Shown piece by piece: positions 1 to 64,000 of a stretch of 64,000 nt of DNA. The notes below the pieces were generated by a model that worked only from the letters and a program-made list of their open reading frames with translations, was not told where the DNA came from and made no database searches. Source of the DNA: Arthonia radiata. Lineage: Eukaryota; Ascomycota; Arthoniomycetes; Arthoniales; Arthoniaceae. Every line of letters starts with the position of its first letter. Position 1 is the stretch's first letter. The stretch lies in contig PSQN01000012.1 of the NCBI GenBank assembly GCA_002989075.1, forward strand, positions 1,178,001 to 1,242,000, read 5' to 3'. The translations under genes and the position numbers were made by a program.

Positions 1-544
1 AAGGAGGACTGTAAGAGAGATAGGTCCACACTGTATATGAAGTTAGTTCGAGGCGTCTTATTGCATAGCAGATCTGCTTGCTGATATTGCTTGTAGTTCT
101 ATATATTACGGGGTCAAGTACCGGCGTGGGAGCTTTTTGCGTAAAAGGAGAACCGTAACATATATGGCTTGACGCTCTACACAAACTACATAAATGAACA
201 GAATGCGCATCAATACACAGCAGATCAAGCTGCTACAATTGCATCCAGACTTGCGGGTCACGAAGGTAAAGCACCGGCGCGGGAGTTTTGGGTGAAATTC
301 GAACCGTAGGAGACCTGGATTCGTGCTGTGAACGAAGCGGGCTAGCTTGGGTAGACGCGAACACTCAGAAAGACGTATTCATAGACATGGACAAGTCAAT
401 GAGCAGGCTGACGAAAGGGCACGCGGTGGAAGAGCAGTCACGATGTCAATGGCGCACGAAGCGCGTCTTCTTCTCCTCGGTCTTCTCCTTGAGTGTGTCG
501 CCCGAAGGCCATTACCTCCCCTCACCCTCCCTCCTCCCCACTGC
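1..544. other. gene-less left edge with a pair of diverged direct repeats
   Basis: I see no credible gene here. Two imperfect direct repeats lie about 150 bp apart, at roughly 113-160 and 267-310. Both carry ACCGGCG, then GGGAG, a T-run and GAACCGTA in the same order. They may be remnants of a duplicated untranslated or regulatory segment. The overlapping short ORFs at 288-814 are low-complexity Pro/Ser/Arg readings antisense to the gene that ends at 545. Confidence 0.5.
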
Positions 545-1005
545 TCACCAGCCAGAACGCAACACAGCCACCGCCGGCCCCATCTCCGCACAAAGCACAA
601 CCCAATTCCCCACCGCCTCCCCCGCCACCGCAAACGTACCATCGAGTGTACTATTGGGCAGGCTGTACGCCTGCACCAATGTCATCAAGGCGCCAAGCAC
701 CTCCCGCGCCACCCGAAACTCTTCACAGATTGCTTGCCGGAAGACAAGCGCGCAGCCGTTGCGGCGTTGACGGTAAAGGGCCGTCTCCCCTTGCTCTTCG
801 ACACTGTAGCATAATGTTAGCATTTGAACAGGTTGAAAGCATTGCGAACAGCTTACTAGGCGCCGATGTCGGAAACCACCAAGTCGGCATAGCCGTTGTT
901 GAGGTTGGTGAGCTGCTGCAGGAAGGTATCGCAAGCGGCCTGCCCGGAGGCAGCCGCGGCGTTGAGCTGGGCGATGAGGGCGTCGAGGGCGTGCTGGTAC
1001 GCCAT
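545..1005 (-). CDS. small hypothetical protein, 135 aa, one intron
   Basis: I do not recognise the family. Exon 1 runs 1005-857 and exon 2 runs 803-545. The 53-bp intron has a GTAAGC donor at 856, a GCTAAC branch-like site and a CTACAG acceptor. Splicing joins the phase cleanly and gives 135 residues starting MAYQHALDALIAQLNAA. The first exon alone would stop after 49 residues, so the spliced model is preferred. The product is Ala/Leu-rich, with a helical amphipathic N-terminus and no clear signal peptide or membrane segment. A TATA-like element (TATATAG) lies about 30 bp upstream of the ATG. It ends tail-to-tail with nothing recognisable. The alternative is a decayed or noncoding locus, but the clean splice phase argues for a real gene. 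Confidence 0.55.
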
Positions 1006-1214
1006 GGTGATTGTAGAGGGCGTTTGACGTATATAGAGCTATTTAGTGGGCTGAATAGTGGTGTTGCGCTGCTATAGTACGTTTGTGCTTGCGGAAGAAA
1101 TTTCAGTGTGCGCGATTCCACTCTTGAACCGGGCGTCGTCCCCAACGACCGTTCTGTTAGGTAAACAAGCATCGTCACCCACTTGACCGGCACCCTGCTA
1201 AACTTCAGCAAACC

Positions 1215-2759
1215 CTACTTTCCAGGCTCAATATTGACCTCATCCAAATCTCCAAATGCGCCCTCCATACCCAGCTGTCTCTCCTGTTCAATCCTTTGAC
1301 TTTGCTGCACGGCCATCTGGTCAAGCCGCAGCTTAATCTTGTTGCGCCAACTTACCACTTCAGCCGCGTCTCGCTGGCGCTCCAGCAAATTCTCGACAGC
1401 TTGAACACCTAAGCCATATTGGCCTTGCTGCGCACGCCTTCGCCAGCTATAGAGCTGTTCCAATGTATCGAGCGTTGTCTCATCTGGCTCCAGTCCCGCG
1501 GCGTCCATTTCTCGGAGTAATTTGGAGATCCCCGCAAGATTTTGGTGCACTCGCCACGCGTAGGAAATGAGTTCGTTGTACAGAGGTGTGCTGATACCGA
1601 GTACAGAAGCAGTCCACGAATGAGCTTTGATGGCCGGAAGTAGTGCGTCAGCAAATTGGGTGTACATTGTTCGGCGGGTGAGGAGTCTCATCGCGAGCGC
1701 AAGAAGAGTTGAGCATCCCATGGCAATCGGGTCAGGCTCTTCAAGAGTCGCTTTTTGTGCGGGCGACTTCTGCTGACCTTTGTTCGCAGGCTCTGGCTTC
1801 TCAGGCTCACGTCTGATACGCGCATCAATCTCACCCAGCGGTTTCAGAACGCGCTGTTGCACCACCATCCAGACATTAAGATCCGTCTCCGCTCCATACA
1901 GCGCCTGCTCCACTTCCCGCACCGCAGGCTCCCAGCTCTCCTCCTCCGCCCTCTCGACATCCTTCGCTTCTTGCGTCCTTCGCTTCCGCTCAACCGCGCG
2001 TTGGGCTTGCGCTGCCATCGCACGCAGCTCAGCCGGGAAACTTGTCACTTTCATCGCATTCCAAGAGCGAACGGCAGGAGCAGGGGATTTGAAGAATTGA
2101 GACGTGTCTGGGAGCTGAGGATCAATCGCATCAAGCTCGCTGGTAGTACTTCTGCTAGTACTAGCACTAGGGGCAGATGAGGTGGTTGAAGGCGCACTGT
2201 ACTTGCCAGACCAGGATCCAAAAAGGCGTTGGAAGGCTCTGCGCTCCTTATCTGTCATTGTCGAGTCACGCTGTACCTCCTCACCCGCTGAAGCCGCGCT
2301 ATCGGATCGATCCATAGTACTTTCAATAGCAGACCCTTCGGATTCACAGCGAGCGACTTGTTCCCCGTCCGTGCCTTCGAAAGGCACATGTGATACTCTC
2401 TCATATCCTTCTTGAGCAGTTGGAAAGCTTCTTCGAGCATAGTGATGTTCAGCACCATTTGTGTCCCTGCCTTGCTCCGCACCCAGGTTCAAGTGCCATT
2501 GCATCTTAGTTTTCTTTGGCCTGCGCTTGCGCTCGTCGGCTTCCGACTTCAAATTTTGCTCTGCTCTTTCTAATGGACTGCCAGCCCGTGCACGCTGCAG
2601 GAGATCTCTACTCCGTGGGCTTGCCGCCGGGTAGGCAGATCGTTGGCTGAACGGGCGGAGCTGAGGGCGAGGGAGGCGGCGGACAAGAGGCGCAAGCGAC
2701 GTGAAGCTGCTCGGCCGCGGAAAGAGCTCAGGGCCGATCATAGCATATATTGATCGCAT
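1215..2759 (-). CDS. Mtf2/Nam1-like mitochondrial protein, 514 aa
   Basis: This looks like the fungal Mtf2-like family (yeast Mtf2/Nam1), which acts in the mitochondrial matrix in transcript processing and in coupling transcription to translation. The N-terminus (about residues 1-45) is rich in Arg, Ser and Pro without acidic residues, as expected of a matrix-targeting peptide. The middle (about 60-200) is charged and low-complexity. The C-terminal half (about 170-500) holds the conserved helical part: an LFGSWSGKYS segment, then FPAELRAMAAQAQRAVE, a WMVVQQRVLKPL helix, the LPAIKAHSWTAS and LYNELISYAWR helices, and a Leu-rich end with WRNKIKLRLDQMA. It is intronless. A second Met at codon 7 (2741) would also give a good targeting peptide. 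It is divergent from NAF1 with about 210 bp between. The assignment rests on remembered family patterns. Confidence 0.7.
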   Translation of the reverse strand: MRSIYAMIGPELFPRPSSFTSLAPLVRRLPRPQLRPFSQRSAYPAASPRSRDLLQRARAGSPLERAEQNLKSEADERKRRPKKTKMQWHLNLGAEQGRDTNGAEHHYARRSFPTAQEGYERVSHVPFEGTDGEQVARCESEGSAIESTMDRSDSAASAGEEVQRDSTMTDKERRAFQRLFGSWSGKYSAPSTTSSAPSASTSRSTTSELDAIDPQLPDTSQFFKSPAPAVRSWNAMKVTSFPAELRAMAAQAQRAVERKRRTQEAKDVERAEEESWEPAVREVEQALYGAETDLNVWMVVQQRVLKPLGEIDARIRREPEKPEPANKGQQKSPAQKATLEEPDPIAMGCSTLLALAMRLLTRRTMYTQFADALLPAIKAHSWTASVLGISTPLYNELISYAWRVHQNLAGISKLLREMDAAGLEPDETTLDTLEQLYSWRRRAQQGQYGLGVQAVENLLERQRDAAEVVSWRNKIKLRLDQMAVQQSQRIEQERQLGMEGAFGDLDEVNIEPGK

Positions 2760-2969
2760 GCGAAGAGATGATAGATATCAGGATGCAAGCTGTCCAAGGA
2801 CGATGTTCAACGCTGCAAGACACATGGGGCTAGCGCGGATCTACGTGGTCCGAGCTCAAATCTCGCCGGAAGTTGCCGAGATGCCCTCCGTGTGCTCAAT
2901 TCTCATTGCTCCTCCGCAGGACGACCCCATTGTATATGCTTTGCTGTCACCGGAGTTGAGGCGTTGATC
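2760..2969. promoter_or_regulatory. shared divergent promoter, Mtf2-like / NAF1
   Basis: These 210 bp separate two divergent start codons and must hold both promoters. The segment is mixed-composition and has short purine-rich stretches. I see no firm TATA box or known operator. Confidence 0.5.
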
Positions 2970-5630
2970 ATGGCAGATCAAGCGACAGATCCTGCGCACC
3001 CGCAGATCAAGACAGAACTCGACGAGTCTGCCTTCCACATGCAAGCGCGCGCCAACCGCGAAGATCCTTCCGCAGAGTTTGCGCATGATTCGTCCCAAGA
3101 TAGCTCTTCATCATGCAGTACATGCTCTTCCACAGATAGCGACGACTCAGACGATGATGAGGGTACTGAGGGGGGCGGGGTTGGAGTCGATGCAAGCGCT
3201 TCTGCCAAAACTATCGCAAGTCAGCTGATGCAGAACGCGAAGACTGAGGAGGACTCACCAGCAAACGGCGTCGTCCAAACCGAGCAGACTGATCTATCAA
3301 CGTTCAGTGGCAGTCTGACTGAAGTCCCCGACATCAAGCCCCATGTGACTCGTGAGCAACTGTTGGCGTCCTGGGCGCGCCAGCACAAGAAGCAACACAA
3401 GAAGCGTACTAGAGACGTGGCCGAGAAGCCGGACGGGGGCGATGCTGATGTTGAGTGGTCGGACGGGAATGATGATGATGACGACAACTTCTATGGCGAT
3501 CGAGCTGACACCAAAATCGCGGCGGCGCAGCCAAAGCCAGACCAGCAAGCGTCCGGCGGACAGCAGCAGACTGGGAAGGTGTCACCAGTATTCAGGTCTG
3601 TCAATACCGAGGACGATCTTGCAGGCCCGACTGTTCAGTCGCCGTCGACGGTACAACGACAGGCGGCGGACTCATCTCCAGTGTCTCGGTCTGTGAACAG
3701 TGTAGACGTCCTTGCGGAACCACCAAAGCCAGCCGGCGAGGCTGTTCACGAACAGGTAGAGGCTGCTCCAGCGGCCGACAGCTCAAGTGACAGCTCAGAC
3801 ACAGTCAGCTCCTCGTCTGATGATGTTGACGATCTCGCTCTTGTGCTGGACGGCGCCGAGGTCAAAAGCGGATCAGAGGATGAGGCACCACCAGGCAAGG
3901 CCAAAGGAGGTGCTCGTCGTCGTGACCCTAACGAACCGCGTTGGCCGCAAGGCTACATTCCGGAGATCGAGCCTGTTCTTGACGCCAACGACATTGAGAT
4001 CCGCGAAGCTGGCCACATCCAATTCATTAGCTTGTTGCAGGATGAGGAGGACGGTTGGCTCGTTTTGATCAAAGCTGCTGACCAGCTTGCCGGTGCCCCG
4101 AAACTTGCGCCCGGCGCGGAGGTCAAGTCCAATGTTCCTTTCACACTGGATCGAGCCTCCATCATCTGCACAGAGGAGAAAGTCGTTGTAGCTGGGATTG
4201 GTGAAGTCATTGGTCGTGTTGGAACGCCGATGTATGTGCTCGCCTTTCGCGAGAAGGAGAAGATTGATGCGCTTGGTCTTAAACAGGGCGATGCGATATT
4301 CTACTTCCCCAAGTATGCCAAGTCAGTCTTTCCGGCGCAACTCCGTGATGCAGGTCCAGCGACTGATGCGAGTGGCGTTGCTGATGAAGAGTTCTTTCAC
4401 GAAGATGCATTTTCCGACGACGAGAAGGAGAGGTACTACAAGAGTCGTGGCCGGAAGGGATACAAAGGCGGTATCCGTGAGAAGATCAAAGTGGAGCTCG
4501 GAGAAGTCCATAACGGCAATGCTGCAGACCAACCATTTGGCAAAAGAATGCGCCGCGATTGGGACGCGCCTCCAAGACATTCTGCTCTAGCGGCTGGACC
4601 TCCGGCTTTTGGCAGTGTTGGACTTCCAGAGAAGCCGCCGATGCATGTTCTGAAGAGGACGACGGCAGCGTACGATTACGATCACGTTCTTGACCCAGTG
4701 GAGGAATTTCGTGGCCCTCCTGCACCACCCTCGCGTGGCTACGGTCGAGGCAGAAGTGATCGTGGCAGAGGCGACCGTGGCAGAGGCGACCGTGACAGAG
4801 GCGACCGTGACAGAGGCGACCGTGGTAGAGGCGATCGTGGCACAGGCGATCGTGGCAGAGGAAATCGTGGTAACGACCGTGATAGAGGCGATCGCGTCTG
4901 GGGTAATCGTGACAGGCGTGGTGGGTTCTCGCGCTTCTCTTCGCAGATGGATCCACCTGCCTCGCATGACAGTCCTGGTGGCCGTGGTCGTGGATACGAC
5001 TATGGCCCTAGTCCACCGCGCGACAGCCGTCCGTCGCAGTCTACCATTGGTTCTCCGGGTAGCCCACAACCGTTCATTCCATATGGTGCTTCGAATGGAT
5101 TTGCGCCTCCGGACGTCAAGTGGCACCCCGACCTGGACACAGGCTATCAGCGTCTTCAGCGACCCCAACTTGATTACGACCACGAGCCGCAGGTCACTCC
5201 AGAGTCTGCCCACCAGTCCTATGCGCAGCCTCCAATTGCGCACCCCATGGCACAGGTGACGGTCCCGAACATGCCGTACACTAACGCGTGGAGTGCCATG
5301 TTTGGTGGGCAACAGCAGCAGGTTCCACAGCCATCGCGGTCGAACGCTGCCTTGTCGAACACGGGCTTTGGCATGGGTATGGGGGTCGGCGGTGTCGGAC
5401 CTGGCGCCGGTCGTGGTAGCGGCAGATACGGCGGTGGAGACTACAGCCGGGATGCAGAACAAGCGCGTCTTCTTGAGTATGGCGCTCAGTATAGCGCTCG
5501 AGCCGCACAAGCGCTTGGTCCAGCGTATAATAGTGAGACGCAACAGAGGGCTGCTCGATCCGCCACAGGGTATACTCAAAATGGCTGGACTTGGGATGGA
5601 ACGAAGTATGTGCCAGCATCGTGGTTTTAG
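2970..5630 (+). CDS. NAF1: H/ACA snoRNP assembly factor Naf1
   Basis: Naf1 is a nuclear assembly factor that binds the dyskerin/Cbf5 core of H/ACA snoRNPs and telomerase RNP before Gar1 replaces it. The product is 886 aa, intronless. The start is set at 2970 (MADQATDPAHPQ) because the open frame upstream lies in promoter sequence. Residues 1-330 are acidic and Ser-rich. The Gar1/Naf1 beta-barrel spans about 341-460: VVVAGIGEVIGRVGTPMYVL, then GLKQGDAIFYFPKYAKSVF, PAQLRDAGPATDAS and the family's acidic DEEFFHEDAFSDDE tail. Residues about 590-650 are a GDRGR-type RGG-like tract coded by tandem 15-nt units, typical of RNA-binding nucleolar proteins. The last ~250 residues are Pro/Gln/Gly-rich and end in a WTWDGTKYVP motif seen in fungal orthologues. 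Long antisense ORFs across it are shadows. Confidence 0.9.
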   Translation: MADQATDPAHPQIKTELDESAFHMQARANREDPSAEFAHDSSQDSSSSCSTCSSTDSDDSDDDEGTEGGGVGVDASASAKTIASQLMQNAKTEEDSPANGVVQTEQTDLSTFSGSLTEVPDIKPHVTREQLLASWARQHKKQHKKRTRDVAEKPDGGDADVEWSDGNDDDDDNFYGDRADTKIAAAQPKPDQQASGGQQQTGKVSPVFRSVNTEDDLAGPTVQSPSTVQRQAADSSPVSRSVNSVDVLAEPPKPAGEAVHEQVEAAPAADSSSDSSDTVSSSSDDVDDLALVLDGAEVKSGSEDEAPPGKAKGGARRRDPNEPRWPQGYIPEIEPVLDANDIEIREAGHIQFISLLQDEEDGWLVLIKAADQLAGAPKLAPGAEVKSNVPFTLDRASIICTEEKVVVAGIGEVIGRVGTPMYVLAFREKEKIDALGLKQGDAIFYFPKYAKSVFPAQLRDAGPATDASGVADEEFFHEDAFSDDEKERYYKSRGRKGYKGGIREKIKVELGEVHNGNAADQPFGKRMRRDWDAPPRHSALAAGPPAFGSVGLPEKPPMHVLKRTTAAYDYDHVLDPVEEFRGPPAPPSRGYGRGRSDRGRGDRGRGDRDRGDRDRGDRGRGDRGTGDRGRGNRGNDRDRGDRVWGNRDRRGGFSRFSSQMDPPASHDSPGGRGRGYDYGPSPPRDSRPSQSTIGSPGSPQPFIPYGASNGFAPPDVKWHPDLDTGYQRLQRPQLDYDHEPQVTPESAHQSYAQPPIAHPMAQVTVPNMPYTNAWSAMFGGQQQQVPQPSRSNAALSNTGFGMGMGVGGVGPGAGRGSGRYGGGDYSRDAEQARLLEYGAQYSARAAQALGPAYNSETQQRAARSATGYTQNGWTWDGTKYVPASWF
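4756..4905 (+). repeat. 15-nt tandem repeat coding the Naf1 GDRGR tract
   Basis: About ten imperfect copies of a 15-nt unit close to GGCGACCGTGGCAGA code repeating GDRGR/GDRDR residues. Differences are mostly silent or swap Gly and Asp, so the frame is kept. Copy number probably varies between strains. Confidence 0.8.
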
Positions 5631-7350
5631 GAGAACAACGGATGGGGCCATCTCGTCATCTCAGGATCTGGTCGTGGGAACACACTGTGAGTAATGGTAA
5701 GGTAGCTCTTCGTCTCGCTCATGGCTTGGATCAATAGCAGCTGGCGATGACTGTCAGTATCATGAGGTGCAAAACAACCGGCGTACGCCGTCGATTCAGA
5801 ACATACTCTTCAGCACTTGCACCGACTCTTCTACTGCGCAAGCGCTCTGATGTCGTTTGGCTATCCGAAGAGGGAATCGAGAACTCCGATGAATGCGAGC
5901 TGGGCGGTTACTTCGCCAATGTCTTTACATTCGATGACAAATCCTTTGACGTCCTTGCAGAATCCCTTCACTTTCCTGCCAAATTTGCGGAGATTATGCG
6001 GCATGATGGCGGGTAGATGGTGAGTAGTTATGGATGGAGTCAGGTGTTCTCAGTGGGCTTTCGTAAGCCGACGCGGGTGGTCGGGCCGGCGTGCCGCTGC
6101 GCGAGTGTGGTCTGTGATGCAGTTCGCTTTGTTGGGCTGTGCTTCTCGTTTGCTATAGGAAGTTATTCGACGTTTTGAGCTTTCCTAGTAGTAGATGGGG
6201 TTGACTGTGGATCGAAATTCCATTTTTCTTAAGTTGGTGGGATGTTGTTTGGGGAAGATGATATTGATCGGGTCGATAAGCCGCTAGCGCCTTTGACAGT
6301 GGTGATCGAAAGACAGCAAAGTCAATGTTCCCAGTTCTTGATGTGGAAAACAATCGTGCGCAAACCAGAGGGATTGCATAAGATCGCATGGAAAAAAAAT
6401 GGCAAAGAAGAGCTTGCGCGCTGGCTTCAGTAAATGTAGGACGCAAAAGAGTTGATCATTATATTTTGTAGTCGTGCAAGTGTTTGTATCGCCGAAGTGG
6501 GGTGCGAATACTTCCGGAATGATTAGGACGTGACCCAGTGCAACGCATGCTAATTAGGTTGGAGTTTCTGAACACGTGCTGACTTCCCCAGACAGGGGAC
6601 CGTAGCCCAGCTGGTTAAGACTTCGGTCTTAACAAAACAGCGAGTTCGATGTACAGAGAAAAAAGACCATTACGGTGGCAAGCATCCAATGAGATTGCAA
6701 ATCGTTTTTTTTTTGTTTTTTCCTGGTTCCTTCACTAGATACTGGCGTTGCCAGCGCTGGCAGCCTGGTTCACTTTTGAGGCGATAGAAAGTCACGGTAT
6801 CGCCTGGTGTTCAGTGGTAGGTGACGAGTTTCGCGTGGCAGCTGAGGGTATTTTCGTGATCACAGAGCGCTACACTGAGGTTTTGAATTCGAAACTCTCA
6901 TGAGTATGCTCGCCTCATTTTTGCGCAGCTACTGATATGTTTTACAGTGCGCATTACATTGATTTTGTATCGTCATCATTTTATGAAGGCTGACGGCAAT
7001 GGGGCATCATCCCTTTGAGGATTAGCGCGGAGGGCCTTTTGTTTGTCTTAGCGCGTCATCTCAGCAAACACAACGCTCATGGCATCACTCTTGAGCTTCT
7101 GCGCATCAAAGCGATACCTTTTCCATCAGACAACGCCGCGCGACACGCTGACGGAGAGAGACAAGAAGCAAGAAAGGTTCCACAGGTCTGTCAGAGTCTG
7201 CTCGGGTTGTCGCTCTTCCTTTCTCTAACAATAGCTCCAGACCATCACCAACGTGCAATAATAAGCTTCACGCTCTCAAACCCCATCACCGCTTCTCAAC
7301 TCCGTCGAATCACTCCGCAAAAGATCGCATTCCCTGGCACCACCATTCAA
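5631..7350. other. intergenic, no supported gene
   Basis: This 1.7-kb stretch has only short unconvincing frames. It starts with the NAF1 3' region. One tRNA relic lies near 6600, and a T-run with TTTTTTTTT lies near 6705. From about 7015 the sequence leads into the repeat-rich macro-domain region. Confidence 0.5.
6597..6655 (+). pseudogene. decayed tRNA-like relic
   Basis: The segment keeps a tRNA-like 5' half (GGGACCGTAGCCCAGCTGG, with the usual TAGC..AGCTGG D-arm start) and a T-loop-like GAGTTCGAT. The anticodon arm and 3' acceptor no longer pair. I therefore call it a relic, not a working tRNA, and cannot assign the amino acid. Confidence 0.4.
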
Positions 7351-7449
7351 AATCGACGTTGAACCAGCCACCGCCCCGAAGTCACGCTGAAGGTCATCGT
7401 CGATCACACTCCATCGACAGACATTCCAAGGTTAGAACCTTTCCAGGTT

Positions 7450-8350
7450 CTCATCCTCTGGCACCACCAATCTGCTTGCCCTCGTGGCAAAGCAAGCGTC
7501 ATTTTGCGGGTGCAATGCCACCCGCGGCACAACAACCGCGATAAAAGCATCGAGACGGGTGAAAATTGCGATGCCGTCCCGGAGTCAATGCGCAAGTACC
7601 TGGCGATGCAGGCCATGGAGTCTGGCAAGCCTCTCATCAGAGACATTGGCTCTCGCAGTCTCGCCCAGTACGGCAACGGTCTGATCATAAACACTGACTC
7701 TCGGGCCAAAGATTGTAAGTTCTATCAGATACAGGCTGCTGCTTCTTGATGTGAGCTGACACGAACTTTAGTCTCTTCAAGCATCATCTGGAGCCGAGTG
7801 AACTTCAGTGGTGCGATTGGGCAGCAGGAGACACCGTCACCGACCATTTATCCTGGCACGCGGGGAATCTCCCTTCGATCTCATCCCTTGGCACCACCAG
7901 TTTGCCTGCCCTTGTGGTAGAGCAAGCAACTTTTCTTTGCGGGTGCCGTGCCACCCGCGGCAGCCTCAGTGGAGCGACTGGACAGCAGGAGACAGTATTG
8001 ACGACCATTGGCCCCGGCATGTGGGAAATCAGGCGGAGCGTCGTGTCTGGCAAAGGAGGAGGCCTCCCCATCCGCGTCGCCCCTGGCTGCTGTTGAACCC
8101 CACACCCAGGCCAAGATCGCCCACGCCGCCAACGTCTTCGGCTTGTACCGCCCCCGCCTGGAGCAGTGCCTCAACCCGCCGGCCATCGCTTCCAAGACCG
8201 CCGGTCCGCCGTACTCACTGGCCCCCTCAACACGGACATCTCTTACCTGGCCAACGCCTGCGTCAACTTGGCTGTGAAGTATGAAGGGTACAACGATAAC
8301 TCCGGCATCGTCGCTGACCCGATGGCGAGCCTGCTCCAGCTGGTGTAAGT
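7450..8350 (+). pseudogene. decayed coding-like region with internal duplications
   Basis: Two blocks are duplicated in direct orientation. One of about 80 bp occurs at 7450-7530 and again at 7876-7956 (both with GGCACCACCA and GCCACCCGCGGCA). A second of about 65 bp occurs at 7808-7872 and 7967-8031 (both with CAGCAGGAGACA). Coding-like pieces include MRKYLAMQAMESGKPLIRD near 7589 and NTDISYLANACVNLAVKYE near 8232. A plausible GT-AG intron starts at about 7714 (GTAAGT) and ends TTTAG near 7771, but the reading stops soon after. I do not recognise a family. Given the macro-domain array directly downstream, this may be the ruined 5' part of that locus. Confidence 0.4.
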
Positions 8351-8399
8351 GCTCCATGGAATGTAGCTGGACTCGCAGATTCTACCCTCGGCTTGGAGA

Positions 8400-8740
8400 A
8401 GACACCGAAGAAGCTGAAGAAGCGTGTTGTCAACATCGTTCACAGCGGCAACAAGCGTTTCCGCAAGGAACCCTTTCAGCCCGCGGTAACGGCACGATCT
8501 GGATGAGCCGGAGAGAGGCTCACATCGACCCCAAGACTGGCCACCCAAAGCAGGTCTATCGCTACGACAAGGACCTCCCTACAACCTCCTTCAATAAGAA
8601 TGGAAATTTGATCACGAACAATGGCATCCTCAAAGCCATTCATAACGGCGACAAGCGTCGTCGCAAGGACCCCTCACCCCTCTCAGCCCGCGGTAACGGC
8701 ACTTGGAACTTTCATAGCGAGCACCTGGCTCAGGATCAAG
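8400..8740 (+). repeat. duplicated segment upstream of the minisatellite
   Basis: A block of about 65 bp at 8440-8507 is repeated at 8644-8710. Both copies share ACAAGCG, CGCAAGGA and CAGCCCGCGGTAACGGCAC. The copies read as KR-rich peptides (GNKRFRKE and GDKRRRKD). The encoded function is unknown. Confidence 0.5.
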
Positions 8741-8742
8741 GT

Positions 8743-8922
8743 CCTCAGAAGCAGCTTCCTCAAGAGCAGCTTCCTCAGAAGCAGGTTCCTCAGAAGCAGG
8801 TTCCTCAGAAGCAGGCTCCTCAGAAGCAAGGTCCTCAGAAGCAAGGTCCTCAGAAGCAAGGTCCTCAGAAGCAAGGTCCTCAGAAGCAAGGTCCTCAGAA
8901 GCAAGGTCCTCAGAAGCGTGCA
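8743..8922 (+). repeat. 15-bp coding minisatellite, 12 units
   Basis: Twelve units of 15 bp run head to tail. The consensus is CCTCAGAAGCAAGGT, coding the pentapeptide PQKQG. Units 6-11 are identical to it; units 1-5 and 12 carry changes. The identical core points to recent expansion. It sits in an open frame (8281-9363) that continues into the first macro-domain piece. Confidence 0.85.
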
Positions 8923-8973
8923 AGCCAGAGTATCGAACTTCGGGCTCTTAACAATGAAGTTGCCCTGGTACGT

Positions 8974-10684
8974 AACAGCTCCGCCGCCGTCCTAGATATG
9001 GCCCAATTCAGCTCTCCCTGGGAAGCTTCAGACCAGAACTTCAAGACCATCGCATTTCTCGCCATATCATCCGGCGTCTACGGTTTCCCGCATAACGAGG
9101 TTGCTTACGTGGCCCTCGCGACCACTCGCCATTTCATCCAGCATGTTCAACAAAGTCATTCTCGTCCGCTTCACCGGCTCGCAACATTATCCATGCCATC
9201 GGACCAATCTATAATCACAAGGATTCAGACAGCTCCGCCGTCGTTCTCAACATGGCGTACTACAACACCCTCCGCATCGCAGCAAATCAGCAATTCAAGG
9301 CTGTCGCGTTTCCCGCGATCTCGACTGGGATCTACCGATACCCCCACTACGAGGCTGCCCTAGTCGCCCTCAGAACTGTTCGCCATTCCGTCCAGCATGT
9401 TCAACAAAGTCATTTTCGGGGTCTTCAAAATCTCAACGAAGACCCCTGCAAGGATTCCGGAGGATACGCTGCATACGTTCAGAACTACTACCAGAGCATG
9501 GCCGGCCAGCAAGGCCAGCGATCAGCCGATCAGCAGCAACAACAGTACGGCTATCCATATCGGCAAGGCTACAATGCAGGCAGTCCTACGCCAGGAGCAA
9601 GGTCGCTGGGTTACGCGATACGTATCAATCATCTCTCCTCATCGCCGAAGCGAACAACTTCAAGACCATCGCGTTCTGCGCCATCTCGACCGGCGTCCAC
9701 GGCTACCCTCACCACGAGGCCGCCTTCGTCGCTCTCAGAACTGTTCGCCATTTCGTCCAGCATGTTCAACAAAGTCATGTTCATCGACCATTCGGTCGAC
9801 TTGTTGAGCGACACATATCAATCGTGTCTCCTCATCGTCGACGCCTACCATTTCAAGAACATCGCCTTCTGCGCCATTTCGACTGGGAGTTACGGCTTTC
9901 CCCACGTCGAGGCAGTCTGGGTCGCCCTCAGCTCAGTTCCCTACTTCCTCAAGAAGGGCTACGGCCGCAACCTCGAGAAAATCATCTTCCTTGTCTCCAC
10001 CCTGGCGGACCTGCGCGCCTACGAGGAACTCCTTCCAAATGTCATTCCTCCCTCAGCGCTGCCAACCTGACCGGCGTCTACGGCTACCCGCACAACGAGG
10101 CAGCTTATGTCGCCCTTATGGGTATCGCCACTTCCTCCAGCATGTTCAACAAAGACATTGCCGGGGTCTTCACCCCAGGCCTACTCGATGCGCCCCGCGT
10201 ACTCGCCGTTCCGCGCAGGTTCCCTACCTCTACCGCGCTCCTACAGTCGCCCACCAACGCGACCTGGAGTGTCGAGCCGACGTTCTGCGCTGGCATTAAG
10301 CGCGTGACCCGAGCCGTGTGCCGCCTGCCACGCGTCACGTCCCGCCTAGGTATGAACCTTTACGCATGCATTACGTGTGGATAGTTGTACTGACATGCAA
10401 TAGCCTCCAGCATGTCCAACAAAGTCATCGTCGGGGTTTTCACCCTGGCAGACCTGCGCGCCTACGAGGAGCTCCTCCCGAAGGTCTTCCCACCGAGAAC
10501 GCCACCGACCTTCCGCGCCGATCGGATGCTCTCGTTCACTGAGAGGTGCGACTTCGTCCCACCTCCATATGCTCGCGTCGCCGTCGTGGCTACTCGCGAC
10601 TTCCTCCTGGAGGACAAATGTTTCATGTTCGACAGAATCATCTTTGTGGTGTTCACTCAGGCGGACCACGTGCGGTGGAGTTAG
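8974..10684 (+). pseudogene. tandem array of macro-domain (ADP-ribose-binding) pieces, decayed
   Basis: Six pieces of a macro domain follow one another. Macro domains bind or hydrolyse ADP-ribose. The loop-2 signature recurs as ISSGVYGFP (piece 1, from 8974), ISTGIYRYP (piece 2, 9183-9440), ISTGVHGYP (piece 3, from 9641), ISTGSYGFP (piece 4, 9834-10070) and TGVYGYP (piece 5, from about 10060). Piece 6 (10404-10684) keeps only the last strands. Piece 2 also keeps HAIGPIY, the strand before loop 2. Pieces 4 and 6 share LADLRAYEELLP, the usual C-terminal helix. A sentence of 20 bp beginning CCAGCATG and including TTCAACAAAGTCAT recurs with its CAG at 9139, 9393, 9758, 10138 and 10408. The pieces lie in all three frames, and no catalytic loop 1 (NAAN..GGGGV) is seen. 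A short intron (about 10350-10403) may precede piece 6. I read this as a duplicated and decaying locus; a multi-exon gene is the alternative. Confidence 0.6.
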
Positions 10685-11589
10685 TCAGTCAAATTTCACA
10701 TCTCAACCCAAGGGTGCCGGTTCGCGGCTGCTGTAGAGCTTTAGGAGGAGATAGTGCACAGTTAGACTGTAGAAACATGACAATACAAAACGGCCCTTCT
10801 TTCTTCTACTATTCGCATCTCTCGACTTAGACCTCCCTCTATTACGCCGCGCACGGAAACACCACCTCATGCGCTGACCGTAAACATGGTGATGCACCCT
10901 GCCTTGAATCCAAGCCCCACCTCTGCGATGAATCATGATCGTCTCGCACACATCATCTGTGTTTCTACGCGACTAACATCCGCATCGCTCATTCTTTTGT
11001 TCTTTGCAAATTCTGAGATCCTCGCGGGCACGAGCATGTCACTATCCTTCATGCTCACAAACTTCGAGCCTCCTCACTAGATCGTTTGCCTCCAAATCTA
11101 CCGTTTTCGAAGCGTCGCCTCCGAGTCGGGCCCCTTCCAGGCTTCAACCAATAGAATGCCGTACCTCCTACCAGCTGTCCATCTCGAAATGGTTTACGAC
11201 TGGACCCAACCGCCGTCGAGCGGAAACGACGCTCCTCGCTCGGATCCAGACTTGCGAGTTAACCGCAGCCTCTCCTCCTCGTCCCCAGGTCTGCAAAACT
11301 CCTCCTTGGCCAGCCTTTCTTCCGTCTCTCGGATCTCTTTCCGGCCATCCGTGGGACCCGCAAGATTGGAGAAATAACAGCTGGCAAGGCTTCGAGTTGA
11401 GTCAGCCGGACCCTTGTCGTTCAGTCAGAAAAGCGAAAGACGTTTCTGCCGGGGCATACGCTATCACTCGCTGCCTACGCAGCTGAAGCCTGAGTCTATG
11501 ACTCAATGAGCTTGGGCATTTGGGAAAGACGAGGATGCACGTAACTGAAGTCGACGCAAGGAAGCTCCCAGGAGATCTCGATCCATTGA

Positions 11590-11988
11590 AAGAACTTTTC
11601 ACCTACACAGCTTCGACTTTATGCATCAGCCTTCAAGGACGCGACTCGAGGAGAATTCAGGAGGTATGAAAGCAAGGCTTACAGCTGCGACGGTCCTGAT
11701 GCTTTCGAAGCGGCGTCACAGACACCTGAACACGAAGAAGTCAAAATTAGAACGGGCGCCACGGAGAACCACAAAACAGAATCATATTGTACTACGGTTA
11801 GAAAATTTCTCACGCCGCCGCGCTTTCCAGGAGCTCGTCGGGACCAAGAGAGGGAGGCGGAGGTCAGACAATGGACGATTGAATTCAAGGTCAGAGTTTC
11901 AGGAGACTGGATTGATCATCAGAGCTGTGACGGTGCTGTACGACCACGTAGCGGCTTGCGACCATACATGACGGCCTCGAGAGGTTAA
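11590..11988 (+). other. open stretch of 132 codons, possible last exon
   Basis: The frame ending in the TAA at 11986-11988 is open back to 11590 without an ATG at the start. A TACACAG acceptor-like site lies at 11604-11610. The reading looks protein-like in composition (for example FRRYESKAYSCDGPDAFEAA) with a balanced mix of charged and aromatic residues. I recognise no family, and no upstream exon was found. Confidence 0.2.
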
Positions 11989-13092
11989 GACCCGACGGGA
12001 ACAGCCTTCCTTCCCTGTGCGCTGCTCCAAACATAGTATGGCAGCCTGGGATTTTGCTGTATCCCTCCGTATTGCGATCGATTGAGGGAGGTGTCCAAGG
12101 TCAAAAGGTATTCATCATGAAGACTGGAGCGAGCAGAAAGAGAGGTTGAGGATACATGGGACATGATCCAGAAGACAACATGAGGAAGAAGAAGCGCCGA
12201 TGCCATGAGAGGCATGCTGGTGGAGCTTCCAAACGGACTATTCAACCGGTTGTCGCGCCGCAGAGAATCGCGTAGGGAGAAGAACTGTGTCGGTCGTCCA
12301 AGGCCGGTGATCAAGAATATAGCACGATCCCAAGCCGATTCTATTCTGCTTCTTGTGTAGCGGTGCCGTGCTCGTGCTTCCATCCCTTTGCAGGTATTCT
12401 AGCGATAGCCATAGCTGCTTCATTGTTCGAGAGGCTTCCAAATACGCCTGCAAATTCACTGCGCCGCCCAGTGGCGATGTTCCGGGGCATAATTAGGACT
12501 GATAATTCCACTGCGGACTGCTGCTCAACTTCGCCAAAGGCTATACGCGGCTAACGCCTGTAAATTGAATACTTCCCGGCCTGCGGCTAGTGCAATCGTT
12601 GGGTTCTGTCAAATCCCGCAGCGGCCACCATAACTGTAAACCCACGTTCTGAGGCTCTCAGTCGTCTCGCGTGCTTGCGCAGAACCTCCTGGAGGAGCGC
12701 ATAATGGATTAGCAATTTACTACGCGCTCTTCTCAGCGGATTTCCATCCAAAACACAGCGTGTAAGGGTCTCTCCGTAACGGCGAGCGCAGAATACAGAT
12801 CCACGTCATTAGCCGTGCTCGAGAAGGCTGCCCCACTCTTCCCAGCCTCCCTCTTCCTCTTACTACTCTTCATCATTCTTGCTATACAACTCACCTTCAT
12901 CATCTCTATCATATTCATCGTCTCCAGCAACTCTTTCACTGCCGCACATTAGCATCAGCAAGAGACTCTACTCCTGGAGAGCATCAGCAAGAAAGCTCAT
13001 GGATTGCAACAACTCACAGCACCACCGTCGGCCTCAACTGACCATGAAGCTCGTCTTTGGGTATTCCGCTCTTTCATGATCGCCACCATCAA

Positions 13093-13141
13093 CTCCTTGA
13101 TGAGACCAGCGTCAGGCGCTCCTTGATGAGACCAGCGTCAG
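13093..13141 (+). repeat. 26-bp tandem duplication
   Basis: CTCCTTGATGAGACCAGC followed by GTCAG occurs at 13093 and again at 13119, a perfect 23-bp match with a 26-bp period. A period not divisible by three would shift any frame through it. Confidence 0.8.
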
Positions 13142-13526
13142 CAACATCATCAGCATATCCTTGCACAGACTGACAGCCGGTAAGTATCATCATCCGCTCC
13201 AGCTCACTGTCTTCGCTCAAGCTGACCTTGATTTCAGAGTCAGACGGACTGCCTCCCTGCTCTTGCCCAATGAGCGGTGAAGCTCGCTTCATTCGAGCTG
13301 CCGCACAGGCAGGGAGAGCTTCTCCACGGCTTCTCCACCGGTAAAGCTGACATATTCGTCGGCGCTGTGGCTATCTCAAGCGAAGCCGCCACTCTCATGT
13401 CACGCCTTCATCTCTCAGTCTGAAGGTTAAGACTCACTCTTCCGTTCTTCCACTCGTCGAGCCCGCATCATCGTCTCCACTCATTAGCCAGTCTACCGCC
13501 GACCTTGCTCATACTGCCTTGCCTGA

Positions 13527-14090
13527 ACGCCAATCTTCAGCTACACACGAGCTTCTGAGCCAGACAGGGAAGGATCTCATCTCACCACCGCCAACATCTC
13601 CACCACCTTCGCAATCCTCACGTTTACTCGCTCTACCCTCACTCTCAGCGAGGTCACGGCTCAGCTCAACCAAGCCTTCCTCAAGGACCATACCGTCTCT
13701 TCACGGAACCGCCACCAACCTTACAAGCTCCACAAGGCATCCGCCGACTCCTTCCGCTCTCACTCTCAGCAGCCCCGCCGTTCAGCCCAGTCGAACCTTC
13801 CAAACGACCTTACCCGCTCTCCTCAGACAACCGCCGCCAGCCAAGCTCTCGGCAACCCTCTCAAAGACCTACCCTACCCTCCGCACCGGCAGCCTCACTC
13901 TTCAGCCTCACTCACGCTCGACCTCAAGCTCCATCACCTCCAACGCGACCACGCCGTCTTCAGACCGCCCTCCACTCCACAAATCAAAGCCCAGACACAC
14001 TCAAAGCCAACACTCCGACATCACAGCAAGCTCCGGGTGGGCGGGAGGGCGAGTTCGGGCTCCCATGTACGAGTGCGAGTGTACGGCTAG
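13527..14090 (+). other. open stretch of about 188 codons without ATG, possible exon
   Basis: The frame ending in the TAG at 14088 is open from 13527. It reads ANISTTFAILTFTRSTLTL and SEVTAQLNQAFLKDHTV, then becomes His/Ser/Pro-rich. Of the overlapping frames it looks the most protein-like, but it lacks a start and I recognise no family. Confidence 0.2.
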
Positions 14091-14127
14091 CTTGTACGAG
14101 TAGGCAAGAGATGGTAAAGGGCGTTGA

Positions 14128-14512
14128 GATGCTGGGCGGGGGCGGGCCCGGGTCAAAGTTTTGTGCTTTCCGGTATGTTTGGTCGAAGAGATGGAACGGG
14201 CTTTGTATGAGTATTGTACGGTATTGCTGTTTGGGGCTGCTCTTGTTTGGGGATGTGTTGTACGAGTGTTATATGAATATTTGTTTGGGGTTTGCCTGCG
14301 GGCGTGTATGGATATGGGTGTACGGGATAGGAAGAGATGGAATAGGGTGGGGACGCAGCTGGACGGGGGCGAGGCCCGGAATAAGTTTTTGCTTCTTCTT
14401 TTGGTATGTTTGGTCGAAGAGATGGATGAGGGTGGGGACGCAGCTGACGGGGGCGGAGGCCCGGAATAGGTTTTTGCTTTTTTCGGTATGTTTGGTCGAG
14501 GAGGTGGAAAAG
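14128..14512 (+). repeat. three diverged direct copies of a ~70-75 bp G/T-rich unit
   Basis: Copies lie at about 14128-14198, 14362-14425 and 14444-14508. Each begins with a GGGGGCG..GCCCGG block, then a GTTTTTGCTTT-like tract and GGTATGTTTGGTCGA, and ends in GAGGTGGA or GAGATGGA. The last two are nearly adjacent and share the flank GGTGGGGACGCAGCTG. No gene is assigned. The long antisense Pro/Ser/Thr-rich frame (14001-14684) follows from composition. Confidence 0.6.
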
Positions 14513-14639
14513 GTGTACTTACCGGCGGTGCTGGGGTGGTGGTGGGCTGTTTTTGAGTACTGTCAATGGATTGTTGTATGGATATACTTGTCTTCTCTGC
14601 TGCTTTGCTGTGATGTGCTCGTTTGTCTTTGCCAACGGT

Positions 14640-16371
14640 AGTGGTGTCTAAGCTGCATGCTTTCGTCGCCATCCTGGAGCCCATCTCATTCCATCTATAT
14701 TGATTTATTCACCCCAGCTTGGTGCCGCCGCCGCTCTACTTCTCCGATTCCACCGGGCCAAAGCCCAGCAGATACTCAACAATGGCATACCCTACTCTAC
14801 AGCCTCCAAGCAGCTGTGTCGGCACTGCGTAGATGTTTTCATCAACAAATGCCTCCGCTTCAGCTGTTCATAAACATAATTCAAGTCTACAGTCTACTGC
14901 TCAACCGCGCCTACGCGTCGAAATCAAGTGCTTCGTATACGTGTACCAGATCAAACGTTGCAGCATCAGGGCTCCTCAGTTGCCATTTGAACTCCATCGC
15001 AAAGCACGCCATTGCCCGGCGCTGTTCAATAGGAATCCTGCTGAAGATACAGATAGCAGTAGATGCTGGCTCGAGTGGCTTGGACAAGACACTCTGTTGA
15101 TTTGGGCATGGCAGTATCTGCGTTCGCATGACCCGCCTTCAATACTGTGCAAGTGTCCCGATGTAGGCTCCATGTGCTTGCTCACGATACCGTAATGTAT
15201 AGATCCTTGATCTTCATGCTCACTGAGTAGAGCGGGTGTACGCGACGGGGTATCGAACGAAAAGCCCGCAGCCTCCCGAGAAGAGCGTGCATGGATGAGG
15301 CCGCCGCCAGTCATCGGCATCTCAAACGCTGCTGGAGAGGGGTCACGAGACAATGCGGACGACTTCAGATGCTGCGACGTATTAATGGACCTCCGTGGGA
15401 TCCATCGCAGCTGCGGTCGCCGTCGAAGGGCACAGGATGGAAAGATCGCATCTCCTGTCCACACTGCGTCCTTAGCTCCAGACCTTGCGCGAGCGGGCTG
15501 TGTGGTGGCATTGAGCCCGATGCGCACCGTCAAGTACATTCTGAGTACTGTCGAATACATGGGGAGACGGTGTGTATAGCTTGGTTCTCCCAGGAATCCT
15601 CAAAACGCCACCGCAGGCCATCCTCGCCAGAATGCAACGTCCACACGGTCATAAAGTGGTACAATCGAGCCAGCTCGGTCTGCGAAGGCGTGCAGCTTTG
15701 CACACTGATCGCGCCTCAAATTCTCGAGCGAAAAGTTCATGTTTCGTTTCTCACAGCGCGTACCGATTTGGGCTCGAGTGGCGAGGAAATGGCTGTATGA
15801 ACCCGCATGATGTCCTCTTTTCAGCGTAAAGGCCCCTTTAGATAGCTACTGCCACTGTCACCATGAGTAGAGAAATCGGGAGTCGTCAGGCGATCAAATC
15901 GACGTCGAAATAAGGTATACAAGGTTTGAACACGGCGTGGACGGGGGGGGTCGGGCCACTAAGGTCGTGGAGTAACCATGTCGGGCGAAAGCGTATAGCT
16001 CGCTCCTTGGCGGCGCGGGCTTGAGTCTCTTGACTCCGTGAGCGTCTGACTTCACTGACCTTTGGCATCTTTCTCCCTTCACACTGCGCTGCTCCTCGCG
16101 CACCTTCACCCATTTCTTCCTCGTCTGCTCCGACTTCCACTACTTCCGCCTCACGCTCTCTTCTCCTACACTTCTTGTCCGCTCTTCCTCACTATTCGCA
16201 GCGCCCTGCTCTGTTTACCGCTGTCGATCGCGTCTTCACACTTCGACTCTGCATCTGGAGATGCAACTAGACAACGCGTCACAATTTGTCAAGCAAGCAA
16301 CAGCTGCTTGACTCTTCCATCACTTCTCGCTCGCATTAACTGCAGTCGTTCATTCTATTCAGTCTCGCATC
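14640..16371. other. intergenic, no supported gene; promoter at the right end
   Basis: Frames up to 194 codons exist on both strands (for example 14976-15560 minus and 15291-15800 plus), but they overlap antisense, lack recognisable motifs and have no convincing splice structure. The last 300 bp (about 16060-16370) are pyrimidine-rich, as is common just upstream of fungal transcription starts, and serve the transporter gene at 16372. Confidence 0.45.
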
Positions 16372-18011
16372 ATGGACTCGCCTCAGGCCTCAGCTCCACC
16401 GCCGTATCAGCAGTCTGGCCGAAGATCGGATGAATCGGTCGACTCCCAAGTCGAATTGACTTCAGTCCACGACAATCATCACCAATACGACGTTGAGTCT
16501 GATCCGCACGGTTCCCTCGGCTCTCCTGGCCCTTCCTTCACCGCCGCGCATCACGATCATGTCGAAGAAGCGGATACTCCCCAGGGCTCCACTAAGAAGG
16601 AGTGGACCATGTGGGCTGACAAGAATTTCGTCCATGAGATGATGATCGTCGTTCTACTTGTTGTCGCCTGGTATGTTCACCGGATCTCGCAATGGCTGTA
16701 TTCTCGCACTGACACTTTGTGCAGGTACACATTTTCGATCTCAATATCAGTAGTAAGTCATCTTGCAACACCGCAGCAGAGCTGTCAACCGGCTGACTTG
16801 ACTCCAGTATAACAAGTGGATGTTTGGTGACTCGCAGCTGAAGTTCAACTTCCCACTGTTTACGACCGCGTTCCACATGCTCGTTCAGTTCGGGCTGGCT
16901 TCGCTCGGCCTGTACCTGCGCCCGGATCTACGACCACGCGCGGCGTCTCAGGAAGGCAAGAACTTAGATGATCCGGAAACACCTCAGTCGCGCAAGCCTG
17001 TCATGGCAATGTCATACTATGCGTCCAGGATTGTACCTTGTGCAGTCGCGACCAGTCTAGACATCGGGCTAGGCAACACAAGTCTGAGGTTCATCACGTT
17101 GTCCTTTTTCAGTAAGTCCTGCTCATCGATGAGCTCAGTCGCTTCGCTAACACCCTCTAGCCATGGTCAAATCATCGACCCTGTTCTTCGTTCTCGGATT
17201 CGCCATCCTCTTCGGGTTGGAGAAGTTCTCGCTTCAACTCGCTGGGGTCATTCTCCTCATGATGGCTGGAGTTGTGCTGATGGTGTTTGGCGAAGCTGCC
17301 TTCAACATCGTTGGGTTCTTGCTCCTCATTACAGCGTCTGCCTGCTCAGGTATACGTTGGTCGGTCACACAGATCCTTCTCAAGCGCAATCCGGCAACCT
17401 CGAACCCTATCGCCTCACTCTACTATCTGACGCCGGTCATGTTTGTAGCCTTGTTGGTACTGGCCATCATGGTCGAGGGATTCGGTCCGCTATTTGAAGG
17501 ATTGGCAGCCCTTGCTGCGGAAAAGGGAACCGCTCTCACCATACTGATGCTCATTTTCCCAGGGTGTCTCGCGTTTGCGATGACCGTCTCTGAGTTTGGG
17601 CTCCTCCTGCGAACCAGTGTCGTTACGCTCAGCGTGTGCGGCATCTTCAAAGAAGTCCTCACCATTGGCTTCGGCAGCGCGATCTTTGGAGACGTCATGA
17701 CGCCGATTAACATTTCAGGACTACTGCTCACCATTCTAGCGATTGCCATGTACAACATCATCCGTGTTCGGAAGATGAACACATCGAGAGTACGTGGATT
17801 GCAAAATGAGACTGTAGAGGAACGAGCGCCCATGCTTTCAACCACTGATCGTTTTGACATTTCGACCGATCCGGTTCGCCGCAACCGAACCTTGAGCACC
17901 GCTGACTTGATTAGCCGGGGTCTAGGCACATCGGATTCCGATCCACATCCCGCAACATCCCATCGGAAAACCAGTGTCTCTTCGACGCAGAAGCACAGCC
18001 AGCCGACCTGA
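16372..18011 (+). CDS. SLC35C2/Ymd8-type transporter of the TPT/nucleotide-sugar family
   Basis: A drug/metabolite-superfamily transporter related to SLC35C2 and yeast Ymd8, expected in Golgi or ER membranes. The substrate is not known from sequence. Exons are 16372-16670, 16725-16752, 16808-17111 and 17161-18011, with introns of 54, 55 and 49 bp (donors GTATGT, GTAAGT, GTAAGT; acceptors GCAG, CCAG, CTAG). All phases join, giving 493 aa. Exon 2 is only 28 nt and completes the family motif WYTFSISISVYNKWMF. The N-terminal ~85 residues are a soluble His/Ser-rich tail. About nine or ten hydrophobic segments follow between residues 90 and 400, including LGNTSLRFITLSFFTMVKSS and the GIFKEVLTI segment near the end. 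A soluble Ser/Arg tail of ~85 residues closes it. Substrate is the main uncertainty. Confidence 0.85.
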
Positions 18012-19244
18012 ACGATCCTGATCGCAACGTCGAAGATCGCGGATTCTTCCGGCCCTGCTCGAAGGGTTACTACATTGTGACTTTCGTGAAGAATTCGACA
18101 CAGACTTGGTGGCGCACTACGTGGTTCTTCGAGTCCACCTCGGCCAACACCGTCATTCAGTAGTGCCAGCTACCTTACGCACGCCATGACGGACGTGCTT
18201 GCAAGCGTCGGGCCCTGATATGGTGCCACCGCCACACACACTTCCTTCCATTGTCACTGTCCGACACCCTTCCTCTGATTGTCACTGTCAGACGCCTTCC
18301 CACACAACTGTATTAGTACATTGGCGACTTCCGCCTGATTGTGTCAGAAGTTTGGCATTTGGCGACCAGGACACAAACTTGGATCACCATGGCCCTCGAA
18401 TCACACTGGCACGACTCGCCTGCTGAATCCATCGGCAATGGCTTGAGACTCGATCGTCCTTCAAGGACAGATGTAATGATGTATATCACGAAGAATGAAG
18501 GAGCAAAGAACTCCAAGATGACCAAACCCATCAACGATCTTCAGCGATCTGTGGTTTCTGCGTGCCATGGGCGCTCCCGCAGACATGCGGCTTCAATCAT
18601 GGGGCGTATCATTTTTATCCTCGTGCTGTGACCAGTCCTTGTGCACTCCTGCCGTCTCGTTCATTCTCATATGTTCGTCACTTCGGGCTAAATCCTACCG
18701 ACCCTGCCCTGAATGCATCTCCGGCGCAGTGACACCCACGGGCAACCTTGGCAGCGAGATATACTCGCGCTGTTAAAACACACCAGATAGCGTCTTAGAT
18801 CAGGACAACGGATACAAGACGATCTATAGCACCGTCCGAGCTGGGTTAACCCAAAGCCAGAAGCATTCTAAGATCACGTGATTCGGTGGAAGCCTGCCAA
18901 GAATTTGCCGCCTCGTGGGGCTGAACGAGTCAGTAGCGCGGGTTCTGCCCAGAACGGCGGACAGAGCCGTGGAGATTTGTCTTGTCACTGTCTTCAAAGG
19001 CCTTTGAGCTTCCATCGCATCTGCCTCCTTTCTCCGCTTAGCCACTGCCCTCACCTTTGCCGGCTCCTCTGACAATCTCATCAAACACCCGCAAACGCGC
19101 CAAAGAACTCGACATCATTTCAAGTAGCGTCGCGCACCCAGCGCGTCAAGCAGCCTCTCAACCAGACCCGTCCTTTGAAGCGCGCATTACCACAACCAGC
19201 CAGATCCGCACGGCATAGTGCAAGTCGTACTCAGTCGCACGGCC
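18012..19244. other. intergenic, no supported gene
   Basis: This 1.2-kb stretch holds the transporter 3' region and the NAB2 promoter. Short frames only. Around 18230-18300 the phrase ATTGTCACTGTC recurs about 40 bp apart. Nothing else stands out. Confidence 0.5.
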
Positions 19245-20930
19245 ATGTCCGTCGTGCAAGTGCCGGACAAAACCCCTCTTTACCATTCTCTGTATCCGCA
19301 GATTCAAGCCAAAGTCTCAGAATTGGGGTGGACATCCCCGGAAGACCCGTCTCTTACCGAGTTCATTCTCTTGACGTTGGGTGGTGGAAAGACACAAGAA
19401 ACCTTATATGAGGAAGTCAAGGATCTATTGGAGGACAGTGAATCCGAGAACTTGACCGGCTTCACCCATTGGCTGGTTGAGAAGATAACCACAGAAGCTG
19501 CACAAGCCGACAATACGACTGGCGCTGCACCTCCGCAGCAGCCATCAACTTCTGGTGTGAACGGCAGTGGCGACCAAGTAAACGCGCAAGATGGTGCGTC
19601 CGCTGATGGCGCGTCTGGCGAGCAAGATCACGGCGGGATGGATGAGGACATGAGCGAAGTGCCAACCGGTCCTGCAAATGGCGCAATGCAAGTCATGAGC
19701 TTTGACACGCCATCTTTTACAAATACTAACAGTGAAAGCAGTCCAAGTGGCCCAAAGTCAATGCAAGGTCCTGCCCGAGGCGGACGCGGTGGCCGTGGCG
19801 GTCGCGCCTCAATGAATGCGCCCGAGACATCATTACACCGAATAAAGGGCACAGCCAACGCCGGCAGAATCAACTCACACAGTGGACGCGACTCGCCTAG
19901 AGGAGTGCCGCGAGGACCAAGAGGTGGCTTTCGACAAAATACGGGTCGAGGCGGTATGAACGGTGTTAACATACAAGCTGTACAACAGGCCGCACAACCA
20001 GTGGCTGCCATGCCATCATTCACACCCGAACAACAGAGCTTCGTTGCCAACATGATGACTGAAAACATGCAGATGCTCGCATCCATGTTTGCGCAACAAC
20101 AACAGCAGACGCAGATGAGTCCCGGTGGAGGCGGTTTCAACATGGGAGGCCCTGGTGCAGGAGGTCCACGAGGTCGCGGCGGTCGATCACTGTTCGATAG
20201 AGTCGAGGGGCGGAATCAGCGCGGCGGTGGACACCATCAAAAGCAGCAACAGCAAGCTGCGCAGAATGGCGAGAGCCAGAACGGCGACAGTGTTGAGCTC
20301 ACATCATCCATGGAGGTTGAGACCAACTCACAGACCCAGCGGCCAGACGCATCAAGCACACTGTGTAAGTTCAACCTCTTCTGCACCAAGCCTGATTGCA
20401 CCTTCGCCCATCAGTCACCCGCCGCGCCACCCAGCACTGAAGTCGACATGAGCGATGATTGCAAGTACGGTGCCAGCTGCAAGAACAGGAAGTGCGCTGG
20501 CAAGCATCCATCACCGGCATCCGCCGCCGCGCAACAAGAGCCGCCACTGTGCAAATACTTCCCCAACTGCCAGAACCCATACTGCACGTTCCTTCATCCC
20601 GCTGGACCACCGTGCCGCAATGGCGCGGACTGCACGACACCGAACTGCCCCTTCACACACAACCCAACGCCGTGCAGATTCAATCCCTGCACAAACCCGT
20701 CATGTCAGTTCAAGCACGCGGAGGGCCAGAAGCAGGTAGCGGATAAGGCGGCCATGTTCAGCAAGTCGAAGTGGGTCAACCCGGAGTTGAGAGGTGGGAG
20801 CGTTGCAGGAAGTGAGGATCATATGAGCGAGCGGAAGTTCATCGACGAGAACGCAGCGGAGGAGGTGATCATTCCGGGGTCGTCGCAGCCGTCGGCGGAG
20901 CCGCAAGCAGAGGATGTGGAGGTTTCGTGA
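19245..20930 (+). CDS. NAB2: nuclear poly(A)-RNA-binding protein Nab2
   Basis: Nab2 binds poly(A) tails in the nucleus, limits tail length and helps mRNA export. The product is 561 aa, intronless. The start is placed at 19245 (MSVVQVPDKTPLYHSLYPQI), nine codons inside the open frame, because this begins the conserved domain. Residues 1-95 form the PWI-like N-terminal fold (LTEFILLTLGGGKTQETLY, FTHWLVEKI). Residues about 170-240 carry RGG motifs, followed by a short poly-Gln run near 285. Residues about 374-493 hold five CCCH zinc fingers of the short Nab2 type: CKFNLFCTKPDCTFAH, CKYGASCKNRKCAGKH, CKYFPNCQNPYCTFLH, CRNGADCTTPNCPFTH and CRFNPCTNPSCQFKH. Yeast has seven; five is common in filamentous fungi. 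The C-terminus is acidic. Confidence 0.92.
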   Translation: MSVVQVPDKTPLYHSLYPQIQAKVSELGWTSPEDPSLTEFILLTLGGGKTQETLYEEVKDLLEDSESENLTGFTHWLVEKITTEAAQADNTTGAAPPQQPSTSGVNGSGDQVNAQDGASADGASGEQDHGGMDEDMSEVPTGPANGAMQVMSFDTPSFTNTNSESSPSGPKSMQGPARGGRGGRGGRASMNAPETSLHRIKGTANAGRINSHSGRDSPRGVPRGPRGGFRQNTGRGGMNGVNIQAVQQAAQPVAAMPSFTPEQQSFVANMMTENMQMLASMFAQQQQQTQMSPGGGGFNMGGPGAGGPRGRGGRSLFDRVEGRNQRGGGHHQKQQQQAAQNGESQNGDSVELTSSMEVETNSQTQRPDASSTLCKFNLFCTKPDCTFAHQSPAAPPSTEVDMSDDCKYGASCKNRKCAGKHPSPASAAAQQEPPLCKYFPNCQNPYCTFLHPAGPPCRNGADCTTPNCPFTHNPTPCRFNPCTNPSCQFKHAEGQKQVADKAAMFSKSKWVNPELRGGSVAGSEDHMSERKFIDENAAEEVIIPGSSQPSAEPQAEDVEVS

Positions 20931-21341
20931 GTGGGGATGGGAAGCGCAAGGAGGTGCGCAAAGGTGCGCGAATGATGTTGAACAGGAGCTGCAGCGAAGT
21001 CTCCGAGATTGACATCCAGCATGGCTGCTGTGTATGAATAAGCACGGGAAAGGAGTCGCTGTTGTCACGAGTTGGCGTCGACGTGCGCCTGTTGGCATAG
21101 ATCGACCTTTAATGAATGCCTTTGCGGCTTTGGTGCTGCTACTGCAATTACTCAGCTTCTTGTCCCTTCATGTGCACAAATCTCCAAAAGGATAGTCTTC
21201 ATGTTCTCGGTAACTTGCATCGATTGGCTTGTAGCGAGTCATGACGAGCGATCTCATTACTCGCACACCCGAACTTTCTGCTGACCTTCAATCGTTGCAG
21301 GACAGGCTTCAATGCGGTCCTCTCTGTAATCCTCCCTTGCC
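20931..21341. other. intergenic between NAB2 and HEM14
   Basis: These 411 bp hold the NAB2 3' end and the HEM14 promoter, both genes on the plus strand. I see no further gene or firm element. Confidence 0.5.
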
Positions 21342-23649
21342 ATGCCAATAAGATCCAATGGCATCCTGAGCCATGTAATCCTAGCTCCAAAAAGCACTTG
21401 CGATCGCTGCGTCCGCAGAAGCTTCCACACCGCACTCCGATCCACCGTCCAATATTCCAGACCTCGGCGCACACCCCACAGACAGCTGCGCCCATTTCAG
21501 TCGCATCGAACATATGCATCCACGACAGGTGAAATCAAACATGTTGCCATCCTCGGCGGCGGCATCACCGGTCTCAGCGCCGCCCACTACATCACAGAAG
21601 AGTTCCCTAACGCCAAGGTAACGATCGTGGAAAGCCAGCCGCGCCTTGGCGGATGGCTGCGCTCGACTGAGATCGATACTGAAGATGGTACTGTCATATT
21701 CGAGTCTGGGCCGAGATCATTAAGGCTGCAGGGCGCGAATGGTGCGCTTATGCTGAGGCTGGTAGGTGTTGCTCCCTTCGACTGTCCACTCCACCGCTGC
21801 GAGTCCACATTGCACGCCCAGCCCACCGCAATATCTGCAACGCGTAAGAGCTCAAGCTTACCCACCCCCGCAGATCCAAAACCTCAATCTCACCGACAAA
21901 GTCCTCGTCACACCCCGCACCTCCCCCGCCGCCCAAAACCGCTTCCTCTACTACCCTGACTCTCTCGTCCGGCTCCCAGGCCCCGGCCGCCTCCTCGACA
22001 ACATCCGCACAATCTTCACGGAACCGGCGTTCAAGAACTTCTTCCGCGCCCTCTGGCGCGAGATCGACACGCCCCGCCGGCCGGAATCCCTCAAAGACGA
22101 GTCCGTCGGCGACTTCATCGCGCGGCGGCTGAACAAGGACGTGGCCAACAACATCGCGTCCGGTGTGTTCCACGGGATCTACGCGGGCGACATCTGGCAG
22201 CTCAGCATGAAGAGCCTGTTACCGCTGCAGTGGGAGCAGGAGTGGCGGAGCGAGGGGCTGGTCAATGCCGGAGTGGAGGCGTTTATACAGAAGCGGGGAT
22301 GGCAGTTCTGCGACGATCTGGAGTGTCAGATGGAGGTGCAGGAGGTGGCGTTGGAGGAGGAGCTGAAGGAGAAGGTGCGGGCGGCGAGTGTGATTACGTT
22401 TGAGCGGGGGCTGGGGATGTTGAGTGAGGCGTTGGAGGAGCGGTTGCGGGAGACGGGGGATGTGAAAATGTTGAAGGGACGGAGGGCGGTGGGGATTAAG
22501 GGCACGGCGGGGGCGTATGAGGTGAGTGTTCACTCCCTCGTTGGGGTTGGCGGTGGTGTGTGGGACTGTGAAATGCTTATGTTTGTTTTTAGATCGCCAC
22601 GAAGCCTACGGAATCGAATGAACACGACCCTTCGATCCAATGTTCGCATGTTATCTCTACGCTTGCGCCGCATACGCTGCCACAACTGCTTGAGACTATT
22701 GATGCGGAGAAGACGACTGCGTTCCCGTATACGCCCTCCAATCCCGCTCGCGCCGCCAACGTCGCGGTCGTGAACCTCTACTACCGAACGCCCGACCTGC
22801 TCCTGCAGACCGCCCCGCCTAACATGCATCCCCGCCATCTCAAGCCGAACGGTGAGTCTTTTCTTCCCGTCGTCCTCACCCCTCCATACCATCTCCTACC
22901 GCCACGTCCGTCAAGTGATAATAACAGATCACGTGACACCCCTCCATTCCTCTCACCCAATCGACTAACGAACCCTCTCAGGCCTCCAAGGCTTCGGCTA
23001 CCTAATCCCGCAATCCGTCCCCTTCGCCTCCAATCCCGAGCGCGCCCTCGGCGTCATCTTCGACTCCGACATCTCTCCGTCTCTCCACACAACCGTCACA
23101 CCCGACAAACTCGGTACCCGTCTCACAGTGATGTTAGGAGGCCACTACTGGGACGACTGGACCTCCCTGCCCTCTTCGTCCGACTGCTCCGCCATGGCGC
23201 AATCCATCCTTTCCCGGCATTTGGGGATCACCGAACCCCCACTCGCGGTGCGCGCAAATGTGCACAGGAACTGCATACCACAGTATCTCGTTGGACACAG
23301 TGAGAAAATGGCGAAACTGCATGAGACGTTGCAGAGGGAGGAGTTCAAGGGGATTAAGGTGGCGGGGAGTTGGTATACGGGCGTGGGGGTGAATGATTGC
23401 GTGAGGGGGGGGTGGGAGGTCGTTCGTTGTCTTAAGGGTGGGGTGGGCGGCGGAGATCTGGGGAGTGGAGGAGGTGGGGGTGGTACCGGGGTTGCAGGTG
23501 GGATTGGAGTAAGGACCGGGTTAGAGAGATTCAAAGACCGCCCAATGGCCCTCTGCGAACGACGAGACGGCGCGGTAGTAGTGCGGAAGGTGGATGAGAG
23601 TGCGCGGGGCAGGTTTGAGCGGGTGGAGGGCGCGAGGGGGAAGGCTTGA
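21342..23649 (+). CDS. HEM14: protoporphyrinogen oxidase (haem biosynthesis)
   Basis: The enzyme oxidises protoporphyrinogen IX to protoporphyrin IX with FAD on the mitochondrial inner membrane, the penultimate haem step. Exons are 21342-21761, 21874-22521, 22593-22851 and 22982-23649. Introns of 112, 71 and 130 bp use donors GTAGGT, GTGAGT and GTGAGT and acceptors CGCAG, TTTAG and CTCAG. Phases join and give 664 aa. An Arg-rich targeting peptide (about 1-62) precedes the FAD-binding VAILGGGITGLSAAHYI and the VTIVESQPRLGGWLRS strand. Later segments include FESGPRSLRLQG, FYYPDSLVRLPG-like LYYPDSLVRLPGPGR, GVFHGIYAGDIWQLSMKSL, and near the end IKVAGSWYTGVGVNDCVRGG, the usual C-terminal FAD contact. 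A Gly-rich insert follows that segment. It converges on DRN1 with 141 bp between. Confidence 0.92.
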
Positions 23650-23790
23650 ACATGGCATGAAGCATGGAATATGTGTGACGGTGTGTAGGGAATTGGAAAT
23701 GAACATAGTATTCGTCCAATTCCTGACTATTCGCCTTATTCAAACACTCGCTGATCCCGTCGCTAGCCGCTGCTCCTTGGCAAACACCTC

Positions 23791-26443
23791 TCAAACTGTA
23801 CTTCCCACATCCAACCTCGCAGCACGCACGCTCTCCATCGCACCCTCCCCACTCTCCCCCTCCTTCCTCAACTTCTCAAACGCAACCTTGGCCGCTTCCG
23901 CCCCCGCGGTCTCAGCTTCAAACCCTTCATCGCACATCTGCCAGTGTTCGCGCTCGCGCTTATTCAGCAACCCGGCCAGGACCGCGCGTCCGAACTGCGC
24001 GGGGAAGAATTCGTCGGGGTTGAGTTTCATTTTCAGTACCACTTCTTTCCCGCTTCCAGGCTGCGCAGGTGATTTGCCGTTTGGAGCGGCTCCAGTACCG
24101 ATGATCTCGCGTATTGAAGGCGGGGGGGATATGTAGAGTGTGAATGTTTCGTCGCCGTCGCCATCATCAACTTTGTCAGCGCTGGAAGATTGAGTGTTCG
24201 CAGAGGGAGGGTCAGAGAACGCAAGACCAAGGCTCCGAGCATCATTCCGGAAAGTCTGCTCGACGACGCCGGAAGTGACGAGGCGGGAGGGGACGCCGAT
24301 GACCTGCCAGAGGATGTGAGGGATGCGGGGGCGCGCGAGTTCGAGGGTTATGGTTGCGAGGGAGGCGGAGGAGGCGGTTGTGAGGAGGTGGGCTATGCGG
24401 TGGCTTGGGTGGTGTTAGTGTGGTTGGGAAGGTGGGTGGTGTGGGTTTGGTGTCGGTGAGATGCGGAATGGGCCAAGCTGGGGTAGGGGCGACAGGCTAC
24501 GTGAGAGAAGAGGGTGTCGGATGGGAGGTTTAGAAGTGAGGGGTTCCAGCGGGAAGGAAGACTTACCGGTATTGGTGAAGCTCTACGAGCGTTGAGGCGC
24601 GGCTGGAGGGGTCAGGAAGCGCGGCGATGGATGAGGCGTGCACGATGGGCGTGAGGATGTAGTGGGTAGGTAATAAGGTTGGAGCTGGGGTGCGCGGTGT
24701 AAGTGGTCCTGCACAGATGTGTCAGCTTTCAGTGCCAAGGTTGACTTAGCACCGTCATCGGAGCAGCCGTGTGCCGAGCAGATGGCGCGTGGAACTCACC
24801 CTTCGCAACGGTACAATATACCTGCTCCCCTACGTCCACAACCAGGTGCTCCTGCGCTGCTGAGTTGTCTAGACACAAGAAGCATTGAGCCCGATCGTAC
24901 GGATCTTTGTTCGGCTTCATCCGCTTTGGACCAGCGAGTCCGCCGTGTATTCGCCTGGCACCTGGCTCAGATTCGTACGGTCGCTTCGGTGGCGCATTGA
25001 CTCGCGGCTGATACACGCCTTCCCATGGCGCTCGTGGGATTTTCTCGGGCCTATCCGTGAAGTCGACCACGTTCTGGTCATAGTTGAAGCAATACTCAGC
25101 CTTCGCCTTCCGGGTGTTGCCAACCTCGGCGAAGCTCTCAAACCACGTGATGCGGTGTAGATGATGTGAGTCTGGCGTGCGGTTGTAAGTTTGGTAAAAG
25201 GACTTCTGGAAGTAGAAGGCGCGGTGGGCACCGGACAGTACGTATCGCGGGAGGCAAGCTTTGATCAGGTCGAGGGCCTTGGGGTCGATGGGGACTTGAG
25301 GGTCGTCGTCAGGGTTGTTGCGGAGCTGAGGCGGCCAGCACGTGGGTGTGAGAAGGATGTCGAGCGGCCGTGTTTGCGGAGCAGCGGCTTGAAGGGTGCT
25401 TGAGTTGCTGGTGTTTACGACGTCGGGATCGTCATTGTAGTTTAGGGTTTTTGTAGGAGCTGCGGTGGGGCGTGAGGTGGGTGAGTAGACTCCGATACGT
25501 ATACCTATAGGTTTTTTAGCGATAATGACGTGGCCTAGAGTCATAACGACGACCGGTGGGCCGGGTCGAATGAGATGAGAGATCGGTTGACAGGAAGGCA
25601 TAGAGGCTTTGGGAGGACAGAGCAGCGAACAGTCCGTCGAAGAAGGCTTGAAAATGTCGGGTGGGCAGGGGCTAAGGGGTCGGCGGGACGAAGAGCGCGA
25701 AAAGCGGGAATGGTGAGCTTACCATCTTCGGTTGTGAGCACTTCACCGGAAGGGAGATACGTCAAATTCGTATGGACGTCGTTCGAGTCAGAAATGTCGA
25801 GACGCAGCCGAATGTCGCGAGGGAGATCATAGCGGCCTTTCGTGAAGTACACGGGTATCGGAAAGTTGATGCCGCTGAAGTCGTGTTTGACGTCTTCGAC
25901 CAAAGGATCTTCGAAGAGGTCGCCGATGACGATGCAAAGGCTGAGGCCTTGGAGGAAATATGTCAGTAACTAACATCGATTGATAGTTGATGATCATCAT
26001 GCCCTTAATTTAAACATCTGCAGAAGCAATAGTCACAAACGCAACAAGAGCATATGATGAAGAAGCGGGTAGAGGTAGTGGCATCTTACCTTGGCCAGTG
26101 TTCTGTTCTTGCGCATCATGGAGCTTCCACAACCGGCCCAACAGGCGGATCAGATCTCCCTGGATGGAGCCGCAGACATAGCTAAAACATGTTAGCCGTA
26201 GGCTTAGCAATACCAAGTCCGATCGCTTATGTCGCGAAAAGGGGAGACTGGGGCGGAAAGCAATTGGTGGTTTATTTCCGTTGCAGGTGCCAGGGTTGAT
26301 GATGGTGATCATGAGGATAAAGCATATGCAGGAGCTGCTGGTAATGATGCAGGCGAGGAGCTGACGCGGCGGAGCATGGCTGCTGCCGCTGTCTTGTGCA
26401 TGCGGGAGCAACGAAAACTTCGCACTCACACTTTGACCTTCAT
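23791..26443 (-). CDS. DRN1: CwfJ/Drn1 family, lariat-debranching-associated protein
   Basis: Drn1/CWF19L1-type proteins associate with the late spliceosome and the debranching enzyme Dbr1 and act in intron-lariat turnover. Six exons: 26443-26430, 26181-26090, 25947-25723, 25504-24800, 24708-24567 and 24403-23791, giving 596 aa. The first exon is 14 nt and codes MKVKV. Joined exons read MKVKVYVCGSIQGDLIRLLG, then LCIVIGDLF and FPIPVYFTKGRYDLP, the N-terminal metallophosphatase-like fold. CwfJ domain 1 spans about 330-460 (CFLCLDNSAAQEHLVVDVG, then THYILTPIVHASSIAAL across the fourth intron). CwfJ domain 2 closes the protein (FPAQFGRAVLAGLLNKRERE, HW). All phases match; the 218-bp intron 25722-25505 has the least certain acceptor. 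It shares a divergent promoter with UTP20. Confidence 0.85.
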
Positions 26444-26748
26444 CGAGATTGCCGCAGCACTTTGACGGTGTCCATGTGATGACGGAAGCGAAGGTGACAC
26501 CTCAATACGAGACTTGCAGAGGAGTCATTCCGTTCAATCTTGTGCTTCGCGCTCAGCATCATTCTCCTTGAGCTGGGCCCGGGCAGAAAAGGAGAAGTCT
26601 GATTAGGGTTAGGGTGCGACTCTGGAACTTACCCAAAAAGGAGATACGCACCGAACTCAGATTTGCTCTCCGCCTCAGATCTGCCCGTTGCGCATGCTTG
26701 GCTGTACTTCATCCCCACCCCAATCTTCAATTATCGGCCACAGCGTCA
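26444..26748. promoter_or_regulatory. divergent DRN1/UTP20 promoter with telomere-type repeats
   Basis: These 305 bp separate two divergent starts. TTAGGGTTAGGG, two units of the telomere repeat, lies at 26603-26614, about 135 bp from the UTP20 ATG. In yeasts such sites bind Tbf1-type factors in promoters of snoRNA and ribosome-biogenesis genes; that role is inferred here. Confidence 0.5.
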
Positions 26749-29700
26749 ATGTCGAAAGCCATGATGAAGAGACCTGGCGCTCCTATCCAAGGCCCACCTC
26801 TGAAGCGCAAGAGCCACACACAAACCACCAAGAACCACCGGTTTGAGTCGTTTTCGTCCCGGATCGCCACAACCAAGATCGCACCATTTCGCATCAATGA
26901 AGCCGAACGCAAGCTTCACGCAGATGTTGAAGACCAACAGTCGCACTTCAGGATCTGTCTCGACAAATGGCGGGACCAGAACATGTCGTCTGTGTTCACC
27001 GCCTTCTCCGAAGAGATCGAACCGTACTGTCAAAGCCTGACAATGGTCGTCCATCATCGCGCCGACATCGTCAACCTTCTCTTGCAGTACCTCGACAAAC
27101 GAGACGTCCATTCGCTTGAGCCTCTCTTTGAGCTTCTTGTCCGCCTTGCTGATGACCTTTGGCTTCGGTTCGAGGAGCACTTCGAACGTTGTATAGGTGC
27201 TGCCGCAGATATCGCTGCCGCACATCCCGACGCCGAAGCCGTTGAGTGGAGCTTCGATGCCATGACCGGTCTGTTCAAGCGCTTTGCACGAGTCCTAGAG
27301 GAGAATCTTGTCCCGCTCTTTTCTCTCATGTCACCACTTCTCGGCAAGACGCGCCAAAAAGCTCACGTGAGCCGTTTCTCTGCTGAAGCAATGAGCTTTC
27401 TGGTGCGTCGATCTGCTTCAGTAGTCAGCGATGCGGATGAATCACCTTTGGAAGCACTCATTGAACATGCTCTCAATGATCTTGCAGACACACCAGAGCC
27501 GCAGCGTCCACAATACCAGTTCGGCCTCATGACAATGTTTTCGGACGCAATCAAAAACACCCATTTGCGGGTTCGCGAAAGCGGCGCTGATATAGTTGCA
27601 GCTCTTCTCAAGCGTGTCTTCGCCCTTGGGTCTCATGGTGACGATGAGAAGCTGGCTCTGGCCCGTCAGACATTGGAAGGAGTCTTGATCAGTGTTATAC
27701 ACCATACTAACGTCGAGACCTTTGAGCCAGTCCTTAATGAGGTCTTGTCGTATTGCGAAGTTACTGACGAGGGCGACAACTGTCCGAGCAATGTTGCGAC
27801 TGCAGCTAGGTTAGTGTATGTCATTATCGGCGTGAGAAGGGGGACACGCATCTCCAAGGCCGCATGGACGCGGGTGCATATGGTATTGCAGGCTTTGATG
27901 ATCACTCAAGATGACGACTTCAGTCAAGATCCAGACTGTGCCGAGATGATCGTGGCTGCTCTTGCAGCTGCCGTGCAATACGCGCCGCTAGAAACGGTCA
28001 CCCCCCGAATCAACTCGATACTGGCGAGGCTTGAGAAAGGTATCTTCAAGCCGTTGTTCCTTCAATTCTGCATGTTCTTGAATGCCCTTGGTCCGGAGCG
28101 TTTCGCCAGTCTTACTTTCGCCAGTATGCGTGACTTCATCACACGCAACTGGGATGAGTCTCGGACCTCTATACTGGCGCTGCTGTCCAAAGTCACCGTG
28201 CAGCCTACTCTTACTTCCGAATTGGCCCTGAAAAATCTTCTGACAGAGTGTCGAAATCTTCAAGAGCTTATAGGCGATGGCGGTCTGCCCGAACAGATGT
28301 CGTGGCTGTGCGAGCTGGACGCGCAGATGGAATTGCTCATTCAAGCGCCTTTGGTGTCTTCCCAAGCAAAGCTCCATCACGAAATCTTTGAAACCTTTCA
28401 AACCACTATCAATACCGTCTTGCAGGATGAGAGCAGGGCTCAACATGCGACTTTGAAGCACTTCATCTTCGGACGAGCGCTTGAGTGCATGCTTCATGTC
28501 TCGTCTGAGGCCGAGAAGCATCGTGTCGATATAGTAACCATCGTCGAAGCCTCGAAATACCACGCGAGGTCGCCTGGATATCTTCAAGCGCTGCGTTCCA
28601 TGCTTCAAGACGTGGAGCTTGTTCAACAACTGTCCGAGGACAACATGTCGACCCTTGTGGCAAGCCTCAAGTCCAACCTTCACAACCCGTCACACGAGCT
28701 TCGACTTCTCACACTTCAATTGTTGATGCAGGCGTTCGAGAGCAAGCATGAGCATGCAGTCGCGCATTCATTACGACAAGCTCTGAACGTCGAGTCGTCA
28801 ACCTTCGATCCTCGAAACATCCGAACAATCTCTCTCATGGTGCGCAATCTGAGCCACACTGTATCTGAAGCAGATTGCCCTTCGTGGTATCGGCAAGCCA
28901 TTGCGGCTTACTGTCTCGGTCTTCTGCACATCAAGTTGACGCCCATGTGGAATGACGCGATCAACGTGTTGAGCCAGTGCTGCGGATCGCGAGACTCTGA
29001 AGACTTCGTAGTGAGTCTGCTTGTGGATCAATTGAGCGAGTGTGCCATCGAAAACATCGTTGGTGCGCCTGGTCCTGACGAAGGCCCTGCGGAGCTGCCG
29101 AAGAGGATGAATGAGTTCCAGTGTTCCAACCTACTACTCGTCAATCAGATACGCGATAAGTGCTCACAAAACGTCGTGAACACTTCTCAACAACTACGCG
29201 CCCGTTTCGAAAGCCACAACCTACCGCGCAGTGTCGACAGAACTCAGGGCCGCTCGAAGGCGCTCTTGGTGCTCAAGAAGCTACCAAGTCTAGCTGAGAA
29301 GAGATCAAGGCTCTTCGTGCCACTCTTTCTTGATTGGTTTGCTGAGTATCGAGGATCGTCCACCGGCGACGCGCAATTGGACAGCGATGATGAGACGCTT
29401 CCCAGTCCTGGTCCCTCGTCAAGGCCAGTAGTATCTCGAGATGAGAAGAAGGCTATGCTGCAAGTCTTTGCAAGTTTTGAGAATGCAAAGTCGTTGTATC
29501 AAGAGCAGGAGGTGAAGCAGGTGTTGAAGGGTGTCCTCTCAAGTGGTGATGTGAATCTTCAGAGACCAGCCTTGCAAGCGCTCTTTGCCTGGCGCGATCC
29601 ATCCATCAGACCTTATGAAGACGACCTCACTAATCTGCTTGACGACTCTCAGTTCCGCGACGAGCTGACCGTCTTCCTGCATATTGATGACAATGACAGC

Positions 29701-32700
29701 GCCATCCAACCAGAGCACAAGCCCGGGCTAATGCCTGTATTGCTACGTCTGTTGTATGGCCGTGCTATCGCTCGCACGGGGACAGGTGATCGAGGTGGAC
29801 TAGCTGCCAGGCGCAAAGCCGTATTGTCGTCTTTATCACAGCTTGGAGAACAAGCGCTCAAATATTTTGTCGCTATCGCCATGGATCCACTCGACGTGAG
29901 TCGTGTGGTTTTGAAGACTGATCCGCCAAGCTTGGATGAGATTCAGCTGTCGAGACAGTCAATCTCGACGAAGAAGCAGATCGGCTTGGTGAGGATGGTT
30001 CAAGACATTGCTGCTTCCCTGTCAAACCTGCTTGAGCCTTTGGCGGATAGTCTCGTTGAAGGGTTGATCTTCTGTCTCGTGCTTGCAACTCGACGCTTGG
30101 ACGAAGAGAGTCATGGTGATCAAGTCGAGGATCTGCAAGGCCTGAACGCTGTCAAGACTGTTCGTCAAGAAGGTTTAAGAGCCCTCGGTCTCTTATTCGA
30201 AGCGTGCCCTGACCATGACTGGACATTGTACAAGCCGATCATCATGAAAGATGTGGTATCACCAAGATTGCGAAGTCTGGCGGCGGAGAACGCGCAAGGA
30301 GTGTCTGCATTGTTTCGACTGTTCTCATCATGGTCGCTTAGCCTTGCCACGGTCGATCTACTTCTTGATGCTGACCACCTGATTTTACAATGTCTGGCCG
30401 ACTCGTTGAAAGAGACTTTTCTGAAGGATGAGGTGCGACTTTTCGTTCTGCGCGAGATCTTTGCGAACGTCTTAACGCTGGCTAGTCATGATCAGATGTC
30501 GACTGGTCTTGAACAGAACGACGCCGGTCTCCTGCGACAGTCACTAAGCGCAGATGTTGGACCGAGACTTCTTGACGGTGTGCAGCACCTTCTTCGGAAC
30601 GAGCCTGCCAAAGACGTCTTGGAGGCCTCTATGGAGATCGTGGAGCAGTTACAGCCACTCATTGGAGATGAAGTTTCCGTCAAGCCATTTGTTGAGGTGG
30701 CGGTATCGCTCGTGGATCCTGACCGAAAACACATAAACCACGTCGTTCGTGCAAGGTTGTTGCGGACTTTGGAGGCCTATCTGCCACGTTGCCAGCTCTT
30801 CATTGACGACCATGAGTTTGTCGCGGCATATGATGTCTTGTCCTCACTCTTCAGCTATTTCCAAGATTCACCAAGCCGTCAGCTCCTCTCCAGGGTCTTT
30901 GTTCTGCTTACTAACGGCGAAGCATCTCTGGAGGTCGTCGCGTCGCTTTGCGTGCGCCTCAATGCTCGGAGTTCCTCGCGTCTTGGAGAAGCTGACGCTA
31001 ACGCACTGGATCAAGCCTTCGCGGCGGCTTCAAACGAGAACGCGATGAACCTATCCGCTCGGCAGTGGCAGCCTCTGCTCCAGAACTTCTTTTACCTCAT
31101 CAAAGACGATACGGATCTATCACCAACTCGAGCAGGCGCCGCAGTATGCTTGCGATCCTTCGTTGAGATGATTGGTGCACCGGAGCCAACACCAGTGTCA
31201 TCATTTTGGTCATTGCAGCGTGGGGAACTAGTCGAGAAAGTCGTGTTGCCAACGCTTCGCAAAGGTATTCGAGATCCCTCAGAGACGATACGAGGTGAAT
31301 ATTTGCGCATCTTGGAGGAACTGGTGAGGAGGTCTGCGATCGGCTGCGGCGACATGAAGGTTCTTCTCAAGGGTGATGATTCTCCATCTTTCTTCTCAGC
31401 GGTGCTCGGTATGCAACACTCCCAGCGTCTTCATGCCTGGCGTAAGCTTGCGTCGGAAGCGCACAACATCAGCGCGAAAAGTATTTCCACGATCTTTGTG
31501 CCGCTGATCGAGACGACGATTGGTCAGGTGAGTGTCAAGAGCCAAAACCTTGTCAATGAAGCCGTGACCTGTCTTGAAAAGATTGTGGAGTCTTTGGGAT
31601 GGAGTCAGTACCGCTTCTTGGTCCAGCGAATGATGGCAGAGAGCAAGCGGTTTGATTCGAAATTATCAATTCGTGTTTTGGCAGCTGTTGTGAACGCTTT
31701 CCATCGGGCAAGACTTCGGAGTAATGAATCGGGATTAGCGCCGTCGCGCCTTGCGGCATCATTACCGGGGGAACACGCGCTACAAAACAACTTCGACAAA
31801 GTTACCCTCCCCAAACTCACCGCGTTTCTCCACTTCAAAAACGAATCTGACGTGGACCTTCGCATCCCCGTTGCAACAATTGCAGCCAAGCTCATCGTTG
31901 CATTGCCGTCTGACGTGATCATTCTACGAATCCCAGCACTTCTCATCGACGTCTGCAACATTCTCAAAAGCAAAGCTCAACAAGCTCGTGACGCGGCTCG
32001 CCGGACTCTCTCCGAGATCGCAATCCTCATTGGCCCCGCACGTTTCGGCTTCATCCTCAAGCAACTTCGCACCAGTCTACCTCGTGGTGCCCAGCTTCAC
32101 GTCCTCAGCTTCACGGTTCACGAGTTGCTCAGAAACCTCGTTCCACACATAGCGCCTGGCGACCTCGACCATTGCATCGACGACCTCATCACAATCATCA
32201 TCAACGACGTCTTCGGCACAGTAGGCGAAGAGAAAGACTCGGAAGATTACCGCAGTCGCACCAAAGAAGTCAAATCACCAAATAAGGCATACGATACGTT
32301 AGAACTGCTCGCTTCAAGAACATCAGTCAAGACAACGTCCATCTCAGCTCCGAAATTCACAGCAGCTACGAGTGTTGAACAACCTTTGTTTCAGATCCTA
32401 GAACCACTACGCCGGAGAATGGAGCAGAAAACGGACCCATTTCAGAAGCTATGGAACCTGCTGGAGCGGCTCATCAAAGGCTTAGGTCTAAATGAAGATT
32501 TCATGTCAAAAAATGGATTCGGACTGGTGGCCAACATCCTCAAGGACCCAAGGTTCAATACTCATGCAGAGCTATGCTGTTTCACAGTAATGGCAGCTGC
32601 ATGCATAGTCAAGATGAGGCCTCAAAACGCGGATGGCGACGATATCAAGACCGTTGCCAGTATCATCGTCAAGTACGGACCTGCTCACAACCAGTACCTC

Positions 32701-33261
32701 GTCAGCCAAGCAATGGACCTGGCTGGGTGCTTTGCGGGCTTGGAGCCGTGCCCACTCCTCGGCCAGACCGCCCACCAGCTCATGGTCCTGGTCGAGGAGT
32801 TGTGGCTGGACGGCGGCTTCGGCCCCGCAAAGCACTCGGCCCTGAAGGCGGTGAACAAGTTGTTCACCGTCCAAGCCGATCTGGGAGTTTCGCGCGCGGA
32901 TTTCCGTGGTTTCGCCACCACAATGTTCGCAAAGCTGCTCAACGAGCTCAATGCTGGAGCAGAGCAGACGACGCAGGCGGCGGCCTGCAGATTCTTCGGT
33001 TCGGTGTTGGCGCGGGGGATGGGGGTGGAGGAGTTGGGGGTGGGGGGCGTGCATGGGAAGGCGCTCTTGCTGAAGGTCCGCGAGCTGGCGCACGAGCACC
33101 AGCTCTATGAGGCTATGGGCGCCTACCGGGCCTTCATCGAGAGCGCCTCCCCTGCCGCGGTGGAGGAGGAGGTGGATTGGCTGGTGGAGAAGCTGAACGA
33201 CGGCTCGGCCGTTCAGAAGGGGTGGGCGAGTGGGATGTTGAGGGTGGTGGTGGGGCAGTAG
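26749..33261 (+). CDS. UTP20: Utp20, small-subunit processome HEAT-repeat protein
   Basis: Utp20 (human UTP20/DRIM) is a very large HEAT-repeat protein of the nucleolar U3 snoRNP/90S pre-ribosome, needed for 18S rRNA maturation. The start at 26749 (MSKAMMKRPGAPIQG) is preferred over an upstream in-frame Met because the family N-terminus begins with the KNHRFESFSSRIATTKI segment soon after. The product is 2170 aa in one exon, somewhat shorter than yeast (about 2500). The N-terminal region shows FTAFSEEIEPYCQSL and LLLQYLDKRDVHSLEPLFEL. Helical HEAT pairs run throughout. The middle has DSDDETLPSPGP and KALLVLKKLPSLAEKRSRLF; the C-terminal part has RAGAAVCLRSFVEM and LLGKTRQKA-like helices. The final 400 nt are markedly more G-rich than the rest. 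Its 3' end borders the AT-rich block. Confidence 0.93.
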   Translation: MSKAMMKRPGAPIQGPPLKRKSHTQTTKNHRFESFSSRIATTKIAPFRINEAERKLHADVEDQQSHFRICLDKWRDQNMSSVFTAFSEEIEPYCQSLTMVVHHRADIVNLLLQYLDKRDVHSLEPLFELLVRLADDLWLRFEEHFERCIGAAADIAAAHPDAEAVEWSFDAMTGLFKRFARVLEENLVPLFSLMSPLLGKTRQKAHVSRFSAEAMSFLVRRSASVVSDADESPLEALIEHALNDLADTPEPQRPQYQFGLMTMFSDAIKNTHLRVRESGADIVAALLKRVFALGSHGDDEKLALARQTLEGVLISVIHHTNVETFEPVLNEVLSYCEVTDEGDNCPSNVATAARLVYVIIGVRRGTRISKAAWTRVHMVLQALMITQDDDFSQDPDCAEMIVAALAAAVQYAPLETVTPRINSILARLEKGIFKPLFLQFCMFLNALGPERFASLTFASMRDFITRNWDESRTSILALLSKVTVQPTLTSELALKNLLTECRNLQELIGDGGLPEQMSWLCELDAQMELLIQAPLVSSQAKLHHEIFETFQTTINTVLQDESRAQHATLKHFIFGRALECMLHVSSEAEKHRVDIVTIVEASKYHARSPGYLQALRSMLQDVELVQQLSEDNMSTLVASLKSNLHNPSHELRLLTLQLLMQAFESKHEHAVAHSLRQALNVESSTFDPRNIRTISLMVRNLSHTVSEADCPSWYRQAIAAYCLGLLHIKLTPMWNDAINVLSQCCGSRDSEDFVVSLLVDQLSECAIENIVGAPGPDEGPAELPKRMNEFQCSNLLLVNQIRDKCSQNVVNTSQQLRARFESHNLPRSVDRTQGRSKALLVLKKLPSLAEKRSRLFVPLFLDWFAEYRGSSTGDAQLDSDDETLPSPGPSSRPVVSRDEKKAMLQVFASFENAKSLYQEQEVKQVLKGVLSSGDVNLQRPALQALFAWRDPSIRPYEDDLTNLLDDSQFRDELTVFLHIDDNDSAIQPEHKPGLMPVLLRLLYGRAIARTGTGDRGGLAARRKAVLSSLSQLGEQALKYFVAIAMDPLDVSRVVLKTDPPSLDEIQLSRQSISTKKQIGLVRMVQDIAASLSNLLEPLADSLVEGLIFCLVLATRRLDEESHGDQVEDLQGLNAVKTVRQEGLRALGLLFEACPDHDWTLYKPIIMKDVVSPRLRSLAAENAQGVSALFRLFSSWSLSLATVDLLLDADHLILQCLADSLKETFLKDEVRLFVLREIFANVLTLASHDQMSTGLEQNDAGLLRQSLSADVGPRLLDGVQHLLRNEPAKDVLEASMEIVEQLQPLIGDEVSVKPFVEVAVSLVDPDRKHINHVVRARLLRTLEAYLPRCQLFIDDHEFVAAYDVLSSLFSYFQDSPSRQLLSRVFVLLTNGEASLEVVASLCVRLNARSSSRLGEADANALDQAFAAASNENAMNLSARQWQPLLQNFFYLIKDDTDLSPTRAGAAVCLRSFVEMIGAPEPTPVSSFWSLQRGELVEKVVLPTLRKGIRDPSETIRGEYLRILEELVRRSAIGCGDMKVLLKGDDSPSFFSAVLGMQHSQRLHAWRKLASEAHNISAKSISTIFVPLIETTIGQVSVKSQNLVNEAVTCLEKIVESLGWSQYRFLVQRMMAESKRFDSKLSIRVLAAVVNAFHRARLRSNESGLAPSRLAASLPGEHALQNNFDKVTLPKLTAFLHFKNESDVDLRIPVATIAAKLIVALPSDVIILRIPALLIDVCNILKSKAQQARDAARRTLSEIAILIGPARFGFILKQLRTSLPRGAQLHVLSFTVHELLRNLVPHIAPGDLDHCIDDLITIIINDVFGTVGEEKDSEDYRSRTKEVKSPNKAYDTLELLASRTSVKTTSISAPKFTAATSVEQPLFQILEPLRRRMEQKTDPFQKLWNLLERLIKGLGLNEDFMSKNGFGLVANILKDPRFNTHAELCCFTVMAAACIVKMRPQNADGDDIKTVASIIVKYGPAHNQYLVSQAMDLAGCFAGLEPCPLLGQTAHQLMVLVEELWLDGGFGPAKHSALKAVNKLFTVQADLGVSRADFRGFATTMFAKLLNELNAGAEQTTQAAACRFFGSVLARGMGVEELGVGGVHGKALLLKVRELAHEHQLYEAMGAYRAFIESASPAAVEEEVDWLVEKLNDGSAVQKGWASGMLRVVVGQ

Positions 33262-33414
33262 AGGGCGGCGGCCCTGTTCAGACGTCTGTGTGCTGTGTTT
33301 GGGGTGTGTCCCCGTGCTCTCTAGGAGCAAGACTCTACAAGAGTCTTTGTAATAGTAGAACAACCTGTGTAAAAGACACATTCCACCTGCATTTCTCTTG
33401 TTGTTGCATCTTTG
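33262..33414. other. UTP20 3' flank
   Basis: Short ordinary-composition segment between the UTP20 stop and the abrupt shift to AT-rich sequence at about 33415. It contains a repeated GACTCTACAAGAGTCTT hairpin-like sequence near 33331, a weak candidate for a transcript-end structure. Confidence 0.4.
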
Positions 33415-33857
33415 TACTTAAATAGTAAATTTTATAAAGTTACTTTAGTATTATATTTACTATAAGTTATATTTAATTTACTATTTAAGTAATTTTAGTT
33501 TATATTAATAGTAATATAGAAGTTTTATACTATATTATAATTAATATTTATATATTAAGAAAAATTTTTAAAAGCTTATTTATATCTTTAAGTAAATTTT
33601 TTATAAAATGTTATTTAATTAGCTTTATTTTAATTTATAAAAATAAATGTATATAGTAAAATATAGTTTAATTTAAATTTAATATTTTATTACTTAATAA
33701 TTTAGTTTCTTTATTTTATAAAGAGCTTAAAAGGTTTTTAAGCTTTTATATTAAACTTTATATAAATATAAAGAACTTTTTTATATTAATTACAATAACT
33801 ATAGCTAAGTTAATAATATATTTTATTATTTATTTTTTAGAATATATATATATATAA

Positions 33858-34328
33858 TGTTACGGGCACCAGCCCCAGACGGCCTAGCGCACATCCAAGC
33901 ATCAACCACCGCCAGTCGTCTCAGCCCTACCAGCATCATTCCCGACTAAGCCTACAAACCCGCTGTAGGCATTATCGGACAAGACGGCTATAAAGGCCTA
34001 CATTCCCTATAAACCCGACATAGGCATTGTCGGGTTAACGGATACAGAGGAACTTCCCTATGTACCTTAGACTATATAGCCAGACTAATGACCGACCTTA
34101 GGATAGACTTTAGTCTATTAACTCAATATCTGAATACAAGTTCCTTAACTATATTTAGGTAACGTGCTTCACCTTCTGTCTACTTTAGTCAAGCCCCTCT
34201 CACCCTCAGTAATCTATCTCGCCTCTACTACCTTTTAGTCTCTAGCACACGAGATACCTACTACTAAGGTCGACAAGCACACAAGGCAAGTGAGCCTTAG
34301 TTCGGTCCTCCCAGCAACCGGCGTTACA
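33858..34328. mobile_element. solo LTR, 471 bp, with 5-bp target duplication
   Basis: A GC-balanced island in the AT block begins TGTTACGGG and ends CGTTACA, with TG..CA termini, and is flanked by TATAA on both sides (33853-33857 and 34329-34333). Inside, a phrase like ACCCG(A/C)..TAGGCATT.TCGG occurs twice about 55 bp apart. No internal region is present, so it is a solo LTR left by recombination. The family (Ty3/Gypsy or Copia) cannot be set from the LTR. Its near-normal composition suggests it came after, or escaped, the heavy mutation around it. Confidence 0.75.
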
Positions 34329-34693
34329 TATAAAGTAATATCTTGTTTTTTATTCTTTTTAGTATAAGTTTACTATTTATTTACTAAGTTTTTAAAGAAT
34401 TCTTAAATATACTAAATAATAATATAAATATTATTAAAATTTAATATATTAGCTATTTAAAATCTTTTTTTAATAATTTAAGTTTATTAAATATTTATAA
34501 AGTTAATAGCTTTTTTAAGCTTAAATATCTTTTTTTAAAAAGCTTATTAATTTAGCTTTAAAAGTTTAAATTACTTTATAACTACTTATTATTAGTTTTT
34601 AAACTATAAAAAAACTAAAGCTTAACTTTAAATATTTATTTTTTAAATTAAAGCTTTTTAATAGTATACTATTATTACTATACTAATAGTTCT

Positions 34694-35201
34694 TGTTAAA
34701 AAGGTACAGGGAAGAAGAAGAATACTACTATAAAGAGTAGGAAGACGAGACTAGCTTAAGACTGATACAATACTTAGACTTAGTACAGGTACAATACCTA
34801 GTAGCAAGGAGAAGCTGTTGTTATATTGTCTGTCTTGTTAGCTAAAATTCTCTAGAGAGATTCTAGCTTATATATCTAAGTCTAGCGGCCTGTACAGGAC
34901 TTACTAGATATCTATTCTTTTTAATAGAGGCCAGATAACCTATAACTTATTGCACAAGACAGTAATTCCGTCTATTTAAAACTGTTAGTCTTTAAGTTTA
35001 TTCTATGTTGTCTTAGACTATAAGCCAGCTGTCTAGAATAGGTCGTATAATGCTCCTTTTTGTCTTAGGTCCGGGCTACTAGGCCCGACTCTTTAGATAA
35101 AAGGCTTGTTCTATTTTAGACTAAGACAGCTAATAGGACCTATCCAATACTCTAGGCCCCTAAGGGTTCCGGCTAACCAGCTAGTTAGTTAATTTTTAAT
35201 A
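34694..35201 (-). repeat. Copia 3' LTR
   Basis: 508 bp, matched along its whole length by the LTR at 39591-40099. In window orientation it shares the GGTACAGG start region and the GGCTAACCAGCTAGTT end region with the other LTR. Confidence 0.9.
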
Positions 35202-38200
35202 TACCTCCTTAATCGACTAGTTGTTTTAGCCGGATTGTAAGCTAATTTAAGTTTTAAACGTTAGTATTTTAGCTAAGTCGATTAGTTTTGTTAAACCGTC
35301 TGCTAATTGTTCCTTTATAGAAACGTATTTGAGCTCTATTTGACCTGCCTAAACGTTTTCTCTAACATAGTGATACTGTATATCAATATGCTTAGATTTA
35401 GCTTAGAAGGTAGGGTTTTTTGTAAGTTCTTTTGCCGAATTGCTGTCGGTAAGTAACAGTTTTACCAGCAAAACCGGGGTCTCCGGTCTAATTTAACCGG
35501 CTTGCTCGGGCAAATATATGCTTGCCTGGTGCGTTAGAGCCCGCCGAGTCTTTTTATCCGCAGACTTTTTAAAAGTACCCGCTAAAACGGTAGTAATCGA
35601 ATTTTCTTCGAAAATCCCGGACAGTTCGATAGCAATTAATTAGATAAATAACTGTTCTTTTATAGCTTCTTTAAGAGCTATATATTTAGTCTTATAAGAG
35701 CTTAAGACGACCGTTTTTTATAGCTTTAAATTCTAGCTAAGGGCTCTGTTCCTAAGTAGAAAGATATAGTCGGTAGTCGATCTCCTAGTACCGAGGTCCT
35801 CCCCCCAATCTGCGTTACAATAGCCGGTTATACCGTCTATTAAGGGAGATTTGTAGTAAAGGCTAAGGTTAGGAGTCTTATCTAAGTAAGCCTAAAGGCT
35901 ACTTAAAACTCTCCAGTACTTCTTACTAGGATTCGACATATACCGGGCTAGTAGGCTAGTTATAAAGGCAATATTGGGTCTTGTCTTTGTTATTAAATAC
36001 AAAATCGACCCAATTTGTTGCTGATAATTAGAAATATTGGCACTGCTAGCTTAGTTAGAATTTGGTATCAATTTTGAGCTAACGGATTGCGGTATTTTCC
36101 CGGGCATTCGGCTGTTTTTCTTCGAGTATTTGGTTAAAATTTTAGCTAAATAAGTCGACTAGTCTAGGCAAATTGTTTTTGCCGGGCGATCTCGGGTAAT
36201 TTTAATTTCTAGGAACTTACTAACGTCTTCTAAGTTCTTAACCGTAAGAGTCTTATTTAGTTTCTAGTAGATTTTAGAGATTGTTTTAGTAGAATTGGAT
36301 ACAGCTAATATATCGTCTATATAGACGATTAAAATTGCCTGCTTTCTGGTTCTTCGAATATAAACCGACTAATTAGATACTAGGGGTTCGAAATCTATTC
36401 CTCTTAGTAATTCTCGAAGATAGGCTTTCTACTGTCGGCCAGCCTGTTTTAGACCGTAAAGGGCCTTCTTTATTCGATAAACTTTATTAGTTCCGTTAGA
36501 TAGGCTAGTTAGTTACTCGATATAGACAATCTCGTCTAACTTTGCGTTAGAATAAGCTAATTTTACGTTCTATTGCTTTATTTCCTAGTCTTTCTCTGCT
36601 GCTAAAGCTAGTATAAGCCGGTAGGTAATTAAATTTACTATATTCGTAAAGGTCTCTGTAAAATTAAGGCCGAGTCTTTGCTGGCAGCCCTTAGCTACCC
36701 AGCGGGCTTTAAAAATCGGCTCGCCTTTCGGAGGGTACTTAATCTTCGGCACTCAGCGCCCTTTTAGCGCCTTTTTGTCCGGCAGCAGCTTAGTTAATAT
36801 CTAAGTTTCTTAGTTAGCTAGCTCTTTGAGCTCCGACTATATTGCGTCTAGCTAAAAAGGCCAATTCTTAAATACTCTTATTTCTTTTAAGTTATTAGGC
36901 TCTTTAGTAACTACGATTAAGGCCTGCTCGGCGTATTGTTTTAGGTTATTGTAGAACTCGTTAAACTAATTTTTGTCGGCGTTTTCGTATATAAAATCTA
37001 TTTTCTGGGCGCAATCGGTGTCTACCCGGCCGGGGTCTTCGGTACTTCTGTAATCTAACTCGGTAGGAAGGTTAGACTCGTCTAGAGCTCTAGTTTAGTA
37101 TAGTTCTTGTTTAGATTCGTCCGCTAGTTGTTAAGATATAGGAGGGGTATACTGTTCCTTATATAGAGAACTTCCTTCTTCATTGAGAGGTACCTCTCTA
37201 TTATCTTAAGATTTAGCGGTCGGATTTAGCTTCTTTTTAAACTTAACTTCTAGTTGTTCTTTAAGCTCTTTAGAAATACTCTTAGTTAATCGATTAACTG
37301 TAGATCCCCGTAGATTCTAAACAAATTTTCCTTCTTAGACGTAGACGTCTCTCTCTCAGTAAACTTTTCGGCTATTAAGGTCTAAGAGCTTATATTAGTT
37401 CGATCTATAGTCTATTAGGATATAGGTAGTTACTCTAGCGTCTAGTTTTTTTAGTTTAAGTTCTTTAAGATAAGTAACTGAGCCCTAAATTTTAATAGTA
37501 CTGACATCCAGTTTTTTACTGTATTTTACTTTGTACAGGATAATAAACCCCGGTAATTTAGTATAAGGGGTCCTATTGTAAATATAGGTAGCTGCTTTTA
37601 ACGCTTTACCCTAATATATCTGAGGTAGCCCGGCGGTATAAAGCATTGCTCGAACTTTACTAACAATTGTTCGGTTAAAGCGTTCGGCTCGTTTATTTTG
37701 CTAAGAGGTATACGATACAGATATCGTTAGAATAGCTTCTTTTTATTCTAGAAGCTGTTTTATCCGGCCTTCTCGGTATTCTTTTGCGTTGTTTAAGTAC
37801 AGTCTTTTAAAAAGATGCTCGGACTGCGTTTCTTTCCGAGTAATATAAGTAGATAGTACGTCAAAAACCTAATCTTTAGACTATAGTACCTCGATAGTTG
37901 TATACCGGGTTTTATTGTCTATAAAGCTAGTAAATAATCGACCTTTAAAAGGGGTTTGCGGTACAATTGGCCCGCAAATATCTAAGTAGACTTTTTCCAA
38001 ATAATTGGCCGATTTGTCTAAAGTTTTTCGGCTAACTTTAGCCGTTGCCTTTACTTTAAAGCAAATTTAGCAATTATCTCCCGATTTATCCGAATAATCT
38101 ATTTCTAGGGCAACCTTTTTAAGCTTTTTTAAGGCGTTTTCGCCTATATATCCTATTCGTTAATACTAAAGGTCAGTTTTCGAAGAAATAGTATAAAGAG

Positions 38201-39590
38201 ATCGAACTGTATTAATAGTCTAAGCTTCTATTACTATTAGGCCGTTAATATACTGCCTCTCGATGGTTAGTTGTCCGGTTTAATTAACTTTTGGCTTGTT
38301 TTAGCCAAGAGTTACCTTACCTCCCCTCTTTCTAAGCTTATCGAAGCTTAGAAGGTTAATTCTAAATTCCTTAACAAACAAAACTTTGTCTAAAACAATT
38401 ATTTTATTCTTAAAGAACAGTTTTGCTTTACCTGTTTAGAAGGCTTAGATTAACTTCCCCCCTCTTTAACGAATAATCTGGTTAGTTGGCCGGATATCCG
38501 TTAGAAGGTCAATATTTGAGTAAATATAGCTTATTAAGCCTATATCGAGAATTTAAGAATTAATAAAGTAATTGACTCTGTTTAGTAATACTGTAAAGCA
38601 TTGTTCTTCTTGTAGGTTGGAACTGTAAACAGAAAATATTAAAAAATCGGTGTTTTTAGAGCTTTTGTTAGAATTTAGCTGGAGATTTAGGTATTTTTTC
38701 CAACAAGTTGCCGGTTTATGCCCCTTTTTGTTACAAAAGAGGCATTTTTCTTAGTTTTTACTTAAAGGTTTTAATTTTTCTCTGGTCCTTTGCGTCGATT
38801 TATTGTTTATTGCAGTAAAAACCTTTTCTGCTAGGGTACTACCGCGGATTCGGCGAGACTCGTCTATAAGTTAACTAAATAAGTCCTGTAGACTTATATC
38901 GCTAGTCGTTTGCCGATAGCTTTGGCTAATAATAGCTACCGTGTGCTCGTATTCGGGGGTCAGATTGTAAAGAACGTAGGTAGCTACCACCTTGTTAGGT
39001 AGTGCTAGTCCTCGGGTTGCTAAATTGTCCGTTAATTGCCTAATTTTAGCAAGGTAAAGCTTAAGGTTTTTTACCTCATTAAGTATAGTGCTAAAGAGCT
39101 CCTTGCAAATTAGAAACTTAAAACTAAAACCTTTTGATTCGTATAACCTTTTTAGGCTATCTCAAAGCTCTAAAGAGTTATAAATCCCCTTTATTTAAAT
39201 AAGAAGACCGTTCTCTAGAGTTAGTCGAATAAGGACTACTACCCTTGTCGACCGTTTCTAGCGGCTAGCTTTAATAATATCTTTAGCTAAATAGCCGGAA
39301 AAGGGGATTATAACATTACTGTAGCCCTTTTTAGTTAAAAGGGCCTTTATTCGAATCGATTAAATGTCTCAATTAGTTGAGCCCTTAAGTTTAGGAATCT
39401 TATAGGAGGAGTCTATAGCCGAATATATAGTCGAAGATTTCCAGAAAAAAAGGAAATTCTGTTCTAATAGTTAAATTAGGCTAAAAATTTAGAGTCGATT
39501 AGTAATAGAATCGTTTAGAGGTGCCGATAGGTGGAATATTTTCTAAAAAGGAAATTTGAAAGAAATTAGTGCTAATCCGGGCTTATAACC

Positions 39591-40099
39591 TATTAAAAAA
39601 GGTACAGGAAAGAAGAAGAATACTACTATAAAGAGTAGAAAGATGAGACTAGCTTAAGACTAGTACAATACTTAGGCTTAGTACAGGTACAATACTTAGT
39701 AGCAAGGAGAAGCTATTATTATATTGTCTGTCTTATTAGCTAGAATCCTCTAAAGAAATTCTAACTTATATATCTAAGGTTAGCGGCCTGTACAGAACTT
39801 ACTAGATATCTATTCTTTTTAATAGAGGCTAGATAACCCGTAACTTATCGCATAAGACAGTAATTTCGTCTATCTAAAACTATTAGTCTCTAAGTCTATT
39901 TCGTGTTGTCTTAGACTACGGGCCAGCTGTTTAGAACGGGTTGTATAATGCTTCTTTTTGTCCTAAGTCCGGGCTACTAGGCCCGACCCTTTAGGTAAAA
40001 GGCTTGTTCTATTCTAGGCCGAGATAGCTGGTAGGACCTGTCCGATACTTCGGGCCCCTAAGGGTTCCGGCTAACCAGCTAGTTGGTTAATTTCCAATA
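39591..40099 (-). repeat. Copia 5' LTR
   Basis: 509 bp; the partner of the LTR at 34694-35201. It is slightly less AT-rich than the other copy, so the two were mutated unequally. Confidence 0.9.
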
Positions 40100-40583
40100 G
40101 TTCTTATTTTAGCTATATATTTTAATACTTAAAAAGATATTAAAAAGAGATTTTTATAATCAAGGTTTTAATAGGTTTCTTTATTATTATTATTATTATT
40201 TTAGTTGAAATTATTATTTTTTTTAGTTTATAATTTATTTAGTATTTATTTACTAACTTATAAGTTTTTTTACTTATTATTATTACTAAATTTTATACAA
40301 AAGTTTTTATTTTTTTAAATATTAGCTATATTTTACTACTCTCTATACTTTTATTATTCTATAAATATAAAATAACCGTTATTATATACTTAAGTCTTTA
40401 TATATTCTCTTTAAGCTTAGTACTTATTAATATTAATTATTAATTAATTTTAATATTATTTATTTATTTATATACATATATAAAGCTTTAGCTATACTTA
40501 GTTATATTAAGTTAATCTTTAAGCAATATTAATAAGATATTTAACTACTAGCCGTCCTTTTTATAGATTTAAAATAATTAAAA

Positions 40584-41175
40584 TATAATCTAAATATAAA
40601 GTAAAAAGTAATTAAATAGTAAAAAGAGCTCTAATAAGCTCTATTAGTATTTAAGCTAATTATTAAGAAGAAAAGAAAGAAATATATTTACTAGATAGAA
40701 GATATTCTTTTAGAATTATAGCTTTTCTAAATAGATAATATTCTATCTTAATTTACTATTAGAATATCTATATATTATAAGATTTAAAATAAAGCTTAGT
40801 ACTGAACAATATACAGGATAATAGTAAGTAATATTACTCTTTTTCTAATTAAATGTAAATATAAGCTAGTAGGTTTTTAATAAGGTTATTATCTTATATA
40901 ATATAGAGGATAGAAGATACAATAGATATAATAAATTGTATCTAAATTAAGAGCAATCCTTCTTAAAAAGAAAGGTAGTTATAATATATAGACATTCTAA
41001 TAGTAAATTAGAATAGAATATTGTTTATTTAGAAAGACTATAATTCTAGAAGAATATCTTTTATTTAGTAGACGTATTCCTTTCTTTTTTCCTTAATAAT
41101 TAGTTTAAATACTAGTAGAGCCTATTAGGGCCCTTTTTGCTATCTAATTGCTTCCTGCCCTATATCTAGATTATA
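40584..41175. mobile_element. TIR fold-back element (MITE-like), ~590 bp
   Basis: Two inverted arms of about 190-200 bp (40584-40785 and about 40985-41175) flank a ~200-bp centre. The arms pair along their length; the tips are TATAATCTA and TAGATTATA. If the outer TA is the target duplication, the element fits a Tc1/mariner-type MITE. The right arm keeps more G and C than the left, so the arms were mutated unequally. No transposase is visible. The right tip coincides with the left end of the ~150-bp array. Confidence 0.7.
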
Positions 41176-44100
41176 CGTAGCTCTTGAACGCTTTTTTATA
41201 AGACCTAAACAACCTTTAGGAGATACTATACTAAGAAGTTTTATCTCGGGTGAGTTTATAGCCGTTCGTACTGTTACTTCTGCTTTTTCAGGAGCCCTTT
41301 GTATGTCGAATCGGAGGGATTATATAGATACGCTCATTTTCAAAGCGGATTATGCTCGCTTGTGTGCTCTCTCGGAATATTTTGTGCTGACACATCGCGC
41401 TCTAGGTAAATCTACAGCCGTTGTTGAATAATAGGCGTTGTCCAATACGCTCGTTACGAACGCCAAACAAACTCGTTTGTGTGCTCTCATGGGATTTGAG
41501 TTTGTGCTAACATGTAGTACTCTAGAGTCAGTCTACAGCCTCCACAATTTTCCTACTATGGTCTACTGAGAGCCGCCGGTTGATGAATAGGAGGCGTTGT
41601 TTGATTCCCTCGTTGCGAAGACTAAACACACTCGCTTGTGTGCTCTCTCAGGATTCTGGTTTGTGCTGACACGTACTATCCTGGGGGAGGTCTACAGCCT
41701 CTACAATTGTCCTTCTGTGGTCTACTGAGAGCCATCGGTTGTTGAGTAGGAGGCGTTGTCCAATACGCTCGTTGTTAAGGCCAAATACACTCGCTTGTGT
41801 GCTCTCTCAGGATTCCGGTTTGTGCTGACACATTGTACTCTAGGTAGGTCTTAGAGCATCTACAGATTCGTCTACAAGCTTCGTTATAGTCCTTTCAGCG
41901 GACCATTTGCTGGCAATACTCTGGAATAATCTGCTTAGATGCGGCTTCGCCTGACCTACATGCTGTGCACAGAAGTTGATACTGATATTCCCTAGGTAAG
42001 TCTCAGAGCAGCCAGACGTTCGTCTCCCGGCTTTGTTGCCGTCCTTTCAGCGGCCCATTTGCCTGCAACGCTCTGGAATAACCTGCTCAGATGCGGTTAT
42101 ACCTGACTCACATGCTGTGCACATATGCCATTACTGACATTTCCCCGGTAAGTCTCAGAGCAGCCACACGTTTCGTCTTGTGCCTCGAAACTTATTACCA
42201 GGCAGCTAGTGCACTAGCGCTACCCCCATAGCTTTTGTTTGAAACGTGAAAGACCCTGGAAAGATACTGTGCTGATACCTCCCCCCTTAGGGGTAAGTCC
42301 TGTTGTCCCACTTTCTATTCTGAAGCCGCTTTGTGGTCCAGAAGACAATGTGCTGAAATTTTGATACCACAGCAAGTTGAGATTTACCCCTTCTGCCCGC
42401 GCTCGTTGATCTATGCCACAAGAACCGTGTCAAGATTGAAGCATACTCACCTCTCGCTCGCGGTAACAAGCTGGAAGATGAGCGTATTGTCGCCATCGCG
42501 AAGAAGCACAACAAAGAGCTTGCTCAGATCTTTCTCAACTGGAATGTCGTGTATTAGTCTCAGAGCAGCCACACATTTCGTTTCTGTGCCCCAAAATTCA
42601 TTGTCAAGCAGCTAACGCGTTGGCGCGGTCCCATAGCCCTCTGTTTGAAACTTGACCAAGCTCCAGAAGAGGCTCTTGACAGCCGCTCCTGCGGTAAATC
42701 GAGCTTCCACACATTCGATCTTATGGTCTAGAAACTTTCATCGGGTTGCAAACGCACTTGCGTTGCTCTCAGACAGATTATTCAGAACCCAAACAACCTT
42801 TGGAAGAAACTGTATAGGGATCTTGGTAGCCTCCCATCCAGCTAAGCTCTACAGCGCTCACACATTGCTTTCCATAGCCCTTGAAGCGACCCTAAGTATG
42901 CTGAATACCGGCGGCGACTTGCCGAGTTCATTTTAAGAGTAGGAGTTGCTAGTGTGGTTGCTGTGCTAGGCGCTACAAGTAAAGATCCTCTGTATATTGT
43001 TAGCAGCAGCCGCAAGTCACCTTTCTCGTTTGCAGTCTAGCACCTCGTAGCTGGTGCGCTGGCGTCGCCTTAGACTCTTCTATCTCAGATTTATGCGATG
43101 TAGCGTAAATGCTCTCTCCAGAACCAATTATACTGACGCTTCATATTTGTGTATATTTCAGAGTACCCATGCATGTTGTTCTGTGACTCAGGAACCAATG
43201 CCTGGCAGCCAGGGCACTGGCTTCATTCAAGAGCGCTTTTTTGAGATCTGAACGATCATTTGAGGAGGCTGTGCTGGAATTGAACCTGCGAAGTCTGAGC
43301 GCCTCTAGATATTCTCTTCTATTACATTACAGCCAAGTTGAGATTGGTAGCGCACTTGCGCTACTCTGAGACGTTTTGTTTCAAGCCTGGACGACGTTTA
43401 GAAAAGGCTGTGCTAAGATACCCCGTCTAGGTACGTCTCAGAGCGTCCACACATCCTTCTATTGTCGCAAAATTCTTTGTCAGGTAGCTAGCGCGCGGGC
43501 GTCGCCCAAAAGCGCCTCCTTTAAACCAACCTTAGAAGCGGCTGTACTGATATTCTTTTCTCAGGTAAGTCTTACAGCCTCTGGACATTTTCTTTCGTTG
43601 CGTTACGGTCCTTGCTAAAACGCTGGTACACTTGCGCGGCGCTTGGACGTTTTCTTCCAAACTCGAACATCTCTCGGAAAAGTTTGTGCTGGTTCCGTCT
43701 AATGAAGTCTGAGAGCCTTCAGCATTGATCTTCTACTACCTTACAGCCAATCTCAGGTCGCTACCGCGCATGCGCTGCCATCAGACGAGTTTTTTTGCAA
43801 ACCGAGCGGCCTCGGGAAGAAATTGTGCCAATACTTTCCTCGTAGGAAAACATGCCAGAGCATCTACCTACGCAGTCTCACAGTCTTTTGTGATTGGATA
43901 AGTGACACTTTCACTGGCGCTGCTCTCGGACGTTTTGTTTTCAAACCTGAACGAACATCAGAAGGGACTGTAGTAACACTTCCTGCCACACGAAACTCCC
44001 AGAGCATTTGTATGCGCAAGTTTACAGTCTTTTGCAATCCGATAAGGGGCACATTCGCCGGCGCTGCTTTCAGACGGTGTGTTTGAGTCCCGAACGACCT

Positions 44101-45350
44101 TTGGAAGAAACTGTACTAACATTCCCGTTAGGAAAAACGTCTTGAAGCATTTGTACATGCAGGCTCATAGCCTTATGTAATCTGGCGAGAGCTCCGTTCG
44201 CAGATGATCAGCCTTGAGCTTCGTTCATGGAACAGTATTTGCGGGTGTGACTACCGTTCAGGATATGTACCGACATTACGGCTACGAAAGAGCTGCAGTG
44301 AGTAGTGGTGAGTCTCAGAGCATCCGTACACGCTATTTGATAGCCATGTCTTCTATTGTGCAAGGATCTTTCGCCGGCATTCGTCTGCAAGCTTCATTTC
44401 TGAACCAATCGTTACCATTGTGATTGCTGCTCAAAATGCATGATACTCACATTATTATCATAAAAGAGCGGAAAACCTGTACAGTGGGAAGCTTTGTGTC
44501 TCATAGTATCCACATACGCCGCTCTGTAGCCCTTTATATTTCGGTGAAAGACCCTTTTGTCGGCGCTTTATCCTCAGTCTCGTTTCTGGACGGATCGGTC
44601 TTGGTACGACTGCTACTCGAAATTCCTTGCGCTCACTCACAATGCGCTCATGGCAGAGCCAGAAATTGGCGTATTAGGAAATTATAAGCTCAACAGCGTT
44701 TGCACACTTGCATCTCAAGCCTGCAAGACGGCCCTAAGCGTCCGATCTGCCGGGGATGACTCGTGAACATGAACGAAGGACCCTTAGTCGACACCGTGAC
44801 CGCTGCATCGAGATTTGATGGTTATGATTGAAGATCTGACGCAGAAATGCCACAGCAGCTGCTGGTCGCACTCTTCCCCAAAACATCCAGCTTGAGGGCC
44901 TTAATACGTGGGCTGTTGCTTGTGGTTCGCTGGCTAAGGACTGAGAATAATGGTGGGGGCTTGTATTGGAGTTAACTACGCTGAAATCGCATCTCTAAGC
45001 ATGTGTTCAAGTTTGCACGCGCCATACACTTTCAGAAATCTCTTCAAAGCCTTTACGCCGGCATTTCTGTTGAATATTAGCTTGGCTGCAGTTGTGACTG
45101 GTGTGGATGCTGTACAGGAATATGAGTTTTGAAGCATGCACATATCTCGTTTCAATGCCTTGGCTCCACCGCCATGCCACCAACGTGCCGATGATGTCTT
45201 TAGAAACTCTGTTGGAGACCTGGATGATCATCAGAATGGGTCGTGCTGACGTCTTTCCCCCAATGAAGTACAACTGTGAGCATAATGCGTTCTGAGAGAG
45301 CATGAATGTGAGTCCTTTCAGCCCATGATAATGACGTGTTTGCACAATGC
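41176..45350 (+). repeat. head-to-tail array of ~150-bp diverged units with intron-like junctions
   Basis: About 25 units follow each other. Junctions are clear at 41250, 41406, 41526, about 41687, 41844, 41996, 42148 and 42293, then about 42556, 42691, 42841, 43431, 43565, about 43709, 43848, 43982, 44130 and 44308; the measured steps are mostly 135-160 bp. Three interior subfamilies occur: A (41250-41844, ~157 bp), B (41844-42148, 152 bp, two copies) and C (from 42148). All share one junction: GTGCTGACA or TACTGATATT, a short pyrimidine run, CTAG or CTCAG, then GTAAGT and CTCAGAGCA or CTACAGCC. Most units also carry a short palindrome followed by GCTCTC or a similar phrase. Similarity fades to the right. 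No long frame spans units, and unit lengths are not multiples of three, so the array is not one coding sequence. Confidence 0.85.
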
Positions 45351-47178
45351 CTCCATTCCAGCGACTAGAAGTGCCTCAATAAACATGAAGACAACAAGGT
45401 TGCACGCTATACACCTGATGAATATTCAAGAGTGTTATGATACTGTACAGTCACACCTGCATCAACACTCAAGGCTTTACGATGTTCACAACATGAGCAT
45501 AGTATTTCCAAACTCTTATGCATCATACAAATACTACACGATCACCGCATCGGAGACCCTGCTTCTCTTCACACGCCTTCATTCATTGCGGATACAATGT
45601 ACTGTGTTGCTCCGCAGGCTTTCGGCATCGATCACTGGCACATATATTCGAGTAATAAAAGCTCGCCATCTGCGAATACTGCAGCGACACCGCCATGCTC
45701 TCCATCTACCCAGCAAGATCAGTCCAGATGTCCATTACTGAGCTACAGCATCCTTTACCACCCGCGGGACTAGATCTTCATACGAGTTGCACGCTTTGTC
45801 AACCTTGATCCTTCAGCACCAACATAGCTAAATTTCACGTTCGAAACCTCATTTTTGCGTGCTCGACGTTTTATTTTCTTTCTGAGTACAGTGTACTATA
45901 AAAATGTCCATTGAGAGCTCTCTGGTGAACTTGAACTGCGATAAAACTGCCTTTCACTGATATTGCCGGACGCGCAAGCTTTTTATCGCCTATGAAGCTG
46001 AATGTGGGATGCGACTACTCCGTCGTTCGTGTTCAGCGTTGCGTCAATTTGACTGTCCTTCACTAAAAGACGAACAGCTAATAGAGAGAGATCAGTAGTT
46101 CAGTCAACATTCCGAGCATACGTTCATTACTGAGATCATTTGCGACGACGACCTTCTAGGAGTATCAAGATCTGGTTCAGGTACAAACGCCGGTGTATAT
46201 ATCTCCGTTGCCGAGAACATATCTTGGGGCAGGCTTCTGCTCAAGTCATGAAGCCGACAACAGAACACAGCATGAACCATCCTTGCTATGTTTCCTGGAT
46301 CTTACACTCAGGCTGGTGTGTATTTATTGAAAAACCGTGAGAGCATCAGCAGGGCAGAGGTTGCAGTTCAAGCCAGCATTGTTTTTACGCTAAGACGATG
46401 GTGTTGCGCCAGCTTTTCGGTCCTCTTGCGGTTGATATGAGGACACAACAACAAGTATTACTTGTATGTGTAACGTGCGGCGACATCCTGGGTCGGGTTA
46501 CCGGCGGTTCGACCGGGCCATCAGCGAAAGAGAGCGTCTGCGTCAAAAATCAGGCAAGCAGAGTCGCGGTGTCTTCGGTATGGTCTATGGAGCTAGTTCT
46601 TCATTGTTTTTGCGGGCGGTTCGAAGATGTGGGCGCTCTTGGTCTTGTGTTAGAAGTTCAAGACGGCATAGATGAGCTGACTGCAGGGCAGGTGGTCTGA
46701 GTATCCGCGTAAAAGATCCTCTACATGTTCTCGGCGGTTTAGGTCTTTGGCTGATGGGAGAGAGCAGAAGGTAGGAGCGTTGTAATTCAAGCTTGACCAC
46801 GACAGCCACTCGGTGCCCCTGCAGATTTTTCTGGCTTGTAAAAAACGATGCGTGCAATTTAAAGGTTGATCTGGGAGATGTGGCGGCTGATGCGCAAAGG
46901 CTGGCATAGTATCCGCTTTAAAAGGTACTGCGATCGTCGTTGACCTCACGTTCGCTGGCTAAATCAAATAGAATGAGAAAAGACAAAAATACAAGCACGA
47001 AGAGTCCTCTCTGCGGCTCATTTGAACTGTGGCACCTGATGATCAACACGGTCACCTACCGCAGTGAAGGATAGTCCTAGCTTGTCAAGCCAAAAAGGAA
47101 CAAACAACGAAAGGTACCGAGCTTCTACGATACACCATGCAGAACTTATGAAATTGGACACGCCAACTAACGTGAAGC

Positions 47179-47259
47179 GGCCGTGCTCGCCGCTCTGGAA
47201 ACAACATGATTCCCATCATATCTGGGAATTATGCGGTTTCAAGAGCGATGAGCACGGCC
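47179..47259 (+). other. 81-nt imperfect hairpin, miRNA-precursor-sized
   Basis: The outer arms, starting GGCCGTGCTCGCCGCTCT and ending AGAGCGATGAGCACGGCC, pair over about 24 bp with three mismatches. Inside, ATTCCCA pairs with TGGGAAT around a TCATATC loop. The shape resembles a small-RNA precursor, but a palindromic relic of a transposon is equally possible. Confidence 0.5.
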
Positions 47260-48604
47260 GGTTCACGAAAGACAATTTCAACTTTACAAAATATATTGAA
47301 CGCAACTCTTGGTTCCAGACACCGTTCAAATCTTCTCTACCCCGCATTTGACCTTCCATCTCACAGACCTTGAGTTTACAGGTCTGCGAATGCTTGCATT
47401 TCTACGAATCATTGTTTCAACCAACTTTCAGATGACTGATAGTCGTAATGGCCGAAATAAAATCATTTCACCTGGACAAGCCGCGCCAGTCTTTCAATAA
47501 CAGTCTTACCTCCGCAGTAAATCTGTTGGGATTATGTGCTATTATCATTCCTGTCTAGTGATGATAGATACTTGATCGTGTACGCTACCGACCGTGCATG
47601 TCTGCTGAAAACATTTCTGACTTCATGCTTTCTTTCGCGACTGGGCCTTCTTCAAGAACGCCCAAGCCTCCAGGCCCCTAGCGGAGATCGTCCAATAAAA
47701 TTCCACGCATAGTTGTATCTCTACCATCCTGCTCTAAGCTTTGAACCCATGTCCAACTCATGTACGACCACGTGCAAGTGTTGGCATTTGTTGTTCATTC
47801 ACAGGAAAGTGGCAAACGCATGCGCTGTAATTCAGCAGTCTCCCAGAGTCTGGGCTCTTGTAACAGTTTCGTGGCCGTGCAGGTGTCGCAAAGTATGAGG
47901 CGAATCGATATGGACAAGTCGTGTTCAACGCATCGCGTGCAAGGGACGGTTGACAATTGCGAGATCTTCTGCGCCTATCGAAAGACCCCGGCTTTGCCAT
48001 GCTATTGTAACAATGTGTGGGAGGAGGTAGTATTGGCGCGGCCAAGGAACATCCCTGACGCAACGATGAAGGGTCCAAAGAGTGCGCTTGATGCGTGTCG
48101 CTCGGCAGACGCGATCCAGGTCTCAAATAGTCGTACGCCTCAAGAATCTTCGTATTATGCTACTATAGACTCTGCGGACACGTTCCCGGCATGATGATCG
48201 CAGCTTCGACGCTGGCTTGAGGAGGCGTGCAAGAATCGCGAAGATGCCTGGAAGCGCTGGTAAAAGACATCGGCAGTCGACATAGAAACGTGCAGTCAAC
48301 AAGGTGGGTGCTTAGTGGGGTTTGCACCAAGAGAGAGACTCTGCCAACCACTGCAGGTAAAGAGAATGTGATAGCGGGCCCACGTTGGAGTCCCGTGTGT
48401 CTTCGGACCAGCATCACAGTGCCGAGAGTGGATCGCTTTGTGTCATCAGTGGGAATCCAGGAAAGCTCCGTGATCCTTGGCGCGAAGGAAGAGAGAGCAA
48501 GGCCGGTAGCGTGCGGCTCTAGTTTATGGCCGGATGACGTCGCATTGATGCTTCCACCCACATAAGTGATAAGGGAGGTCTAGTGACCTTCTGTCACCCT
48601 TTCC

Positions 48605-49140
48605 GAATGGCTTGTCGAATTCAGTGCATCTCCGGCAGACGTCCGCAGCGTTGCACTCGTACTGGAGGGAGTCAACAAAAGATGGGGAGAGGGTCTCAGA
48701 TGATGGCAGTGGACAAAGCAAGGAGTCATGCGTGGAGTTGTTGGCTCTACTGACGGCTGTCGAGGTGATCGTGGTCGGCGCGTCCCTTGCATGCAACTGC
48801 AGCATTATACCTGGTTTTGAGAAGGTCAAACTTGACGCGAATAAGGCCTCCGATGATGGCGACGGAAGAACAGCGTATCGAGCCTGGTGTGACGAGCTTT
48901 ACCAGCGGCTGTTGAGGTAGTTTTGGTCATCGTGTCTCCTGGAGACATTAACAGTGGTGAACCTGTGTTGGACAGAGCTCAAATGGATACGTATAGGACC
49001 TCAGGTCACGGCGCTGGGGGGAACGATGCATCAAGCGCCGTGTTATGGGATTTGCTAGCGGCTGTCGAACTGATCGCGGCCGTTGCGTCTCCATACGATT
49101 GCAGCGTTTAATCCAGTCTTGAAAGGGCCAAATCGAAGTG
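48605..49140 (+). repeat. second tandem family, ~151-bp period, about four diverged copies
   Basis: The anchor GGCTGTCGAGGTGATCG or a variant occurs at about 48605, 48755, 48906 and 49059, steps of 150-153 bp. Each is followed by a (T/G)GCGTCTC-like phrase, a GCAGCGTT-like phrase and a GAGAAGGTCAAAC-like phrase. The unit does not clearly match the 41-45 kb array, although the period is nearly the same. Confidence 0.6.
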
Positions 49141-49488
49141 AATAAAAGCCTAGATGGAGGCGTCAGCAAAAGCATGATTGAGCACGGTTTTTGGCAGCGC
49201 GGGGATTAGCTGTGAAGCTGCGATATCTGCAAAAAGGCCTTAAAAATGGTGCTGATTCACTGCACGATTCAAGTTTAATTGTAAGAGTGAGACGAGGTCG
49301 TTGAAAGTCTTCCTTGACTGCATGCTTTCATTGAGCCTCAGAGTTGGCATGAAACGGGCCAAAAAGGAAGCAGATGCGCTCCGTTACGCTGGCGGCGCAA
49401 AAGAAGAGAATCGAACGCACGGCCGTGGGGCTCACCTGTCGAGCTGTTTGGTTTGGCAAAAACAGCTTAGCTAACCAGCTGCGGAAGT

Positions 49489-49557
49489 TAGCTGAGTTGG
49501 TGGTGCCATCGAAATTGCAATGCTGTTGCAATTTCGATGGCACCACCAACTCAGCTA
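49489..49557 (+). other. perfect 32-bp inverted repeat with 5-nt loop
   Basis: The arm 49489-49520, starting TAGCTGAGTTGGTGGTGC, is the exact reverse complement of 49526-49557; the loop is TGCTG. No mismatch in 32 pairs means it formed recently or is maintained. Candidates: a small-RNA hairpin precursor, a template-switch product, or a recombination scar. Confidence 0.9.
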
Positions 49558-49953
49558 GAAAAGTTGACTTCAGAACAAAATATAAGCAGTTTCCCGCCCA
49601 GCATATGCTAGATGCTATGGTTGCCTCGCACCAACATATCCTGGGGTGGTAAACAACCGTCGATCTGCCCAAACAGAGCGAAAACTCACCTGTGATAATG
49701 CATGCTTGAAACTGTTCCAGTAGTTTGCTGAGAGACCTTGTCGCCGTGTTAGAGTAAACGCACGCTCGTCGCAACGCTGGTCGCCCACGTGACCGTCCGT
49801 GCCCACGAGATCGGCGCTCCCCGCCCACAACAAAACCAAACTCTTGGCTAAAACCCTGCTCCCCTATTCAACAGTAGCACAGTCAGTAGTATATACCAAC
49901 ACGAGCCAATTCTCGTATATACGCCATCCACTTGTCCTACTATAAGCTTAAAG

Positions 49954-50843
49954 ATGTCTGCACCAGCCCCTGCGCCCGGCTCCTCGCACTTCGAGCTCCT
50001 CCCCAACGATCTCCTCCACCTCCTCATCAAAGAGCACCTGGAGGAGCTGGAGTGCGTGTACGTTTTGCGCACCAGCAAGAGGATGAAGGCATTCGTTGAG
50101 GCCTGCAAGAGGGCGCCAAAGGTAAGCAGCTCCTTCACTCCTTTCTGTGCCTTGTGCGATACGACACCCACGCACACGTCAACCTCGCCGAGCGATCTTG
50201 AACCATCCTTACCCTCTTACGACTGCTCCTCGCCGGCCATTCAGCATGACCGCATCAATGCGACCTCGTAAACGAGGTTCAAACTTACCACATCGCGCGC
50301 ACGACTCACCACACATCCACCCGCAACCTCACTTACACCTCACCCATACTCAAACTTTGCCAAACCTCAGAACAGCAGCTAACACACCTCTAGTACCTCA
50401 ATCAAGCCATCACGCGGCGCCAGCTCAACCGCCGCATGCCCGACCACCCGGGGTTTGTCGCGTGCTTCCACTGCCTCGAGCTCAAGAAGAGCGCCGACTT
50501 CTTCGAGCACGCCACCACCGGCCGCTACGTCCGCAGCGGCGAGTGGCAGTACGGCCGCCGGTGCATCGCGTGCGACACCACTGGCATCGGCCGCGGCACG
50601 GTGATGCCAGTGGGCGCTGCGCCGGGGCGACTCCCCGGCACAAAGATCCTCTGTGTCGGGTGCGGGCGGTGGCGGGCGAAGTGGTGCGTGGACTGCGGGC
50701 GGTGCAGTTTTTGTCTGGCGCCGTGGGGTAGGCGGGGTGGGCTGCGCTGGCTGGATGCGTGTTGGGCGAGGAGCAGCCGAGAGTGGTTGCATAGGATGTA
50801 TGAGGGGGTGGAGAGGAGGTGGTGCGGGATTTGGAGGAGGTGA
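49954..50843 (+). CDS. F-box-like protein with Cys-rich zinc-binding C-terminus, 205 aa
   Basis: F-box proteins are substrate adaptors of SCF ubiquitin ligases. Exons 49954-50121 and 50394-50843 join in phase 0 across a 272-bp intron (GTAAGC donor, GCTAAC branch-like site, CTCTAG acceptor). Residues about 12-50 read FELLPNDLLHLLIKEHLEEL and a VLRTSKRMKAFVE helix, an F-box-like LP..LL pattern. The C-terminal half holds CxxC pairs, CFHCLELKKSADFFEH, CIACDTTG and CVGCGRWRAKWCVDC, then GRCSFC, suggesting one or two zinc sites. I do not know an exact orthologue. A longer-than-usual intron is the weak point; exon 1 alone stops soon after it. The locus is isolated between the repeat zone and cullin-3. 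Confidence 0.65.
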
Positions 50844-51447
50844 AGGCGGTGGGGGTGACTGGAGATTTGCTGTGAGAAAGACCCACAGGGCACAGCGGGC
50901 TGGGGAGCCAGGGCGGAGGAGGAGAAGTCGAACACCAGTGGCATCGCCACTTAAGCCGTTTAAAGACCACCAAGGGAATGGCAAAGAAGCTGACCAACGA
51001 CCGCGGGCCCAGAGAGCCACAAGAGACCTACAGAAGACCTCATTGAGGCCGAGTTGCCCGGAGAGCAACATAAGCCGCCTAAAAGACCACCAAGAAGGTG
51101 GCAAAGAAGCTCATCAAAGACCTCGCGGAGGCACAGCAGGACCTACTCGCTAGTTAGCGTCCTCGGCATCCACCATACCGCCGGCACCCTCCCCTCCTCC
51201 ACCCCTCCGACCACGCCACAGCTAGCGTGAAGACTCTGAAAGGGCATCACCACACAAGAGCAGGTCATACATACCGGGGACGGGTTCAAGATCTCGATTC
51301 ATACGGGCCATGGCTATCTATGCCCGACACGACCGCAAGGACGCCATCGCTAATGCTACAATACCGGGCCGTGTCTCATCAGCCATTCCACATTGTCCAT
51401 GCAATCCGCAATACCTCAGCGCCAGCATCCCGTCCGCCAAAAGCGCT
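50844..51447. other. intergenic with a duplicated coding-like relic
   Basis: A segment of about 50 bp recurs at 50953 and 51073 (AAGCCG, AAAGACCACCAAG, GGCAAAGAAGCT). On the plus strand the copies read KTTKGMAKKLTND and KTTKKVAKKLIKDLAEAQQ, Lys-rich and coiled-coil-like, suggesting a relic of an old gene end. The rest holds the 3' ends of the two flanking genes. Confidence 0.45.
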
Positions 51448-53997
51448 CTACGTGATATACCTATAACTCGGGTGTTTGCTGTCCTCCACGCGCTCCAGAT
51501 ACTCCCGATCGATCAAGCTCTCGATCTTCCGCTTCACCATACCCACGTCCGGTTTGAACTGCTGGCTCAACTGAGAGATCGTCTCGACCGTCAGATTCTG
51601 GTGCGTCAGCTCCTTGCGCTGCTTCATGATGCGTACGATGGCCGCCTCAATCTGGAAGCCACGGGATGCTTCATTCTTCTTCTCGGTCTCGCGACGCTCT
51701 TTCTCGCCTTCGACGCGATTCTTGTCGTTGCCAGCTACAACGCCGACCTTAAGCTTGAGGAAGGGAGAGGAGAAAGACTCGTTGAAGGAGAAGCGATCGG
51801 CGGACTTGACGTCCTTGGACATGGGGGTTTTGACAAGAATGCGGGTTTTCGGGGCGACAGCGAGGGACTGCAGGTTGCGAATGAGGTCGGAGGTGCCGAT
51901 ATTGGTGCGGGATTGGATCTCGTCGAACGTCAAAGAGGCGCCAGCGGGGAGATGATTGAACATGAGGAGGATGAGCATGGCGTAGGTGGAGACGTTCAAC
52001 TCGTAGCGACGCTCTTTGCCGAGGGGCGTGTCTTCTTTGCCAGAGATCTTTGGGAATGTGGCGCGAATGTCAGCGGTACCCATGTGCGGCATCCACGAGA
52101 GCTGACGACCGGAGTGTTTCGAGGAGTAGAAGTTCTCAAAGCCTTGCTTGATGCGCTCGACCTCGGGTGGAAAGATGACGCGGGACTTGGCGTGGGCTGA
52201 GTCGCCCGACTCTGCGATGGAGGCGGACTGCATGCTCTCGAGGGGCCAGGTCATACTGGTGAGGACATGGATGGAAAGTTCGGTGGTCTTGCTCGTCTTG
52301 GTGGCATTGACCTTGTTGCGGTACTGGGAGCTCAACTCATCTGACAGCGCCATGTCCTTGAACATGGCTTCAAGCTTGGAGACGAATGCATTACCGAGCT
52401 CGATCTTCATCTTGCGGATCATCTCCCGCTCGTTCTCGATACTCAGCGACTTGTTCATCAACAACCGCTTGCAAAGATGCTTCTTGTAATAACGCTCAAA
52501 CATGTCCTTATCCTGGACGTATCGAAGGAGAACAATGGCCTTCTCCAAAACCTGATCTACCTCATCCTCTGTCTTGTCCTTAAGACCCTTCTTCATGTTC
52601 TCGTCGATGAAAAGTGAAATATACTCAGAGCTGCGCGCAAAAACGTTGATTGACTCAGTGAAGCTGCGAGTTAGTGCAGGCTGAATGATTGGATCTGATT
52701 CGAGTGACTCTTTCCACAGCACGTCGTACTTATCCTTGAGTTGGAGAATGGCCTCGACCCACTGGATAGCGGCCGCTGTCTGCGCATTGATAGCTCGATC
52801 AGCTGCTGGCTTGGCCTTCGAGTCGCCGCCTTCTGCTTCTACGGTCATGGGCGGTTGTGATGCATTTGCAGCAGCTTCGTTGATCTGTCCACCGACCTCC
52901 TGAACACCTCGCTGAAGGGCCTGTGTGAGGTCGGTCTTCTTGTTGTCGACCCTCGTATTAAGAGCGTACACCAGCTTGAGGTCACCATACTTGTCATTCT
53001 CGATCATGTGACGCACCCCGCTCTCGGTGAGTATGAGATCCTTCAGCTTGTTCTTGATTAGCTCATCATCCACTACCTGGGTGATCTTTGTTCCTGTCGC
53101 CTCTGAAAGTGTCGTCTCACATCGCTGCATCTCCTCTCGTACCCGCTTCAATGTATGTCGGCAATACGAAGCCGCATCTGCATCTTGTAGTAGACGAACA
53201 CTCTCCATTTGGTAAAATGCTTTGCTGGTCGCTATCAGCTTGGGCTCGAACGAAGTCAGATACAGTCGCTCATTCTCGTCTTCGGATGGTGTTTCATGTA
53301 ACGACTCCAGTAAATTGACACATGACTTGATGAGCTGCTTGTCGATCGGTTCGCCGTCGCGATCCATCTGAACGTGGTCGAGGATGATGGCGATAAGTGT
53401 GTCGAGCATGCTGGGTGCATCGTTCGAGGCCTTGTGTCGCAAGATAGAGTCGCGGTACTGCATCATTGCAGCGGTATATATCGACGGCTTTCGGTTATCA
53501 GTGCAGTATACTCGGTCCTGGGAGTGGTCAGCTGAGTGTCTCTGGGCCAGAGATTTTATCAAACTCACCAAATACATAAAGACGTCCGTCGACATGTTCA
53601 TCACGAGCTGATGGTCTTCAAATGTCTGCTTCAGTCCACGCATGAATATCTCGCCTGCAGCTCTGCGCTCACTGACCGTCGCTGTCGTGCCGCCCGCGCC
53701 TGTTGAGGGATACAAGACAGGCGAGACAAGCTCTCGCAAGCTCGATCGCACCTCATTGCCTAACCATAAGGCCTCGAAGTTCTGTATGCGCTCATAAAAG
53801 GTGTCACCCTTTTTCTTTAGGACAATCTTGTAGGCGTGGCGGTAGATGGCTTCGAAGGAGAGCTTGGAGGCGTTCTTGGTGTGCATCTCGTGAAGGGCAT
53901 CGGCGATGATCTGCCATGTTTCTTCGAAGTCGAAATCGTTATTGCCGCTGACCAGGCCCTGTGGTTTCAGTGGTGTCAGCTTGCGCTTGGGAGGCAT
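51448..53997 (-). CDS. CUL3: cullin-3 ubiquitin-ligase scaffold
   Basis: Cullin-3 is the scaffold of BTB-adaptor (CRL3) E3 ligases in nucleus and cytosol; the C-terminal domain binds Rbx1/Hrt1 and is modified by Nedd8. The frame is open throughout (849 codons), but a 51-nt stretch at 53568-53518 has a GTGAGT donor, GCTGAC branch site and CCCAG acceptor and adds 17 residues absent from the family. The likely model joins 53997-53569 to 53517-51448, 832 aa, restoring MYLDRVYCTDNRKPSIY. The N-terminus (FDFEETWQIIADALHEMHTK, IYRHAYKIVLKKKGDTFYE) is typical of Cul3. The cullin-homology region has YYKKHLCKRLLMNKS and the FNHLPAGASLTFDEI segment. The neddylation site is the Lys in IVRIMKQRKELTHQ, and the protein ends YRYIT. 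A Lys/Ala-rich insert lies near residue 400. Confidence 0.93.
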   Translation of the reverse strand: MPPKRKLTPLKPQGLVSGNNDFDFEETWQIIADALHEMHTKNASKLSFEAIYRHAYKIVLKKKGDTFYERIQNFEALWLGNEVRSSLRELVSPVLYPSTGAGGTTATVSERRAAGEIFMRGLKQTFEDHQLVMNMSTDVFMYLVSLIKSLAQRHSADHSQDRVYCTDNRKPSIYTAAMMQYRDSILRHKASNDAPSMLDTLIAIILDHVQMDRDGEPIDKQLIKSCVNLLESLHETPSEDENERLYLTSFEPKLIATSKAFYQMESVRLLQDADAASYCRHTLKRVREEMQRCETTLSEATGTKITQVVDDELIKNKLKDLILTESGVRHMIENDKYGDLKLVYALNTRVDNKKTDLTQALQRGVQEVGGQINEAAANASQPPMTVEAEGGDSKAKPAADRAINAQTAAAIQWVEAILQLKDKYDVLWKESLESDPIIQPALTRSFTESINVFARSSEYISLFIDENMKKGLKDKTEDEVDQVLEKAIVLLRYVQDKDMFERYYKKHLCKRLLMNKSLSIENEREMIRKMKIELGNAFVSKLEAMFKDMALSDELSSQYRNKVNATKTSKTTELSIHVLTSMTWPLESMQSASIAESGDSAHAKSRVIFPPEVERIKQGFENFYSSKHSGRQLSWMPHMGTADIRATFPKISGKEDTPLGKERRYELNVSTYAMLILLMFNHLPAGASLTFDEIQSRTNIGTSDLIRNLQSLAVAPKTRILVKTPMSKDVKSADRFSFNESFSSPFLKLKVGVVAGNDKNRVEGEKERRETEKKNEASRGFQIEAAIVRIMKQRKELTHQNLTVETISQLSQQFKPDVGMVKRKIESLIDREYLERVEDSKHPSYRYIT
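53518..53568 (-). other. likely 51-nt in-frame intron in CUL3
   Basis: Length is a multiple of three with no stop, so reading through would insert 17 residues. Complete donor, branch and acceptor signals support removal. Retention would give a second isoform with an insert near residue 143. Confidence 0.75.
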
Positions 53998-54662
53998 TTT
54001 GGGCGATGCGGGTTGTGTGTATGGTGCTGATGCTCAAGAGTGACGAGCAGAGTTGTGCGCGAGATCTCAGAAACATATGACAGCTAGGTGAACACGAGAG
54101 CCTCGTTTGCTGGAGGTGCAGGTCGGAGGTGGAGGTAGGATGAGAGAGCTGCGCATTGGAAGGGGAGGTCGCATGGACGTACCTTTCGCGGAGGGCGGAT
54201 CTTGGGCTTCCCTCTGCTAACGTTCATTGTCGCCGTACCCTCTGTGGATCTTTGAATGAAGCTCTTTACTTATTGCTGACGCTGTTGGAACATTTGTTTT
54301 GGCGTGCTTGTCGTGTCGAGGGTCTGGAAGCGGGGTTCTGGTGGGTGGATAACCGACTTGAGAAGGGGGCCGGGTGCAGCTTGGACGTGCAACAACTGTA
54401 TGCGCTTGTTGTGGAATGCAGAGCAGAATAGCGTGCGATGCTGGTAAAAGAAAGGCAGACAATGGCCGCATTCGTCCTTTCCTGGAGCTGCATCACCGCA
54501 CTTTAGGTGCACGCGTCTTATCTCCGAAATCTCCGATCAGGGTCCGAAGGCGCTTTCCATTTGCGACAACGGCGAGAAATAGATGGATAGATCGATGCCT
54601 TCAAAAGCGTATGAGTCAATGATTTATTTACGGCGAGCGTTCCTGAGGTAGTTTCCGCAAGA
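53998..54662. promoter_or_regulatory. divergent CUL3/ZIM17 promoter region
   Basis: These 665 bp separate two divergent starts. There is no gene. The segment is mixed-composition, with no strong TATA box or recognised operator. Confidence 0.45.
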
Positions 54663-55235
54663 ATGCGCTGCTTTGCAAGATGGAGTCAAGCGCCAATACG
54701 ACAGGGTCTTATCACGCGCCCGAAGGTCACAGCTCCGTTCCGGCCATTCAGCGCCCGTCCAGCAAGCGCTTTCACGACTGGTCCAGTGAAGCCTCGGTCA
54801 CGAGCCCCGATCACGACGAAATCTCAAGTACGACACAACAGCACCGAAACCGCATCAAACAAGACAGCAAGCGTTCGCATTGCGCCGGAACGAAAGCCAT
54901 GGCGAGCAGCTCCGCATCGGCGTCCAGACGAGCCTGTGTACGAGCTCTACTTCACTTGCAAGGCCTGCCAGCATCGCTCGGGTCACTCGATATCGAAGCA
55001 GGGCTATCATCACGGGACCACGCTTGTGCAATGCCCCAGTTGCAGGAACAGACATCTGATCAGCGATCATTTGAAGATCTTCTATGACAAAGGCATGACG
55101 CTGGAAGATATCATGAAAGAGAAGGGAGAGTCGATCAAGATGGGATCGCTGGATCAACAAGGAGATGTTGAATTCTGGGATGAGGCTGCTGCGAAGGCTG
55201 GCGAAGGACAAGCTGAGCCGGACGTGAAGCCTTGA
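54663..55235 (+). CDS. ZIM17: DNL-type zinc-finger protein Zim17/Tim15/Hep1
   Basis: Zim17 (Tim15, Hep1) is a matrix chaperone that keeps mitochondrial Hsp70 soluble and supports protein import. 190 aa, intronless. Residues 1-60 are rich in Arg and Ser with no acidic residue, a matrix-targeting peptide. The zinc finger spans about 93-140: YELYFTCKACQHRSGHSISK with Cys 99 and 102, LVQCPSCRNRHL with Cys 124 and 127, and the DHLKIF variant of the DNL motif at 135-140. The C-terminal tail is acidic and mostly helical (LEDIMKEKGE). The length and motif order match fungal orthologues. Confidence 0.93.
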   Translation: MRCFARWSQAPIRQGLITRPKVTAPFRPFSARPASAFTTGPVKPRSRAPITTKSQVRHNSTETASNKTASVRIAPERKPWRAAPHRRPDEPVYELYFTCKACQHRSGHSISKQGYHHGTTLVQCPSCRNRHLISDHLKIFYDKGMTLEDIMKEKGESIKMGSLDQQGDVEFWDEAAAKAGEGQAEPDVKP

Positions 55236-58200
55236 AAGAGATTGATCAGGATGAAGGAATAATCGCTACTCAACATGTACATCAGTCTCTGCTCAGGAGG
55301 AGGAGCGGTTGCCTTTACACGATCCCGTCGTGTCAACACACCGGCCCTCAGATTCACAGGCCCTTGCGACCCCAAGGGCGCGGCAAGCGCTGCGAGGGCA
55401 GGTCGAGACAAGGCCATCCGCGATCATGATTCGAGGAAGAGCGCTCAGAGGGCACACAGGATTCAGCCAGATTCACGAACTGGCGGAGAACGGAGTAATT
55501 TGCACATCACAGAGTGTGAGTGGGCATTGAAATTGGCTTTGTAGATGAGGACTCGAGATAGAACGGAAGACGCGCCGCATCTGGCTGGGATGGCGCTTGA
55601 CGACGCTTTTGATGCTCTGATAGTATGCAATATATGAAAGAGACATTCGTGCTGTCGAGTGGCCAACGAGCCTTATCACTCCAGTCTTCGCTTCAGCGCA
55701 AAACCAGTTGTGATACCGCAGTTGCTGTCGTGATGCGACCTCGAGATCGCGACACCGCTCGCTGCCGGTGCTGTCCTCCATCTTCGCATCCTCCCAATCC
55801 ATGCGCATCGTCATCATTGCGTAACGTCTCCAGCACCATATTAAACTTCAGGACTATCAAGGGGTTCGCCATCTCTAACCATATCGGCGATGGCGCATGC
55901 AGGCTGGGCCAAGCTCCGCGCATCACGTGTAGCCGCCGAGTCCTTGACTTCATGTCCTCTTGCAAGAGCAATCTGGTATACGTCTTCCCACGAGGTCACT
56001 CTTGCGTTTCTTGAAGCGGATCAGATGCTGCAGACTGCTTATGATATTTGTAAATGTTTCTGAAGTTGCGGGCGGTCGGGCGCGGCTTGTATAGCTCTCG
56101 ACATCATCGGGGGTGTGGACGCGGCCACTCTTCGCGACTCGGACGCTCTTGCTGACCCTGCGTATTTTTTGTTGAGCTTCTTCGGATTCCGAACATCTCT
56201 GCAAAGGACGGTGGATGACATCCTGTGCCTTCGCAGACTCGAGGTTCCGTGATAGCAGCCACGTCATCGAATACCATACGCTCCGCAGCACCATCTTTCC
56301 TAGTACAACCGCATCCGTGTTCTGGCAGGAACCACGCTTCGCTCCACTCGCGGAAATGTTAGTTTGCTACGCAACCATGAATCCCGGCGACCACTTCTTC
56401 ATATGATCTGCGGCGCCATGGAAATCGACTACTCCAAGCTTTCGCCAGCGTGAGAGTTGCTCCGCCACTCAGGCTCGAAGCCACCGTGAGGGACCGCAGT
56501 CTAGTGGGGAGATTAAGATATCTCCTGTCATGACGAGCTTGAAGCATGGCGTTCGTCGATGTCCACAGACACCGATTTTACCTTCACTGCGCGACAAGCC
56601 AGTGTCGTCGAGCCGAATATCGCTAGTACGGTCTCATTGCCATGATGGACCTTGGAAACACTGGTCCCATCGAAGGTGTCGAGGCTCCAGTCGCGAACGT
56701 GGTGTGGACGAGCGAGGAGCTGGTTAGCACACTTGCCTCTCAACTGTACGCGGAATGTCAATGTCAGCACGAACATGACCACTGTTATTTGCCCTTTAGC
56801 ACGATGGTAATCGAGCGATCCCTACCGACGTGCCTTTGTTCTATCTCAAGAGAGGCAACGCGGAGCTCATGCGCTACCTTTCTGGATTTGAACCTGAACA
56901 TCATCAACACTGGCGGTCGACGTACTCAGACTTCTGTGTGTGTCCGCCGTTCTTTGCCGGTGGTAACGAATTCGTTGCCAAATGATGATGGCGACATTGG
57001 CGAAGTCGCAGCATGAGCCCAGTCAAGAGCCTCCTCACGGTCGACATGGAGGACGACTTCTTCTGGGCCATGCCGACGTATTGGAGTACTCCAGCCAAGA
57101 TCGAGACCAGATCGGACCCGGAGTACCTGCTGTGATCCTGGACGAGCAGTTTCCGCGCGCATACGAGGTCGGTGCAGTGTCTTGGAAATAAGCAATCGAT
57201 GGATGTACCCATAGTGCTATGGTTAGTCGCCGCAAGGTCTTTCATTCACTTGCCTGATGGTTAACGAGTCTAGGATCATCTTCCAGGGAGCTACCAGATC
57301 CTTCATACCTTGACAGCCTGCACGCCTGATTCGCGCCCGCTTCGACGATAGCGGAGTTCTGGAGTATCAGAGCCATCCGAGCTTCGGAGTCTGTCTCGAG
57401 CACAAATGCGCACAAGGGCGGACAGCCGGTCTCGCAGGCTTGTCGGGCCTTCTCCCATTCATACGTTTCTTGTCCTTTCCTACGACCCGCTTCTCGACAT
57501 TGGCGTGTTTCTGGAGCGTCCACCAAACACAACCGCCTTTGTTCAGCTTACAAGACAGGTTCGCGTTCTCACCATTCGAGACCACAGCATTCACCGTCAG
57601 TACTTCCAGGCAATTTTGGGTTTTCAGCTCAGTTTCTTCTCTTGTGGTTCTCCCCAACCGCCAGGCAATCGCAGCAGCAGAGCCGCTGTATGACTGAAGT
57701 CATTCTTGAGTCCCTGATCCTCGCTACGGACACAGCGCATCTGAACTTTCGATCGGGCGGCGATGGCGGTCGGGTTGCCTTAGTGGAGCTGACACACGCT
57801 GGGCAACCATCGGCTCTAGTACACGAAGTCTGACGAAGCTCGTCAATCGCGGCTTGCCGTGGCTGTGGTTCCTGGTCTTTGTGTTTGCGCATGAGGATCG
57901 AGGCTGAGTGGCGGGAGCTAAGAAGGAGCGTGCTGATGCGACTGCAGACACTCTGGCCCTCGTACTGCGATGATGCCCTGCGATGATGCCCTTTCTGCTG
58001 AGAGGTACTCGTGCCGTCAAGGAACAGTCGACGACCGGATGTCTTTTTTGCGCCTTCGGTCGTCACGCATGAATGATTACAGTGGCTAATCTCAATGCTG
58101 GTTCTTTGTTGCTAGTTGATCCAACGCAGCATGCTGGGGTCGGTCGTCCATGGGTTGCTGAAGATTCAGGATGCGCAAGTGTCCAGTGTCTGGCTCGCAG

Positions 58201-58777
58201 CACAAACTTGTGTGGGCTCTCGGGGGATCTGCTGAGGAAATTTACAGCCAGAGAGACTTGTGCGGTGTCGATAAGTATTCAAGGGTATGGCTGGTGGTGC
58301 TCGCGCTGTGCTGTACATGCTTCTGCGGCTTTATAGACGGATTTCTGCTTTCGCGTGCCATTTTGGACGAAGAAGATGAGCCTGTCGTCGTTCATATGCG
58401 TCAAAAGTAGTGGAGATGGCGGTCCGTAAGCTTGTGTTTGAGATTTCCAAATTTGGGTGGTGAGCAGGTGCAAGCATGTGCAAGCACGCGCCGCCAATGG
58501 GGAAGCGGCATGAGCCGGCGGCGACGTAGAAAACAAGATTGAGAGGACCAGAGACAGTCTCACGAAAAGGCTGCAGTGTGTGGCAATTGTGATTGTGGAA
58601 ACAGCATGCAAGAAAGCGTCAAGGGTAAGTTTGAGGGCCGCGCACGTAACCAACGAAGCCCGCAAGGGTCCGGGAACATGCAAACATGTTCGTTGTATTA
58701 TGAAGTCGCATACATCCTCACAAGTCCCAGTGAGTGGTCGCGCCGCTACTCAACTTAGTAGGGATGATTGCGTGTAT

Positions 58778-58905
58778 TGCTCAAGGCGCATGGTCTAACA
58801 GTGCTAACTGAAAATCACTAGGTTTCTCGCCCCAGAGATGGTCTACGACCGCTCCAGCTTTTTTGTCGATGCCCCGGGTTCGAATTTCATGTTGGCAATC
58901 TCAAC
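58778..58905 (+). pseudogene. tRNA-like relic, possibly Ser/Leu type
   Basis: The segment has AAGGCGCATGGTCTAAC, a D-arm-like start, CTAACTGAAAATCACTAGG, a plausible anticodon arm, and GGGTTCGAATTTC, a T-arm-like sequence. The long spacing suggests a class II tRNA, but the acceptor ends do not pair convincingly. I treat it as a relic. Confidence 0.3.
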
Positions 58906-59439
58906 TTTTTTTTGTTTCCTTTTTCTGACCTTGAATCCATGTTTGAGGGCTTCTCTGAGGGTATGTTCTGATTCTAAGCGCGTGATTACACGAACAACAA
59001 GCCAGTAGCGGTCAAAGTACATCTTTTGGCTTTCTTGTCAGCCTCGCAGCAGTTCAGTGGATTGCACAAACAACAAACGTCCTTCTTTCCTGGCTACGCC
59101 AAGCTTTGAGTCTATTTGATGGGCTCCCAGCGTGTTTTTCAATGTCCAGCTTCGCTATAGGCACGCAAAGTTCATTCTACTTCATGTGAGAATACACGAG
59201 CCTAACCGACTTCTCGAAAGGCATCTTTTCCACAGTTACAATCATATCTTGGGGAAGGGTGCATCATGCGCGGCCAGCTACTGGAGGTCCCAAATCAGTA
59301 CAACACCAAGTCAGAGACCAGTGCAAATGCTCAGCCCTCTTTCGTTCCGCACAATCCCTCCGCCGTCGAAGACACGCTTGCAGCCTTCTCTCCGCATACA
59401 GACCGCTCTAACGGAGCCAGTAGCGGCGTTTATATGGTG

Positions 59440-59560
59440 GTCTTGCTTCGACTGAGCTCCTCGAGCAGCTCCTTCTCGCATATACTGATTGCGCTCTATA
59501 ATTTTCTCCGGACTTGTGCGCCCGTCGTCTGCAAAGTATGGAGCCGACGGGCTACTGGAG
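59440..59560 (+). pseudogene. possible F-box gene fragment
   Basis: One frame reads STELLEQLLLAYTDCAL and another continues ALYNFLRTCAPVVCKVW. Together they follow the F-box pattern (xxELLExILL....LL..xxVCKxW), but they lie in different frames with a stop between. No complete gene is seen around it. Confidence 0.3.
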
Positions 59561-59902
59561 CAGGTCGCGATATGAAAGGAATTGGCATGAATGCTCTTCA
59601 TTGCCCTCGAGCACTACTTCCACTTCAAGCTGCACTCAGAATTACAGCAGACAATCGCAAGGCCAACTTGATCGCAAGTCACTTAAAGCACGAGAAGCGG
59701 CGCAAGAGTACACGTTTATTCGGAGCGCTAAGCTTTTCTTTTATTTGACAGTCCGAAGTACGAAACGTGGTCTTCAACATTCATACAATCTCTCACAGGC
59801 TTCCGGGGTGGGCTGGAACAGACAGCCGCCGCACTCCAGCCTTCCGCCACGATGTGATCCAATCCTCGGTCTCGACATTTTCGCTCAAATGCCGGCCTTG
59901 CC

Positions 59903-60427
59903 TCAGAAGATCTCTTCGAGCAACTCTTTCACAAAGCGATTGCGCTTCGCGACGGCCTTGGGGAAGACGCGCCCGTTCATGGTGTATTCAATGAACTTGC
60001 GCTTGCTGGTGAAGCTGTGCGCCGGCTGACGGCTGCCCGAGCGGAGGTGCTCGAGATACTGGATGATGTTGACGTAGATCCCCTTCAAGGCCTAGCAGTC
60101 GGTCAGCGGCTACCAGTGTTAAGTTCACCCATAATACTGACCGCTTTACACTTCTTGATTGAATTGAGGCCGGTGACGTTGATTCCGAGAGTGCCACAGA
60201 AATGCTTCCACGCTTCAAGATCAGAGGTTCCATCGGTGCCGAAGCCAGTCAAAGTAGTGAATTCGTTCTCATAGAAGTTGAGTCGCTCCCGGTGAAGCTT
60301 CTTTCCCTTCCACCCCTTCTCGTTGGCGTTGCCCGCGAATTGGGCCGCAAGGGAGATGTTTGTGCTTGCTAGACGTCAGTGGGATCTGCTCTGCATCAAT
60401 CTCTGCTAAGACTCACGTTTGGGCCAT
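59903..60427 (-). CDS. small orphan protein, 140 aa, two introns
   Basis: I do not recognise a named family. Exons are 60427-60417, 60364-60142 and 60091-59903. The first intron (52 bp) has a GTGAGT donor and an AAG acceptor; the second (50 bp) has GTCAGT, a GCTGAC branch and CTAG. The phases join to give 140 residues starting MAQTTNISLAAQFAGNANEK. The 11-nt first exon and the unusual AAG acceptor are the least certain parts. The body is basic and helical with DLEAWKHFCGTLGINVTGLN, LKGIYVNIIQYLEHLR and a C-terminal RKFIEYTMNGRVFPKAVAKR, resembling short fungal proteins I have seen only as hypothetical. No signal peptide. It is divergent from the SIM protein with 378 bp between. Confidence 0.6.
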
Positions 60428-60805
60428 CGTTCCGACTGATTGGTTTGAATTTTGGTTCGATGTCGATGATGGTATGGTTGGAATTGTTAGTTCAGTTTCG
60501 ACTGTGCGGAAAAGAAAGAAAGATGAGCCTGTGGGCTTCTTGTGACAAACTTCGGCATCTAGTGACGCGCTAGCGCCGTGCATTCGCTACCTTTGGGATG
60601 GCGTCTACAGCCTTGGCAGTGGGTCTTCCGCCACATTCTGCTGCAGCGGTGCCCTGAATCTTGAAACTGTCTCGCACACTACGATATCAGAAAGTCGATC
60701 CAGTCGACTCGAGAGCAGCGATCTATCTTCTTACCTTTGCATCGGAAACGCGCGTCAGTGGAGAGACACGGCAATTCATATTTCGTCGAGCAAGAAGGCA
60801 AAGCA
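60428..60805. promoter_or_regulatory. divergent promoter, 140-aa orphan / SIM protein
   Basis: These 378 bp separate two divergent starts and must hold both promoters. No specific element was recognised. Confidence 0.4.
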
Positions 60806-62534
60806 ATGGCCTCCAACAACGAGTAAGTAACCTTTCCCGTTCGTTCATGTCGCAACTGAACTAAGCTCGTCCAGCGCCGACTGGTATGCAACTTCATGCC
60901 GCCAATTCACCGCGCAGGAAATCCAAGAACTGGGCCAATATTGGGGCACGGACGAAGACGAAGCTGAGGACTCCAACACTATCAACAATGGCTCTTCAAG
61001 TATCCAGAGCTACAGCAACTACGATCCTAGCATTCTCGCGCGTACAACACCAACAATCAATCAAGTCTCCGGCGATGAGGATGTCTCCACGGAATTTGCC
61101 ATGTCTCTAGATCAGCCTCAGGCTGCTGAAGCTACTGGACATTCTCAAGCCCAAGTCGATCTTGAGAGCAGTGTGTCTTGCGAAGTTCGCCCCATATGCC
61201 TGGATACTACGCTCCGAAGCTCTGGCGCCGACAATCTTGCCGCAGATGATCCCATGGCGGAACCACCCCTTCAAGCTCTTCAAGATTCCGGCTATGGTCA
61301 AGCTCGTATCGATGTCGGGAGCTATCTAGCGGACAATGCTCCGCCTACACAGATCGGCCATGCGCTCCCAGAGGACCTGGCTCTGTTTGACACTGAGAGC
61401 AACGTGTCTTACAGTGTTCCAGCCTCGCAACTCGATCCTGCGCTCCAAGGCCCTGGCGTAGTAGACACTATAGTGGGGCAAACTCCATTCACAGGCTGGG
61501 GAAACGCTGGTAACGACATTGAGGATGTCTACACTCTCTGTTCTGTCACACCTCCCTCCGACAACAGCCGCCAGGCCTACTACGCATACGGTAATGCAGC
61601 ATCGCAAACTCCATCAGATTCTGGCGTCGTCAATACCGGTGATGCCTTGCCTCGATGCTCAACCAATACAGATGCTATGCCACCGCCAGCTGACAACGAG
61701 CCTCAGCGCGTGGGCCATCCTGGGCAAGCACGCCCTGCAGTTGCCGGCAATGCCAATTCCAGGAGTCGAATTCAGAAGCGTGCGAAGTCTGGAGGCTCTC
61801 GCTCAGCGCAATCTCACATCGAGCACGGCTCGGTCATCGATCTGACGACTGAAGCACCCGAGGGTTCCGACGCCGAGGAGATAGAAATACTCCCTGTGCC
61901 AAAGAAATCCCGACGGAGCTCTCGCGCAGCGCAACCACGTAACCAGCAGCCCTCGGTCATTGATCTGACGTTTGAAACCCCCGAAGGCTCGCGCGTACAG
62001 CAGATGGCGTTTCTTCCTGTGCGGAGCGCGCCCCGACAGAGCTCACGCAAGACTGCGGCCTCGACCAGCCGCCGTAGCTCATACGACTCCTCTGTGGGTA
62101 CTGCCGCTGCAGCCACGCGGACTAGCAACTCGTCATCCACAAGCATGGGAGGCTCTAACTTCGACACCCCTTCCTGCAGCAACTTCCCCCCCCCTGCGGT
62201 CTTCTCACCATCAGAATTTGCACGCGCAGAGCGTCTTCTGGGCCGTGTAGACAGCGACGACACCTTCATCGCCGGCTCTCTTCGGGTGCTCCGCCATTTC
62301 AACCTTTCCCCAGGCCCTGGGCACGTCGATGCATACCGTGCTGATGCTGTAAGTCCGCCAGGTTCTGCACCGTTTTGATATAATTCTGCTAACGAGGCGT
62401 AGCTCCTCCACAACCTTCACATCAATATAGTCCACTACCTCGGCTGGCTTGAGGATGGGATGCCTTATGACATGCCCGTGTGGTTCGACAATGTTAGGGA
62501 ACTTGCGCACTGGGCGGCGGTCACCCGTGTGTAA
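60806..62534 (+). CDS. disordered nuclear-type protein with two tandem SUMO-interacting motifs, 540 aa
   Basis: Exons 60806-60822, 60875-62348 and 62403-62534 join across introns of 52 and 54 bp (GTAAGT donors, CCAG and GTAG acceptors; CTAAC in the second). The product starts MASNNDADWYATSCRQFTAQ, where the first intron splits Asp6. Most of the chain is low-complexity Ser/Ala/Pro/Asp. Two copies of a ~41-residue block (about 325-365 and 366-406) each begin SVIDLT (Val326 and Val367), a canonical SUMO-interacting motif, followed by (T/F)E(A/T)PEGS and a basic RSSR stretch. The C-terminus is folded-looking: FARAERLLGRVDSDDTFIAG, LHNLHINIVHYLGWLEDG, and WFDNVRELAHWA. The VIDLT copies suggest a SUMO-binding nuclear protein, perhaps in ubiquitin/SUMO or chromatin control. 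No family is recognised. Confidence 0.7.
61830..62070 (+). repeat. tandem duplication coding the two SIM blocks
   Basis: The coding phrase from the GTCAT(C/T)GATCTGACG at 61833 recurs at 61956, a 123-bp period that keeps the frame. Similarity extends through GAGGGTTC/GAAGGCTC and the SSR-coding stretch and then fades. Confidence 0.75.
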
Positions 62535-63029
62535 TACAACAAGGCGGTTGCTGAGCGACACCCCATTCTGGGAGCGCTGTTGCGGGATTTGTTGTAGACC
62601 GGCGTCTCAATCACAAGGGGGAGAGAGGATCGAGGGCAAGTGCAGCTCACTGAATGAGCAGTTTCCTATGTCACAGTGCGATACTGCTGTCTGGCAGTGT
62701 TTCGGGCGTTCTCGCGTAGAAGGCGCCCGTGACTATGGATAGATACCCTACGCTCGAATTCCATGATTCCGCTGAATCTTTGCGTCACTTGAATGGAGTA
62801 CCTTTTGTGCTTCGTCTTTGTACTGGATGGTATCTTCCTGCGGCGCATATGATATTCTCACCGCTCGATGTCGGGGCAATACGGTTGTCAAACTCTTCCG
62901 TGGTCTTGACATGGAAGAGCATGTGATTAGTCACGTAGGCTTTTTGACTGGCATAGCCAGTACGTCGGCACTCTGGATATCAAGACACATCTACTCTTGA
63001 AGGCGTCCATCGCAGCAGCTGTTGATTCA
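62535..63029. other. convergent intergenic region, no gene
   Basis: About 495 bp between two convergent genes. Only short frames are present, and no clear structure or terminator was found. Confidence 0.5.
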
Positions 63030-64000
63030 TCATATCTTCTCAAGTAAACAATACTCACCCCACGTCCTCATACTTCTCGGCGCCCACCCCACTCTACCCA
63101 GGAAGCCAGTAGACGCTGCGTCCAGAAACGGCTCACAGGCGGCAATTCTCCAATCTTTGCCTTTCCTTGCCGATGAGATATAATCTGGCTCTTCCTCATT
63201 CGGCGTCCAGCTGGGCAATCTCGAGTCGACAAGGAAGTCACATTGACTTATGTCCGTGTACTTGCTCGTATCTTCTTGGTTTCGGTCGTTCATGCCTTGG
63301 GGTATGACTGATGTCGCTGGAAAGGATCCAGTGCGTAGATCATAACCGGCGTTCGCAAACTCGCCGGGCAGGAGACCATGAAAGCTGCTTCGAACGAATT
63401 TGAGGCGAGCTGTCCCGGTCTTGGTACCGTTTTTGAGGATTCTGCTGGAAGGCAAGTAGAATGACGATGGGAAGCGATACCATTCCTTGCCGACGCAGAC
63501 GTTGGTATCTTGAGCCCGCTCCTGCGGAAGCTGCGAGTAGATCTTTAAGGGTGCGTTGTATGCGGTTGCCAGACCTGCGCTTCTCCATATGCCCAAGAGT
63601 GAGGAGGAGGTAATAAGGACAGTAAAAGCAAGCTGCCGTAGCTGAAGGGGGATTGCACTTGACGCATTGTCTATCATCGCGACCAACTTTCTGGATTGTC
63701 GCTTACCCTTTGGCTGTGTTCGTTTGAGCAGGAGGTCGCCCAGGATGTGCAGTGAGACTACTGCATTGAGTGCTAGGCAGGGATAGATGGGGTACATAAA
63801 GCGCTCCTCCTTGTGGGCAGGCAGGGACATAGCGCCAAGCCATAGATAGAATGGTGAGAGGAGGGTATAGAAGATGGCAAGTGGTGCGCGAACGGCTCGT
63901 GGGTTGATCAGTGTCAGTGGCATTGCGATCAGTGCAAGGAAGAATGCCAAGTTGAAATTGAGTGTAAGGTTGAGGATGTAGAAATACCACGGTCTGCACG
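63030..64000 (-). CDS. ALG9: alpha-1,2-mannosyltransferase Alg9 (3' part; gene runs off the window)
   Basis: Alg9 is a GT22 ER-membrane enzyme that adds two alpha-1,2-mannoses from Dol-P-Man to the lumenal N-glycan precursor. About 323 codons are present; the 5' end lies beyond base 64000. The part entering at the edge reads PWYFYILNLTLNFNLAFFLA, the conserved membrane segment. Then follow FYTLLSPFYLWLGAMSLPAH and KEERFMYPIYPCLALNA, the GT22 HKEERF hallmark. After the last membrane segments (about 100 residues in) a lumenal C-terminal domain runs to WGEYCLLEKI: KIYSQLPQE, CVGKEWYRFPSSFYLPSS, FVRSSFHGLLPGEF and CDFLVDSRLPSW. The stop is at 63030-63032. A GTGAGT occurs just before the end, but reading through fits the family C-terminus. 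Confidence 0.9.
   Translation of the reverse strand, partial: CRPWYFYILNLTLNFNLAFFLALIAMPLTLINPRAVRAPLAIFYTLLSPFYLWLGAMSLPAHKEERFMYPIYPCLALNAVVSLHILGDLLLKRTQPKGKRQSRKLVAMIDNASSAIPLQLRQLAFTVLITSSSLLGIWRSAGLATAYNAPLKIYSQLPQERAQDTNVCVGKEWYRFPSSFYLPSSRILKNGTKTGTARLKFVRSSFHGLLPGEFANAGYDLRTGSFPATSVIPQGMNDRNQEDTSKYTDISQCDFLVDSRLPSWTPNEEEPDYISSARKGKDWRIAACEPFLDAASTGFLGRVGWAPRSMRTWGEYCLLEKI

Follow-up and report, generated by a model that had tools for sequence, protein, structure and literature searches.

What kind of sequence is a run of about 25 head-to-tail units of some 150 bp, lying against an AT block with strong marks of RIP in the fungus Arthonia radiata: a decaying satellite, or the remains of something that was once part of a gene? 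The locus lies in a stretch of 64,000 nucleotides, hereafter the window, which encodes the proteins Gar1/Naf1, Mtf2, a Nab2-type zinc finger, TPT, cullin, a DNL zinc finger and a macro domain, a set that would suit an ascomycete. Fungal introner-like elements, to which the units invite comparison, were reportedly treated by van der Burgt in 2012. They are also the subject of a later account (Collemare 2015; PMC4457414, in excerpt), and fungal introners are described, in the excerpts used here, as lacking target-site duplications and as strongly biased towards genes, with reverse splicing as a proposed route (PMC9860276; PMC8469720). How fungal introners multiply is an open question, for which a tandem array of intron-type units that includes a gene exon would supply a tangible intermediate at the DNA level; if the units were only intergenic, the array would be an ordinary relic satellite.

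Extent and Organization of the Array

All units of the array lie on the plus strand (Table 1), and the count of about 25 given in the first-pass annotation is confirmed, with 24 recognizable units and one stretch of three weak ones. The self-comparison peak that it expected near 150 bp was found both by Tandem Repeats Finder (TRF), which reports 41420–41864 (period 159, 78% match) and 41840–42178 (period 152, 79% match), and in the lags between shared 8-mers, which peak at 150–159 in 41150–42200 (91 pairs vs. 0.1 expected) and at 140–149 in 43200–44200 (12 vs. 0.2 expected). No lag bin is outstanding in 42200–43200 or 44200–45350, so part of the array is detectable by profile only. With an iterated profile HMM, 22 matches (E ≤ 0.05) are obtained on the plus strand between 41176 and 45250, with scores that are optimistic because the profile was built from the array's own units; outside the array, its best match in the 64-kb window has an E of 0.77. 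In a second profile, from whose training set they were absent, the units at 44308 and 44498 score 36.0 and 37.9 (z of 7.6 and 6.7; 12 shuffles each), a modest excess given that reverse-strand scores in the same scan, which are not properly calibrated, reach 32.0.

Table 1. Features of the array and its units, with the evidence on which each was placed.
Feature	Coordinates	Strand	Basis
Whole tandem array, ~25 units	41176–45267 (end approximate)	+	TRF, 8-mer lags, profile matches, hand-placed joints
First, truncated unit	41176–41248	+	Adjoins inverted-repeat element; profile match 41176–41235, E 1.5e-05
Family A units 41249, 41406, 41526, 41685	41249–41843	+	Within-family pairwise identity 0.57–0.82
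Family B pair 41844, 41996, 152 bp each	41844–42147	+	TRF; identity 0.76
Family C unit, GTAAGT start, TTAGGG end	42148–42292	+	Profile match
Short 80-nt unit, GTAAGT start, CAG end	42293–42372	+	3′ part matches unit 3′ end
Aldo-keto reductase gene fragment	42373–42548	+	Both ends on codon boundaries, one frameshift; lies where an exon would, between two units
Family C units, first six: 42553, 42693, 42847, 42994, 43151, 43289	within 42549–44307	+	
Family C units, last six: 43431, 43565, 43703, 43848, 43992, 44141	within 42549–44307	+	
Two longer divergent units, 186 bp	44308–44679	+	Both profiles
Weak unit similarity	44680–45121	+	Three hand-cut pieces, shuffles as high 2/100, 4/100, 19/100; match 45038–45117, E 9.4e-06 (trained profile HMM)
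Last clear unit	45122–45267	+	50 bits (profile HMM); 90.1 in second profile (z 37.7), in training set
Example joint: CTGAT branch site, CTCAG, GTAAGT, zero bases between	43547–43570	+	

At its left edge, the array begins where an inverted-repeat element (40584–41175; arms of 197 nt, 85% complementary) adjoins position 41176; the start coordinate proposed at first was thus correct, the preceding bases being those of the element. A RIP-aware alignment recovers the truncated first unit at 41170–41244 (z 14.8) and is blank in windows from 39901 to 41170, and leftward extension into the AT block was rejected. A 'unit' drawn initially at 41109–41248 proved to be mostly the element or the truncated unit that follows it; its row, together with the ragged row at 44141, was excluded from the identity tests and was itself included in the folding tests. 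The right edge had been placed too far out, at 45350, and lies near 45267: across 45351–48720 the second profile yields one window with a z of 2.7 and values of at most 1.2 in all others, and extension in this direction was rejected as well.

The step between units, described as a regular ~135–160 bp, does have a median near 150 bp (150.5 over 26 intervals between joints), but the spacing is uneven and ranges from 120 to 260, the 260-bp interval being the one that contains the gene fragment. These joints were set by hand from profile matches, and those at 44836 and 44992 are little better than guesses. Four extra bases (42549–42552) precede the family C unit at 42553. The suggestion that the units phase nucleosomes gains no support, either from the uneven pitch or from a search for a 10-bp AA/TT/TA periodicity, which is lacking in the array (power ratio 0.97; three other stretches 0.83, 1.04, and 1.24).

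Surroundings and Growth of the Array

The AT block to the left (33400–41175) has strong RIP indices (TpA/ApT 1.62) and carries a pair of 300-nt direct repeats, probably LTRs, that share 91% identity and are spaced 4898 bp apart. The first-pass description of a noncoding, satellite-like array beside a RIP-type AT block was therefore borne out (TRF, 8-mer lags, profile, TpA/ApT). RIP requires length and identity above those of ~150-bp units that differ by at least 18%. The accompanying claim that RIP had spared the array has evidence on both sides: RIP context is not enriched among the differences between neighbouring units (5 of 18 transitions in 41526/41685 and 6 of 24 in 41844/41996), whereas TpA/ApT declines along the array from 1.29 through 1.24 and 1.01 to 0.65 (0.55 and 0.56 in the two gene-rich parts), in the manner of a RIP footprint that fades out. 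Since the neighbours differ without such enrichment, the gradient may predate these pairs or reflect the unit's own words.

Neighbouring units are the most alike, with identities of 0.82 (41526/41685), 0.76 (41844/41996), and 0.68 (43848/43992) where the mean over all pairs is 0.46, and similarity drops as rank distance grows (Mantel r −0.37, a value reached by 0 of 5000 permutations; mean and Mantel test on 18 of the 20 aligned rows). This pattern shows growth by local duplication and not by separate insertions, and says nothing on introns. A coding signature was sought in two indel-free neighbour pairs and was absent from both (9/9/11 and 10/11/16 differences at the three codon positions). 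That the tandem array grew locally, is noncoding and is in decay can be taken as settled.

One account of such an array, and the main rival of the reading preferred below, is an ordinary local satellite, in which a noncoding unit was amplified by unequal exchange and is now decaying, and in which chance explains both the resemblance of joints to splice sites and the place taken by the gene fragment. The noncoding, single-strand units, the likeness of neighbours and the lack of coding signal in the two indel-free pairs speak for it, and we give it a substantial chance of being correct, if less than an even one. What it leaves to chance is best judged from the joints and from the gene fragment.

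Splice Signals at the Joints

The best-kept units share one phase, in which GTAAGT stands first, a CTRAY branch site lies near the end, YAG comes last, and the next GTAAGT follows directly. At the joints at 41406, 41844, 41996, 43431, and 43565, CTAG or CTCAG is followed immediately by GTAAGT or a close variant. Such a unit reads like an entire fungal U2 intron, and what would be the exon between it and its successor has zero length. Neither this phase nor the gene fragment described below figures in the first-pass annotation. When phased at the best joints, the unit consensus begins GTAAGTCTYAGAGCATCCACAC and continues to GAAGAGNCTGTGCTGACATTTCC; its 3′ end is ragged, with YAG visible in single units and a column consensus of CCCAAG, not YAG, which speaks for the satellite. 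So does the tally under loose criteria, by which a donor is found at 14, YAG at 12, and a branch site at 11 of the 25 joints, all three coincide at 6, and the signals are incomplete at the other 19.

The combined pattern CTRAY-N4-22-YAG-N0-3-GTRNRT nevertheless has seven plus-strand matches in the window and none on the minus strand, and five of the seven fall at array joints (41387, 41825, 41982, 42272, and 43547; 0.1 expected in the array). Because the units are homologous, these matches count as about one observation, and the motif was also found post hoc. A stricter form (GTRAGT, gap of 0–3, either strand) occurs in 261 of 200,000 random 145-mers of array composition, with a gap of 0 in 49. 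Complete splice joints in several units are thus a first coincidence that the satellite requires, at the rate of those 261 random repeats that carry one.

The same splice signals occur at the best array joints and in two local introns. One TPT transporter gene intron reads GTAAGTCAT...GGCTGAC...CTCCAG, also given as GTAAGTCAT...CGGCTGACTTGACTCCAG (by scan), and the second TPT gene intron reads GTAAGTCC...CGCTAAC...CTCTAG, also given as GTAAGTCC...CGCTAACACCCTCTAG (by eye). Joining reading frames in the window gave a rough list of ten candidates, on both strands and in part overlapping; the two introns of the TPT gene are the ones relied on. When window introns were compared with the unit profile, the candidate at 10350–10403 was found to resemble the branch region of the unit (3 of 150 shuffles as high), and four other introns or candidates had no resemblance beyond the signals (48, 58, 68, and 138 of 150 shuffles as high).

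A Gene Fragment Between Two Units

One stretch of 176 bp within the array, on the same strand as the units, has no similarity to them (99 of 100 shuffles as high). Its longer open piece matches an aldo-keto reductase in the PDB (phmmer, 1e-8), and the match reaches 3.5e-10 when an X links the two frames over the span QVE to NWNV; in Pfam, Aldo_ket_red is found only at an E of 0.0098, which falls short of the family cut-off. The single frameshift lies near 42402, and both ends fall on codon boundaries. The left edge comes directly after the CAG at 42372, as read with a query that was cut by hand one residue before QVE; at the right edge, alignments of the uncut frame stop no more than two residues from 42548, which leaves 4 nt to the point where the profile match of the next unit starts. 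The short unit that precedes the fragment corresponds in its 3′ part to columns 87–143 of the 143-column unit profile (1 of 300 shuffles as high), and 42293–42345 alone has GTAAGT in common with the profile and is otherwise dissimilar (151 of 300 shuffles as high).

At E up to 0.05, the six X-coded frames of 41.2–50.0 kb yield no PDB match other than the aldo-keto reductase. Pfam found nothing in the long X-coded frames, where it missed the aldo-keto reductase piece too, and a Helicase_PWI match among shorter frames (Pfam, E 0.14) was dismissed as meaningless. By simple arithmetic, made post hoc, both edges would fall where they do by chance with a probability of ~(3/145) × (9/145), or about 1 in 800. 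If the units are read as introns, the fragment would be an exon between two of them; otherwise its place is a coincidence of that order. That a piece of a gene should lie on the strand of the units and meet their edges is hence the second coincidence that an ordinary satellite requires.

Conservation, Folding, and Coding Potential of the Units

When families A, B, and C are compared in 10-column windows, the branch-site window is the best conserved (0.69), and columns 10–21 come next (0.65), against a mean of 0.41; conservation in the 5′ splice window is close to average (0.44), in part through slippage of the alignment at that point. The most strongly conserved bases of the unit include AGAGC at +10 to +14, which matches no splice signal known to us. 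The two most conserved inter-family windows, TGTGCTGACA and the one around AGAGCATCCA, flank the joint, with values of 0.22–0.45 between them, as would be expected if the array were built around a conserved box of ~50 bp that lies across the joint between variable spacers, a putative protein-binding site of the CENP-B type to which the intron resemblance is secondary. This we consider decidedly unlikely, for the gene fragment interrupts the core of such a box at AG|GT, the best joints carry words of local introns, the 10-bp signal is absent and the pitch is uneven.

An RNA-producing array, which the first-pass annotation had also entertained and which is taken here as one of structured or small-RNA genes, would be made of repeated one-strand units, as this one is, and the central palindrome of some units, suspected to be a hairpin, outdoes slid versions of itself (72.7% of cells paired vs. 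25.8–40.9%). That helix, however, is within the range of shuffles (153 of 500 as high), and the units fold like controls: the mean folding z of 27 hand-cut segments, among them 41109–41248 (partly element) and the weak segments, is +0.15 (plus strand) and +0.05 (minus strand), with a lowest plus-strand value of −1.38, and the corresponding means are +0.15 and −0.14 for 20 windows at 45–50 kb and −0.12 and +0.02 for 20 windows at 1–33 kb. A hand-completed unit consensus has a folding z of +1.12 and six other segments range from −0.67 to +0.41, RNAalifold predicts 0 pairs in the consensus of the units, and Rfam has no match inside the array. The RNA-gene proposal is accordingly given very little credence, and the absence of a folding signal counts in favour of the satellite.

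Much the same low standing is accorded to the idea that the array is what remains of a repeat gene coding for protein, or of a tandem element of the Helitron type, as the CTAG ends of several units might suggest: most units have a length that is not divisible by three, third-position excess is absent from the two neighbour pairs, the sole protein match (E up to 0.05) is the aldo-keto reductase piece, and the consensus has no hairpin. As regards copies at other loci, the pattern AGTCTCAGAGCAKCCACAC has 0 matches in viral_contigs and genome_contigs, and blastn of 41400–42400 against plasmids gave no match; fungal genomes are not what these collections contain, and both results carry little weight.

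Proposed Origin of the Array

The joint motif and the fragment in exon position, taken together, make an intron type about as likely as chance, or slightly likelier. Our preferred reading, held tentatively and at somewhat less than an even chance, is that introner-like units were amplified in tandem within a gene that is now dead, or next to one, and that the array is their relic. Each unit would comprise a U2 5′ splice site (GTAAGT), a CTRAY branch site ~15–20 nt before its end and a terminal YAG, and consecutive units would join as AG|GT with an exon length of zero. If the array was transcribed, any run of units could have been removed singly, stepwise or as one intron; the mRNA would be left unmarked, so that growth of the array, which proceeded through local duplication, would be nearly neutral. 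Since the fragment occupies an exon position at one joint, an aldo-keto reductase gene, now dead, probably housed the array or recombined with it. The inverted-repeat element would have been inserted later, at 41176, and RIP would subsequently have reached the left part of the array. That the units were ever spliced, like the identity of their host gene, is inferred.

The same claim about the joints can be carried further, to a tandem intron nursery in which introner-type units multiply head to tail at one locus and are invisible in mRNA while the array grows. Such an array might recombine with gene introns, capture an exon between units and seed intron families. We think this improbable; if it were true, fungal introners would gain a source copy at the DNA level.

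Comparison with Known Systems

Satellite and minisatellite DNA consists of head-to-tail units of which neighbours are the most alike, and head-to-tail noncoding units with neighbours most alike are what the present array contains. It differs from such DNA in being a single short locus in the window, in its intron signals and in the exon-like gene fragment embedded in it.

The stwintrons and sister stwintrons of the Hypoxylaceae, as outlined in the excerpts used here (PMC8469720; PMC9024468), are similar to the array as complex intervening sequences with consecutive splicing and repeated families. Stwintrons are nested, however, with a splice element interrupted, and sister stwintrons have terminal inverted repeats, whereas the present units are merely successive. 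A stwintron was rejected, as the units adjoin without nesting and no internal intron interrupts an external splice element.

In the AGGT model, by which an intron arises through tandem duplication, the joints between copies are usable as splice sites and one intron may span several copies (PMC4974935; PMC3629103, both in excerpt), and this is its likeness to the array. Direct copies with AG|GT joints are present here at 41406, 41844, 41996, 43431, and 43565 (YAG|GT), and many other joints lack them. The fission-yeast cases of the model, as given in part of PMC4974935, lie in living genes and span a 24-nt segment present in 2 copies in one case and 4 in the other; the array, in contrast, has ~25 copies of a 150-bp unit with its own branch site and lies in a dead region. 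As regards an origin within a gene or from an exon, the array holds the one aldo-keto reductase fragment and no other protein match at E ≤ 0.05.

The fungal introner-like elements offer a parallel in parts, being, in the excerpt of PMC4457414, short repeated units with U2 intron signals that occur in fungi in several diverging families. Splice sites and a branch site at the unit ends, which would be expected of such an element, are complete in the best-kept units and at 6 of the 25 joints, the column consensus of the ragged 3′ end being other than YAG. Introner-like elements, however, are introns in unrelated genes, whereas the present units stand head to tail at one locus with no copy in any gene of the window, and stable predicted structures are described for the elements (PMC8469720, in excerpt), whereas the units have no fold signal. 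Among the titles and abstract openings of the papers listed by the literature searches, none names a tandem array of introner-like units. As stable predicted secondary structure was not found, we do not class the array as an introner-like element, of which near-identical introns in several unrelated genes would also be expected; it may nevertheless work, or have worked, like one.

Other repeats and a gene region in the window

The AT-rich block that adjoins the left side of the array (about 25 head-to-tail noncoding units of about 150 bp) contains what is probably a RIP-damaged LTR retrotransposon, judging from its terminal direct repeats, which are 91% alike and lie 4898 bp apart. At the left edge of the array, the right end of a second RIP-damaged element, with inverted repeats, cuts into the array.

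Features in the window
Position	Feature	Details
7800-10400	Gene region	By eye, several repeats resembling macro domains, lying in differing frames
8729-8917	15-bp tandem repeat	Inside the gene region
34698-39895	Probable LTR retrotransposon, RIP-damaged	300-nt direct repeats
40584-41175	Inverted-repeat element, RIP-damaged	197-nt arms, 85% complementary
47171-47267	Inverted repeat	45-nt arms, 84% complementary, 7-nt loop
48681-49138	Degenerate repeat, three copies	Successive copies at steps of 153 and 152 bp
49489-49557	Perfect inverted repeat	32-nt arms with 100% complementarity around a loop of 5 nt

One of the macro-domain-like repeats matches Pfam Macro. The three-copy repeat is unrelated to the array; by eye it resembles a broken 51-residue protein repeat. 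Differences between its copies show no codon-position bias, and a Pfam search of it returned no match.

The imperfect inverted repeat right of the array is probably a small inverted-repeat element. Against the Rfam family MIR2599 it scores 31.8 bits (E 0.0044), where the cut-off is 120, far higher. The perfect inverted repeat, which lies about 400 bp before a probable gene start recognized by eye, is a candidate fresh MITE or hairpin RNA precursor.
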